Shown here: positions 1-43,789 of the stretch, piece by piece
Numbering within the stretch: the first letter of the stretch is position 1
Layout of the letters: each line of letters starts with the position of its first letter
DNA from: Bacteroidota bacterium
Lineage (GTDB): Bacteria; Bacteroidota; Bacteroidia; UKL13-3
NCBI GenBank assembly: GCA_947464275.1
Contig: CANHVU010000028.1
Span: forward strand, 1-43,789
Length of the DNA: 43,789 bases
Direction of reading: 5' to 3'
Position numbers and translations under genes: made by a program
Notes under the pieces: generated by a model
Databases searched by the model: none
Told to the model about the DNA's origin: nothing
Seen by the model: only the letters and a program-made list of their open reading frames with translations

Positions 1-439
1 CAATTAATATTAAGTGAGGTTTACAAAACCTCACTAGCTGCCTAACTTGCTAGTTCGGATTTGCAATCCGTTTTTTGCATTACAAATACAACTAATAAAC
101 CTCACTAGCTGTGTGAGCAATGAGCGGGAAAATTTTTGCTAGCTTCTATTTTTAACTTTTCGCCCTTGTTGTTGTTTAGCGCTGCGTCACCAACAAGAAT
201 AACTATCGTTCCTATAGCGTTTTCAGTTTTATTTAAAGGAAGCAATCAAGTTAATCAACTCAATCAATAAAATCATAGTTCAGACAACGAACGGGAAACT
301 TTTGTTTGCTTGATAATGCTTCGTTTTTCATTCTATAAAATGTGATAATCATACAAATTGTTTGAGAAAGTATGTAATAAACACATCCTCAAAGTGAGGC
401 ACATTTGCATTACATAAACTCACCTAAAACTAAAAAAAC
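1..439. repeat. Repeat-rich non-coding leader with hairpins
   Basis: No convincing gene lies here. Positions 13-35 form a perfect hairpin (AGTGAGGTTT, loop ACA, AAACCTCACT). Positions 56-70 form a second (CGGATT-TGC-AATCCG) followed by six T, which would work as a terminator for a gene ending left of the window. AAACCTCACTAGCTG occurs twice (26-40 and 97-111). A looser pair, around GCGGGAAAATTTTTGC and ACGGGAAACTTTTGTTTGC, lies at 118-143 and 285-309. An imperfect CTTGTTGTTG/CACCAACAAG inverted pair lies at about 165-196. This looks like layered intergenic repeat debris; no promoter for the 440 gene could be fixed with confidence. Confidence 0.6.
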
Positions 440-1021
440 ATGAAAAATTTTAAGACAGTATTCATTCAAGCAATATTAATTATTGCAATTATTATCGGCA
501 TATCATCTTGTGAGAATAACAACTCCAAAGACACCAAAGATGTAGCAGAAGACCATAACGATGCAAAATTTGATAAAAATGATAACGAAAAAGATGCACA
601 ATTTTTGGTAAACGCTGCAGAAATTAATATGGAAGAAATAAGCTTAGGGCAATTAGCACAACAAAAAGGCAGTACGAATCACGTAAAAGAATTAGGCAAA
701 ATGATGGAAGAATCACAGACCAAATCATTAGCGGAATTAACTGCATTGGCACAAACAAAAAGTATTTCACTTCCTACTTCGCAAACCGATAACGTTAAAG
801 AAGCTTACAAAAATTTAAACGAAAAATCAGGTAACGATTTTGGAAAAGAATACAGCAGCATGATGGTAAATGGACATAAAAAAGCCATTGAACTTTTTGA
901 AAAAGCTTCTGCCGACTGCACCGACCCTGATATCAAAGCATGGGCAATAGCAACTCTACCAATATTAAGAACACACCTTGACCAAGCAATGGTATGTGAA
1001 AAACAATGCGAGAAAATGTAA
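440..1021 (+). CDS. DUF4142 lipoprotein
   Basis: A 193-residue protein with a lipoprotein signal: a hydrophobic stretch at residues 8-22 ends in ISSC with Cys24 as the lipidation site. A charged, Asp/Asn/Lys-rich linker (25-50) leads into a helical domain (about 52-190) that matches the DUF4142 pattern: FLVNAAEINMEEISLGQLA, then a second helix pair with GHKKAIELFEKA and a final helix with RTHLDQA. DUF4142 proteins are exported four-helix proteins often found in stress gene clusters; the biochemical role is unknown. It begins a same-strand run through 3948 whose next member starts 21 bp downstream. The start is clear because the signal sequence begins there, after an A-rich leader. Confidence 0.85.
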   Translation: MKNFKTVFIQAILIIAIIIGISSCENNNSKDTKDVAEDHNDAKFDKNDNEKDAQFLVNAAEINMEEISLGQLAQQKGSTNHVKELGKMMEESQTKSLAELTALAQTKSISLPTSQTDNVKEAYKNLNEKSGNDFGKEYSSMMVNGHKKAIELFEKASADCTDPDIKAWAIATLPILRTHLDQAMVCEKQCEKM

Positions 1022-1042
1022 TCACATTAAATAAAAAACAAC

Positions 1043-1552
1043 ATGAATAATATTGAAAATTTGAATAACAAAGAAGCCATTGACAAACTTAAAAGTTTGG
1101 TAAATGAAATAATGGTTTGCCTTTTCTGTACCGACTTAAAAACAGACGATGGCGCTACCTGCAGACCTATGAGTGCCATAAAAGTTTGCGACCAAGGTAA
1201 TATTTGGTTTTTTAGCGAAAAGAACAGCGATAAAAACAAAGCCATTGAAGCGGACAAAGATGTGCAACTGTTTTTTTCTCATCCAGGCAAAAACAGTTAT
1301 TTGGTAGTAAATGGTGAAGCAGCAATAATTTTAGACAAAACCACCATTGAAGAACTTTGGACACCTGAAGCCAAAATTTGGTTTAAAGAAGGTAAAAACG
1401 ATCCAAATATTTCTATTATAAAAGTAAAACCAACCTCTGCTTATTATTGGGATACTGACGGTAACAGAATGATTAACCTCTTAAAAATGGCGGCTTCGGT
1501 TATTACAGGAGCCAATTTAATAACTGGTAAAGAAGGCGCAATAACTGTTTAA
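1043..1552 (+). CDS. Pyridoxamine 5'-phosphate oxidase-like general stress protein
   Basis: 169 residues with no signal peptide, so cytoplasmic. The sequence follows the general-stress-protein-26 branch of the FMN-binding split-barrel fold: an N-terminal helix, strands around MVCLFCTDLKTDDGATCRPM and GNIWFFSEKNSDK, then QLFFSHPGKNSYLVVNGEA and a C-terminal WTPEAKIWFKEGKNDPNI with the late motif VKPTSAYYWD. Members bind FMN, FAD or related cofactors and are linked to stress tolerance; true PdxH activity is not implied. It lies 21 bp after the DUF4142 gene and 50 bp before the DUF2383 gene, so co-transcription is likely. Confidence 0.85.
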   Translation: MNNIENLNNKEAIDKLKSLVNEIMVCLFCTDLKTDDGATCRPMSAIKVCDQGNIWFFSEKNSDKNKAIEADKDVQLFFSHPGKNSYLVVNGEAAIILDKTTIEELWTPEAKIWFKEGKNDPNISIIKVKPTSAYYWDTDGNRMINLLKMAASVITGANLITGKEGAITV

Positions 1553-1602
1553 TAAAACACAAATTCACAAATAAATTTCATTCAAAAATTTAAATAAACA
1601 AT

Positions 1603-2061
1603 ATGGAAAACGAAGAAACAATTGATGTGTTAAACACACTTATTACTATTAACAACGATAGAATTGAAGGTTACGAAACAGCAGCCAATGAAACGAAAGA
1701 ACAAGATTTAAAGGCATTTTTTAACGAACTAAAGCAAACAAGTATTTACTGCAACAAAGAGCTTTCGTCCGAAATGACCAAATTAGGTGGAACTGCAACA
1801 GAGGGAACAAAAACAACAGGCAAATTCTTTCGTGTGTGGATGGATGTAAAAGCAGCACTTACTGGCAATGACCGTAAAACCATTCTTAACTCATGCGAAT
1901 ATGGCGAAGACGCGGCAAATGAAACTTACGAAGAAGCATTGAAAAATGATGCTGAATATTTAAGCGATGATCAACAAACCATGATTAAAGCACAACATAC
2001 TTTATTGGTGGCTGACCACAATAAGGTTAAAACCATGAGAGATTTAGCAATGGCTGAATAA
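1603..2061 (+). CDS. PA2169-type four-helix-bundle protein (DUF2383)
   Basis: 152 residues, cytoplasmic, almost entirely helical. The N-terminus (ETIDVLNTLITINNDRIEGY) and the later run with Glu-rich helices (CEYGEDAANETYEEAL) match the PA2169/DUF2383 family, ferritin-like four-helix bundles of about 140-150 residues. No function is established; members often sit among stress genes as here. The repeated Glu residues could bind metal, but that is inference. A strong hairpin starts 15 bp after the stop. Confidence 0.85.
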   Translation: MENEETIDVLNTLITINNDRIEGYETAANETKEQDLKAFFNELKQTSIYCNKELSSEMTKLGGTATEGTKTTGKFFRVWMDVKAALTGNDRKTILNSCEYGEDAANETYEEALKNDAEYLSDDQQTMIKAQHTLLVADHNKVKTMRDLAMAE

Positions 2062-2076
2062 TAAAAAACAATTATC

Positions 2077-2114
2077 AAAGCATAGGCATAAAAATATATT
2101 TATACCTATGCTTT
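2077..2114 (+). promoter_or_regulatory. Hairpin just before the DUF6496 start codon
   Basis: AAAGCATAGG (2077-2086) pairs perfectly with CCTATGCTTT (2105-2114); the loop contains a further ATAAA/TTTAT pair. The stem ends three bases before the ATG at 2118. There is no U-run after it. It could terminate the upstream three-gene unit, stabilise its 3' end, or occlude ribosome loading on the next gene. Confidence 0.6.
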
Positions 2115-2117
2115 ATT

Positions 2118-2285
2118 ATGAAAAAGAAAAGAACAAGTGCCACTCAAAAAAAGATTGCAAAAGTAATGCATGAATTTAAGGAAGGTGAACTACATATCGG
2201 CAAATCAGATAAGATGGTAACCAACCCAAAACAAGCCATTGCCATTGCGCTGAGTGAAGCCAGTGAACTAAAAAACAACAAATAA
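2118..2285 (+). CDS. Small DUF6496 protein
   Basis: A 55-residue basic protein. It shows the family pattern: a Lys/Arg/Ser-rich start, KVMHEFKEGELHIGKS, then the hallmark VTNPKQAIAIALSEA. Such proteins are small, common in Bacteroidota and Proteobacteria, and of unknown function; the KMV-NPKQAIAIALSEA part resembles short stress-associated or plasmid-borne proteins. The stop is separated by a single base from the start of the pterin dehydratase gene, so the two are probably translated together. A hairpin ends 3 bp before its start codon. Confidence 0.8.
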   Translation: MKKKRTSATQKKIAKVMHEFKEGELHIGKSDKMVTNPKQAIAIALSEASELKNNK

Positions 2286-2286
2286 C

Positions 2287-2529
2287 ATGATGTGGAAAGA
2301 AGAAAATAATCAACTGCAACGCAGTTTTGAGTTTAAAGATTTTGTAGCAACGTTTGCGTTTATGACCAAGGTTGCTTTTGCAGCCGAAAAAATGGGTCAT
2401 CATCCTAATTGGAGCAATGTGTATAACAAGGTAGATATAAAACTATTTACTCATGAAGCTAAAGATAGCATTACAGAAAAAGATGTAAAACTTTCGAAGG
2501 AAATAGATAAAATTTTTCTTGAAAAATAA
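2287..2529 (+). CDS. 4a-hydroxytetrahydrobiopterin dehydratase
   Basis: 80 residues. It contains the pterin-4a-carbinolamine dehydratase signature EKMGHHPNWSNVYNKVDI (about residues 33-50), with the active-site histidine pair and the later TH of LFTHEA. The enzyme dehydrates 4a-hydroxytetrahydrobiopterin, which aromatic amino acid hydroxylases produce, to quinonoid dihydrobiopterin. The length fits the short bacterial form. Two adjacent ATG codons (2287 and 2290) could serve as start. No hydroxylase gene lies nearby, so its pterin substrate source is unseen in this window. Confidence 0.9.
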   Translation: MMWKEENNQLQRSFEFKDFVATFAFMTKVAFAAEKMGHHPNWSNVYNKVDIKLFTHEAKDSITEKDVKLSKEIDKIFLEK

Positions 2530-2617
2530 TGATGAGCCTTTTTTCTATTGGCAACTAATTAGGGTTTAACTAAGATGGATTTCATCAACCTAAAACCGAA
2601 CTTACCAATTAAAATAG

Positions 2618-3796
2618 ATGAGCATGCAAAATCAAACAAGACGAAAATTTATTCAGCAGTCATCCATGGTTGCAACTGGTGTTTTGCTTGCAAACCCACT
2701 GCCACTTTTTTCACAATCAAATCAATCAAACACTATGAACAAGAATATACAATCAAAAGGCTATGCCGGAAAAGACGAAAAGGGAAAATTAGTTTCTTGG
2801 AATTTTGAACGCAGACCAATAGGCGATAACGATATTTTAATTGACATCAAGTTCAGTGGAATTTGTCACTCCGACATTCATACCATAAAAGGACATTGGG
2901 GAAAGCAACAATATCCGCAAGTGCCTGGGCACGAAATTGCAGGAATTGTTTCAGCAGTTGGTAAAAATGTAACCCAATTTAAAATTGGAGACCAAGCAGG
3001 CGTGGGTTGTATGGTAAACAGTTGTATGAAATGCGATACTTGTAAAAATGGTGAGGAACAACATTGCGAAACCACAGGTATGGTTGGCACTTATGGTGCA
3101 CCCGAAAAATCGTCTCCAACAGGAATAACCCAAGGTGGATACTCCACAAATATTGTTGTTACAGAACATTTTGCTATAAAAATTCCTAACAATATTGAAT
3201 TAAAATTTGCCGCACCATTGCTTTGCGCAGGCATTACTACTTATTCGCCAATGATGAAAGTAAAACTCAAAAAAGGCGATAAAATAGGCGTGGTTGGCAT
3301 TGGAGGTTTAGGGCACATGGCCATTAAACTAGCAGTTTCAAAAGGTGCAGAAGTATATGCCTTTACTACTTCACCTTCAAAAGTAGAGGACATCAAAGGT
3401 TTTGGTGCCAAAGAAGTTATTGTGGTGAATTCAAGCGAAGATTTAAAACCTTGGTTTGGAAAAATGGATTTCATGATTTCAACCGTGCCTTATGCTTACG
3501 AAATGTCAAACTATATTTCGTGTGTAAAACCTCACGGTTATTTCACACAAGTTGGTTTACCAATAAACGGTGAGTTAATGATAAACAATACCAATATGGT
3601 TTTTAACCGAGTAAATTTCAATGGCTCATTAATTGGTGGCATAGCTGAAACACAAGAGGTAATGAATTATTGCGCAGAAAATAAAATTTATCCGCAAATA
3701 CAAATTATTAAGGCCGAAGAAATAAATGAAGCATGGGAAAAGGTAGTAAACAAAGAAGCCCGTTACCGCTATGTTATTGATGCCACCACAATTTGA
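2618..3796 (+). CDS. Tat-targeted zinc-dependent NAD(P) alcohol dehydrogenase
   Basis: 392 residues. The core is a medium-chain zinc alcohol dehydrogenase of the cinnamyl/YahK-like type: catalytic zinc motif GICHSD (81-86) and GHE (104-106), structural zinc cysteines 136, 139, 142 and 150, and the dinucleotide-binding GVVGIGGLGHMA. It reduces or oxidises an alcohol/aldehyde pair; the substrate is not predictable. Unusually the core (from about Met40) is preceded by a leader TRRKFIQQSS followed by a hydrophobic segment ending PLFSQS, a twin-arginine signal, so the folded cofactor-loaded enzyme may work in the periplasm. The ATG at 2618 is the start that includes the leader; Met40 is the alternative cytosolic start. 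Confidence 0.9.
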   Translation: MSMQNQTRRKFIQQSSMVATGVLLANPLPLFSQSNQSNTMNKNIQSKGYAGKDEKGKLVSWNFERRPIGDNDILIDIKFSGICHSDIHTIKGHWGKQQYPQVPGHEIAGIVSAVGKNVTQFKIGDQAGVGCMVNSCMKCDTCKNGEEQHCETTGMVGTYGAPEKSSPTGITQGGYSTNIVVTEHFAIKIPNNIELKFAAPLLCAGITTYSPMMKVKLKKGDKIGVVGIGGLGHMAIKLAVSKGAEVYAFTTSPSKVEDIKGFGAKEVIVVNSSEDLKPWFGKMDFMISTVPYAYEMSNYISCVKPHGYFTQVGLPINGELMINNTNMVFNRVNFNGSLIGGIAETQEVMNYCAENKIYPQIQIIKAEEINEAWEKVVNKEARYRYVIDATTI

Positions 3797-3813
3797 AATT
3801 AGCATAAAAAATT

Positions 3814-3948
3814 ATGGACAAGAAGAAAAAAGACACTCAGAAACCTAGCGATAAGAGGCCGAACGACCCTTGTTGGGAGGGTTACAAAAAAGTGGGAATG
3901 AAAATCAAAAAAGGAAAAAAGGTGCCAAACTGCGTTCCTGATAAATAA
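3814..3948 (+). CDS. Small basic protein with a PCWEGYKKVGMK motif
   Basis: 44 residues, very Lys-rich. The conserved part is PCWEGYKKVGMKIKKGKKVP followed by NCVP, a short motif also seen at the ends of phage structural proteins and as free small proteins in Bacteroidota. Two Cys (20 and 40) frame the motif. Function is unknown. It starts 17 bp after the dehydrogenase gene, and its stop codon touches the outer arm of the inverted repeat at 3947. Confidence 0.6.
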   Translation: MDKKKKDTQKPSDKRPNDPCWEGYKKVGMKIKKGKKVPNCVPDK

Positions 3949-4226
3949 TAGACCTCTTTCAAAATTCAGTTGTATTATAAGTTTATTAATTAAACGAAAT
4001 AAAATGTCATTCCGCAGGAATCTCCTTTCCTTTAAGATTGTTTTCCATTAACGAACTTCTTAACAAATTAAGGTTAATTGACAATAGCTATCAATCAAGA
4101 ATATTAAGGAGATTCCTGCGGAATGACATTGTTTTTTGCCATTGTTTACTTGAAGCGACACCAACAAATGTTGTCATTAAATTGTAGTTGCACAAATTAT
4201 ATTATGAATTATGAAAGAGGTCTATT
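3947..4226. repeat. 280-bp nested inverted repeat (MITE-like)
   Basis: Outer arms of 21 bp (3947-3967 and 4206-4226, one mismatch; core TAGACCTCTTTC / GAAAGAGGTCTA) enclose perfect inner arms of 25 bp (4003-4027 and 4106-4130; core TCATTCCGCAGGAATCTC). It contains no gene. Reading in from its right half extends the flavin reductase frame artificially. No target-site duplication is obvious at the edges. Confidence 0.75.
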
Positions 4227-4284
4227 CAATAACAGTTACAAACAACATTACCAAAAAGCAATTAAAATTCTAAAAACAATAATT

Positions 4285-4848
4285 ATGAGACATATTTCAA
4301 TCATTTCCTCTAGCGTTAGAGAAGGGCGAAAAAGCCATAACGTTTCGCTTTATTTTCAAAATTACCTTACTGAAAACAAACTGGCAACAACTGAGATAAT
4401 TGATTTAAAAGCATACAACTTTCCAATTTTTGAAAGCACTTTAAAAACAATGGTTAATCCAGCTATAAATGTGCTTGAGTTTGCAGAAAAAATTAAATCA
4501 TCAGATGGCATTATTATAGTTACGCCAGAATACAATGGGGGTTATCCTGCCAGTTTAAAAAATGCTATAGACCTGCTTTATGAGGAATGGAAACACAAAC
4601 CCATTGCAATAGCCACGGTTTCAGGAGGGCCGTTTGGCGGTAATCAAGCTTTGGTATCGCTTCAGTTTACACTTTGGAAAATGATGGCTTGGACTATTCC
4701 TGCTATGTTTTCTGTACCTACGGTAGATAAAGCTTATGACGAAAATGGAAGACCAATGGATAAGGCTAATTCAGATAAACTAGCTGCCATTTTTATAAAA
4801 GAATTACTTTGGTGTATTGAAGCCGATAAACAAGAACATACTGCTTAA
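4285..4848 (+). CDS. NADPH-dependent FMN reductase family protein
   Basis: 187 residues, cytoplasmic flavodoxin-like fold. The flavin phosphate loop is SSSVREGRKS (about 8-17), the flavin-ring loop is TPEYNGGYPASLKNAID, and a third loop is VSGGPFGG. Such enzymes pass electrons from NAD(P)H to FMN, quinones, azo compounds or chromate. The frame is open back to 4123, but the family's N-terminus (MRHISIISSS) begins at 4285; the 54 upstream codons come from the inverted repeat at 3947-4226. A-rich leader, no strong ribosome site. It is separated from the stress cluster only by the repeat, so it may once have belonged to it. Confidence 0.88.
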   Translation: MRHISIISSSVREGRKSHNVSLYFQNYLTENKLATTEIIDLKAYNFPIFESTLKTMVNPAINVLEFAEKIKSSDGIIIVTPEYNGGYPASLKNAIDLLYEEWKHKPIAIATVSGGPFGGNQALVSLQFTLWKMMAWTIPAMFSVPTVDKAYDENGRPMDKANSDKLAAIFIKELLWCIEADKQEHTA

Positions 4849-5180
4849 ATTATTTTCATTAATTGATAAAAAATTTACCAAACTAAAAAATCGACACTCA
4901 AAAAGTCTTTCTGCTTTCTTTTTCCTTAGATGAAAAAGAAACAAAAAATCAAGGCAAAAAAATGCTTCCACGCGCAGGCTTGGGCTGGCCCGCTTTTTTG
5001 CCGACCCAACGCACATAGCTAATGGAATAGTGAATTTTATAAATTTCTTTGGTTTTTCTTAAAGTATTTCATGCTTGAATTTTTAGTTCAATAAATAGTA
5101 TGCCTGTTAAGTATGAATTATGCAACTATTACTGTTAAGTGTGTAAGTTCTTGGAAATATATATTCTTAATTTTACATGG
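4849..5180. repeat. Intergenic region with a GC-richer dispersed-repeat candidate
   Basis: No gene is visible. Positions about 4890-5020 are unlike the surroundings: CTTTCTTTTTCCTTAGATG, then a stem GGCAAAAAA (4953-4961) with TTTTTTGCC (4994-5002) around the GC-rich loop CGCGCAGGCTTGGGCTGGCC. The same design recurs in intergenic DNA of many Bacteroidota as far as I recall. The rest is plain AT-rich sequence. Confidence 0.45.
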
Positions 5181-5200
5181 TTATGAAACTTAGTTCATAA
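5181..5200. promoter_or_regulatory. 7-6-7 inverted repeat upstream of the DUF308 gene, possible operator
   Basis: TTATGAA-ACTTAG-TTCATAA, a perfect 7-bp inverted repeat with a 6-bp spacer, ends 14 bp before the ATG at 5215. The size suits a dimeric repressor. No regulator gene is adjacent, so this is only a candidate. Confidence 0.35.
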
Positions 5201-5214
5201 TACTTAAAGCAAAC

Positions 5215-5757
5215 ATGAAAAAACATCTTCCAATATACCTATATGGTTTAATCATCATTCTTGTAGGTGCTTTTCTATTGTTTTCAGAAAACAGCTCGTT
5301 TCAAAACATCAAATTAACATTAGGCATCAGCTTAACAGCTGGGGCCATTTTTGCCTTTGCTGCGGCATTTGCAAGACAAAGACACCAAGTTCAATTTGCT
5401 TACCACCAAATGCATGCTTTGGCTTTGTTGGTATATGGAATTATGCTCCTATTGTTTTGTAATTCGTCAGAACAATTAATGGAGTTTACTGCCTTTCTGT
5501 TTATTTTTTATGCTTTTTCAGAAATCATTTTTTGCAATTGGCTTTTCAACTTAGCACAAAAGGTAGTCATTAAAATTATAGCTATTCGCGCACTACTAGG
5601 ATTGGTAATTGGTATTGGAACTGTAGTAGCCATGAATTATCCCGATTTTACACTCAGACTTTATGGTGTTTTGTTTATTTTGGTTGGCATAAATATTATG
5701 TTTTATGTGCCAGTAATGAGGGCTAGCCAATCAGTTGAAAATGATAAAGCGCAGTAG
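5215..5757 (+). CDS. DUF308 (HdeD-like) membrane protein
   Basis: 180 residues with about six transmembrane helices (roughly 7-25, 33-53, 65-82, 88-110, 118-138, 145-165), joined by short loops; repeated GxxLLxxG-like patterns in helices 1 and 5 (LIIILVGAFLL, LFILVGINIM) point to the internal duplication of the DUF308/HdeD fold. HdeD is an acid-stress inner-membrane protein of unknown mechanism. It stands alone on the plus strand between repeat regions, with a candidate operator just before its start. The assignment rests on topology and general pattern, not on a catalytic motif. Confidence 0.6.
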   Translation: MKKHLPIYLYGLIIILVGAFLLFSENSSFQNIKLTLGISLTAGAIFAFAAAFARQRHQVQFAYHQMHALALLVYGIMLLLFCNSSEQLMEFTAFLFIFYAFSEIIFCNWLFNLAQKVVIKIIAIRALLGLVIGIGTVVAMNYPDFTLRLYGVLFILVGINIMFYVPVMRASQSVENDKAQ

Positions 5758-5782
5758 CAAAGTAATTTTCACTTACATGTTG

Positions 5783-5862
5783 CCACCAACTACTCTTTCT
5801 TATTTCAAATAAAGGAAAATTATAGGAATAAAATGTATGAATGATACAAATTCGGTTGGTGG
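5783..5862. repeat. Repeat module, copy 1
   Basis: Positions 5793-5852 match 6311-6370 at 59 of 60 bases. The unit contains TTATTTCAAATAA and AGGAAAATTATAGGAATAA. It is enclosed by CCACCAAC (5783-5790) and GTTGGTGG (5855-5862). This copy lies downstream of the minus-strand gene 5886-6263. Confidence 0.85.
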
Positions 5863-5885
5863 GGATGGGAAGTGAGGACAGAAAA

Positions 5886-6263
5886 TCAAGACACTTTTGT
5901 TCCATTTAGCGGTGGAGTTAATAAAAACTCCTTCCAGCCTAAACAAATTTCTTTAAAATCTTGGGTGGGAATTGTTGGATAGTTTGTACCTACACCATCA
6001 ATTAAAAAATAAGTTAAATCTTGCTTTATAAGTATTGTAATAGTTTCAGAACCTGTATCATATTCTTGTAATGTACCATTAATTACTTGATCTAAATATG
6101 GTAAAAGCCATTCATCCATTTCCTCAACAGACCAACTGTCGATGAATTCATTTAAATACCTATTATTTGTTTCAATAGATTTAAAGATTTCATCACCAGA
6201 ACTCCAATTAAGTACTTTATTTTGAAGTGTAATTTGGTATTGATTTATTAAATTCTGATTCAT
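5886..6263 (-). CDS. Unknown 125-residue protein in a repeat-bounded cassette
   Basis: I do not recognise the family. The protein is acidic, without signal or membrane segment. Visible parts: a helical N-terminal half with FKSIETNNRYLNEFIDSW and EEMDEWLLPYLDQVI, then a likely beta-rich half (SETITILIKQDLTYFLIDGV) and a Trp-containing end (KEICLGWKEFLLTPP). Size, acidity and isolation recall immunity proteins of polymorphic toxins, but no toxin gene is near and this is a guess. It is the only minus-strand gene before 13320. A 9-bp inverted pair GGACAGAAA/TTTCTGTCC (5876-5884, 6279-6287) and then 60-bp direct repeats bracket it, which suggests it moved in as a cassette. Confidence 0.6.
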   Translation of the reverse strand: MNQNLINQYQITLQNKVLNWSSGDEIFKSIETNNRYLNEFIDSWSVEEMDEWLLPYLDQVINGTLQEYDTGSETITILIKQDLTYFLIDGVGTNYPTIPTQDFKEICLGWKEFLLTPPLNGTKVS

Positions 6264-6789
6264 TGAAGTTCAAGTTAATTTCTGTCCATGTTTGCTTTCC
6301 CCACCACCCCCTCTTTCTTATTTCAAATAAAGGAAAATTATAGGAATAAAATGTATGAATGATGCAAATTTGTCCAAGGTCGGTTGCCGATAGCTATCGG
6401 CACTCACCGCACCTTATTCAGTTGGTGAGGACACCAACCGAGGACATAAAAAAATTATAAAACCATTTTATTTTTTTCCGTGGTTGCTTTACCTACCAAT
6501 CCACTTTTACTATTTAAAATAAAGGAAAATGATAGGAATAACTTGAGCTATTTTTTCAAAATCATTACTCAGTCAAATCTTTAATAATGAATGCCACAAA
6601 TCTAAAAATTACAACATTTAACACTAAAACTGTAACAAGTTTAAGGCTCCATTTGCTCATTTTTGATGTGGTTAATTAGGTATGGAAGTTTGTAATTTAG
6701 CTTACGCAAAAGTTTAACCACCTTTTAACCACTTGGCTTTAAACCTTTTTATTTTCAATGAATCTAGCAAACTTATATTCAATCTAAAT
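6264..6789. repeat. Repeat module copies 2 and 3 with palindromes
   Basis: No gene. Copy 2 of the 60-bp unit is at 6311-6370. A decayed copy 3, recognisable by TTTGC-like start and AAATAAAGGAAAATGATAGG, is at about 6482-6541. Between them are an 18-bp perfect palindrome TGCCGATAGCTATCGGCA (6385-6402) and the hairpin GTTGGTG-AGGA-CACCAAC (6421-6438). The remainder to 6789 should hold the promoter of the T9SS cluster, but I cannot fix it. Confidence 0.8.
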
Positions 6790-8451
6790 ATGCGTTTAAA
6801 AAAATTTACATCCTCTTATGCCGCTATTAAATTAGGCTTACTTATTTTATGTTTAACCAAAATTACTTGGTTAAATGCTCAAACCTTTAATATTATTTTG
6901 GGCAGACCAACCAATAATGCTGTTACGGCTAGTATAATGTTTAACCAAAATACTGATTACTTTTTTGAATACGGAACACAAAAAGGTGTTTATACTCAAA
7001 CCTCGGCCAAATATACTGCCACTGCCAATAAGCCCGATGAAATTGATTTAATAAACTTAACAGCTAATACACAATATTTTTATAGGGTAAAATACAAAGC
7101 CACTTCAACAAGCACTTTTACCAATAGTGCTGAATATTCTTTTTACACCCAACGTGCCAAAGGCAGCACTTTTACTTTTACCATAGAGGCCGATGAACAT
7201 TTATACGATAAAAAAGGTGTTCGTAATATGTACCAAGTAACTTTAAATAACCAAGCCAAGGATAAGCCTGATTTTATGCTTTCGCTTGGCGATATTTTTG
7301 GCGATGACCACAATCCTTATACCATTACATCTCAAGAACTAGATGCACTCCACGCTGATTACAGACCTTTTTTGGGTAGCATTTGTCATTCCGTTCCTTT
7401 TTATGTTTGCCTCGGAAATCATGAAGGTGAAAACGATTTTTATTTAACCAAAACTCCACCTAATAACCTTACAGTTTGGGGTACACAATGGCGTAAATAT
7501 TATTATCCAAATCCTTTTCCAAATACTTTTTATAGTGGCAATACCGATGTTGAGCAATACGGAATAGGCAACCCAGAAAACTATTATGCTTGGACTTGGG
7601 GCGATGCGCTTTTTGTGGTTTTAGATGTGTACAGAGACCAATGCGATACTTCAGAAAAACCACAAGGTTGGAATTGGAGCCTTGGTTTACCTCAATACAA
7701 TTGGTTAAAAACAACTTTGGAAACAAGCACAGCCAAATACAAATTTGTGTTTGCACACCATGTTCGTGGACAAGGACGAGGAGGTATTACCAATGCTCAA
7801 CTATACGAATGGGGAGGCCGCAATAAATTAAATGGACCAAACACATTTGCCAACAATAGACCAGGTTGGGCCAAACCAATTCACAACTTATTTATTGATA
7901 ATAAAGTTAATATTTTTTTCCAAGGACATGACCACGTATTTGCGCATGAAACCTTAGATAGTATAACGTACCAAGCAGTTCCTATGGCGGCTGATTCTAC
8001 TTACGAAATTGGTATGTTAGCCAATGCTGATTCTTACGTATCAGATACGGTTGATGGCACAGGACATATTCGTGTAACTGTTTCGCCCGAAAATGTAAAA
8101 GTAGATTATGTAAAAGCTTATTTACCTGCCGATACGTTGGGTATTCATAAAAATGGCGAGATTGGTTTTACTTATACCATTGGTAAAAAAAGTGATAATA
8201 CTAGCATTAACGAAGTTATTGAAAAGCCTATTGTAAAACTATTTCCAAATCCTGCCAACAATGAATTGTATTTACTTTCAAATAATTTAAATGAAGTATA
8301 TGATATAAGCATGTATAATTTAATTGGGCAACAAGTATTGCAAACTACCAACAAAACCATTGATATAAGCAACTTGCCAAATGGTATGTATATGGTTTTG
8401 GTAAAATCAGCTACTATAGAGTTTAACAAAAAAATAATTGTAAATCATTAA
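6790..8451 (+). CDS. T9SS-exported metallophosphoesterase 1
   Basis: 553 residues. After a signal sequence ending near LNAQT (about residue 31) comes a fibronectin/purple-acid-phosphatase-like N-terminal domain (about 32-122, with PDEIDLINLTANTQYFYRV). The calcineurin-like core carries the metal-ligand motifs DEH (135-137), LGD (D168), GNHEGE (209-214), FAHH (321-324) and GHDH (379-382), so the dinuclear site looks complete. The C-terminal 75 residues begin KLFPNPANNELYL and form a type A T9SS sorting domain, placing the enzyme outside the cell or on its surface. The phosphoester substrate is unknown. The frame is open to 6733, but the signal peptide starts at 6790. The next gene follows after 3 bp. 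Confidence 0.88.
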   Translation: MRLKKFTSSYAAIKLGLLILCLTKITWLNAQTFNIILGRPTNNAVTASIMFNQNTDYFFEYGTQKGVYTQTSAKYTATANKPDEIDLINLTANTQYFYRVKYKATSTSTFTNSAEYSFYTQRAKGSTFTFTIEADEHLYDKKGVRNMYQVTLNNQAKDKPDFMLSLGDIFGDDHNPYTITSQELDALHADYRPFLGSICHSVPFYVCLGNHEGENDFYLTKTPPNNLTVWGTQWRKYYYPNPFPNTFYSGNTDVEQYGIGNPENYYAWTWGDALFVVLDVYRDQCDTSEKPQGWNWSLGLPQYNWLKTTLETSTAKYKFVFAHHVRGQGRGGITNAQLYEWGGRNKLNGPNTFANNRPGWAKPIHNLFIDNKVNIFFQGHDHVFAHETLDSITYQAVPMAADSTYEIGMLANADSYVSDTVDGTGHIRVTVSPENVKVDYVKAYLPADTLGIHKNGEIGFTYTIGKKSDNTSINEVIEKPIVKLFPNPANNELYLLSNNLNEVYDISMYNLIGQQVLQTTNKTIDISNLPNGMYMVLVKSATIEFNKKIIVNH

Positions 8452-8454
8452 GCC

Positions 8455-10167
8455 ATGAAATACATTTTATACCTACTTTTATTCATTGGCATTGGTTTTA
8501 GCAGTTACTCGCAAAATTTGGTTCATGCTGAATTATTAGGCCGACCAACCGATAAAGAAATTACCATACAATTATTCTTTGATTCACTTGTAGAAGTAAG
8601 TGCACAATACAGCACCAAGAGCAATACATTTGACAAGCAAAGCAATTGGCAAACTTTTTCAGCCAACGAACCCTCTGAAATTGTATTGACCAATTTGCAA
8701 GCAAACACCCAATATTATTATAGAATTTGTTATAGAAAGCCTGGTAGTGCCAACATCATTTACCGACCAGAATTTACTTTCCAAACACAAAGAAGTAAAA
8801 ACAATAGCTTTTCATTTACTGTGCAAGCCGACCCTCATTTAGATGAACAAACAGATACTGCGCTGTACAACTTATGTTTAAAAAACCAATTGGATGATAA
8901 GCCAGATTTTATGATTGATTTAGGCGATTTCTTAATGTCGGATAAGTTAGCAAATGCAAGCAAAGTAATACCACGAGATACTGTAACCTACCGCTGTAAT
9001 TTGTTAAGAACCTATTACGAAAAAATTGCCCACTCTGTTCCTTTATACATTGCCCTTGGCAATCATGAAGGCGAAGCTGGTTGGTTAAACAACAAAACAG
9101 CCAATTGCTTGCCAGTTTGGGGAACATTAGATAGAAAAAAATATTTCAGCAACCCTGCCCCCAATTCATTTTATACAGGCGATACCATCAATCATCCATT
9201 TGTAGGTCAACGTGAAAATTATTATGCATGGACTTGGGGCGATGCTTTATTCATTGTTTTAGATCCATATTGGTACACCAATCCTAAACCCGATTCATTA
9301 AATGGCTGGAGATGGACATTAGGTAAGGTACAATATGATTGGTTAAAAAGTACATTAGAAAAAAACAACTCCAAGTTTAAGTTTGTGTTTGCGCATCAAA
9401 TAATCGGTGGCGACCCAGATGGACGAGGTGGTGTAGAGTTTGCCAATTTGTATGAATGGGGCGGAAATAATTTAGATGGAACAAGAGGTTTTGAAAGCAA
9501 CAGAGTTGGTTGGTACAAACCTATCAAAGATTTATTAAATGAAAATCGAGTAAATATTTTCTTTCATGGTCATGATCACTTTTTTGGTAAGCAGGAAAAA
9601 AATTGTTTGTTTTATCAAGAAGTTCCTCAGCCAAGCCATCCTAATTTTACATCTATTGGTCAGGCTAAAAGTTATGGGTACAAAGAAGGAATTATTTTAC
9701 CCGGTTCAGGACATATAAAAGTTACTGTGGATGGCAATGGTGCAAAGATTGATTACATAAGAGCTTATTTGCAAAAAAACGAAACAGGAACCCGCAAAAA
9801 CAAAGATATTTCGGCCACTTATTATATTGGTGCTATTAATTGTTATGATTCTTTAAGCACAAGTTCACCAGTTTTGTGGAATAGCAATTATGTGGATGAA
9901 CTCATATATCCAAATCCTTTTAACAATGAAGTAAGAATTGAATTTACTTTACCTAATACACAAAAAGTAAATTTAGCCATTTACAATAACCAAGGCCAAT
10001 TGGTAAAAACTTTAATTCATAACCATACAGTTTTAAAAGGTTCGTTTCAAATTATTTGGGATGGAAAAGATTATAACAATGTGCTATTACCTAATGGTAC
10101 ATATTACACTGAACTAATTGGAGAAAATGGATTAAAAAGCAGCAACAAAATAATGATAAACCGATAA
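8455..10167 (+). CDS. T9SS-exported metallophosphoesterase 2 (paralogue)
   Basis: 570 residues, a diverged paralogue of the preceding protein with the same order: signal peptide ending SYSQN, Fn3-like domain (about 24-112, PSEIVLTNLQANTQYYYRI), calcineurin-like core with DPH (126-128), LGD (D158), GNHEGE (202-207), FAHQ (H314) and GHDH (372-375). The export tail is of the longer kind with a FlgD-like beta-sandwich (PNPFNNEVRIEF, then DGKDYNNVLLPNGTYY). Both paralogues keep YYAWTWGDALF before the C-terminal metal motifs. The two sorting tails are not alike, so they were acquired or replaced separately. The gap to the neighbours is 3 and 12 bp, consistent with one operon from tandem duplication. 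Confidence 0.88.
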   Translation: MKYILYLLLFIGIGFSSYSQNLVHAELLGRPTDKEITIQLFFDSLVEVSAQYSTKSNTFDKQSNWQTFSANEPSEIVLTNLQANTQYYYRICYRKPGSANIIYRPEFTFQTQRSKNNSFSFTVQADPHLDEQTDTALYNLCLKNQLDDKPDFMIDLGDFLMSDKLANASKVIPRDTVTYRCNLLRTYYEKIAHSVPLYIALGNHEGEAGWLNNKTANCLPVWGTLDRKKYFSNPAPNSFYTGDTINHPFVGQRENYYAWTWGDALFIVLDPYWYTNPKPDSLNGWRWTLGKVQYDWLKSTLEKNNSKFKFVFAHQIIGGDPDGRGGVEFANLYEWGGNNLDGTRGFESNRVGWYKPIKDLLNENRVNIFFHGHDHFFGKQEKNCLFYQEVPQPSHPNFTSIGQAKSYGYKEGIILPGSGHIKVTVDGNGAKIDYIRAYLQKNETGTRKNKDISATYYIGAINCYDSLSTSSPVLWNSNYVDELIYPNPFNNEVRIEFTLPNTQKVNLAIYNNQGQLVKTLIHNHTVLKGSFQIIWDGKDYNNVLLPNGTYYTELIGENGLKSSNKIMINR

Positions 10168-10179
10168 TTAAATAACAAT

Positions 10180-11772
10180 ATGAAAAAGATTTTTGTAGTT
10201 TTATTGATTTGCATATTAACCCAAATTACATGGGCTCACGATGCTCACCAGCAAATGGCTTTTCCAAGAAAATGGAATATGGAAAGCACCCATCAAACCA
10301 TTGAAGGAACATTTTATTTATTCAAAAATAATACAGTTTTTATTGAAGATAATGAGGGCAATATCAAATCTATTTCATATAATAATTTATCTCTAAATGA
10401 TCAACAATTTGTTCAAAAAAGACAAGCAAGTATCAATGCATTACATGCAAAAGCAAAACCAATTATAAACGGTTCAAGCAGCAATCAATTTACTATAAAA
10501 CTGTATTTAATGGTTGCCTTGTTGATTTTTATTGCATGGCAATTCTTTAATGCTGATAGAAAGAAATGGTTTTATGTTATGCCTACAGTTTTAGTGGGTG
10601 GATTGGTAATGTCTTATAGTTTTACTAGTAAAACATTGAAAAAATCTACTGATATAACCTACCTAAAATCTGCATTTGACCCCTTTAGACCGAATGTTAA
10701 TACGCGTTGGGATGCCAATTATTTTTATGTAGAATCAATTGGTATTCCTGAACACGAAATGATGAAAGGCATAACAGGTTGGCAACAACAATTTCCTATT
10801 CCGCAATGTTATATAGGAACTAATGCATGGAGTATTCCGCTCAATCCTGTTAAAGCAAGCACGCCAGTGCCCGTAAATCAACAGCATTTTTTACGTGGAG
10901 CCATTGCTGTAGCAGCCAATGGAATTGCTATATTTAATCCCTATACCAATACCGGAGTTGATGCTTTTTTAGATGGACAATTAGATGAATTTGGAGGTCA
11001 TTGCGGCAGAGCCGATGATTACCATTATCATACTGCGCCTATGTTTTTAGATACTAAAACAAGCGATATTTTACCTATAGCATTTGCACTTGATGGATAT
11101 GCAGTTTATGGCGCATTAGAGCCAGATGGTTCAGCCATGAAAACATTAGATGCCAATCATGGACACGAAGGAGCAAATGGACTTTATCATTACCATGGAA
11201 CAGCAACTGCACCTTACATGATTGGAAATATGGTAGGCCAAGTAACGGAAGATACCACTTTGCAAATAATACCACAAGCCTCAGCTAAGCCAATCAGGCC
11301 AGCAGGAACACCTTTAAAAGGAGCAGTGATAACAGGTTGTAAATCCAATTTAACAAATAACGGCTATACTTTAACTTACACTTTAAATGGCAAAACTGAT
11401 TCGGTAGAATATAGTTGGACACCAGCTGGAAATTATACATTTAACTTTTATGCATCAGGAGTAAAAACTACCAATACTTACAAAGGAACCATTTGCACAG
11501 TGCCCAATACCGTTGGTGTTAAACAACTTAATTTTTCTAATAAAATTGCCATTTACCCTAATCCCACTAACGAAAATTTATACATTGGCTTAACTGATAT
11601 TGACTCAAAACAAATAACTAACATTAGTATTTTCAACCTAAGTGGTAAACAAGTTTATGGTGTCTCGCAATTCGAAAATACAATAGATATAAAGAGTTTT
11701 GAAGCAGGCATATATTTTATTAAAATAAAAACCAATCAAACAGAAGTAACTAAAAAGTTTGTAATTGATTAA
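10180..11772 (+). CDS. Exported YHYH-domain protein with SHD1-like N-terminus and T9SS tail
   Basis: 530 residues. Signal peptide (1-19, ending TWA-HD). Residues 31-81 (KWNMESTHQTIEGTFYLF to NLSLNDQQFVQKR) resemble the SLA1-homology-1 like domain often found in secreted planctomycete proteins. Two hydrophobic segments follow at about 106-123 and 130-149. The main domain (about 165-385) is YHYH: GGHCGRADDYHYHTAP (272-287) and HGHEGANGLYHYHG (327-340), with His/Asp/Cys residues that look metal-binding. The last 75 residues (IYPNPTNENLYI onward) are a T9SS type A sorting domain. YHYH protein function is unknown. The membrane segments before a T9SS tail are odd: they could be buried strands or an inner-membrane anchor that would conflict with export. 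Confidence 0.82.
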   Translation: MKKIFVVLLICILTQITWAHDAHQQMAFPRKWNMESTHQTIEGTFYLFKNNTVFIEDNEGNIKSISYNNLSLNDQQFVQKRQASINALHAKAKPIINGSSSNQFTIKLYLMVALLIFIAWQFFNADRKKWFYVMPTVLVGGLVMSYSFTSKTLKKSTDITYLKSAFDPFRPNVNTRWDANYFYVESIGIPEHEMMKGITGWQQQFPIPQCYIGTNAWSIPLNPVKASTPVPVNQQHFLRGAIAVAANGIAIFNPYTNTGVDAFLDGQLDEFGGHCGRADDYHYHTAPMFLDTKTSDILPIAFALDGYAVYGALEPDGSAMKTLDANHGHEGANGLYHYHGTATAPYMIGNMVGQVTEDTTLQIIPQASAKPIRPAGTPLKGAVITGCKSNLTNNGYTLTYTLNGKTDSVEYSWTPAGNYTFNFYASGVKTTNTYKGTICTVPNTVGVKQLNFSNKIAIYPNPTNENLYIGLTDIDSKQITNISIFNLSGKQVYGVSQFENTIDIKSFEAGIYFIKIKTNQTEVTKKFVID

Positions 11773-11780
11773 GCCAAAAC

Positions 11781-12959
11781 ATGAAGATTTTTATAACCAT
11801 TATATGTAGTATTTATATACTAAATGTAACATCACAAACTGTTAACAAAAACATGTTACGCATACCCGATACGGGGCAAAAAAACAGTTATACCAATACT
11901 TTTGGCGAGGATAATGATTACAACATCAACACACCATTTTATATAAATAATGGAAATGGAACGGTAAAAGATACCGTAACTGGTTTAATTTGGCAACAAA
12001 CTGATGGAGGTGAAATGACCATAGAAAATGCTGCCATTTATTGTGATACTTTAATGCTTGGTGGTTTTACCAATTGGCGATTGCCAACGGCTAAAGAATC
12101 TTTTAGCATTTTAAATCATCAAAACAACAACCCCGCAATTGACATTAACTTATTTACTAAAACTGCTGCAGAGTATTGGTGGACAAGTGAGAAACAAAAC
12201 AACGATGTCAATAAAATTTGGTGCACCAATGCAGGTGGCGGTATAGGCAATCATCCTAAAACAGAAACCATAAGTGCAGGTGGAACCAAAAAATTTCATG
12301 TAAGAGCCGTTAGAGATGTAGTTGAACCAACTATAATTCAAAATCATTTTAACGATAATGGCAACGGTACCATAACCGATAATTTAACCAACCTAGTTTG
12401 GCAAAAAATACCAAACACCAATACTTTAACCTGGGAAGATGCCTTGGTTTATGCAGAAGGGCTTGAACTTGGTAATAGTTCCAATTGGCATTTACCCAAT
12501 ATTAAGGAGTTGCAATCAATCAGTGAAGTAACATTTATTAACCCAGCAGTAAATACCAATTTCTTTAGCATTTCTGGCACCAAAAAATTTTGGTCATCTA
12601 CCTCTTTACCTAACCAAACCACCAAAGCTTGGTATTGGGATACTCAATTTGGCATTACTACTTACGACTTAAAAACCAATAGCAATTATGTAATTTGTGT
12701 AACCAGCAAAATGGAAAGTAACACATCGGTTAACAATCAAAATTTTGATACTAAAACTATAGAAGTTTATCCAAATCCATTTACCAATAAAATTAATATT
12801 TTAAATGCTCAGCCCAATGCAGAGATAATATTGTTTAATAATATTGGGCAAATCATTTATCAAGGTAAAGACCTCACAAACCAAGACTTAAGCTATTTAA
12901 CCAAAGGTGTTTATTTTATTAAAGTGGAGGGCAATACATACATTATTTTAAAGCAATAA
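11781..12959 (+). CDS. DUF1566 (Lcl) two-repeat protein with T9SS tail
   Basis: 392 residues. Signal peptide to about residue 18. Two DUF1566/Lcl domains follow in tandem: 57-180 (NGNGTVKDTVTGLIWQQTDG, FTNWRLPTAKES, YWWTSE, FHVRAVRD) and 191-315 (NGNGTITDNLTNLVWQKIP, SSNWHLPNIKEL, KFWSST). A T9SS sorting domain closes the protein (EVYPNPFTNKINI, about 325-392). The Lcl domain is named after a Legionella collagen-like adhesin, where it binds glycosaminoglycans; here a surface recognition or adhesion role is inference. It starts 9 bp after the YHYH gene and is the last of four adjacent T9SS-exported genes. Confidence 0.88.
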   Translation: MKIFITIICSIYILNVTSQTVNKNMLRIPDTGQKNSYTNTFGEDNDYNINTPFYINNGNGTVKDTVTGLIWQQTDGGEMTIENAAIYCDTLMLGGFTNWRLPTAKESFSILNHQNNNPAIDINLFTKTAAEYWWTSEKQNNDVNKIWCTNAGGGIGNHPKTETISAGGTKKFHVRAVRDVVEPTIIQNHFNDNGNGTITDNLTNLVWQKIPNTNTLTWEDALVYAEGLELGNSSNWHLPNIKELQSISEVTFINPAVNTNFFSISGTKKFWSSTSLPNQTTKAWYWDTQFGITTYDLKTNSNYVICVTSKMESNTSVNNQNFDTKTIEVYPNPFTNKINILNAQPNAEIILFNNIGQIIYQGKDLTNQDLSYLTKGVYFIKVEGNTYIILKQ

Positions 12960-13319
12960 TTAGGTACTTAACAAATTCTTATTGTTATGGTAATTTTATA
13001 AAAATAAGTAAGGTTTTTATTGCAACTTATTAAACCATTTGCTTTAAAACGCATCAATAAAACCTATAGTAACTATGTATTTAACCAAACCAACTATTTT
13101 AGTTAATCAACCAATAAAACTAAATATTTTGAAACCTAATTATCAAAAAATAATATCATTTGCAAAAAATGCCGGTATTGGTATTTTTAGCTTATTGGCT
13201 AGTATTGTTTTGATAAAAGTAATGTTTGTAATAATTAATTTTTAAACAGTTTCATCTTCTTTTCTTTATAGATGATTCTGTAATTATTATTTAGTTTAAC
13301 ATAAATTTCAAACAATCAT
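12960..13319. other. Intergenic gap holding one small possible gene
   Basis: AT-rich sequence between two convergent genes. Apart from the small membrane ORF at 13075-13245 I see no repeat, clear terminator or promoter. Confidence 0.5.
13075..13245 (+). CDS. Possible 56-residue single-span membrane protein
   Basis: MYLTKPTILVNQ starts a 56-codon frame; residues 35-55 (GIGIFSLLASIVLIKVMFVI) form one strong hydrophobic helix after a Lys/Asn-rich N-terminus. I know no homologous family. AT-rich DNA easily gives such frames by chance, so this is a candidate only. There is no good ribosome site, as is usual in this group. Confidence 0.3.
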   Translation: MYLTKPTILVNQPIKLNILKPNYQKIISFAKNAGIGIFSLLASIVLIKVMFVIINF

Positions 13320-15200
13320 TTATACCAATTCGCCAAGTTCTTCGTCAAGTTGTGGCACAATAATGTCTTTTTCTATGCGCAAGTTATTGATAATAAACGC
13401 TTGTCTATCCATGGTGTTTTTACCCATATAATATTCTAATAATTTTTGAATAGTTATATCTTGGTTTAACAATACTGGTTTTAAACGCATATCAGCACCA
13501 ATAAATAATCCAAACTCATCAGGACTAATTTCACCCAATCCTTTAAATCGTGTAATTTCAGGTTTGCCTTTTAGTTCAGAAATGGCATTTTGTTTTTCGT
13601 TTTCGCTGTAACAATAAATGGTTTTTTGTTTATTTCTCACTCTAAATAAAGGTGTTTCTAAAATGTATAAATGTCCATTTTTTACCAAATCAGGGAAAAA
13701 CTGCAAGAAGAAAGTCATAATTAACAAGCGAATATGCATACCATCCACATCGGCATCGGTAGCAATTACAATTTGGTTATAACGTAAATCGTCAATTCCT
13801 TCTTCAATGTTTAAGGCATGTTGCAACAAGTTAAATTCCTCGTTTTCATAAACCACTTTCTTGGTTAAACCGTAGCAGTTCAATGGCTTTCCACGTAAAC
13901 TAAATACTGCTTGTAACTCTACGTTACGACTTTTAGTAATACTTCCACTTGCACTATCCCCTTCAGTAATAAAAAGAGTTGTATCAAACTTTTTATCCGT
14001 ATTGTTATCGTTATAGTGTAACCTACAATCACGTAATTTTTTGTTATGTAAATTAGCTTTTTTTGCGCGTTCGTTAGCTATTTTACGCACACCGGCTATT
14101 TCTTTACGCTCGCGTTCACTTTGTAAAATACGTTTTAATAATGCTTCTGCAGTTTCCTTGTTTTTATGCAAATAATTATCAAGTTCCTTTTTCACATAAT
14201 CAACTATGAACTGCTTTAAACTTGGTCCATCGGGGTAAATAGCAGTGCTACCCAATTTGGTTTTAGTTTGACTTTCGAAAACGGGCTCTTGAATACGCAC
14301 ACTTACTGCAGCAACAATACTTTGGCGCATATCTGCCAAATCAAATTCTTTACCGTAAAACTCTCTTAAAGTTTTGGCGTAAGCCTCTTTAAAATAGTTT
14401 AAATGTGTTCCACCCATGGTGGTATGTTGGCCATTTACAAACGAGTAATACTCTTCTCCATACTGATTTTCGTGGCTAAAAGCTATTTCTATATCATCGC
14501 TTTTTAAATGAATAATGGGGTAACGTAATTCCTCTTCGCTGGTTTTACGTTTTAATAAATCCATTAAACCATTTTTTGAAACATACTTATCACCATTAAA
14601 ATTAATGGTTAAACCTGCGTTTAGGTAAGTATAATTCCAAATTTGGTTAACTATAAATTCAGTAATGTATCGGTAGTTTTTAAAAATAGTATTATCGGCT
14701 ATAAACTGAATAAGCGTGCCATCGGGTTCCATGGTATCGGTAATTTTATGGTCGTTAATTAACTGACCTTTTTCAAATTCCGAACATTTGGTTTTTCCAT
14801 CGCGGTAAGCTTGCACTTTAAAGTAAGAACTTAAAGCATTAACAGCCTTGGTTCCCACCCCATTTAATCCCACCGATTTTTTAAATGCGTTAGAATCGTA
14901 TTTTCCGCCTGTATTGATTTTGCTAACGCAATCATTTACTTTTCCCAGTGGAATACCACGCCCAAAATCTCGAACAGTAACTTTATTATCTTCAATTTTT
15001 ACATCAATATGGCGGCCATTGCCCATTACAAACTCATCTATTGAGTTATCAATCACCTCTTTAATTAAAACATAAATACCATCATCTAACGAACTTCCAT
15101 CGCCTAGTTTACCAATATACATTCCCGGACGCAAACGTATATGATCTCTCCAATCTAGCGATTTAATACTGTCGTCATTGTATGTTACTTGTTCAGCCAT
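13320..15200 (-). CDS. parE: DNA topoisomerase IV subunit B
   Basis: 626 residues, the ATPase/toprim subunit of a type IIA topoisomerase, which pairs with ParC to decatenate chromosomes. GHKL ATPase motifs: [10 protein letters not shown] (47-56), GRGIP (80-84), [14 protein letters not shown] (111-124). Toprim motifs: EGDSASGS (413-420) and DADVDGMH (482-489). RFKGLGE is near residue 555. The sequence is the ParE-like branch common in Bacteroidota; GyrB would normally be longer. parC usually follows parE in this phylum, but here a convergent region follows, so the partner lies elsewhere. Confidence 0.92.
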
Positions 15201-15230
15201 TTTATTCTAAATATTTTTAAAAGTATAATG

Positions 15231-15238
15231 CAAAAATA
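15231..15238 (-). promoter_or_regulatory. Candidate -7 element for parE
   Basis: CAAAAATA on the plus strand reads TATTTTTG on the minus strand, a perfect TAnnTTTG Bacteroidota -7 box, 30 bp upstream of the parE start. No TTG lies at the ideal -33 spacing, so confidence is modest. Confidence 0.35.
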
Positions 15239-15402
15239 AGCTAGTTTTATGGCTTATGTAATAATTGTTTTCAACTAATTTTTGAGTAGGTAAACTACTG
15301 TAAACGTTGGTTATTCCTAATAATTGTAAATTCTTTTAGACATATTAACAACACTTGGTACTAACTAAGCAAATGAAATGTAACAACGTATGCATTAAAA
15401 TA

Positions 15403-15410
15403 TATTTTTG
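15403..15410 (+). promoter_or_regulatory. Candidate -7 element for the response regulator gene
   Basis: TATTTTTG fits TAnnTTTG exactly. Transcription would begin near 15417, after the in-frame codon at 15408 and before the ATG at 15438, which supports 15438 as the true start. No TTG at the ideal -33 distance. Confidence 0.35.
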
Positions 15411-15437
15411 AATACTATTAAAAATAATTTTAAAGCT

Positions 15438-15860
15438 ATGATTAAAAATACTCTAATTATTGATGACGATAACTTATCTATTTATCTTACTAAAACAACA
15501 TTAGAAAGAACAATTAATTGCAAAAATTTCGAGTCGGCTAATAGTGGTAATCAAGCTATTGATTATTTAAAATATTGTATTGAAAAAAATAGCAATTTCC
15601 CAGATTTAATTTTGTTAGATTTGGACATGCCCAACGGCAATGGCTGGCAGTTTATAGAGGATTTTAAACAAATTAAATCCAAAATAAAACACGAGATTAA
15701 TATTTTTATGCTTTCAAGTACTTTTGATAAAGGAAACATAGTTAAAGCTAAAAATTGCACCTTAATTACTGATTTTATATCGAAACCTTTGGTTAAACAA
15801 GATATAGAACAAATAGAAGCTAAAATTGAAAATAGTAAACTTACTCCTGTTTACTATTAA
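15438..15860 (+). CDS. Single-domain response regulator (CheY-like)
   Basis: 140 residues, receiver domain only, no output domain. IIDDDN near the N-terminus supplies the acidic pocket, LILLDLDMPNGNGW the phosphoacceptor Asp, MLSST the switch Ser/Thr and FISKPL the conserved Lys. Such stand-alone receivers in Bacteroidota act in phosphorelays or protein-protein switching. No histidine kinase lies nearby. The frame opens at 15408, but the 15438 start begins the domain and lies after a candidate -7 box. Confidence 0.88.
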   Translation: MIKNTLIIDDDNLSIYLTKTTLERTINCKNFESANSGNQAIDYLKYCIEKNSNFPDLILLDLDMPNGNGWQFIEDFKQIKSKIKHEINIFMLSSTFDKGNIVKAKNCTLITDFISKPLVKQDIEQIEAKIENSKLTPVYY

Positions 15861-15887
15861 TAGTTCAAAATACTTTAATGTTTTTGC

Positions 15888-15929
15888 AAAATGCCCTCAA
15901 AAAGTTAAATACTATTTGAGGGCATTTTA
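15888..15929 (+). terminator. Intrinsic terminator after the response regulator
   Basis: AAAATGCCCTCAAA (15888-15901) pairs perfectly with TTTGAGGGCATTTT (15915-15928): a 14-bp stem, 13-base loop, T-rich end. Confidence 0.85.
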
Positions 15930-15985
15930 TTGACCAACAGTTTTTTATTATTATTTAACTCCATCGTTTTTTATATGTTTGTAAA

Positions 15986-17122
15986 ATGCATAAACCAATC
16001 TTTTATAAATTGTGGTGTTTTATAATTGTAGCTGCTATAACTATCAATAATGGGTTAGCGCAAGATTTGGTAATACTTAAAACCAATGATAGCTTAAACT
16101 GTAAAGTGCTAAAGGAAATCATTCATAAAAATATTGAAATTGCCATTTTTAATAAAAACACAAATAATATTGAACTATTAAGTATTGACTTTTCTAACAT
16201 TTTAAGTATTAAGAAGGCTTTTTTTATTAGAGAAACCAAAGAACTTGAACAATGTATTGATACCATTTATACCCAACAAAATGAGATAATAGTTGGCCAT
16301 ATTTTAAAGGACAAAACAGATTGGTATATTAATTACGAATTATTGAACAAAACCAAGGAAAGTATTGCCTATTCACTGGTAAAAAAAGTGGTTAAATGTA
16401 ATAAGTATGATCAAAATGATAATAGTAAATCTGCTAGTCTTCAAAGTATTAACCCAAATAATTCAGCCATTGTTAAAAATACTTTCGAAAATAAAAAATA
16501 CAGTATTTCATTACATGCCTTATTTGGTTTAAAACCTGGCAATCCACGTAACAGTAATAATATTGTGAAACTCCCTAAAAATTATTACGACCAACAACGT
16601 TTTTTATATGGAATTGGATTAGAATTTCACAGGTCGATAAATAAGCGCAAAAACCTTCTCATAGGAGTTCAGTTAAATCAATTGCTAACCGGAGGAACAG
16701 CAACAAATTCTACCTTAACGGCCAGTAATGGAACTATTTATATTGGTGATTTAAATACCAACTTGTATTTTACAACCATTGGGCCAAATTTGCTCATAAA
16801 GCTTGGTAAGAATAGGAAATTACACAGTTGTGCTATTCAGCTCGGGTTAAATTGGGTTATTTACAATGAAAAATTAACAATTGGTAACTATGAAGGCACT
16901 TTTACTGGAAATGGTTTCTCTCAATTGGCACAGTTTCAGTATAATTACAAATTAAGTAATCATCTATCTTTTGCAGCTAATTTAGGCTTAATGGGAGGTA
17001 GTATTAACAATGTAACTTTAACTGAAAATGGCACCGTTAGTAACTATAATTTAAAAGGTAATCAAGTTATTTCAGTTAGCAGAGCATCATTTTCGCTTGG
17101 ATTGGTTTATGGTTTTAAATAA
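15986..17122 (+). CDS. Exported outer-membrane beta-barrel-like protein
   Basis: 378 residues. Signal peptide with a clear hydrophobic core and cleavage near GLAQ-DL (residue 26). Residues 27-150 are a strand-rich N-terminal region (LKTNDSLNCKVLKEIIHKNI, a pattern common in Bacteroidota proteins that precede a porin-like barrel). From about 175 on there are alternating amphipathic strands (SISLHALFGLKP, LYGIGLEFHRS, LLIGVQLNQLL, FSLGLVYGFK), ending in a short strand with a terminal aromatic, as in outer-membrane barrels. Function unknown. It stands alone after a terminator. A TAnnTTTG-like TATGTTTG overlaps the start too closely to be its promoter. Confidence 0.7.
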   Translation: MHKPIFYKLWCFIIVAAITINNGLAQDLVILKTNDSLNCKVLKEIIHKNIEIAIFNKNTNNIELLSIDFSNILSIKKAFFIRETKELEQCIDTIYTQQNEIIVGHILKDKTDWYINYELLNKTKESIAYSLVKKVVKCNKYDQNDNSKSASLQSINPNNSAIVKNTFENKKYSISLHALFGLKPGNPRNSNNIVKLPKNYYDQQRFLYGIGLEFHRSINKRKNLLIGVQLNQLLTGGTATNSTLTASNGTIYIGDLNTNLYFTTIGPNLLIKLGKNRKLHSCAIQLGLNWVIYNEKLTIGNYEGTFTGNGFSQLAQFQYNYKLSNHLSFAANLGLMGGSINNVTLTENGTVSNYNLKGNQVISVSRASFSLGLVYGFK

Positions 17123-17292
17123 TTTTATCTATATCAAATTACTAAGCGTTATCATAAATTTTTTATGGCTATTTGCTTTTGCAAAAATTTATATAAATGT
17201 AAATTGCGCCCATTGTTATTTTTTTAACAGAATATAAGTATTGATTATTACCAAACTAAGAACTATAAAATAAGAACTATAAACTAAATACT

Positions 17293-19560
17293 ATGGCATT
17301 TGATATTGAAATGATTAAAGCTGTATACGCCAAAATGGACGAACGTATTGCAGCTGCCCGCAAGGTGGTAAACAAACCTTTAACATTAACTGAAAAAATT
17401 TTATATAGCCATTTAACAGAAGGCAATGCAACTAATAGTTACGAAAGAGGTAAAAGTTATGTTGATTTTGGTCCAGATAGAGTAGCAATGCAAGATGCAA
17501 CTGCGCAAATGGCTTTATTGCAATTCATGCAATCTGGTCGTCCAAAAGTAGCAGTTCCTTCTACTGTTCATTGCGATCACTTAATTACTGCTAAAAACGG
17601 TGCTGCCGAAGATTTAGAATTTGCCAATAAAGAAAGTAAAGAAGTTTACGACTTTTTAGGTTCGGTTTCTAATAAATACGGAATTGGATTTTGGAAACCA
17701 GGTGCTGGTATTATACATCAAGTAGTTTTAGAAAATTATGCATTTCCAGGTGGAATGATGATAGGAACTGATAGCCATACAGTTAATGCTGGTGGTTTAG
17801 GTATGATTGCCATTGGTGTGGGTGGAGCAGATGCTTGCGATGTAATGGCTGGCTTACCTTGGGAACTAAAAATGCCTAAATTAATTGGTGTAAAATTAAC
17901 TGGTAAATTAAACGGTTGGACTGCTCCAAAAGACGTAATTTTAAAAGTAGCTGGTATTTTAACCGTAAAAGGTGGTACCGATGCTGTGGTAGAATATTTT
18001 GGCGAAGGTGCAACTAGTATGAGCTGTACAGGAAAAGGAACTATTTGTAATATGGGTGCCGAAATTGGTGCTACTACATCTACATTTGGTTACGATGATT
18101 CAATGGCTCGTTATTTAAAAGCAACAGGCCGCGCTGAAGTAGCTGATTTAGCTGATTCAGTAAAACATCATTTAACTGCCGATCCTGAAGTATACGCAAA
18201 TCCTGCTGCTTACTTTGATCAAGTAATTGAAATTAACTTATCAGAATTAGAACCACATGTAAATGGTCCTTTCACTCCTGATTTGGCTACACCTATATCA
18301 AAATTAAAAGAAGCAGCTTTAGCTAATGGATGGCCTACAAAAATTTCAGTAGGTTTAATTGGTTCTTGTACCAACTCAAGCTACGAAGATATTTCAAGAG
18401 CTGTAAGTTTGGCTAAACAAGTTTCGGCTAAAGGTTTAACATCAAAAGCTGAATACTTAATTAATCCAGGTTCAGAGCAAATTCGTTACACTATCAAACG
18501 CGATGGTTTCTTAGATGTGTTTAACGAAATTGGTGCTAAAGTATTTACCAATGCTTGTGGACCTTGTATTGGTATGTGGGATAGAATGGGTGCTGAAAAA
18601 CAAGAAAAAAATACCATCATTCATTCATTTAACAGAAACTTTGCTAAACGTGCCGATGGTAATCCAAATACGTATGCATTTGTGGCTTCGCCAGAAATTG
18701 TAACAGCTATGGCTATTGCCGGTGATTTAACTTTTAATCCATTAACTGATACTTTAACCAACAATAAAGGTGAACAAGTAAAATTAGATGGTCCTTATGG
18801 TGATGAATTACCAGTTAATGGATTTGCAGTAGAAGATGCAGGCTTTATAGCTCCAGCGGCTGATGGTAGCCAAGTTACAATTGCAGTTTCTCCAACTTCT
18901 GATAGATTACAATTATTAGATCCATTTACAGCTTGGGAAGGCAGCGATTTAAAAGGATTGAAATTGTTAATTAAAGCCAAAGGTAAATGTACAACCGATC
19001 ATATTTCAATGGCTGGTCCTTGGTTAAAATACCGTGGTCACTTAGATAATATTTCGAACAATATGTTAATTGGTGCAGTTAATTTCTTTAACGAAAAAAC
19101 TGACAATGTAAAAAACCAATTAACTGGCGAATATGCTTCAGTTCCTAAAGTTCAACGTGAGTATAAAGCACAAGGAATTGGTAGCTTGGTAGTAGGCGAT
19201 GAAAACTATGGTGAAGGAAGTAGTCGCGAGCATGCTGCTATGGAACCTCGTCATTTAGGTGTTCGTGCTGTATTGGTAAAATCATTTGCTCGTATACACG
19301 AAACCAATTTGAAAAAACAAGGTATGTTGGGCTTAACATTTGCTAATAAAGAAGATTACAACAAAATTTTAGAAGATGATGTAATTGATATTATTGGTTT
19401 AGGAAGTTTTGCTCCTGGTAAACAATTAGAGTTAGTATTAAACCACAAAGATGGCTCAAGCGAAACAATTGCTGTTAACCATACCTACAACGAGCAACAA
19501 ATTGAATGGTTTAAAGCAGGTGGTGCTTTAAATATCATCAGAGCGAGTGTTGGAAAATAG
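17293..19560 (+). CDS. acn: Aconitate hydratase (mitochondrial-type)
   Basis: 755 residues, converting citrate to isocitrate in the TCA cycle through a [4Fe-4S] cluster. The cluster ligands are Cys359 (GSCTNSS) and Cys422 and Cys425 (ACGPCIGMW). Other active-site motifs: [14 protein letters not shown] (158-171), and in the swivel domain [17 protein letters not shown]. Length and order match the mitochondrial ACO2-like family, which is the common form in Bacteroidota. An A-rich leader with the short repeat AAGAACTATAAA precedes the ATG. A terminator follows at 19701, after three palindromes; no other gene shares the unit. Confidence 0.95.
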
Positions 19561-19598
19561 TTTTTAGTTTATGGTTATTAGTTAATAGACCATGGTAG

Positions 19599-19688
19599 AG
19601 ACGTTGCATGCAACGTCTAATAAAAAACATAGTGGAGACGTTCAATTGAACGTCTTAAAATAAAAGAGACGTTGCATGCAACGTCTCT
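19599..19688. repeat. Three 20-24 bp perfect palindromes
   Basis: AGACGTTGCATGCAACGTCT at 19599-19618, AGACGTTCAATTGAACGTCT at 19636-19655, and the first again with an extra AG/CT pair at each end at 19665-19688. All are perfect palindromes with the same AGACGTT arms. A relative with arms GTAGAGACGTATAA lies inside valS (32665-32692). Confidence 0.9.
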
Positions 19689-19700
19689 ACATAATAAAAA

Positions 19701-19736
19701 AATCAGCAATCAATTCTTTGGTTGCTGATTTTTTTT
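19701..19736 (+). terminator. Terminator of the aconitase gene
   Basis: AATCAGCAATCAA pairs with TTGGTTGCTGATT (one G-U pair), followed by a run of T. Confidence 0.85.
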
Positions 19737-19774
19737 GTTTGAGGTACAATTGTTAGGATTCGTCTTCATCAAAA

Positions 19775-19980
19775 CGTCATTGCGATCGAAGAGAAGCAAT
19801 CTCAAACGAGCAAATGCATATCTTAACTTTAGATTGCTTCGTACCTCGCAATGACGAATATTTCCGCACCTTGTAAAGATGCTACTTCCGCTTTTCGGAA
19901 TCAGCATGACGAATTCACTTTCATTATGAATCTACCAGAACTGCATCCAACATTCAAAATCCAACATTCAACATTTCAAT
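19775..19980. repeat. Stacked dispersed repeats downstream of aconitase
   Basis: An imperfect inverted repeat: CGTCATTGCGA-AAGCAATCT at 19775-19802 faces AGATTGCTTCGTACCTCGCA and following bases at 19831-19856. A nested hairpin (ATGCT, TCCG, CGGA, AGCAT) lies at about 19880-19908. Tandem CCAACATTC-type units lie at 19944-19975, related to sequence inside valS. No gene is supported in this stretch. Confidence 0.8.
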
Positions 19981-20004
19981 TAAGGATACATACTTTTAAC
20001 ATGT

Positions 20005-20253
20005 TTAACCGATTTCGTTTTTTCTAGGCGAAAAGCCAACCAAGGCTGCATCACCTTCTCGTCCACTTTCGTATTTATAATGATAAGAGCCAAAACCAAC
20101 AATACTTGGTCCCCACATTTTGGCTTTAAAACCAGTAACTTTTTCCATTATGGTTACTATGTTAAGGCAATCTTGTTTTTTTGTTTCATCGGTAACGGTA
20201 GCTAAAAAATTGGCTACACTTTCTATTGTTTCTACTGTTTTATTTTGAGCCAT
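20005..20253 (-). pseudogene. Truncated DUF1801 gene
   Basis: 82 residues from the start MAQNKTVETI. The sequence follows DUF1801 closely: TVDET-like helix, VTGFKAKMWGPSIVGFGSYH and KYESGREGDAALVGFSPRK. Intact members run to about 130-150 residues, continuing into a LTLYI-like strand and a C-terminal helical part. Here the frame stops after FSPRKNEIG, a few bases before the repeat stack at 19775-19980. I infer that the repeat stack replaced the last third. A longer frame to 20280 adds nine residues without support. It may still be expressed, but the domain is incomplete. Confidence 0.7.
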
Positions 20254-20297
20254 AACATTTATATTTTTAAAATTACTCAACGTAAAAAATTGAACTT

Positions 20298-20960
20298 TTA
20301 CCTACCACCAAATATATTGCTCCCAACTCTAATCATGGTACTTCCGTTAGCTATAGCTAATTGGTAATCGCTACTCATTCCCATCGATATTTGGCTAAAC
20401 GAATCTTGGTTACTTAAATAATCTGATTTTATTTCGTCAAACAATTTTTTCAAACCTGCAAATTCACCTGCTATTTGGTCAAGGTTATCAGTAAAAGTAG
20501 CCATTCCCATTAGTCCTATTATTTCCACATTTTCAAACTCATCGTTTAAATATTTGTCAATTACCTTTAATAGATTTCCTTGTTCAAAACCAAATTTAGT
20601 TTCTTCATCTGCTATACTAATTTGCAAAAGTACTTTTTGTACTTTATTCAATTTAGCAGCTTGTTTGTTAATTTCAGCCAATAAGTTTTCACTATCTACT
20701 GAATGAATGAGATGTATTAAAGGAATAATATATTTAACTTTATTGCTCTGCAAGTGACCAATCATATGCCACTCTATGTCTTTTGGCATTTGCTCGTACT
20801 TGGTTACCAACTCTTGCACTTTATTTTCGCCAAAAATTTTTTGCCCTGCATCGTAAGCTTCCATAAGGGTTTGCACCGGTTTGGTTTTACTTACTGCAAT
20901 TAATTTTACATTTTGGCTTAGTTCTTGTTTTATTTTTCCAATATTTGCAGCTATACTCAT
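20298..20960 (-). CDS. yggS: YggS-family PLP homeostasis protein
   Basis: 220 residues, alanine-racemase-like N-terminal fold binding pyridoxal phosphate, no catalysis known; members keep PLP and amino-acid pools in balance. Lys25 in AVSKTKP is the PLP lysine. Other family signatures are GENKVQE, WHMIGHLQSNKVKYI, and near the end SMGMSSDYQLAIANGSTMIRVGSNIFG, which binds the phosphate. Length is normal (family about 220-235). Its start codon faces the DUF4296 gene across one base, so its promoter must lie inside that gene. Confidence 0.95.
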   Translation of the reverse strand: MSIAANIGKIKQELSQNVKLIAVSKTKPVQTLMEAYDAGQKIFGENKVQELVTKYEQMPKDIEWHMIGHLQSNKVKYIIPLIHLIHSVDSENLLAEINKQAAKLNKVQKVLLQISIADEETKFGFEQGNLLKVIDKYLNDEFENVEIIGLMGMATFTDNLDQIAGEFAGLKKLFDEIKSDYLSNQDSFSQISMGMSSDYQLAIANGSTMIRVGSNIFGGR

Positions 20961-20961
20961 T

Positions 20962-21312
20962 ATGATAAAATCAGTTTACAAATATGCATTAATTGCATTA
21001 GTTATTACAACATTTGCTTGTAATCAAAATAATAATTTAAAACCAAACCCATTTTTTGACCGTAAAAAAATGAGTGATATTATAACCGATATACAAATAG
21101 CGGAAGCTGGTGTAAACCAAATAGGTTTAATAACAGATAGTTTAAATAAATCAATGCTTTGGCATTATGATTTTGTATTTAAAAAACATGGTATTAATGA
21201 AAAACAGTTTACTGATAATTACGATTTCTACCTGCAAGAACCAGCAGATTTAGATAGCGTTTACGCTGATGTGTTAAATAATTTAACCCAAATGAGGTTA
21301 GAAAAAAAATAA
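20962..21312 (+). CDS. DUF4296 lipoprotein
   Basis: 116 residues. Lipoprotein signal with ITTFAC, Cys20 as lipid site. The mature part has the DUF4296 pattern: an N-terminal Pro, then MSDIITDIQIAEAGVNQIGL, HYDFVFKKHGINEKQFTDNY and a final helix with YADVLNNLTQ. DUF4296 is a Bacteroidota-specific lipoprotein family of unknown function. The frame is open to 20881, but the lipoprotein signal starts at the ATG at 20962. The start is divergent from yggS with a one-base gap. Confidence 0.85.
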   Translation: MIKSVYKYALIALVITTFACNQNNNLKPNPFFDRKKMSDIITDIQIAEAGVNQIGLITDSLNKSMLWHYDFVFKKHGINEKQFTDNYDFYLQEPADLDSVYADVLNNLTQMRLEKK

Positions 21313-21329
21313 TTCCCAGCTGTTAAATA

Positions 21330-21365
21330 AAAAACGCCATTTGCTTTGCAGTAAATGGCGTTTTT
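21330..21365. terminator. Bidirectional terminator
   Basis: AAAAACGCCATTT (21330-21342) pairs with AAATGGCGTTTTT (21353-21365). A-run and T-run on the two sides serve the convergent DUF4296 and LruC genes. Confidence 0.85.
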
Positions 21366-21367
21366 AT

Positions 21368-23404
21368 TTATTCAGGTTTTACATATATTTTGGTATTATT
21401 CCTATAACCAGATGAGCTACTATACCAATCTTTGTAAGTGCCTCCCCCTGATTGAGCCCAACTAGCAAAATTCAAATAGGCTTGGGTAATATTTTGCGAC
21501 TCATATGGGTAATCAAACCTTTCAGGAATAATTATTGCCCACGGTAAATTATTTTTACTCAAATATTTTTTACTACCAAGTAACTGCGTATCATCGTCAC
21601 CCAATCCTAAAAGTGGATAAGTTGCATTTGATGTTGGGTTTTTACCCGGCAAATGAATTTCGTAATTACGGCCTTTTGAAGCCTCGTTAATCCAAACAAA
21701 AGGATCGTGTAAACCAACACCAAATTCTGAAATATCAACCAATGCGCTTATGTCGAAAGATAAATTAAAGTTAACAGAATCGTTATATCCCACATTTTGA
21801 ACTGTATTCCATGTTTGTTGATGATCCCTCACATTATCAAATAATCGAATAGTGGCATTTGTTTTATCTCCCTCTATAGTGCCGCCTGAAAGATTTGCAA
21901 TTTTTGTTCGCGCTATTGGATATTGAATAGCAAATGCAGTAGTTAAACTTCCACCTGAAGCTCTTAAACAATATTTGGCTTCAAAACGAACTAGCTTATT
22001 ACTTGAATTGGTAATAGCGTTTGTTCGCATATCCATTACCACATCATTCATATCATAATCACCTCTGAAATACCATAAATCTTCGTAGGCAACAGTTGCA
22101 GTTTTATTTGAAGCAGGAAAATAATTATTAAAAGCCTTTAAAGGATCTGTTGGATAATCATCGTTCACATCATCTACACCATCTCCGTCCGTATCTGAAG
22201 TACCAGGGAGGTTACAAATTTTATCTAAACTTACATTTGCTATATTATTGACGGTAGCATAATAAACCACATCATCAAAGTCGTTATCACTACTTCCAGT
22301 AGGGTTTCTATTTACATCTTCAAAACCTAAAACAAACCTTTGACTTGAAGGCTCATATACAAAAACCAAATGCTGACGGAATGAAATATTTGTTTCTGGA
22401 TTAAACTCTTTATTACCATAAAAAATATACCTTGAACCAATTGGTAAAATATTTCCAGTAGTGTTATCGTAACCATCGGCTAATATGCCAAAAGCTATCA
22501 CCGTATCTTTTCCAAATCTACCAATTTTAACTTTATTTCCTGTAGCCAAATCACCACCAGAACCTGTGAATGAAGTATTTGGATAAATTACATAAAGTGA
22601 ATCAATTGCAGCAGCTGTAGCCGGAGGATTGTTAACATTATAGGTGTAATAAAACAACACATTTCGTTGTCCAGCGGTTTCTTTTATAAAAGTAATATAC
22701 ACATCACAAAGATTAGTGGTAAGAATATTTCTTCTATAAAAATTATCATCAAGCATGGCTGGGTACCTGTTTGGCAAATTTATTTTTGGAGGTAAAAAAG
22801 TATTTATATTATTTAAAAATGTAGTTGAAATTACATCATTTACCGGTTCCAAGTAATTAGGCTTTCCATTGGTGGTATTCCAAGTACCAAGCTTTGTAGA
22901 AATTTTACCTGGTAATTTTCCAAAACTTGTTTTTCTTAAAACAGGATTTTCAACGGTTTTTGGATTAAAATTCAAACCACCTAATGAGGCCACCACCATT
23001 GGATAATTGTTTAGCATTACATCTTGCGGAATATTGACAGCTGAAGTATTAATTACCAAATAGTCCAATGATAATGGAACTTCAACTTTAGTTTCCCAAA
23101 CTCCATTCTCATTAGTAATGCCTTTGGCCAAAATTCGTCCACCTAATTCAAAACTATTATCCATTATATACACAATAGCATTGTTGTATACATTTCCTTC
23201 TGCATCAAGTAAAGTAATTTTCACATTATTGGTTCGAGTAGTTTGGTAGTTAAATCCATTAGGAATTTTTAAATCCTCTAAATTGTTAACAGGACCATTA
23301 ATTGTAACTATTTCCTCATCAACTTGTCGTTTACAAGCAGTTACATGAAACAAACAAAACAAACAGAATATAATAACGGCTTTTGAACTTATTAATTTTA
23401 ACAT
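21368..23404 (-). CDS. LruC-domain lipoprotein
   Basis: 678 residues. Lipobox VTAC with Cys24. After a linker, residues 60-125 form a carboxypeptidase-regulatory-like beta-sandwich (VKITLLDAEGNVYNNAIVYI). A DUF4114-like element follows (FEDVNRNPTGSSDNDFDDVV). An Asp-rich calcium-type loop (GTSDTDGDGVDDVNDDYPTD) then leads into the LruC domain (about 420-670), with EDLWYFRGDYDMNDVVMDM and a terminal SWAQSGG--KDWY. LruC was first described as a Leptospira lipoprotein; family function is unclear, possibly surface adhesion. It stands alone with its own terminator. Confidence 0.88.
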   Translation of the reverse strand: MLKLISSKAVIIFCLFCLFHVTACKRQVDEEIVTINGPVNNLEDLKIPNGFNYQTTRTNNVKITLLDAEGNVYNNAIVYIMDNSFELGGRILAKGITNENGVWETKVEVPLSLDYLVINTSAVNIPQDVMLNNYPMVVASLGGLNFNPKTVENPVLRKTSFGKLPGKISTKLGTWNTTNGKPNYLEPVNDVISTTFLNNINTFLPPKINLPNRYPAMLDDNFYRRNILTTNLCDVYITFIKETAGQRNVLFYYTYNVNNPPATAAAIDSLYVIYPNTSFTGSGGDLATGNKVKIGRFGKDTVIAFGILADGYDNTTGNILPIGSRYIFYGNKEFNPETNISFRQHLVFVYEPSSQRFVLGFEDVNRNPTGSSDNDFDDVVYYATVNNIANVSLDKICNLPGTSDTDGDGVDDVNDDYPTDPLKAFNNYFPASNKTATVAYEDLWYFRGDYDMNDVVMDMRTNAITNSSNKLVRFEAKYCLRASGGSLTTAFAIQYPIARTKIANLSGGTIEGDKTNATIRLFDNVRDHQQTWNTVQNVGYNDSVNFNLSFDISALVDISEFGVGLHDPFVWINEASKGRNYEIHLPGKNPTSNATYPLLGLGDDDTQLLGSKKYLSKNNLPWAIIIPERFDYPYESQNITQAYLNFASWAQSGGGTYKDWYSSSSGYRNNTKIYVKPE

Positions 23405-23502
23405 AACATATTGACATTAAACAACTCAACTAAATTAAATAATTATTCTTTTTGGCCTACCCCTAATAACAATAGTTTTAAACAGTTTTAAATTTTGTAA
23501 AA

Positions 23503-23510
23503 CAAATATA
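23503..23510 (-). promoter_or_regulatory. Candidate -7 element for the LruC gene
   Basis: CAAATATA reads TATATTTG on the minus strand, fitting TAnnTTTG, about 100 bp upstream of the LruC start in the gap after rdgB. No ideal -33 TTG. Confidence 0.25.
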
Positions 23511-23544
23511 TACACAATAATTATAAATATGCTAAAAACATTAA

Positions 23545-24123
23545 TTATTTAATTTTATGCAGAAAATCAATCATTTTTTTAAAAGCCATAGCCCTATGAC
23601 TTATTGTATTTTTTTTAATTAAATCCATTTGAGCCAATGTAATATTAAAGTCTTTAGGTTTAAAAATTGGATCATAGCCAAAACCATTAGAACCAATTTT
23701 TTCGGTAACAATTTCACCCATTAATTTCCCTTCAAATAAATATTCCTTGCCATCCAAAATTAAAGCAATAACTGTGGTGAAATTGGCACTTCTATTTGAT
23801 TTATTTTTTAAATTCTCAAGTAACAAATTCATGTTGTCTTGATCATTTTTTGGGTTTCCAGCATAACGAGCACTAAATACTCCAGGTTCGTTATTAAGCA
23901 CCTCTACTAATAAACCAGTATCGTCTGCAAAGCAATTTTTATTAGTTGCTTGATAAATAGTCCTAGCTTTAATCAAGGCATTTTCAGTTAAAGTACTTCC
24001 ATTCTCAACTATTTCCGTATTAAAACCAATTGAAGATAATGATTTAACAGAGTAACCACTTCCTATTAACGCGGCAATTTCGGTTACTTTATTTTCGTTA
24101 TGACTAGCAAATATTAACTCCAT
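23545..24123 (-). CDS. rdgB: RdgB/HAM1 non-canonical purine NTP pyrophosphatase
   Basis: 192 residues, cytoplasmic; it hydrolyses dITP, dXTP and ITP to the monophosphates and so keeps deaminated purines out of DNA. Key motifs: ASHNENKVTEI (6-16), the metal-binding FADDTGL (65-71) preceding EPGVFSARYAG, GSNGFGYDPIF and the C-terminal ISHRAMAF base-contact motif. Full length. Its ATG shares one base with the stop of the upstream gene (TAATG), so translation is coupled. Confidence 0.95.
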   Translation of the reverse strand: MELIFASHNENKVTEIAALIGSGYSVKSLSSIGFNTEIVENGSTLTENALIKARTIYQATNKNCFADDTGLLVEVLNNEPGVFSARYAGNPKNDQDNMNLLLENLKNKSNRSANFTTVIALILDGKEYLFEGKLMGEIVTEKIGSNGFGYDPIFKPKDFNITLAQMDLIKKNTISHRAMAFKKMIDFLHKIK

Positions 24124-24593
24124 TATCCTATCATTTTTTTAATTCCCAAGTTCCAAAGTTGCAGCTTTAAATCTTTATTATTTTCATAACTGATTAACTC
24201 ATCTGCTTTTAAAATTTTTGTACTTCGTACATTTGCTATTTGATGTAAAGGAATGTCCCAACCTTCTTTTTTGATCCAATCATTACAGCCCCAAACAATT
24301 ATTTTTAAGGGTTTTAACGATATAATTAAGTTGCTAATACTGGCACCTTCTTCTTGTTGATTCATGTTTAAGAGTGCCATTTCTTCCAAATTAAGTTTCA
24401 AACCTGCCTGAATGATATTATTCAGTAAATTCATTTCATTATCATTTAGCACTTTATCTATCAATAAAACAAAGCGTTGCTCGTTAGTTCCGGTAAACTT
24501 GTATTGTATAGAATTTTGTTTTTCTTTGACCGCGAAAAATTCATCGAACAGCGTTTCGATAAATGGATTTTCAACTTTTAAAAATTCACTCAT
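24123..24593 (-). CDS. Unknown protein, possibly HolD-like (DNA polymerase III psi)
   Basis: 156 residues, cytoplasmic. I do not firmly recognise it. Visible: helical N-terminus (FLKVENPFIETLFDEFF), strand-helix units with RFVLLIDKVLNDNEMNLL, a strand PLKIIVWGCNDW, and a C-terminal LKADELISYENNKDLKLQLW followed by NLGIKKMIG. The pattern of a uracil-glycosylase-like fold closing with a KLQLW helix recalls HolD, the psi subunit of DNA polymerase III; this is weak inference. It lies directly before rdgB with stop/start overlap, and starts only 19 bp from the divergent ilvE. Confidence 0.55.
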   Translation of the reverse strand: MSEFLKVENPFIETLFDEFFAVKEKQNSIQYKFTGTNEQRFVLLIDKVLNDNEMNLLNNIIQAGLKLNLEEMALLNMNQQEEGASISNLIISLKPLKIIVWGCNDWIKKEGWDIPLHQIANVRSTKILKADELISYENNKDLKLQLWNLGIKKMIG

Positions 24594-24612
24594 TTTTTAA
24601 ATTAAATTACAG

Positions 24613-25674
24613 ATGACAATAAGCATCAAAATTAACAAAAACACTCAATCAAGAATCAATCTTTGTGATTTTAATAACATTGAATTTGGGAAAATTTTCT
24701 CTGACCATATGTTTAGAGTTGATTATGAGGACGGTGCATGGAAAACTGGCGAAATTTTACCTTACGGAAATATTAATTTTTCTCCTGCTTTATCTAGTTT
24801 ACATTATGGTCAAGCCATTTTTGAAGGCATGAAAGCTTTTAAAGATGAAAATGGAAGACCTCAACTTTTTCGTCCATTAGCTAATTTTGAGCGTTTTAAT
24901 CTTTCGGCAGAAAGAATGGGCATGCCTACTATTCCTGAAGAATTATTTATGACCGGTTTATCTGAATTAGTTAAAATGGATCAAGATTGGATTCCAACCA
25001 AAGTTGGCAGTGCATTGTACTTGCGTCCTTTTATGTTTGCTACTGATGATTTTGTAGGTGTGAGACCAAGTAATAATTATACCTTTATTATATTTTGTTG
25101 CCCGGTAAACAGCTATTATCCAAAACCTATAAAAGTAAAAGTAGAAGAAAAATATACACGTGCATTTGATGGTATGGCTGGAGCTGCTAAAGCTGCAGGT
25201 AATTATGGTATTAGTATGCGCCCTACAATGGAGGCAAAAAAAGAAGGTTTTGATCAAATCATTTGGACCGATGGCCGCGAACATAAATATGTAGAAGAAT
25301 CAGGCACAACTAATTTATTTTTTGTAATGGATGATTATACTGTATTAACTCCTGCATTAGATGGAAATATTCTAAAAGGTGTAACCCGCGACAGTTGCAT
25401 AAAATTATTACGCGATGCCAATTACAATGTAGAGGAACGACATATTAATATTGAAGAAATAGCTACTGCTGCCAGAGCAGGTAAATTACTAGATGCATTT
25501 GGAACTGGTACTGCTGCATTAATTGCTAAAATTGAAACCATTGCCTATAAAAACGAACGATTTGAACTACCTCCTGCAGAAGGAAGAAAAGTATCAAATT
25601 GGTTATATGACACTTTGGGCGAAATTCAAACATCAAAAGTTGAAGATAAATTTGGTTGGATTACCAAATTATAA
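24613..25674 (+). CDS. ilvE: Branched-chain amino acid aminotransferase
   Basis: 353 residues, PLP fold type IV, transferring the amino group between glutamate and the keto acids of leucine, isoleucine and valine. Catalytic Lys193 lies in GAAKAAGNYG, followed by the family pattern GFDQIIWTDG and YVEESGTTNLFFV. Other motifs: LHYGQAIFEGMKAF (63-76), LYLRPFMFA, and FGTGTAALI near the C-terminus. The length and sequence match the longer eukaryotic/Bacillus-type branch. It starts 19 bp from the divergent gene at 24593, so its promoter lies inside that gene. A strong terminator follows. Confidence 0.95.
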   Translation: MTISIKINKNTQSRINLCDFNNIEFGKIFSDHMFRVDYEDGAWKTGEILPYGNINFSPALSSLHYGQAIFEGMKAFKDENGRPQLFRPLANFERFNLSAERMGMPTIPEELFMTGLSELVKMDQDWIPTKVGSALYLRPFMFATDDFVGVRPSNNYTFIIFCCPVNSYYPKPIKVKVEEKYTRAFDGMAGAAKAAGNYGISMRPTMEAKKEGFDQIIWTDGREHKYVEESGTTNLFFVMDDYTVLTPALDGNILKGVTRDSCIKLLRDANYNVEERHINIEEIATAARAGKLLDAFGTGTAALIAKIETIAYKNERFELPPAEGRKVSNWLYDTLGEIQTSKVEDKFGWITKL

Positions 25675-25702
25675 CTAATAAAACAAAAATATTCATTACA
25701 TA

Positions 25703-25741
25703 AAAAAAGCGCTATTCAACTTTGTGAACAGCGCTTTTTTT
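25703..25741 (+). terminator. Terminator of ilvE
   Basis: AAAAAAGCGCTATTCA pairs with TGAACAGCGCTTTTTT (one mismatch) with flanking A and T runs; it may also serve the convergent SRPBCC gene. Confidence 0.85.
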
Positions 25742-25772
25742 AGTTATTTCTTAACTAGTTTAATCTTTAATT

Positions 25773-26300
25773 CTACACCTCTAAATTTTTTTTCAAATTA
25801 GTAAGATTCTCATTCATGTCTTTTGTAAGCATTTTAGTAATGATGGGTACCATTATATTCATTGGAAATGGAGTTTTTGTATCAAAAACAGTAGTTATTT
25901 TTGTTTGATTATTTCCGATACTTTCAGTAAAATTATTTGCATAACTTATTCCCTTAAAAGGTTTTTCAAATCTAATTTCTACCTTATAACCTACACCTTC
26001 AATTATATCAACAATTTCCTGCTCCCCCACTCCCACGTTTTTATCTTTACTTACCCATGCTGCCTTAAAGCCAACCTCTCCATCTTTTCCAGTGTAAGTC
26101 ATCATAACGTTAGGATCTGCCATTACCCATTTGCTATACTTTTCTTGATTTTTTAAAAATTTAATGTAATTAAATACTTCAACTTGTGGTTTATCAATTA
26201 TAATAGAAGCAGAGATAGAATATACTTTTTTCATGAATGCCGCAGCAATCAAAATTAAAGCAATAATTCCTAATAAAATAAAAAGTATAATCTGCAACAT
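25773..26300 (-). CDS. Membrane-anchored SRPBCC (polyketide cyclase-like) protein
   Basis: 175 residues from the start MLQIILFILLGII. One N-terminal transmembrane helix (3-22), then an SRPBCC fold: SISASIIIDKPQVEVFNYI, a helix, FKAAWVSKD, VEIRFEKPFKGISYANNFTE and a long C-terminal helix (PIITKMLTKDMNENLTNLKK). This fold binds hydrophobic ligands in a central cavity; the ligand is unknown. A longer frame to 26381 overlaps the DoxX gene and adds nothing family-like. It begins one base after the DoxX stop, so the pair is likely an operon. Confidence 0.82.
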   Translation of the reverse strand: MLQIILFILLGIIALILIAAAFMKKVYSISASIIIDKPQVEVFNYIKFLKNQEKYSKWVMADPNVMMTYTGKDGEVGFKAAWVSKDKNVGVGEQEIVDIIEGVGYKVEIRFEKPFKGISYANNFTESIGNNQTKITTVFDTKTPFPMNIMVPIITKMLTKDMNENLTNLKKNLEV

Positions 26301-26301
26301 A

Positions 26302-26670
26302 CTATTGAATATTTTGTAATTTATGGTATGTAATATATGAAGCCACCAAGAATGCCATGGCAACAAGTGGAAGAATGGCAATTCCTACCAATCCATCTAC
26401 AGCAATAATGCTTGCGGCTGCAAAAATAAAATCAAATCCAAAACCTGCATAAGACCATTCCTTTAATCTGCTTGGAACTTTTGGAATAATTAACAAAAGT
26501 GAACCTATCACTTTAAAAATATTCAGAATTGGTCCAAAATATTCTGGATAACCTAAATGCCTCATACCTTCTTTTGCCATTTCTGTATGACCAGTTAGTG
26601 CAGGCATAACCCCTTGAAATAAGAACAAAAAGCCCGTTGTTGACCAAAAAATAATTTTCTCTTTTTTCAT
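26302..26670 (-). CDS. DoxX-family membrane protein
   Basis: 122 residues with four transmembrane helices (roughly 9-24, 50-65, 73-91, 96-114). The DoxX pattern is seen in the loop HLGYPEYFGPILNIFKVIG and LKEWSYAGFGFDFIFA. DoxX-like proteins are linked to redox and thiol stress or quinone reduction; no specific role can be given here. First gene of a two-gene unit with the SRPBCC protein. Confidence 0.85.
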   Translation of the reverse strand: MKKEKIIFWSTTGFLFLFQGVMPALTGHTEMAKEGMRHLGYPEYFGPILNIFKVIGSLLLIIPKVPSRLKEWSYAGFGFDFIFAAASIIAVDGLVGIAILPLVAMAFLVASYITYHKLQNIQ

Positions 26671-27031
26671 ATTTTTCTTAATTATAATTTTAAATGGTTA
26701 ATATATCTTATAATCAAAAATAATTTTTTATTTCAAATTTTATAGTGAGGTCAAATAATTTATTGTTTAGTATCATTACTATTTGTTTTAAAATGTAACA
26801 TCCTATAATTCTTTTTAAGAAAAGGATTATTAAAGCTTACAACCTAACTAAACTAAATTTCAAAACTTAATCGTTGCTTAAAAGCATTGGCAATAGATTT
26901 TATTCATACAAAATAGACCTGACATTATTTAAAAACCTTTCAGGTCTATGTATTTACAATCCTGTTAAACTTTGCTTCAATAATTAATTTTGGTAAAGCA
27001 TTATCTTTCTTTTGGCGTTATACTGTTAGTG
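26671..27031. repeat. Gap with degenerate palindrome and a decayed valS 3' end
   Basis: No intact gene. ATAGACCTGA (26914-26923) pairs with TCAGGTCTAT (26941-26950), with a degenerate inner part; this resembles a palindrome family common in Bacteroidota. Positions 26955-27020 are a decayed valS 3' end (separate entry). The rest is AT-rich with no feature seen. Confidence 0.75.
26890..27020 (-). pseudogene. Decayed copy of the valS 3' end and its terminator
   Basis: 26955-27020 aligns with the true valS end at 32228-32294 at about 80% identity with a 2-bp gap: shared blocks TACAATCC, AAACTTTG, TTCAA, AAAGCAT and TCTTTCTTTTGGCGTT. Further out, GGCAATAGATTTT and ACAAAATA at 26890-26916 match the valS terminator region (32143 onward). 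Both copies have the same orientation, 5.3 kb apart. Translation gives a frame no longer continuous with valS. Confidence 0.8.
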
Positions 27032-27856
27032 TTATTCGTTTAATTTAAAAACAATGGGCAAAGTATAATAAACTCTAATTGGTTCTCCGTCTATTTTTCC
27101 TGGATTCCAATTAGGCATCTTCTTTAAACCATTTAAGGCACTCTGATTTAAAATGTCAGGAGTATTTGAAATAACAGTTGCATCTACAATACTTCCATCA
27201 TAATCAACATAAAAACGAACTATAACTTTCCCCTCAATTTTACTGTCCTTTGCTGCCTTTGGATATACTATATGATAACTTAATGATTTCATCATTTCCT
27301 CTTCTCCACCTCTAAATTCAGGTGCTATTTCAAAAGGAAAATAATTAGTATCGTTACCATCTTGAGAATAACACAATCCAATTTTAAACTCACCCTTCCT
27401 ATAAACCTCACTTCGTTTTATCATTCCATTAGGATAATAAACCACAAAATTACCATGTATAGTATCATTCACATAATTTGTCTCCGTCCACAACTTATTC
27501 TTTTTATAATCCTTCCAAACACCATTTCTCTTATTTTTTTTGAATGAACCTTCCAAGGATATCTTACCAAACTCATCATAATATTTAAAATATCCATCCC
27601 TAATATCTTTTTCAATGGAACTGTAAGTACCAGTCATTTGGAGTGTTTTGCTCAAATAATAATCCTTAACATTGAATTTTCCATTAATTTTACTTATAAG
27701 TCTATAAAAAGTAATGCTATCTTTAACTTTTGTAACCTTCCAATTTTGATTGTAAAAAATGGTATCTAATTTTTGTTGCGCCACAATGAAGATAGGTACT
27801 GAAAATAATAAGTAAACAATAATTGTTCTTGTTCCAAATTTATTAATAATTTCCAT
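27032..27856 (-). CDS. MORN-repeat and TonB-C-domain protein
   Basis: 274 residues with an N-terminal signal or anchor helix (12-25, IIVYLLFSVPIFIVAQ). Residues 75-160 hold MORN-type repeats (DGYFKYYDEFGKISLEGSF, NGVWKDY, HGNFVVYYPNGMIK). The last 90 residues form a TonB C-terminal domain (YPKAAKDSKIEGKVIVRFYV, DYDGSIVDATVIS, NWNPGKIDGEPIRVYYTLP). The combination is common in Bacteroidota periplasmic proteins; TonB-like energy transfer is not assured. It lies between two gene fragments, a protease remnant upstream and a valS remnant downstream. Confidence 0.87.
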   Translation of the reverse strand: MEIINKFGTRTIIVYLLFSVPIFIVAQQKLDTIFYNQNWKVTKVKDSITFYRLISKINGKFNVKDYYLSKTLQMTGTYSSIEKDIRDGYFKYYDEFGKISLEGSFKKNKRNGVWKDYKKNKLWTETNYVNDTIHGNFVVYYPNGMIKRSEVYRKGEFKIGLCYSQDGNDTNYFPFEIAPEFRGGEEEMMKSLSYHIVYPKAAKDSKIEGKVIVRFYVDYDGSIVDATVISNTPDILNQSALNGLKKMPNWNPGKIDGEPIRVYYTLPIVFKLNE

Positions 27857-27904
27857 GTAACTTTATTTTGGTGAATTGGTGTGCCTTCTTTAACATATTA
27901 ACTT

Positions 27905-27968
27905 CTTGAAAAATTAAAATAACTTCGGCATTTTGACTTATTAATGGGCCCTCACTGGTTCCAACATT
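27905..27968 (-). pseudogene. Decayed fragment of the HtrA-like protease gene
   Basis: Reading the minus strand gives NVGTSEGPLISQNAEVILI, matching NAGNSGGPLINQNAEVIGI of the intact protease encoded at 28653-30170 (residues 456-474). The block with the catalytic serine is recognisable, but the frame is short and no longer protease-like around it. It is a remnant of a second copy. Confidence 0.75.
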
Positions 27969-27994
27969 CCATCTTTTTGACTATTTGGTATTGG

Positions 27995-28663
27995 TTAATA
28001 ACCAAGTCCAAATCCAAACAATAAACCAAAACTATAAGTTATCGTGTGGTAATTTGGAGAAATATTTAACGAGGTTCTACTATCTTTATTTACCATAGGA
28101 ACATTATAATCAATACCACCATAAATATTAAAACCATGTCCAGAGGAAGCCCCTATTTTTAAACCAAACGAATTAACATAATAATCATAATTATAAGCTT
28201 CATTTATTCTTACTTTTTCGTAAGTGCTTGAAATATCTTGTTCGTTTTGATCATAAACACTATTTACTCTTGAAATCAAACCCAAACTTGTTAGCTTGTA
28301 GTTTGATGAAATATAAACTCCTAATGGAGCTTCGTCTAATTCATTGAAAAAGTACTTCGATTCTATTCCATAATATTTGTAATCAGTAATTGTAAAATCA
28401 TATTTTATCTTTACATTTTCATCTATAACAATATTACTTTTATAATCAGCATTATACACATCTTCACCAGATATCAAATTGCCAAAGTTAGCTGCAAGTA
28501 CTATTTTATTTAAAAAACTTTGCTGGTAACCCATTTGATAGTTTAAAACTACTGCATCATTAACCGATGCATTTAAATTATATCCAATAAATAATCCTGC
28601 ACTCGATTGAGCAAAACTGTTACTTGCAACCAACAAAAAAAATACAATTAGTTTATTTCTCAT
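27995..28663 (-). CDS. Exported outer-membrane barrel-like protein
   Basis: 222 residues. Signal peptide with cleavage near SFAQ-SS (residue 19). The rest alternates hydrophobic and polar strands with long Asn/Asp-rich turns (GLFIGYNLNAS, YQMGYQQSFL, ISSNYKLTSLGL, SFGLKIGASSGHGFNIYGGI) and ends with SFGLLFGFGLGY, a typical terminal barrel strand. Function unknown. Its start overlaps the end of the protease gene by 11 bases, the same overlap as the next pair upstream, so these three genes form an operon. Confidence 0.78.
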   Translation of the reverse strand: MRNKLIVFFLLVASNSFAQSSAGLFIGYNLNASVNDAVVLNYQMGYQQSFLNKIVLAANFGNLISGEDVYNADYKSNIVIDENVKIKYDFTITDYKYYGIESKYFFNELDEAPLGVYISSNYKLTSLGLISRVNSVYDQNEQDISSTYEKVRINEAYNYDYYVNSFGLKIGASSGHGFNIYGGIDYNVPMVNKDSRTSLNISPNYHTITYSFGLLFGFGLGY

Positions 28664-30170
28664 TTTGGATAATGTTTAATTTTTCAATGGCTTCGTTGAT
28701 AGGAATAGCAAATGCAATACCTTCTTTATCGTATCGTTTTCTTGATACAATTCCAATCACCTCGGCATTTTGATTGATTAATGGACCACCACTATTTCCG
28801 GCATTTACACTGGCATCGGTTTGAATGTAAATATGTTCCTCTAACTTACGCTTACCACTAATAATTCCTTTAGAAACAGTTTGTCCGTAAGATAATTCAA
28901 CAGGTGTTCCAATAGCAATAACCTCTTCGCCAATCTCTATTTTTTCAGAGTTACCCAATGCCAAAGCAATTAATTCTTTGGCATCTATTTTCAATAATGC
29001 CAAATCGTATTCAGGATTGATTTTAACTACTTCGGCTTTTAAACTTAGTTTTTCATTGAGTTGAACAACCAAATTTTGATTATTTTCAATAACATGATAA
29101 TTGGTAATTATATATCCATCCGATGAAATAATAAAACCACTGCCATGTCCTTCTTTGTGGGCAATTGTAACTACCGATTTTACCAATTGTTTAATTACAG
29201 GAGTTAAACCATTGCTTAAAACTGGAGCCTTTATTTTATCAATATTCGTTAGTAATGTCTTTGGTTCATTTTGTAAGTTTTTACTTTTTGTTGTCGATAC
29301 TTTTTCAAAAGTAATATCGTCATTCAGTAAATTATACATTGATAAATTAATTAACGCATTTATAACTTTTCTTTTTTCGCTACTATTTACAATCAAAGAT
29401 ACCTTGTCGTCAAAAATTGCTATGGTATCTTTTTCGTTTTGAATAAAAATCCAATCAATTGAAATTTGAGAAGCATAAGCATATTGCGAACGATGTTTTA
29501 TCTCTTTTAAATATATTTCTTTAATAATTGGTATTAGAGTAATGTTTGAATAATTAATTCCATATGAGGATTTTTTTTTGTTTTCTCCACATCGCTGACT
29601 TTCATACCTAGTACCTTCCATTTCAGTGCAAATATTTTCAGTATATTGACGGCTATCAATTGAATTTTTTTTGAAATAAATATCGGTTTTCATTTCTTTT
29701 CCAATCGTTTGGCCTTCCTTCACTTTCCAAACAACATTGTCAATATTAATTGCTACCGGCTTTCCATCCTTTTCAATAATTCGTTTTAAAGGAATCATAA
29801 TTGAATCAAATTCGTATTTTTCCAAAGCACCAGTAGTAACATCAACTATACATGGAATACATAACAACATAGCGTCTAAAAAAAGATAACCTTGGTTGGC
29901 CTGAATTACTTCAATTTTTCGTTGAGCAGTTAAGTAGTTTTCCTTTTCTATCAATAAATTCAGATCCTTTTTCTTTTTTTGTTCATTTATCAATAATGGA
30001 GTTTTACCAAATTCGTTCCTTCCATCACTATTATAAACAGTTGCACCTTCTATATTAGAAGTAATATATACTCCTTTATTAATTTTTTTTCCTTCAAAAA
30101 TAGTTGCACAATTGCTAAAAAATATGATGAATGAAAAAATGAAAATAGCTAGAAATTTGTTATTTATCAT
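28653..30170 (-). CDS. PEGA-domain, HtrA-like serine protease lipoprotein
   Basis: 505 residues. Lipobox FFSNC, Cys21. Residues 33-85 form a PEGA-like domain (GVYITSNIEGATVYNSDG, TPLLINEQ). A long middle region (130-300) is unrecognised and contains strand-rich sequence with four Cys. The C-terminal 180 residues are a trypsin-fold HtrA-type protease: His359 in NYHVI, Asp389 in YDLALLK and Ser460 in GNSGGP; there is no PDZ domain. It probably processes or guards envelope proteins. A frame to 30197 exists, but the lipoprotein signal begins at 30170, which overlaps the upstream gene by 11 bases. Confidence 0.88.
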   Translation of the reverse strand: MINNKFLAIFIFSFIIFFSNCATIFEGKKINKGVYITSNIEGATVYNSDGRNEFGKTPLLINEQKKKKDLNLLIEKENYLTAQRKIEVIQANQGYLFLDAMLLCIPCIVDVTTGALEKYEFDSIMIPLKRIIEKDGKPVAINIDNVVWKVKEGQTIGKEMKTDIYFKKNSIDSRQYTENICTEMEGTRYESQRCGENKKKSSYGINYSNITLIPIIKEIYLKEIKHRSQYAYASQISIDWIFIQNEKDTIAIFDDKVSLIVNSSEKRKVINALINLSMYNLLNDDITFEKVSTTKSKNLQNEPKTLLTNIDKIKAPVLSNGLTPVIKQLVKSVVTIAHKEGHGSGFIISSDGYIITNYHVIENNQNLVVQLNEKLSLKAEVVKINPEYDLALLKIDAKELIALALGNSEKIEIGEEVIAIGTPVELSYGQTVSKGIISGKRKLEEHIYIQTDASVNAGNSGGPLINQNAEVIGIVSRKRYDKEGIAFAIPINEAIEKLNIIQNEK

Positions 30171-31788
30171 CACCGTCATTCTTGCCTTCTCCTTCAAAAG
30201 TTAAAAAACCGTATTGGTAATAACTTCCAAGTATTGATTTAACTAATATATTGTCACCTTCTAGTACAATGGTTTCTTTAGGAATAAAAATAGGGTCTTT
30301 TGATTTCAATTTTCTTTCTTTTCTACTTTTCATTACTATTTCGCGAGATAAGTTACCGTCATAATCAACTACTGCCATTGCTAACACAGCCTTATGTATG
30401 TTTGTCATACTTTTAACCTCAATTTTCAAACGATTTTTGCTTTTCTTTTTCGAATTTTTGTTAAAATTTTCTTCGTTATCATAATATAAAAATATCATTT
30501 TATCTTTTTCTACCGAAAGCAAATAAGACGAATAATAACCACCATCGTTTGTAGAATATTGTATTTTTGGTACAGTTACACTCCATCCAATTTTACCATC
30601 TTTATCTATATTGAATAAAATTATATCGTTGTAATAATAATGGTAAGTATAAGTTGTTGTGCTTGTATTGCCATTTCGAGTGGTAGTTGAAGTAACATAC
30701 ATCATATAGTATTCAGCAACCATTACAAGTCCTCCGTCATCTCTTCTTACTAATTGCCTAATATCATAATGGTTGGATATTTCTTTGTTTTTATCCACTT
30801 TACTTTCTTTCAAGTGGTCCAAAAGAAAATCTCTTTCAAATTCTTTAGTGTTTTCAATTTCCACTGTTTTAGAAACCATGTCAATTCTTTGATAAAAAAC
30901 ACCAGATAATGTTCCAGTATTTTTATTGGCGTAAAATCCAGTTATTAAAAGTTTTTTGTTATCATTGTCAATAGTGTATGATATGTCATTGATATAATTT
31001 GTTCCCAATGAAACATCAAATTGCTCTAAAGCATTTTTATCATTGTCGTATAAAAATATAACATATTTGTAATTGGGCTTACCTTTTTCAGCATCCTTTT
31101 TATTTAAATTTTTTTTTCCTAAAAGTACTACTTGCCCATTATTAGTAATTGAATAATTCGACACTAAAAACTTCTTATCATCAAATTCAAATTCAAGTTC
31201 TTTTTCCCAAAGTTTCTTTAAATTGTTATCGTAAACTTTATAAGTTACAGATTCCTTTTTCTTTTTTTTATCTTCTGGATTATTAATGTATAGCATGACT
31301 TTAGATTCATCCTCTGATCTAATAAAGTTAAATGCATTAGCATTCTTTTCTTTTTTTGAAGCTATCTCTTCAAACTCTTCCCATTCACTTTCTTCCGATA
31401 AATCAGCATTAAATGTTTTCTTATATATTTTATTTACATCTTTCTTCGAATTATATTTTGAAGCAAAAACATGGAGGTTATTATTTATAAAAAATCCATC
31501 TCCAGTGAACTTTAGTTTCTCCTTACCCATTTTGTAGTAGTATTCTCTTGTAGAAACTAATTCGTGTTTCATATCATATTTGTTAATGGTTTTTTCCCAA
31601 TTACCAAAAATCCACCAACCATGTTTTGCTGAACCCGTTGAATAATAACCATTTTTATTACCTCCAATTGAACCGAAATCTTGAGTGTTCTTACTTTCTT
31701 GGATCGGCCCCCATTTAAATTTTGGCCTTTGAGCAATTAGGGTGTTTACCGCAATCAATAAGAAACAGGTTAGTAAATGTTTTTTCAT
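30160..31788 (-). CDS. Large exported protein of unknown function
   Basis: 542 residues starting MKKHLLTCFLLIAVNTLIAQ, a signal peptide. I do not recognise a catalytic family. The body is rich in Lys, Asn, Asp and Tyr with many short strands separated by charged turns; recurring phrases such as VYDNNLKKLWEKELEF, IFLYDNDKNALEQFDVSL and LFNIDKDGKIGW suggest a beta-propeller-like or repeat architecture. A Thr/Tyr-rich stretch near residue 390 is low complexity. It is the first gene of the unit with the protease and barrel protein, and overlaps the protease start by 11 bases. Confidence 0.65.
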   Translation of the reverse strand: MKKHLLTCFLLIAVNTLIAQRPKFKWGPIQESKNTQDFGSIGGNKNGYYSTGSAKHGWWIFGNWEKTINKYDMKHELVSTREYYYKMGKEKLKFTGDGFFINNNLHVFASKYNSKKDVNKIYKKTFNADLSEESEWEEFEEIASKKEKNANAFNFIRSEDESKVMLYINNPEDKKKKKESVTYKVYDNNLKKLWEKELEFEFDDKKFLVSNYSITNNGQVVLLGKKNLNKKDAEKGKPNYKYVIFLYDNDKNALEQFDVSLGTNYINDISYTIDNDNKKLLITGFYANKNTGTLSGVFYQRIDMVSKTVEIENTKEFERDFLLDHLKESKVDKNKEISNHYDIRQLVRRDDGGLVMVAEYYMMYVTSTTTRNGNTSTTTYTYHYYYNDIILFNIDKDGKIGWSVTVPKIQYSTNDGGYYSSYLLSVEKDKMIFLYYDNEENFNKNSKKKSKNRLKIEVKSMTNIHKAVLAMAVVDYDGNLSREIVMKSRKERKLKSKDPIFIPKETIVLEGDNILVKSILGSYYQYGFLTFEGEGKNDGDDK

Positions 31789-32227
31789 GTGTTTATCAAA
31801 TTTTTCAAACATAATTAAATTTAATAATTTATAGCATTATTAAATTCAAACAAATATTGAACTGTTTTAAAATAAATTTTTATTTGAATATTAATGATGA
31901 TTCAATTTATTTTCTCCAATTATTTTCATAACACAATCAATCACAAAGTTTAAAACCAATCATTTAACTTTATTAATTAGCATTATTTTTATGTATTATC
32001 ATGCCTTTATCGGCTTCCTCAGGCGGACCGAGTATTAAAATGCGGGGAAACATAAATTTATTCAGAAAGAACAATTGATTGTAAACAAGGGTAGACTTTT
32101 TTTAAACTATATTACAATACTCATCATTGATATAAAAAAAACGGCAATAGATTTTGCTTCAAAACAAAATATCTATTGCCGTTTTCCTAAAAGCTTTCGG
32201 GACTAGTCAATGAAAAAATAAACCTTT
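31789..32227. other. Intergenic gap upstream of the exported-protein operon, downstream of valS
   Basis: Mostly AT-rich with no gene. A small GC-rich hairpin candidate (TCGG, bulge, TCC, loop, GGA, CCGA) lies at 32010-32031, unlike its surroundings. The valS terminator lies at 32138-32185. The promoter of the operon should be here but I cannot place it. Confidence 0.5.
32138..32185 (-). terminator. Terminator of valS
   Basis: AAAACGGCAATAGAT (32138-32152) pairs with ATCTATTGCCGTTTT (32171-32185), with an inner TTTTG/CAAAA continuation. One of the strongest hairpins here; a decayed copy of its left part lies at 26890. Confidence 0.85.
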
Positions 32228-34918
32228 TTACAATCCCGCCAAACTTTGTTTCAAAACCTCAATTTTAGCTAAAGCATCTTCTTTCTTTTGGCGTTCTTTT
32301 TCTACTAATTCGGGTTTGGCATTGGATACAAACTTTTCATTACTTAATTTTACATCTACACTGGCCATAAAGCCAATGAGGTATTCAATTTCCTTATTAA
32401 TTTTTTCAGCTTCCGCTACAGCATCTATCTCAATATTTAACTTAACAAAAACTTGATCAGTAGAAACTGATAAGGAAACATAATTAGGCGCATCTTCATT
32501 GAATAATATACTAGAAACATTAGCCAATTTTTTAATTAAAAACTGGTTAGGTTCGTATAACTCAGTTTGATTTGTTTTAATAACAATTTCAAATGCTTCC
32601 TTTGGACTAATACCCTTGCTATTGCGCAACTCGCGTATTTTAGAAATGGTTTCGAAGGTATTTTGTAGAGATGTATAATTATACGTCTCTACGTTAGGAT
32701 ATGCTGCAACACAAATGCTTTCTCCTTCTTTTCTTTCTGTAATTTCTTGCCAAATTTCTTCGGTAATAAACGGCATAAACGGATGTAAAACCAACATCAA
32801 TTTTTCAAAGAAAGCTACTGTTTGGTCATAGGTGCTTTGGTTCAATGCTTCGCCATAAACAGGTTTTATCATTTCTAAATACCAAGCGCAGTAATCGTCC
32901 CAAATCAATTTGTAAATCATCATTAAGGCTTCGCTTAATTTATAGTCTTTACATTTTTCTTCTATTTCGGCCAAAGCTAAATTGAATCTTGCTTCAAACC
33001 ATTGTTCTGAAATTTTATTACTTGCCAATAAATCGGCTGCAAATTCAGTATCAGGTTTAATAGATAAACCTTTAACCAAACGGAATGCATTCCAAATTTT
33101 ATTGGCAAAATTACGTCCTTGTTCTACTTGGCTTTCGTCAAATAAAATATCATTGCCCGCAGGGCTACAAATAAGCATTCCCATACGAACACCATCAGCA
33201 CCATATTGCGCTATTAAATCTAAAGGATCAGGTGAATTACCCAACGATTTACTCATTTTTCTGCGTTGTTTATCACGTACAATTCCGGTGTAATAAACAT
33301 TGCTAAATGGTTTTTGTCCCATCCATTCGTAACCAGCCATAATCATTCTGGCTACCCAAAAAAACATAATTTCTGGGGCAGTCACTAAATCGTTGGTTGG
33401 GTAAAAATATTTAATATCTTCTTTGCCTTCTTCCTTAAAACCATCAAAAACACTGATTGGCCAAAGCCACGAACTGAACCAAGTGTCTAGTACATCTTCG
33501 TCTTGTTTTAAATGTTGAATGTTGGATGTTGGATGTTGGATTCTAAATTTCTCAATCGCTTCAACTTCAGTTTTAGCAACTACAAAATTTCCATCTTCAC
33601 TGTACCAAGCAGGAATTTGTTGTCCCCACCAAAGCTGGCGACTGATACACCAATCTTTGATATTATCAATCCAATGCTTGTAAGTATTTTTCATGTTGGC
33701 AGGATGAAACTTAATTTCATCGTTCATTACCGCATCTAACACTTGAGGGTTTTTAGCCAAAAACTTTTTCATATCTACCCACCACTGAAGCGTTAAACGA
33801 GGTTCAATAACAGCCCCAGTTCTTTCACTTGTTCCAACTTGGTTTTTATATTCTTCTATTTTTTCAATAAATCCTGCTTCTTCTAAATCAATGGCAATTT
33901 GCTTTCTAACTGCAAAACGATCTTTACCGATATAGCGTTCATCTTGCGCTTTTTCGTTTAAAAAACCTTCTTCCGTTAAAATATCAATTACTTCTAAGTT
34001 ATATTTTTTACCTAATTCATAATCGTTCTTATCATGCGCTGGAGTTACTTTAAGGCAGCCAGTACCAAAATCCATGGCCACATATTCATCAGCTATAATT
34101 TCAATTTCACGGTTGATAAATGGAACTAATGCTTTTTTGCCAATTAAATGCTTAAAACGTTCATCATTTGGGTTTACACAAATGGCTGCGTCAGCTAAAA
34201 TAGTTTCAGGACGAGTGGTTGCTATTACAACAAATTTAGAATGTTGAATATTGGATGTTGGATGATTCGAATTTAGAATTTCTGATTTAGAATTTTCAGT
34301 TAAATGGTATTTTATATAATATAGTTTTGAATTTACATCTTTAAAAATAACTTCTTCATCGCTTAAAGCTGTTTTGCCTAGCGGATCCCAGTTTACCATT
34401 CTAAGTTCACGGTATATCAGGCCTTTGTTGTATAGGTCAATAAAAACATCAATAACGGCTTCACTTAAACTAGGTTCCATGGTAAATCGGGTTCTATCCC
34501 AATCGCAACTCGCGCCTAATTTTTTTAATTGTTCTAAAATAATTCCACCATATTTTTCTTTCCATTCCCAAGCATATTTCAAGAAATCTTCTCTACTTAA
34601 ATCCGATTTTTTGATACCACGCTCACGCAACATTTGAACTACTTTAGCTTCAGTAGCAATGCTTGCATGGTCGGTTCCAGGAACCCAACATGCATTTTTA
34701 CCTTGCATACGCGCTCTGCGAGTCAATACATCTTGAATGGTATTATTCAACATATGACCCATGTGTAATACACCTGTAACATTTGGCGGGGGAATTACAA
34801 TGCTATAGGGTTCACGTTCATCGGGTTTTGCATGAAAATATTTGTTGCTTAACCAGTAGCTATACCACTTATCTTCAATAGATTGTGGTGAATATGTTTT
34901 TGAAATTTCTTTTGTCAT
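32228..34918 (-). CDS. valS: Valyl-tRNA synthetase with three repeat-derived inserts
   Basis: 896 residues; class I synthetase charging tRNA-Val. HIGH motif as HMGHM (52-56), GTDHASIATE (81-90), the editing-domain marker ATTRPET (233-239), KMSKS (554-558), C-terminal coiled coil (about 830-896). Three stretches are not typical and are encoded by repeat DNA. Residues 209-227 (contains HPTSNIQHSK) sit just before the editing-domain strand. Residues 459-470 (contains QHPTSNIQHLK) sit before QDEDVLDTWFSS. Residues 743-751 (VETYNYTSL) in the anticodon-binding region are encoded by a 28-bp near-perfect palindrome. The enzyme should still work, since the inserts fall in loops. Confidence 0.95.
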   Translation of the reverse strand: MTKEISKTYSPQSIEDKWYSYWLSNKYFHAKPDEREPYSIVIPPPNVTGVLHMGHMLNNTIQDVLTRRARMQGKNACWVPGTDHASIATEAKVVQMLRERGIKKSDLSREDFLKYAWEWKEKYGGIILEQLKKLGASCDWDRTRFTMEPSLSEAVIDVFIDLYNKGLIYRELRMVNWDPLGKTALSDEEVIFKDVNSKLYYIKYHLTENSKSEILNSNHPTSNIQHSKFVVIATTRPETILADAAICVNPNDERFKHLIGKKALVPFINREIEIIADEYVAMDFGTGCLKVTPAHDKNDYELGKKYNLEVIDILTEEGFLNEKAQDERYIGKDRFAVRKQIAIDLEEAGFIEKIEEYKNQVGTSERTGAVIEPRLTLQWWVDMKKFLAKNPQVLDAVMNDEIKFHPANMKNTYKHWIDNIKDWCISRQLWWGQQIPAWYSEDGNFVVAKTEVEAIEKFRIQHPTSNIQHLKQDEDVLDTWFSSWLWPISVFDGFKEEGKEDIKYFYPTNDLVTAPEIMFFWVARMIMAGYEWMGQKPFSNVYYTGIVRDKQRRKMSKSLGNSPDPLDLIAQYGADGVRMGMLICSPAGNDILFDESQVEQGRNFANKIWNAFRLVKGLSIKPDTEFAADLLASNKISEQWFEARFNLALAEIEEKCKDYKLSEALMMIYKLIWDDYCAWYLEMIKPVYGEALNQSTYDQTVAFFEKLMLVLHPFMPFITEEIWQEITERKEGESICVAAYPNVETYNYTSLQNTFETISKIRELRNSKGISPKEAFEIVIKTNQTELYEPNQFLIKKLANVSSILFNEDAPNYVSLSVSTDQVFVKLNIEIDAVAEAEKINKEIEYLIGFMASVDVKLSNEKFVSNAKPELVEKERQKKEDALAKIEVLKQSLAGL
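32665..32692. repeat. Palindromic repeat inside valS
   Basis: 28 bp with arms GTAGAGATGTATAA and TTATACGTCTCTAC, one mismatch. Same GAGACGT-type arm as the palindromes at 19599-19688. Encodes V-E-T-Y-N-Y-T-S-L in valS. Confidence 0.85.
33509..33544. repeat. Tandem GTTGGAT repeat inside valS
   Basis: Tandem units of the type GTTGGATGTTGGATGTTGG, encoding RIQHPTSNIQHL on the minus strand. Same family as 19944-19975 and 34238-34294. Confidence 0.8.
34238..34294. repeat. Second tandem repeat inside valS
   Basis: Contains GAATATTGGATGTTGGATG and then an AATTTAGAATTTCTG-type part, encoding NSKSEILNSNHP and TSNIQHS. The HPTSNIQH peptide recurs at 33509-33544. Confidence 0.8.
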
Positions 34919-34980
34919 AAACTTTGGGAAGTTAAATATAATAGAATAAAATAATGTAATTAATTACTGAAATGCTCGAT

Positions 34981-35642
34981 TTTTTTTGAACCACTTAGAA
35001 CTAGATATTAAGCATCTTTTTATTATTTGTTAATTTTTTTTGAACCACATAGAAACATAGAAAACATAGATTTAATCTGTTTTATATTTCTCATTTTATT
35101 TTTTTTGAGACAAATAGAAACATTGATTGCATGACATTATTATTTTTACAATTCAGGTAGGTTTCTGTAAATTTCATTTACAAAAGTTTTCTGACCTTCT
35201 TTAAATATATTCAACACATTAAAGTTTAAAATCAAACCTTTTGGTGCTTTTAGCAATTTCATGTATGTTAATAATTGTGCTTCATGTATTGGTAAGACGG
35301 ATTCAATAGCTTTTAATTCAATCACAAAAATATCATCAATATATAAATCACAACGTAAACTTGTTTCAAGTTCAAAATCTTTATATTCAATTGGAATAAT
35401 TGCTTCTGTTTTAAAGGGGATTTTTCTTAAAGTTAACTCATGAATTAAACACTGATGATAAACACTTTCTAATAATCCAGGCCCTAAAACTTTGTGTACT
35501 TCAATGGCTGCTCCTAAAATTTCATAGGTTAAATCGTCAAGGTACTTTTTAGAATATTTTTCGTAAATCATTTGTAATTGATAATTTAGATAGGATAAAA
35601 AAACTGCAAAAAACTATGTGGTCTATGTTTCTATGTGGTTCA
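34981..35642. repeat. Inverted-repeat frame around the GxxExxY gene
   Basis: A 21-bp sequence beginning TGAACCACATAGAAACATAG (35041-35061) recurs as its exact reverse complement at 35622-35642. Two degenerate copies of the left arm, each after a T-run, start near 34987 and 35107. The enclosed DNA holds only the GxxExxY gene. Confidence 0.8.
35146..35571 (-). CDS. GxxExxY family protein
   Basis: 141 residues. The name-giving motif is GPGLLESVY (about 30-38), after LTYEILGAAIEVHKVLG. The middle has a PD-(D/E)xK-like arrangement: RCDLYIDDIFVIELKAIE, with an Asp and the E-L-K, and HEAQLLTYMKLL; the end is LILNFNVLNIFKEGQKTF. The fold suggests a nuclease relative, but activity and biological role of the family are unknown. 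It is very common in Bacteroidota, often in multiple copies. Here it is enclosed by a 21-bp inverted repeat, which fits gain as a mobile cassette. Between valS and rplS it has no functional neighbours. Confidence 0.88.
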   Translation of the reverse strand: MIYEKYSKKYLDDLTYEILGAAIEVHKVLGPGLLESVYHQCLIHELTLRKIPFKTEAIIPIEYKDFELETSLRCDLYIDDIFVIELKAIESVLPIHEAQLLTYMKLLKAPKGLILNFNVLNIFKEGQKTFVNEIYRNLPEL

Positions 35643-35693
35643 ATTTTTTTCCATAATTATATTATTTGAGTTTTTTTTCTGATTTCGAAATTA

Positions 35694-35730
35694 AAAAAAA
35701 ACCCCAATCCATTGCTGAATCAGGGCTTTC
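35694..35730 (-). terminator. Terminator of rplS
   Basis: On the minus strand CCCTGATTC pairs with GATTGGGG-type sequence through several G-U pairs, 7-base loop, then a run of nine T. Plausible despite the wobble pairs. Confidence 0.6.
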
Positions 35731-35748
35731 AATTTAACTATGAAAAAA

Positions 35749-36105
35749 CTAACCTCTTTTTTCTTTAATTTTGGCAGCTTTACCAGTTAAAGCGCGTAAG
35801 TAGAACAAACGAGCCCTGCGAACTTTTCCGCGGCTGACCACCTCTATTTTATCAATATTTAAGCTGTATAAAGGGAAAATACGTTCAACACCAACGCCAT
35901 TAGAAATTTTACGAACTGTAAAAGTTTCTGCTATGCTAGCATTTCTGCGTTGTAAACAAACGCCTTGATATTGCTGAATACGCTCTTTAGCGCCTTCTCT
36001 AATTTTGTAATATACATTAATAGTGTCACCAGCTTTGAATGTAGGAAATGTTTTTCCTGTTGTAAATTCTGATTCAACTAATTTTATTGCTTCTGTAAAA
36101 TTCAT
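35749..36105 (-). CDS. rplS: Ribosomal protein bL19
   Basis: 118 residues, 50S subunit protein at the interface with the 30S. The family pattern is clear: [85 protein letters not shown]. The frame extends to 36162, but the family start [14 protein letters not shown] is at 36105. It lies 103 bp after trmD, keeping the usual trmD-rplS order. Confidence 0.96.
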
Positions 36106-36208
36106 AACTATAATGGTCAAAAAATTGGACTGCGAAAGTACGACTATTTTATATAATTCCAAATATTTTTTAAAAGATTTAATATTTTTTTTCTTACTTT
36201 CTCAACTA

Positions 36209-36886
36209 TCAGTCTTTTAGTAAATTAGGTCTACGATGCTTTGTTCTTTCAATGGATTGCTCCATTTTCCATGCTTCAATTTTTGCTTGGTGTCCACTTA
36301 ATAATATTTCAGGCACTGTCCAACCTTTATACTCAAATGGCTTAGTGTAAACAGGAGGGCTTATTAAGTTATCTTGAAAAGAATCACTTAAGGCAGATTG
36401 TGCATCATTCAAAACACCCGGAATTAGCCTTACAATTGCATCAATAACAACAGCGGCAGCAAGTTCTCCTCCAGTTAAAACATAATTACCGATTGAAATT
36501 TCTTTAGTAACCAAGTATTCTCTTACACGTTCATCAATCCCTTTGTAATGCCCACAAAGAATTATTATATTTTTCAAACTAGATAATTTATTAGCCATTG
36601 GTTGGCAGAATTCTTCCCCATCTGGACTCATATAAATTATCTCATCATAAATTCTTTCCTTTTTAAGGTTTTCAATACAGTTATCAATTGGCTCTATCAT
36701 CATTACCATACCTGCTCCTCCTCCAAATGCATAATCATCAGCTTGTTTATGTTTTCCAAAACCAAAATCTCGCAAATTATGTAAGTGAATTTCAACTAAA
36801 TTTCTTTGTTGAGCTCTCTTCATCATGGAGTGTTTAAATGATTCTTCTATCAGTGCTGGGTGTAAAGTAATTATATCAACGCGCAT
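36209..36886 (-). CDS. trmD: tRNA (guanine-N1)-methyltransferase
   Basis: 225 residues. It methylates G37 next to the anticodon in a subset of tRNAs, using SAM bound in a trefoil knot. Motifs: [17 protein letters not shown] at the start, [14 protein letters not shown] (about 54-67), the knot YMSPDGE and [25 protein letters not shown], and the C-terminal HRRPNLL. The frame runs three codons further, but the family start is the ATG at 36886. rimM, often found upstream, is absent; a divergent exported-protein gene lies there. Confidence 0.96.
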
Positions 36887-36939
36887 TGGCTGCAAATTAA
36901 AGATGTTATTTTTCGCAAAAAAAATTTATTATCGCATTG

Positions 36940-37533
36940 ATGAAAAAAAATACACTATTATTATTTCTTTTAATTAATTCTACATTGATTTTTGCTCAAC
37001 GAGTAAAACTGAAAAATACAATTAATTACAATGCTTTTGGAATGCAAGCGCTACCATACGAACAATTAATGGTAGGAGGAAATCACATATTTCATAAAAA
37101 TTTGGGATTTGCTCTAAGCTATCGTTTTGGCATAAAAGATTTTTTATCTCCAAAAGAAGATGGAACACCTGGAAAACAAGAGGATTTTCAAACTGTAGTA
37201 GACAAAAACCTCTTTACAGAAAAGTATAGTAAAACTTATTCTTTCTTCATCGTTCCATCATTAGCCATTGCAATTCGCCCTAAATGGCCAATATACGGAG
37301 GTATTGGAATTACGAGAAAACGTATTTACAGAGAATACCTAGAAATGGGGACTGGAGAAAAATTTTGGATTGAAGACAAACGTGAAGATGAAATATTACC
37401 TACATTTACCGTTGGAACATTTATTCCAATAACAGGCCGATTAATGTTAAATGTTGCTTATGATCATTTGCCACAATCAGTATTCATAGGTTTTGCAATT
37501 AGAAGTTGGGACAGTTGGAATGAATTTAATTAA
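36940..37533 (+). CDS. Exported barrel-like protein
   Basis: 197 residues. Signal peptide MKKNTLLLFLLINSTLIFA, cleavage before Q20. The remainder has alternating strands (GGNHIFHKNLGFALSYRFGI, FIVPSLAIAIRPKWPIYGGI, TFTVGTFIPITGRLMLNVAY) and ends SVFIGFAIRSW. A small outer-membrane or periplasmic barrel is likely; no specific function. The ATG at 36940 is preferred to the TTG at 36937. It diverges from trmD with a 53-bp gap and faces topA across a shared terminator. Confidence 0.72.
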   Translation: MKKNTLLLFLLINSTLIFAQRVKLKNTINYNAFGMQALPYEQLMVGGNHIFHKNLGFALSYRFGIKDFLSPKEDGTPGKQEDFQTVVDKNLFTEKYSKTYSFFIVPSLAIAIRPKWPIYGGIGITRKRIYREYLEMGTGEKFWIEDKREDEILPTFTVGTFIPITGRLMLNVAYDHLPQSVFIGFAIRSWDSWNEFN

Positions 37534-37534
37534 A

Positions 37535-37563
37535 AAAAGTGAGGTTGTTTAAGCCTCACTTTT
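37535..37563. terminator. Bidirectional terminator
   Basis: AAAAGTGAGG (37535-37544) pairs with CCTCACTTTT (37554-37563), between the convergent barrel gene and topA. Confidence 0.8.
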
Positions 37564-37569
37564 ATAAAG

Positions 37570-39960
37570 TTATTTTTTAGTAGTTTTTTTCACAACCTTC
37601 TTGGCTGCCTTTTTTGCAACTTTCTTAACTGCCACTTTTTTAACCACTTTTTTATTAGCTGCTGCTTTATTGCTAGCAATTGGAATTTTAACTAGTTTAA
37701 TGCATTCTTCAAAAGTCAAAGTATTGGCATCACTACCTTTAGGTAACTTATAGTTATCTTTACCATAGGCCAAGTATGGTCCCCAACGGCCATTTAATAG
37801 TTTTAAATTTTCATCTTCTGCAAATACCTTAATTAATTTGTTAGCATCCTTTACACGCTTTTCTTCAATTAATTCTATTGCTCTTTCGGCAGTAATAGAA
37901 AATACATCATCGGTTTTAGGAATGGTAGTAAAAACACTGTTATGAACTATATATGGTCCAAACCTACCAATGGCAGCTTTCATATCTTTATCTTCAAACT
38001 GACCAATTACACGAGGCAATTTAAATAAATCTAAAGCTTCTTCTAACGTAATTGTTTCTATCAACTGTCCACTTCGTAAACTAGCATAACGAGGCTTTTC
38101 AGCATTTTCGTCATCACTATTTTCACCTATTTGAGCATAAGGACCATATTTACCTACCTTAACACTTACAGGCTTTCCACTTTCAGTATCCACTCCTATT
38201 ATTCTGACAGCATTTTGTCGTTCTGCATTTGCACTTGTTTCAGTAACTTCTTGATGAAAAGGAGTATAAAACTTCTTAATCATATTATTCCATACCAATT
38301 GTCCGCGTGCTATTTTATCAAATTCCTCTTCAACACTTGCTGTAAAACCATAATCCATTATGTTTTCAAAATGTTTAGCTAAAAAATCTGTAACTACCAT
38401 ACCAATATCACTTGGAAATAGTTTTGATTTTTCACTACCATATTTTTCCGATTTTACACTTCGAGTAATATTATTGTTTTCTAAAAACAAAACAGTAAAG
38501 TTTCTTTCTTTACCTTCTCTGTCTTCTTTTACCACGTAACCACGTTTTTGAACGGTTCCAATGGTTGGCGCATAAGTACTAGGGCGACCTATGCCTAATT
38601 CTTCTAATTTTTTAACCAAACTAGCCTCGGTGTAACGCGGAGCTGGACGAGAAAAACGTTCCGTTGCATCTATATTTATTAAGCGTAACTCCTCACCCAC
38701 TTTTAATGGAGGAAGCATTTTACTATTTTCATCATCTCCCTCATCGTCTGTACTTTCTAAATATACTTTTAAAAATCCATCGAATTTCAAAACTTCACCT
38801 GTTGCGGTAAAGGTTTCATTCATGGTTGATATAGAAACCGTTGCAATGGTTCTTTCTATTTGAGCTTTGCTCATTTGAGAAGCAATAGAACGCTTCCAAA
38901 TTAAATCATATAAACGTTTTTCTTGTGCAGTGCCATCTATTTCAGTTTTCTCAAAATAGGTAGGACGAATTGCCTCGTGAGCCTCTTGTGCACTATCGCT
39001 TTTAGTAGTAAAATTTCTAGGATTTGAATATTTTGCACCATAACTATTTAAAATACTTTCTTTGGCATTTTGAATAGCTGTTTCACTTAAGTTCACAGAA
39101 TCGGTACGCATGTATGTAATGAAACCATGTTCATATAGCTTTTGCGCTACACTCATGGTCATGGTAACTCCATAACCTAGTTTCCTACTTGCTTCTTGTT
39201 GCAAAGTTGAAGTGGTAAATGGTGCAGCTGGACTTTTTTCTGCAGGTTTAACTTCTAAGTTTTTTATACTAAAAACGGCATTTTTACATTTTTCTAAAAA
39301 TGCCATTGCTTCGGCTTCTGTTTCAAATCGTTTTGGTAATTCGGCATCCATTTGTTTGCCACCTACATTAAACTTAGCAGTAATTTTAAAAGCAGAATTT
39401 GAATTAAAGTTGTTGATTTCTCGTTCTCGTTCTACAATTAACTTAACAGCTACCGACTGAACCCTTCCTGCCGATAAACTTGGACGCACTTTTTTCCAAA
39501 GTACTGGACTCAACTCAAAGCCCACCAATCTATCTAAAACCCTACGAGCTTGTTGAGCATCTACTAAGTTTTTATCAATTAATCGTGGATTTTGAACAGC
39601 CTTTAAAATGGCTGGTTTAGTAATTTCATGGAATACAATACGTTTGGTCTTGTTTATATCTAAACCTAATACTTCGCTTAAATGCCAACTAATAGCTTCT
39701 CCCTCGCGATCCTCATCGGATGCTAACCACACTGTTTCGGCAGCTTTGGATAATTTTTTTAATTCAGCTACAACAGCTTTTTTATCATCACTCACTTCGT
39801 AATGAGGCAAAAAATTATTTTTAATATCTATAGCATCATCCCCCTTTGCTAAATCTCTTATATGGCCATAACAGCTTTTTACAGTATAATTTTCACCTAA
39901 AAACTTTTCTATGGTTTTGGCTTTAGCTGGTGATTCTACAATTACTAAGTTTTTACTCAT
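37570..39960 (-). CDS. topA: DNA topoisomerase I
   Basis: 796 residues, type IA enzyme relaxing negative supercoils. The toprim domain has Glu9 (IVESPAKAKTIEKF) and the metal site DEDREGE (82-88). The catalytic tyrosine is Tyr283 in HGFITYMRTDS. The C-terminal third lacks obvious zinc-finger cysteines and instead carries topoisomerase I C-terminal repeats (GRFGPYIV, GRWGPYLAYGKDNYKLPKG), ending in a Lys/Val/Ala-rich tail of about 30 residues that should bind DNA. This is the usual Bacteroidota form. Single gene with its own terminator. Confidence 0.95.
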   Translation of the reverse strand: MSKNLVIVESPAKAKTIEKFLGENYTVKSCYGHIRDLAKGDDAIDIKNNFLPHYEVSDDKKAVVAELKKLSKAAETVWLASDEDREGEAISWHLSEVLGLDINKTKRIVFHEITKPAILKAVQNPRLIDKNLVDAQQARRVLDRLVGFELSPVLWKKVRPSLSAGRVQSVAVKLIVEREREINNFNSNSAFKITAKFNVGGKQMDAELPKRFETEAEAMAFLEKCKNAVFSIKNLEVKPAEKSPAAPFTTSTLQQEASRKLGYGVTMTMSVAQKLYEHGFITYMRTDSVNLSETAIQNAKESILNSYGAKYSNPRNFTTKSDSAQEAHEAIRPTYFEKTEIDGTAQEKRLYDLIWKRSIASQMSKAQIERTIATVSISTMNETFTATGEVLKFDGFLKVYLESTDDEGDDENSKMLPPLKVGEELRLINIDATERFSRPAPRYTEASLVKKLEELGIGRPSTYAPTIGTVQKRGYVVKEDREGKERNFTVLFLENNNITRSVKSEKYGSEKSKLFPSDIGMVVTDFLAKHFENIMDYGFTASVEEEFDKIARGQLVWNNMIKKFYTPFHQEVTETSANAERQNAVRIIGVDTESGKPVSVKVGKYGPYAQIGENSDDENAEKPRYASLRSGQLIETITLEEALDLFKLPRVIGQFEDKDMKAAIGRFGPYIVHNSVFTTIPKTDDVFSITAERAIELIEEKRVKDANKLIKVFAEDENLKLLNGRWGPYLAYGKDNYKLPKGSDANTLTFEECIKLVKIPIASNKAAANKKVVKKVAVKKVAKKAAKKVVKKTTKK

Positions 39961-40233
39961 TTTTATTTAATGATATTATATAATATATAACAAATCGGGT
40001 GCAAAATTGATTTTTTATTTTAAAATACAAGCATACACTCAAAACCTTATTAACATTTGTTTAAATATTTTCTTCCCAAAATAGCTAATTAGGTCAATTA
40101 TACGTTTCAATTTGACACAAAAATTCAAGTATCAAAAAACATAATATAATGACTATCAATAATTTAATTTAAAGGCATGCAATTGGCAATACACTTTTAA
40201 AATTTACTGAACAAAATTTTAAACTAAAAAATC

Positions 40234-40416
40234 ATGAAAACTACAATTGTATCAATCACAGCCATTATGGTATTTACCTTTTATGTTGCGTTAATAGCTA
40301 TCGCAATGATTATTGAAATTGGAATGTTAGCTTATATCTTCTTTCCTGCTATTTTAAGAAAACTTAAATCAAAAGAAATAATTTCTCAAAATAATCCCCA
40401 ACTGAGTTATAACTAA
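40234..40416 (+). CDS. Small membrane protein
   Basis: 60 residues. Residues 4-40 are strongly hydrophobic, enough for one long or two short transmembrane helices (VSITAIMVFTFYVALIAIAM, IIEIGMLAYIFFPAIL), followed by a basic tail (RKLKSKEI). I know no family. An A-rich leader precedes the start. Its stop overlaps the stop of the facing lipoprotein gene by three bases (CTAA). Confidence 0.45.
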   Translation: MKTTIVSITAIMVFTFYVALIAIAMIIEIGMLAYIFFPAILRKLKSKEIISQNNPQLSYN

Positions 40417-40607
40417 AAATTTTGTATTGAACGAGGAGCTTTAGTCTTCTTTTTCTTAACTAAACCATTTTTGTCCAATTTTACTCTTCCATCAACTTGA
40501 GTAAAATCTGGACATTTTTTTTTGCTTTTACAACTAGTCATAAAAATACCGATTGTCATAACTGCTAAGATTCCTATTATTGATTTAAAATTATTACTGA
40601 TTTTCAT
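40413..40607 (-). CDS. Small lipoprotein
   Basis: 64 residues. Signal sequence with MTSC lipobox at about residue 26, followed by a Lys-rich KSKKKCPDF and a basic C-terminal part (LVKKKKTKAPRSIQNF). Function unknown; short Cys- and Lys-rich lipoproteins of this type are common in Bacteroidota. The ATG at 40607 is preferred to the TTG at 40613. It starts 10 bp after rnr on the same strand, so it is likely co-transcribed with it. Confidence 0.7.
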   Translation of the reverse strand: MKISNNFKSIIGILAVMTIGIFMTSCKSKKKCPDFTQVDGRVKLDKNGLVKKKKTKAPRSIQNF

Positions 40608-40617
40608 ATCCAAAAAA

Positions 40618-42840
40618 TTATCGTCTTCTTTTACGAGAACCGCTGTCCTTTTTTTTTCCTCTTTCTTTCTCTTTTCTAAACCTATCTTGGTTTTTTCTAA
40701 TTGATTTAAACATGGCTGTACTTTCCATTTCTAAATCAATCTGACGTTTAACCATGTCAGCACCAGCCACTGTTACCCTTATTATATCACCCAATTGATA
40801 TTTTTTTCGAGTAGAACGACCAATAATACATAAGTTTCTTTCATCAAATTCATAATAATCATCATGGATATTGGCCAGTTTAATTAAGCCTTCACACTTA
40901 TATTGGGTAATTTCTACATACATACCCCAATCGGTTACTCCGCTTATAATGCCATCAAAAGTTTGACCAACAAAATCTTTAATATATTCAACCTGTTTGT
41001 ACTTAATACTTGCACGTTCGGCATCGGCAGCTTTTTGTTCCATGCTCGATGATTGCTTGCACATCATTTCATATTCTTCTTGATTGGCACTTTTGCCACC
41101 ATTTAAATAATCGAACAACAGACGATGTGCCATTAAATCAGGATACCTACGAATAGGTGAAGTAAAATGCGAATAATATTCAAATGCTAAACCATAATGC
41201 CCCGATTTTTTGGTGCTATAAATGGCTTTACTCATGGTTCTAATAGCTTGGCTTTGCAATAAATTTTGCTCTGGCTTACCTTCTACTTCTACTAATAGAT
41301 TATTTAACGATTTAGAAACTTTGTTAGGATTATCGAGCAACACTTTATAACCAAACCTAGCAGCAAATGTGCTAAATAGCTTCAACTTATCTTCGTTTGG
41401 GCTTTCGTGTACACGATAAACATAAGTAAATTTATTGGTGCCTTTACCCATTTTCGATACATATTCAGCCACTTTTTTATTGGCCAAAAGCATAAATTCT
41501 TCCACTAATTTATGCGCATCTTTTCTAACTTTTACATAAATATCAATTGGCTTAAAGTTTTCGTCTAACTTAAACTTTACCTCTTCTGTTTCAAAACTGA
41601 TGGCACCTTTGCTAAACCTTTCATCGCGCATAATTTTGGCTAAATTGTTTAGCTTAATTATTTCATTGGCATAATCGCCTTCACCAGTTTCAATGCGATC
41701 TTGAGCTTCCTCGTAAGTAAATCGTCTATCGCTGTAAATTACAGTTTTGCCAAACCATTCATCCAATATTTCGGCTTTGTCGTTAATTTTAAAAACAGCC
41801 GAAAAAGTTAGTTTTTCTTCATGCGGACGCAATGAACACAAACCATTCGATAACTTTTCGGGTAACATAGGAATGGTTCTATCAACCAAATAAACCGATG
41901 TTCCGCGTGTTAGCGCTTCATTGTCTAAAGCAGATTTTGGCGTAACATAATACGATACATCAGCAATATGAACACCTATTTCATAAATGCCATTTCCAAG
42001 TTCTTTGTATGAAATAGCATCATCAAAATCTTTGGCATCCAATGGATCAATCGTAATGGTTAATGTTTTTCTGAAATCCTTGCGTTTTTTTATTTCGTCA
42101 GCACTTATTTTATCACTAAACTTAGCTGCTTCTTTTTCTACTGCTTCAGGGAATTTACTCGAAAAACCAAACTCAGCAACAATAGCATTCATTTCTGTAT
42201 TATGGTCGCCTGGCCTTCCTAATATTTCAATTACTTTACCACTTGGGCTATCATCATGAGGCATCCAATGGGTAAGTTCAACAATTACTTTATCACCATC
42301 TTTAGCTTTGCCTAAATCATTTTTTTGAATAAAAATATCGGCATACATGCGCTTATCATCAGCCACTAAAAAACCGTAATTGCTACTTACTTGAATGGTT
42401 CCTACAAATTGTGTTCTAGCTCTATTTATTATTTCAACAATTTCACCAGTTGGTCTATCATTATTTTTAGCTGAAAGCAATTGCACTTTAACTAAATCTC
42501 CATGCAAAGCAGTGTTCAAGTTTTCTTTTTGAACAAAAATATCTTTGCTATCATCGCCACGCTCCATATCAGTTGGCTTTACATAAGCAGCACCACGTTG
42601 TGTTACATCTACTATTCCTTCTACAAAATTGGCTATAAACACAGCCGCAAATTTACCTGGCTGCACTTCTTCTAACACACCTGTTTTTACTAACTGTTTT
42701 ATGGCAAGAATGACTGCATTTTTTTCTTCTGAACTTACTAAATCAAGTTTAGCAGCTATTTGTTTATAATTGAAAAGTCTACGCTGGTTTTTAGCAAATA
42801 CTTGCTCCACCATGCGTTTAATTTTGGTTGATTGAGCCAT
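40618..42840 (-). CDS. rnr: Ribonuclease R
   Basis: 740 residues, processive 3'-5' exoribonuclease that degrades structured RNA. Order: N-terminal helix-turn-helix (1-60), cold-shock-like domains (70-200), catalytic RNB domain with TIDPLDAKDFDDAIS (263-277) and SLRPHEEKLTFSAVF, then the S1 domain (about 640-720, FDGIISGVTDWGMYVEI) and a basic Lys/Arg tail. The catalytic aspartates 265, 271, 273 and 274 are present. Length fits RNase R rather than RNase II. A small lipoprotein gene follows. Confidence 0.95.
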   Translation of the reverse strand: MAQSTKIKRMVEQVFAKNQRRLFNYKQIAAKLDLVSSEEKNAVILAIKQLVKTGVLEEVQPGKFAAVFIANFVEGIVDVTQRGAAYVKPTDMERGDDSKDIFVQKENLNTALHGDLVKVQLLSAKNNDRPTGEIVEIINRARTQFVGTIQVSSNYGFLVADDKRMYADIFIQKNDLGKAKDGDKVIVELTHWMPHDDSPSGKVIEILGRPGDHNTEMNAIVAEFGFSSKFPEAVEKEAAKFSDKISADEIKKRKDFRKTLTITIDPLDAKDFDDAISYKELGNGIYEIGVHIADVSYYVTPKSALDNEALTRGTSVYLVDRTIPMLPEKLSNGLCSLRPHEEKLTFSAVFKINDKAEILDEWFGKTVIYSDRRFTYEEAQDRIETGEGDYANEIIKLNNLAKIMRDERFSKGAISFETEEVKFKLDENFKPIDIYVKVRKDAHKLVEEFMLLANKKVAEYVSKMGKGTNKFTYVYRVHESPNEDKLKLFSTFAARFGYKVLLDNPNKVSKSLNNLLVEVEGKPEQNLLQSQAIRTMSKAIYSTKKSGHYGLAFEYYSHFTSPIRRYPDLMAHRLLFDYLNGGKSANQEEYEMMCKQSSSMEQKAADAERASIKYKQVEYIKDFVGQTFDGIISGVTDWGMYVEITQYKCEGLIKLANIHDDYYEFDERNLCIIGRSTRKKYQLGDIIRVTVAGADMVKRQIDLEMESTAMFKSIRKNQDRFRKEKERGKKKDSGSRKRRR

Positions 42841-42974
42841 TTTTTATTTTTAAAGATGCAATATAGTGGATTTATTCTAGTAAATTAAATTGGGTTTGAG
42901 AAAGGCTTAGACTTTATAAAAACCATTTTAAAAAAATTTAGTTAACAACTAATTCCTCAACTGTAAAACATAAA

Positions 42975-42998
42975 AAAAGCCCCAAATTTGGGGCTTTT
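42975..42998 (-). terminator. Perfect 24-bp palindrome, terminator-like
   Basis: AAAAGCCCCAAA joined to TTTGGGGCTTTT, with A and T runs outside. It can end transcription in either direction, for instance for a unit arriving from the right on the minus strand. Confidence 0.65.
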
Positions 42999-43023
42999 AA
43001 TTTTTATAATGCGTTTTGCGCAA

Positions 43024-43055
43024 TGGCGGAGAGTTAGGGATTTTTACCACTCTCC
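43024..43055 (-). other. tRNA-Ser-like minihelix or att-type relic
   Basis: On the minus strand GGAGAGT pairs with ACTCTCC (7 bp), followed by G and CCA, exactly a tRNA-Ser acceptor stem with discriminator G and encoded CCA. The 14 bases between end AATCCC, as in the 3' side of a T-arm. The anticodon and D parts are missing. It is either a decayed tRNA 3' end left by integration, or a structured RNA element. Confidence 0.5.
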
Positions 43056-43254
43056 TATCGTGCTAGTATTCAAATACTTAAGAAGTCATTTTTGTTCGGG
43101 TACCCGAATTTACCACCTCTTAAATCAACTCATTTTAACGTAAAACTCATGACGAATGTAAAAAGTTTTATTTATAAATGCAAGTAAAACAATACTATTT
43201 TTTGAACTAGTTAAGCCTGAATAAAATGATAAATAATTGCAATTTTCAATGCAA

Positions 43255-43458
43255 TTATATTAAAAGTAAAGGCTGAACATGTTCCTTTTTTAAACCAGTG
43301 TAAATACAAAACTCTTCAACGGTTACAAATTGGTGTCCTTCTTTATCAAACTTATCTTTAACTTTTTGGAGTAAAAGCCTGCTATACCTTTCGCTCTTAC
43401 CTGTAATACGCTGCACATCCTTTGGGTAAATGCAAAGTCTCACTGTTTCTGTTTTCAT
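43255..43458 (-). CDS. Small HTH-like protein
   Basis: 67 residues, basic. MKTETVRLCIYPKDVQRITG, then YSRLLLQKVKDKF and HQFVTVEEFCIYTGLKKEHV look like a winged or MerR-like helix-turn-helix: FVTVEEFCIYTGLK is the typical second part. Short proteins of this pattern are frequent in Bacteroidota, where they resemble excisionases or helix-turn-helix adaptors, but no function is established. It lies alone near the hairpin cluster. A candidate -7 box is 44 bp upstream. Confidence 0.65.
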   Translation of the reverse strand: MKTETVRLCIYPKDVQRITGKSERYSRLLLQKVKDKFDKEGHQFVTVEEFCIYTGLKKEHVQPLLLI

Positions 43459-43501
43459 ACATTATCTATACTTTATGTATTTATTTAACATGCTTGTACC
43501 A

Positions 43502-43509
43502 CAAATGTA
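43502..43509 (-). promoter_or_regulatory. Candidate -7 element for the small HTH gene
   Basis: CAAATGTA reads TACATTTG on the minus strand, fitting TAnnTTTG; its distance to the start at 43458 gives a leader of about 35 bases. The -33 region is AT-rich without a clear TTG. Confidence 0.4.
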
Positions 43510-43623
43510 AAGAATCTCATTTATAAAAATATTGTGCATTATCGGCATAAAGTGGAAAAGCGTGTTTGTATCGGAACTAGCCTGATTTAAAGTAAAGTAA
43601 GAGCTTTTAGCTTTGCTCTTGAA

Positions 43624-43789
43624 ATGAAAAAATACATACTTATTTTATTAATCATAACTGGATGTTATGATCTTAAATCGCAGGAGGTGCCAATAATTAG
43701 AGTAATTGATGGAGATACTTATGAAGTGCTATTAAATGGAAAGAAACAACCTATTCGATTAATGAATGTGGATGCACCTGAATTAAAGC
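43624..43789 (+). CDS. Thermonuclease (SNase-like), partial
   Basis: The window ends inside the gene; 55 codons are visible. The start MKKYILILLIITGC suggests a lipoprotein signal (Cys14). The nuclease fold follows: VIDGDTYEVLLNG with the calcium-site Asp pair, then IRLMNVDAPE with the catalytic Arg. Staphylococcal-type nucleases cleave DNA and RNA; this one should be anchored in the envelope. A hairpin (AAGAGC, 10-base loop, GCTCTT; 43599-43620) ends just before the start codon. Confidence 0.85.
   Translation, partial: MKKYILILLIITGCYDLKSQEVPIIRVIDGDTYEVLLNGKKQPIRLMNVDAPELK

Follow-up and report, generated by a model that had tools for sequence, protein, structure and literature searches.

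A window of 43,789 nucleotides from a Bacteroidota bacterium, the whole stretch of DNA analysed here, holds four adjacent genes on one strand whose products all end in T9SS sorting domains, and the question it raises is what these four proteins do together. They are two paralogous metallophosphoesterases (MPE1 and MPE2), a YHYH protein (YHYH-a) and a protein with two DUF1566 domains (LCL; Table 1). An earlier note had suggested that they may be an undescribed combination with a joint job outside the cell and had leaned towards phosphate. The open reading frames, the Pfam matches and the 39% identity between MPE1 and MPE2 agree with its account of the genes, and no paper describing the combination was found in the open-access literature: none covers both YHYH and DUF1566, and none is a functional study of YHYH (PF14240), a domain to which three of 5.39 million open papers refer in this sense. 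The leaning towards phosphate is not supported: the neighbours indicate copper or metal handling instead. Our best-supported reading, to which we give an even chance, is that the genes belong to a metal-responsive, copper-linked and largely surface-exported Bacteroidota gene set, rather than to plain phosphate scavenging. The observations behind it are gene order, conservation, fusions, co-occurrence, conserved metal-type residues and the related parts of the same genome.

Table 1. Positions in the window of the four genes and of features within YHYH-a.
Feature	Position	Strand	Description
MPE1	6790..8451	+	Calcineurin-like metallophosphoesterase; T9SS tail at residues 484-551
MPE2	8455..10167	+	Paralogue of MPE1; T9SS tail at residues 484-568
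YHYH-a (gene 3)	10180..11772	+	Signal peptide, His20, SHD1-like domain, membrane hairpin, YHYH domain, T9SS tail
His20 codon of YHYH-a	10237..10239	+	Invariant in 45/45 aligned relatives; near the predicted signal-peptide cut
SHD1-like domain of YHYH-a (tentative)	10252..10434	+	Residues 25-85
Two predicted transmembrane-like helices of YHYH-a	10477..10626	+	Residues 100-149
YHYH domain of YHYH-a	10828..11196	+	Best Pfam stretch, residues 217-313; conserved motifs reach residue 339
T9SS tail of YHYH-a	11551..11766	+	Residues 458-529
LCL (gene 4)	11781..12959	+	Two tandem Lcl_C (DUF1566) domains; T9SS tail at residues 329-387

The genes stand in tandem with intergenic gaps of 3, 12 and 8 bp, the first two as given earlier and the last 1 bp shorter than the 9 bp then stated; a consensus scan found no terminator-like site in any of the three. 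The program-made list of open reading frames starts MPE1 at a TTG at 6733, and its signal peptide fits the ATG at 6790. In Pfam, Metallophos matches MPE1 at 1.1e-8 and MPE2 at 4.3e-9, YHYH matches YHYH-a at 1e-14 (55.4 bits against a cut-off of 25), and Lcl_C matches LCL in two stretches at 5.3e-49 (165.8 bits against a cut-off of 34.9). The sorting domains read earlier from the sequence are borne out by Por_Secre_tail, which lies above its curated cut-off in all four proteins (2.6e-13 in MPE1, 7.1e-7 in MPE2, 3e-16 in YHYH-a and 4e-9 in LCL), and SprA is encoded in the same genome. A tail-containing profile has 85 matches in this genome, mostly to the tail only; since such tails are common in it, their presence on all four neighbours is less remarkable than it seems.

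A YHYH protein scan of 84,980 species genomes gave 70 loci, with L001, L002 and L073 excluded from the counts, and the neighbourhood on which the earlier note had built proves to be conserved among them: all four families share one same-strand run at 29. In the run of YHYH-a, MPE1 occurs at 33 of the 70 loci, MPE2 at 34 and LCL at 55; MPE1, MPE2 and YHYH are consecutive at 27, and all four follow one another in the window's exact order at 10, three of these being YHYH/LCL fusions. Fusions of that kind are found in L052, L061 and L062 (L062 is cut by the contig end), and one of LCL with MPE2 in L023. The YHYH-a run is without MPE or LCL at 11 loci, some of them on contigs that end early. When YHYH-a is clustered at 80% identity, all four families are present in 20 of 37 clusters and LCL in 31. 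Two loci bear unexpected titles: L037, titled Methylobacter, falls into one cluster with L018, probably as a near-copy that was mis-binned, and L045, titled Rhizobium, falls into one with the Bacteroidota locus L054. Because relatives with as little as about 45-50% identity still show the grouping, we judge that it is not chance.

An independent sample of 395 genomes from the phylum points the same way. Strong matches number 9 genomes for YHYH-a, 11 for MPE1/2 and 11 for LCL, at E-value bars set post hoc (1e-100 for YHYH-a and 1e-90 for LCL; the search bar of 1e-20 gives 14 and 18 carriers). With G000 removed, leaving 394 genomes, and with kinship ignored in each case, MPE and LCL share 8 genomes (10 and 10 carriers; hypergeometric p 1.5e-13), YHYH-a and LCL share 6 (8 and 10 carriers; p 1.2e-9), and YHYH-a and MPE share 4 (8 and 10 carriers; p 1.4e-5). 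The MPE pair and YHYH-a/LCL lie on separate contigs in G101 and G204 and about 10 kb apart in G113. Of the eight further YHYH-a genomes, six have LCL close by (L077 and L079-L083) and two have neither LCL nor the MPE pair (L078 and L084); the MPE pair accompanies YHYH-a only in L077, where the order is ECF, Metal_resist-like, YHYH-a, MPE1, MPE2, LCL. Shared runs, fusions, co-occurrence in other genomes and gaps free of terminator-like sites support the view that the four genes belong together, yet they do not make up the whole set.

Judged by gene order in relatives, the window's four genes form only a portion of a bigger, modular locus, which also includes a CueO-like multicopper oxidase, a sulfatase, a second YHYH protein (YHYH-b), thiol-redox proteins, MbnP with a di-haem peroxidase, HupE and an ECF sigma regulator. 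Among the 70 loci, the neighbours in the run are c1 (an unknown T9SS protein; 23 loci), sulfatase (19), HupE/UreJ (19), YHYH-b (12), AhpC-like (9), multicopper oxidase (8), TlpA-like (7), MbnP (7), CCP/MauG peroxidase (7), ECF sigma (5) and Metal_resist-like (5). In L004, L007, L012, L015, L028 and L068 the four window families are contiguous with a sulfatase/TlpA/AhpC block, joined in all but L028 by YHYH-b and in four of the six by the multicopper oxidase. L009 shows the order ECF, sensor-like, MbnP, peroxidase, oxidase, sulfatase, YHYH-b, TlpA, AhpC, YHYH-a, c1, LCL, sulfatase. A structure model of c1 (mean pLDDT 69.8) has no convincing structural match outside the tail.

In the window's own genome, parts of this module are spread over three contigs. 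Contig C26 carries the oxidase, sulfatase, YHYH-b, a TlpA-like and an AhpC-like protein, followed by a TonB receptor; C21 carries an ECF sigma factor, an 89-residue anti-sigma-like protein, a sensor-like protein, MbnP and a CCP/MauG peroxidase. On C34 lies another MbnP/peroxidase pair, with an HMA protein, and on C15 a HupE protein. Some 13 bp after the AhpC gene of C26 lies a broken remnant of c1, with up to 57% identity over 58 residues to the c1 of L028. As L079 and L080 have the order AhpC-c1-YHYH-LCL, C26 and the window probably go back to a single locus that has since split. No promoter motif common to the three own-genome loci emerged from an exact 5-mer plus 4-mer search, in which the L012 sequence was left out, and co-regulation in this genome is thereby unsupported.

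The two phosphoesterases bring phosphate scavenging to mind, with MPE1 and MPE2 as surface phosphatases that free phosphate under limitation while the other two proteins aid binding. DxH, GD, GNH[ED], H and GHxH are the metal-site motifs of metallophosphoesterases, and all are kept in 40 of 40 MPE1/MPE2 sequences; in this alignment the MPE2 residues D126/H128, D158, N203/H204, H314 and H373/H375 are invariant. Both enzymes share the calcineurin-like fold family with purple acid phosphatases and PhoD. The N-terminal domain of MPE1 is purple-acid-phosphatase-like but falls below the Pfam cut-off, and the match to the purple acid phosphatase 6git is one of weak sequence similarity (5.1e-5). The tyrosine of GDxxY, a metal ligand of purple acid phosphatases, is absent, since GD is followed by IFGD in MPE1 and by FLMS in MPE2; the metal that such metallophosphoesterases usually employ is Fe, Mn or Zn, which counts against copper. 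What sets the pair apart from purple acid phosphatases and PhoD is its T9SS tails and its place, here always, within a Bacteroidota module. Although the conserved sites suit such a role, the conserved companions are copper- and sulfate-linked rather than phosphate-linked, and the regulator found upstream is an ECF sigma factor (L007, L012, L018, L077 and L091-L093), not a Pho-type one. Phosphate was dropped as the main reading because no phosphate-acquisition family recurs among the classified neighbours; among the matches listed, none was seen in 25 of 114 families (108 of 116 flanking proteins scanned). We regard this explanation as improbable.

The link to copper comes from the company that YHYH proteins keep. 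PF14240 is present in 39 of the 395 phylum genomes. MbnP, peroxidase, oxidase or SCO1 was found in 24 of 40 YHYH loci, a selection of the PF14240 sites in the sample, and in 0 of 20 control windows (Fisher 2.4e-6; YHYH windows of 5 to 17 kb, controls of 12.7 kb at hand-picked positions). Six of the 40 were taken from the earlier YHYH-a set, three genomes supply two each, and L123 received no YHYH label from the local models. Five of the 40 served to build the SCO model, and without these seed loci a copper-linked gene remains in 19 of 35 (Fisher 1.7e-5); the oxidase match in L121 is weak (76 bits). SCO1 lies near 16 of the 18 loci best labelled as the short YHYH type; a small gene usually separates the two and, where tested (L088), encodes a MORN-repeat protein. 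MbnP, peroxidase or oxidase lies near 8 of 21 YHYH-b-labelled loci. Against the copper reading stand the 16 of 40 YHYH loci without a copper-linked gene and the MPE-bearing loci, which are not the richest in copper genes (MbnP/peroxidase in the same run at 7 of 70, oxidase at 8 of 70). L091-L094 likewise have MPE1, MPE2 and LCL without YHYH, oxidase or MbnP.

Among solved structures, the multicopper oxidase of C26 is closest to CueO (8r4h, 3.6e-79). The module oxidase departs from CueO in having a T9SS tail (L004; the own copy is matched by the tail part of the profile) and in its neighbours, namely YHYH, sulfatase and thiol-redox genes. Resemblance to MbnP/MbnH and to MopE-SACCP/CorA-CorB lies in the pairing of an MbnP-family protein with an adjacent di-haem CCP/MauG peroxidase, which L009 shows within the locus and the own genome on C21 and C34. 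The window cluster, by contrast, has neither an MbnP-like protein nor a di-haem peroxidase, and the excerpts describing those systems name no counterpart of its four genes. According to an excerpt of PMC3912023, copper is bound at the cell surface by the MopE/CorA-type proteins that pair with di-haem peroxidases.

YHYH-a itself combines unusual features. In its YHYH domain, H274, D279, D280, YHYH 281-284, H329 and YHYH 336-339 are invariant across 45 sequences. Alignment A1 holds 44 of 63 loci sequences and A5 holds 24 of 63. The SHD1-like domain rests on a structure match to 2hbp (Z 7.9, rmsd 2.5, 59 residues) with a sequence E-value of 0.42, and what Foldseek and VIA-align searches with the full-length model returned were mainly T9SS-tail matches, plus a single one to the SHD1-like part. 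Helices in the model span residues 100-124 and 127-149. A crude hydropathy rule predicts one or two membrane segments for 60 of 62 YHYH-a sequences, while the same rule finds them in 1 of 175 sequences from seven other exported families (0-1 per family). These transmembrane-like segments make surface export of YHYH-a doubtful despite its T9SS tail, so that the earlier claim of export of all four to the same surface holds for the tails and weakens at this protein. A crude cleavage-site script places the cut, itself predicted, directly before His in 21 of 62 YHYH-a sequences and before Gln in 15 of 48 LCL sequences; beside the signal-peptide cut, Gln is usual in Bacteroidetes (excerpt of PMC5837995). 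The idea of an N-terminal His comes from the fully conserved alignment column of His20 and a reading of the translations, not from that script. Counting against copper, the YHYH domain was elsewhere predicted to be a Zn hydrolase in phages (excerpt of PMC7824862); the family is also listed in excerpts of PMC11992049 and PMC7029224. We tentatively suggest, as a possibility short of probable, that YHYH proteins are an envelope copper-protein family, in which YHYH-a would be unusual in uniting a mature, histidine-brace-like N-terminal His, a membrane hairpin and a T9SS tail in one chain; it could be a T9SS-docked, inner-membrane-anchored metal-transfer protein that works with surface phosphatases, the sulfatase and the CueO-like oxidase.

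The sulfatase, together with the FGE and arylsulfotransferase companions, makes the degradation of a sulfated and phosphorylated glycan at the surface a serious rival: LCL would bind the glycan, the sulfatase and MPEs would strip it, and the metal proteins would serve as cofactors or oxidants only. Besides the sulfatase in the run at 19 of 70 loci, which among solved structures comes nearest to sulfatases acting on carrageenan and other glycans, L091 and L092 have an FGE-sulfatase domain fused to LCL and arylsulfotransferase-like neighbours, which suits sulfate-ester chemistry. LCL shares its Lcl_C domain with the Legionella collagen-like protein Lcl, which binds sulphated glycosaminoglycans (excerpt of PMC11162425), and differs in having that domain twice in tandem, a T9SS tail and a translation without collagen repeat. 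Yet no glycoside hydrolase or SusC/SusD recurs among the identified clustered neighbours, nor do these families appear, among the matches listed, in 25 of 114 families (108 flanking proteins), and MbnP, peroxidase, SCO1 and the CueO-like oxidase would be left unexplained. We hold this rival to be unlikely, if less so than phosphate scavenging.

Upstream of the module, an ECF sigma factor, a short protein and a Metal_resist-like protein stand in a row in L007, L012 and L091-L093, an ECF and Metal_resist-like gene pair thus preceding three of the four loci L091-L094. The arrangement recalls CnrYXH and would recur on C21 as ECF, 89-residue protein and sensor-like protein, the last of which matched only a local three-sequence model and no Pfam family at 1e-3. 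The short proteins examined, in contrast to CnrYXH, have no Pfam match. Metal sensing by CnrX-CnrY-CnrH (excerpt of PMC4598750), the Pfam family Metal_resist beside ECF in L007 and L091 and the CueO-like oxidase could also speak for an envelope response to metal stress, in which a shell under ECF control would protect against toxic copper or other metals, the oxidase detoxifying Cu(I) like CueO and the rest repairing or modifying surface polymers. Set against it, the classified runs show no recurrent efflux ATPase or RND pump, copper-ATPase-like neighbours (c19) are confined to five loci outside the core, and MopE/CorA-type pairs are made when copper is scarce (excerpt of PMC3912023). Such a response seems rather unlikely to us, ranking just below glycan degradation.

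Returning to a copper-linked, metal-responsive gene set, we envision the following process, with copper as the probable metal of the window's four proteins and in an order of steps that we propose. A small anti-sigma factor in the membrane and a periplasmic protein resembling a metal sensor would restrain the ECF sigma factor that switches the set on, and the T9SS would carry MPE1, MPE2, LCL, the sulfatase and the multicopper oxidase to the surface. There LCL would dock on polyanionic glycans, MPE1/2 and the sulfatase would remove metal-holding phosphate and sulfate groups, and YHYH proteins would bind the metal, which MbnP/peroxidase, thiol-redox proteins and HupE would then pass on; copper may flow along this route for uptake or for detoxification.

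YHYH-a poses the question of how a protein with membrane segments comes to bear a T9SS tail. For YHYH (PF14240), a poorly understood family without established function, the analysis offers a first testable role, as its proximity to SCO1, MbnP/peroxidase and the CueO-like oxidase yields a concrete, testable copper hypothesis. The copper reading would, moreover, bring phosphatases, a sulfatase and a lectin-like protein into metal handling at the cell surface.

In the window's own genome (G000), an AhpC-like thiol-redox gene on contig C26 is followed at once by a truncated remnant of c1, the T9SS protein recurrent in related loci, and this remnant reads as a trace of an ancestral gene order. On contig C34, an HMA-domain protein and a large ORF, judged outer-membrane-receptor-like by eye, lie 3' of the second MbnP and di-haem peroxidase pair.

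Upstream of MPE1, the window carries three copies of a 70-nt intergenic repeat (94% and 69% identity to the reference copy), which flank a small minus-strand ORF (5886-6263). In L091 and L092, arylsulfotransferase-like T9SS proteins adjoin the Lcl_C/FGE-sulfatase fusion. Bacteroidota-type loci also occur on contigs titled Methylobacter (L037) and Rhizobium (L045), which are probably mis-binned.

Across many Bacteroidota genomes, a short YHYH protein, a small gene and SCO1/SenC recur in a row, the small gene bearing MORN repeats where tested. This row looks like a separate YHYH-copper operon.

Coordinates of the features discussed
Feature	Location	Basis
Short YHYH, small gene, SCO1/SenC row	L085-L090, L124-L129, L131, L133, L134, L136	
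Second MbnP + CCP/MauG pair of G000	L102:6984-9178 (G000:C34)	
Truncated c1 remnant with stops	L073:11888-12247 = G000:C26:41887-42246	
Lcl_C + FGE-sulfatase domain fusion, T9SS tail	L091:11733-14006	
Lcl_C + FGE-sulfatase domain fusion, T9SS tail	L092:11950-14241	
70-nt repeat copy	window 5783-5852	sequence comparison
70-nt repeat copy	window 6301-6370	sequence comparison
70-nt repeat copy	window 6493-6562	sequence comparison
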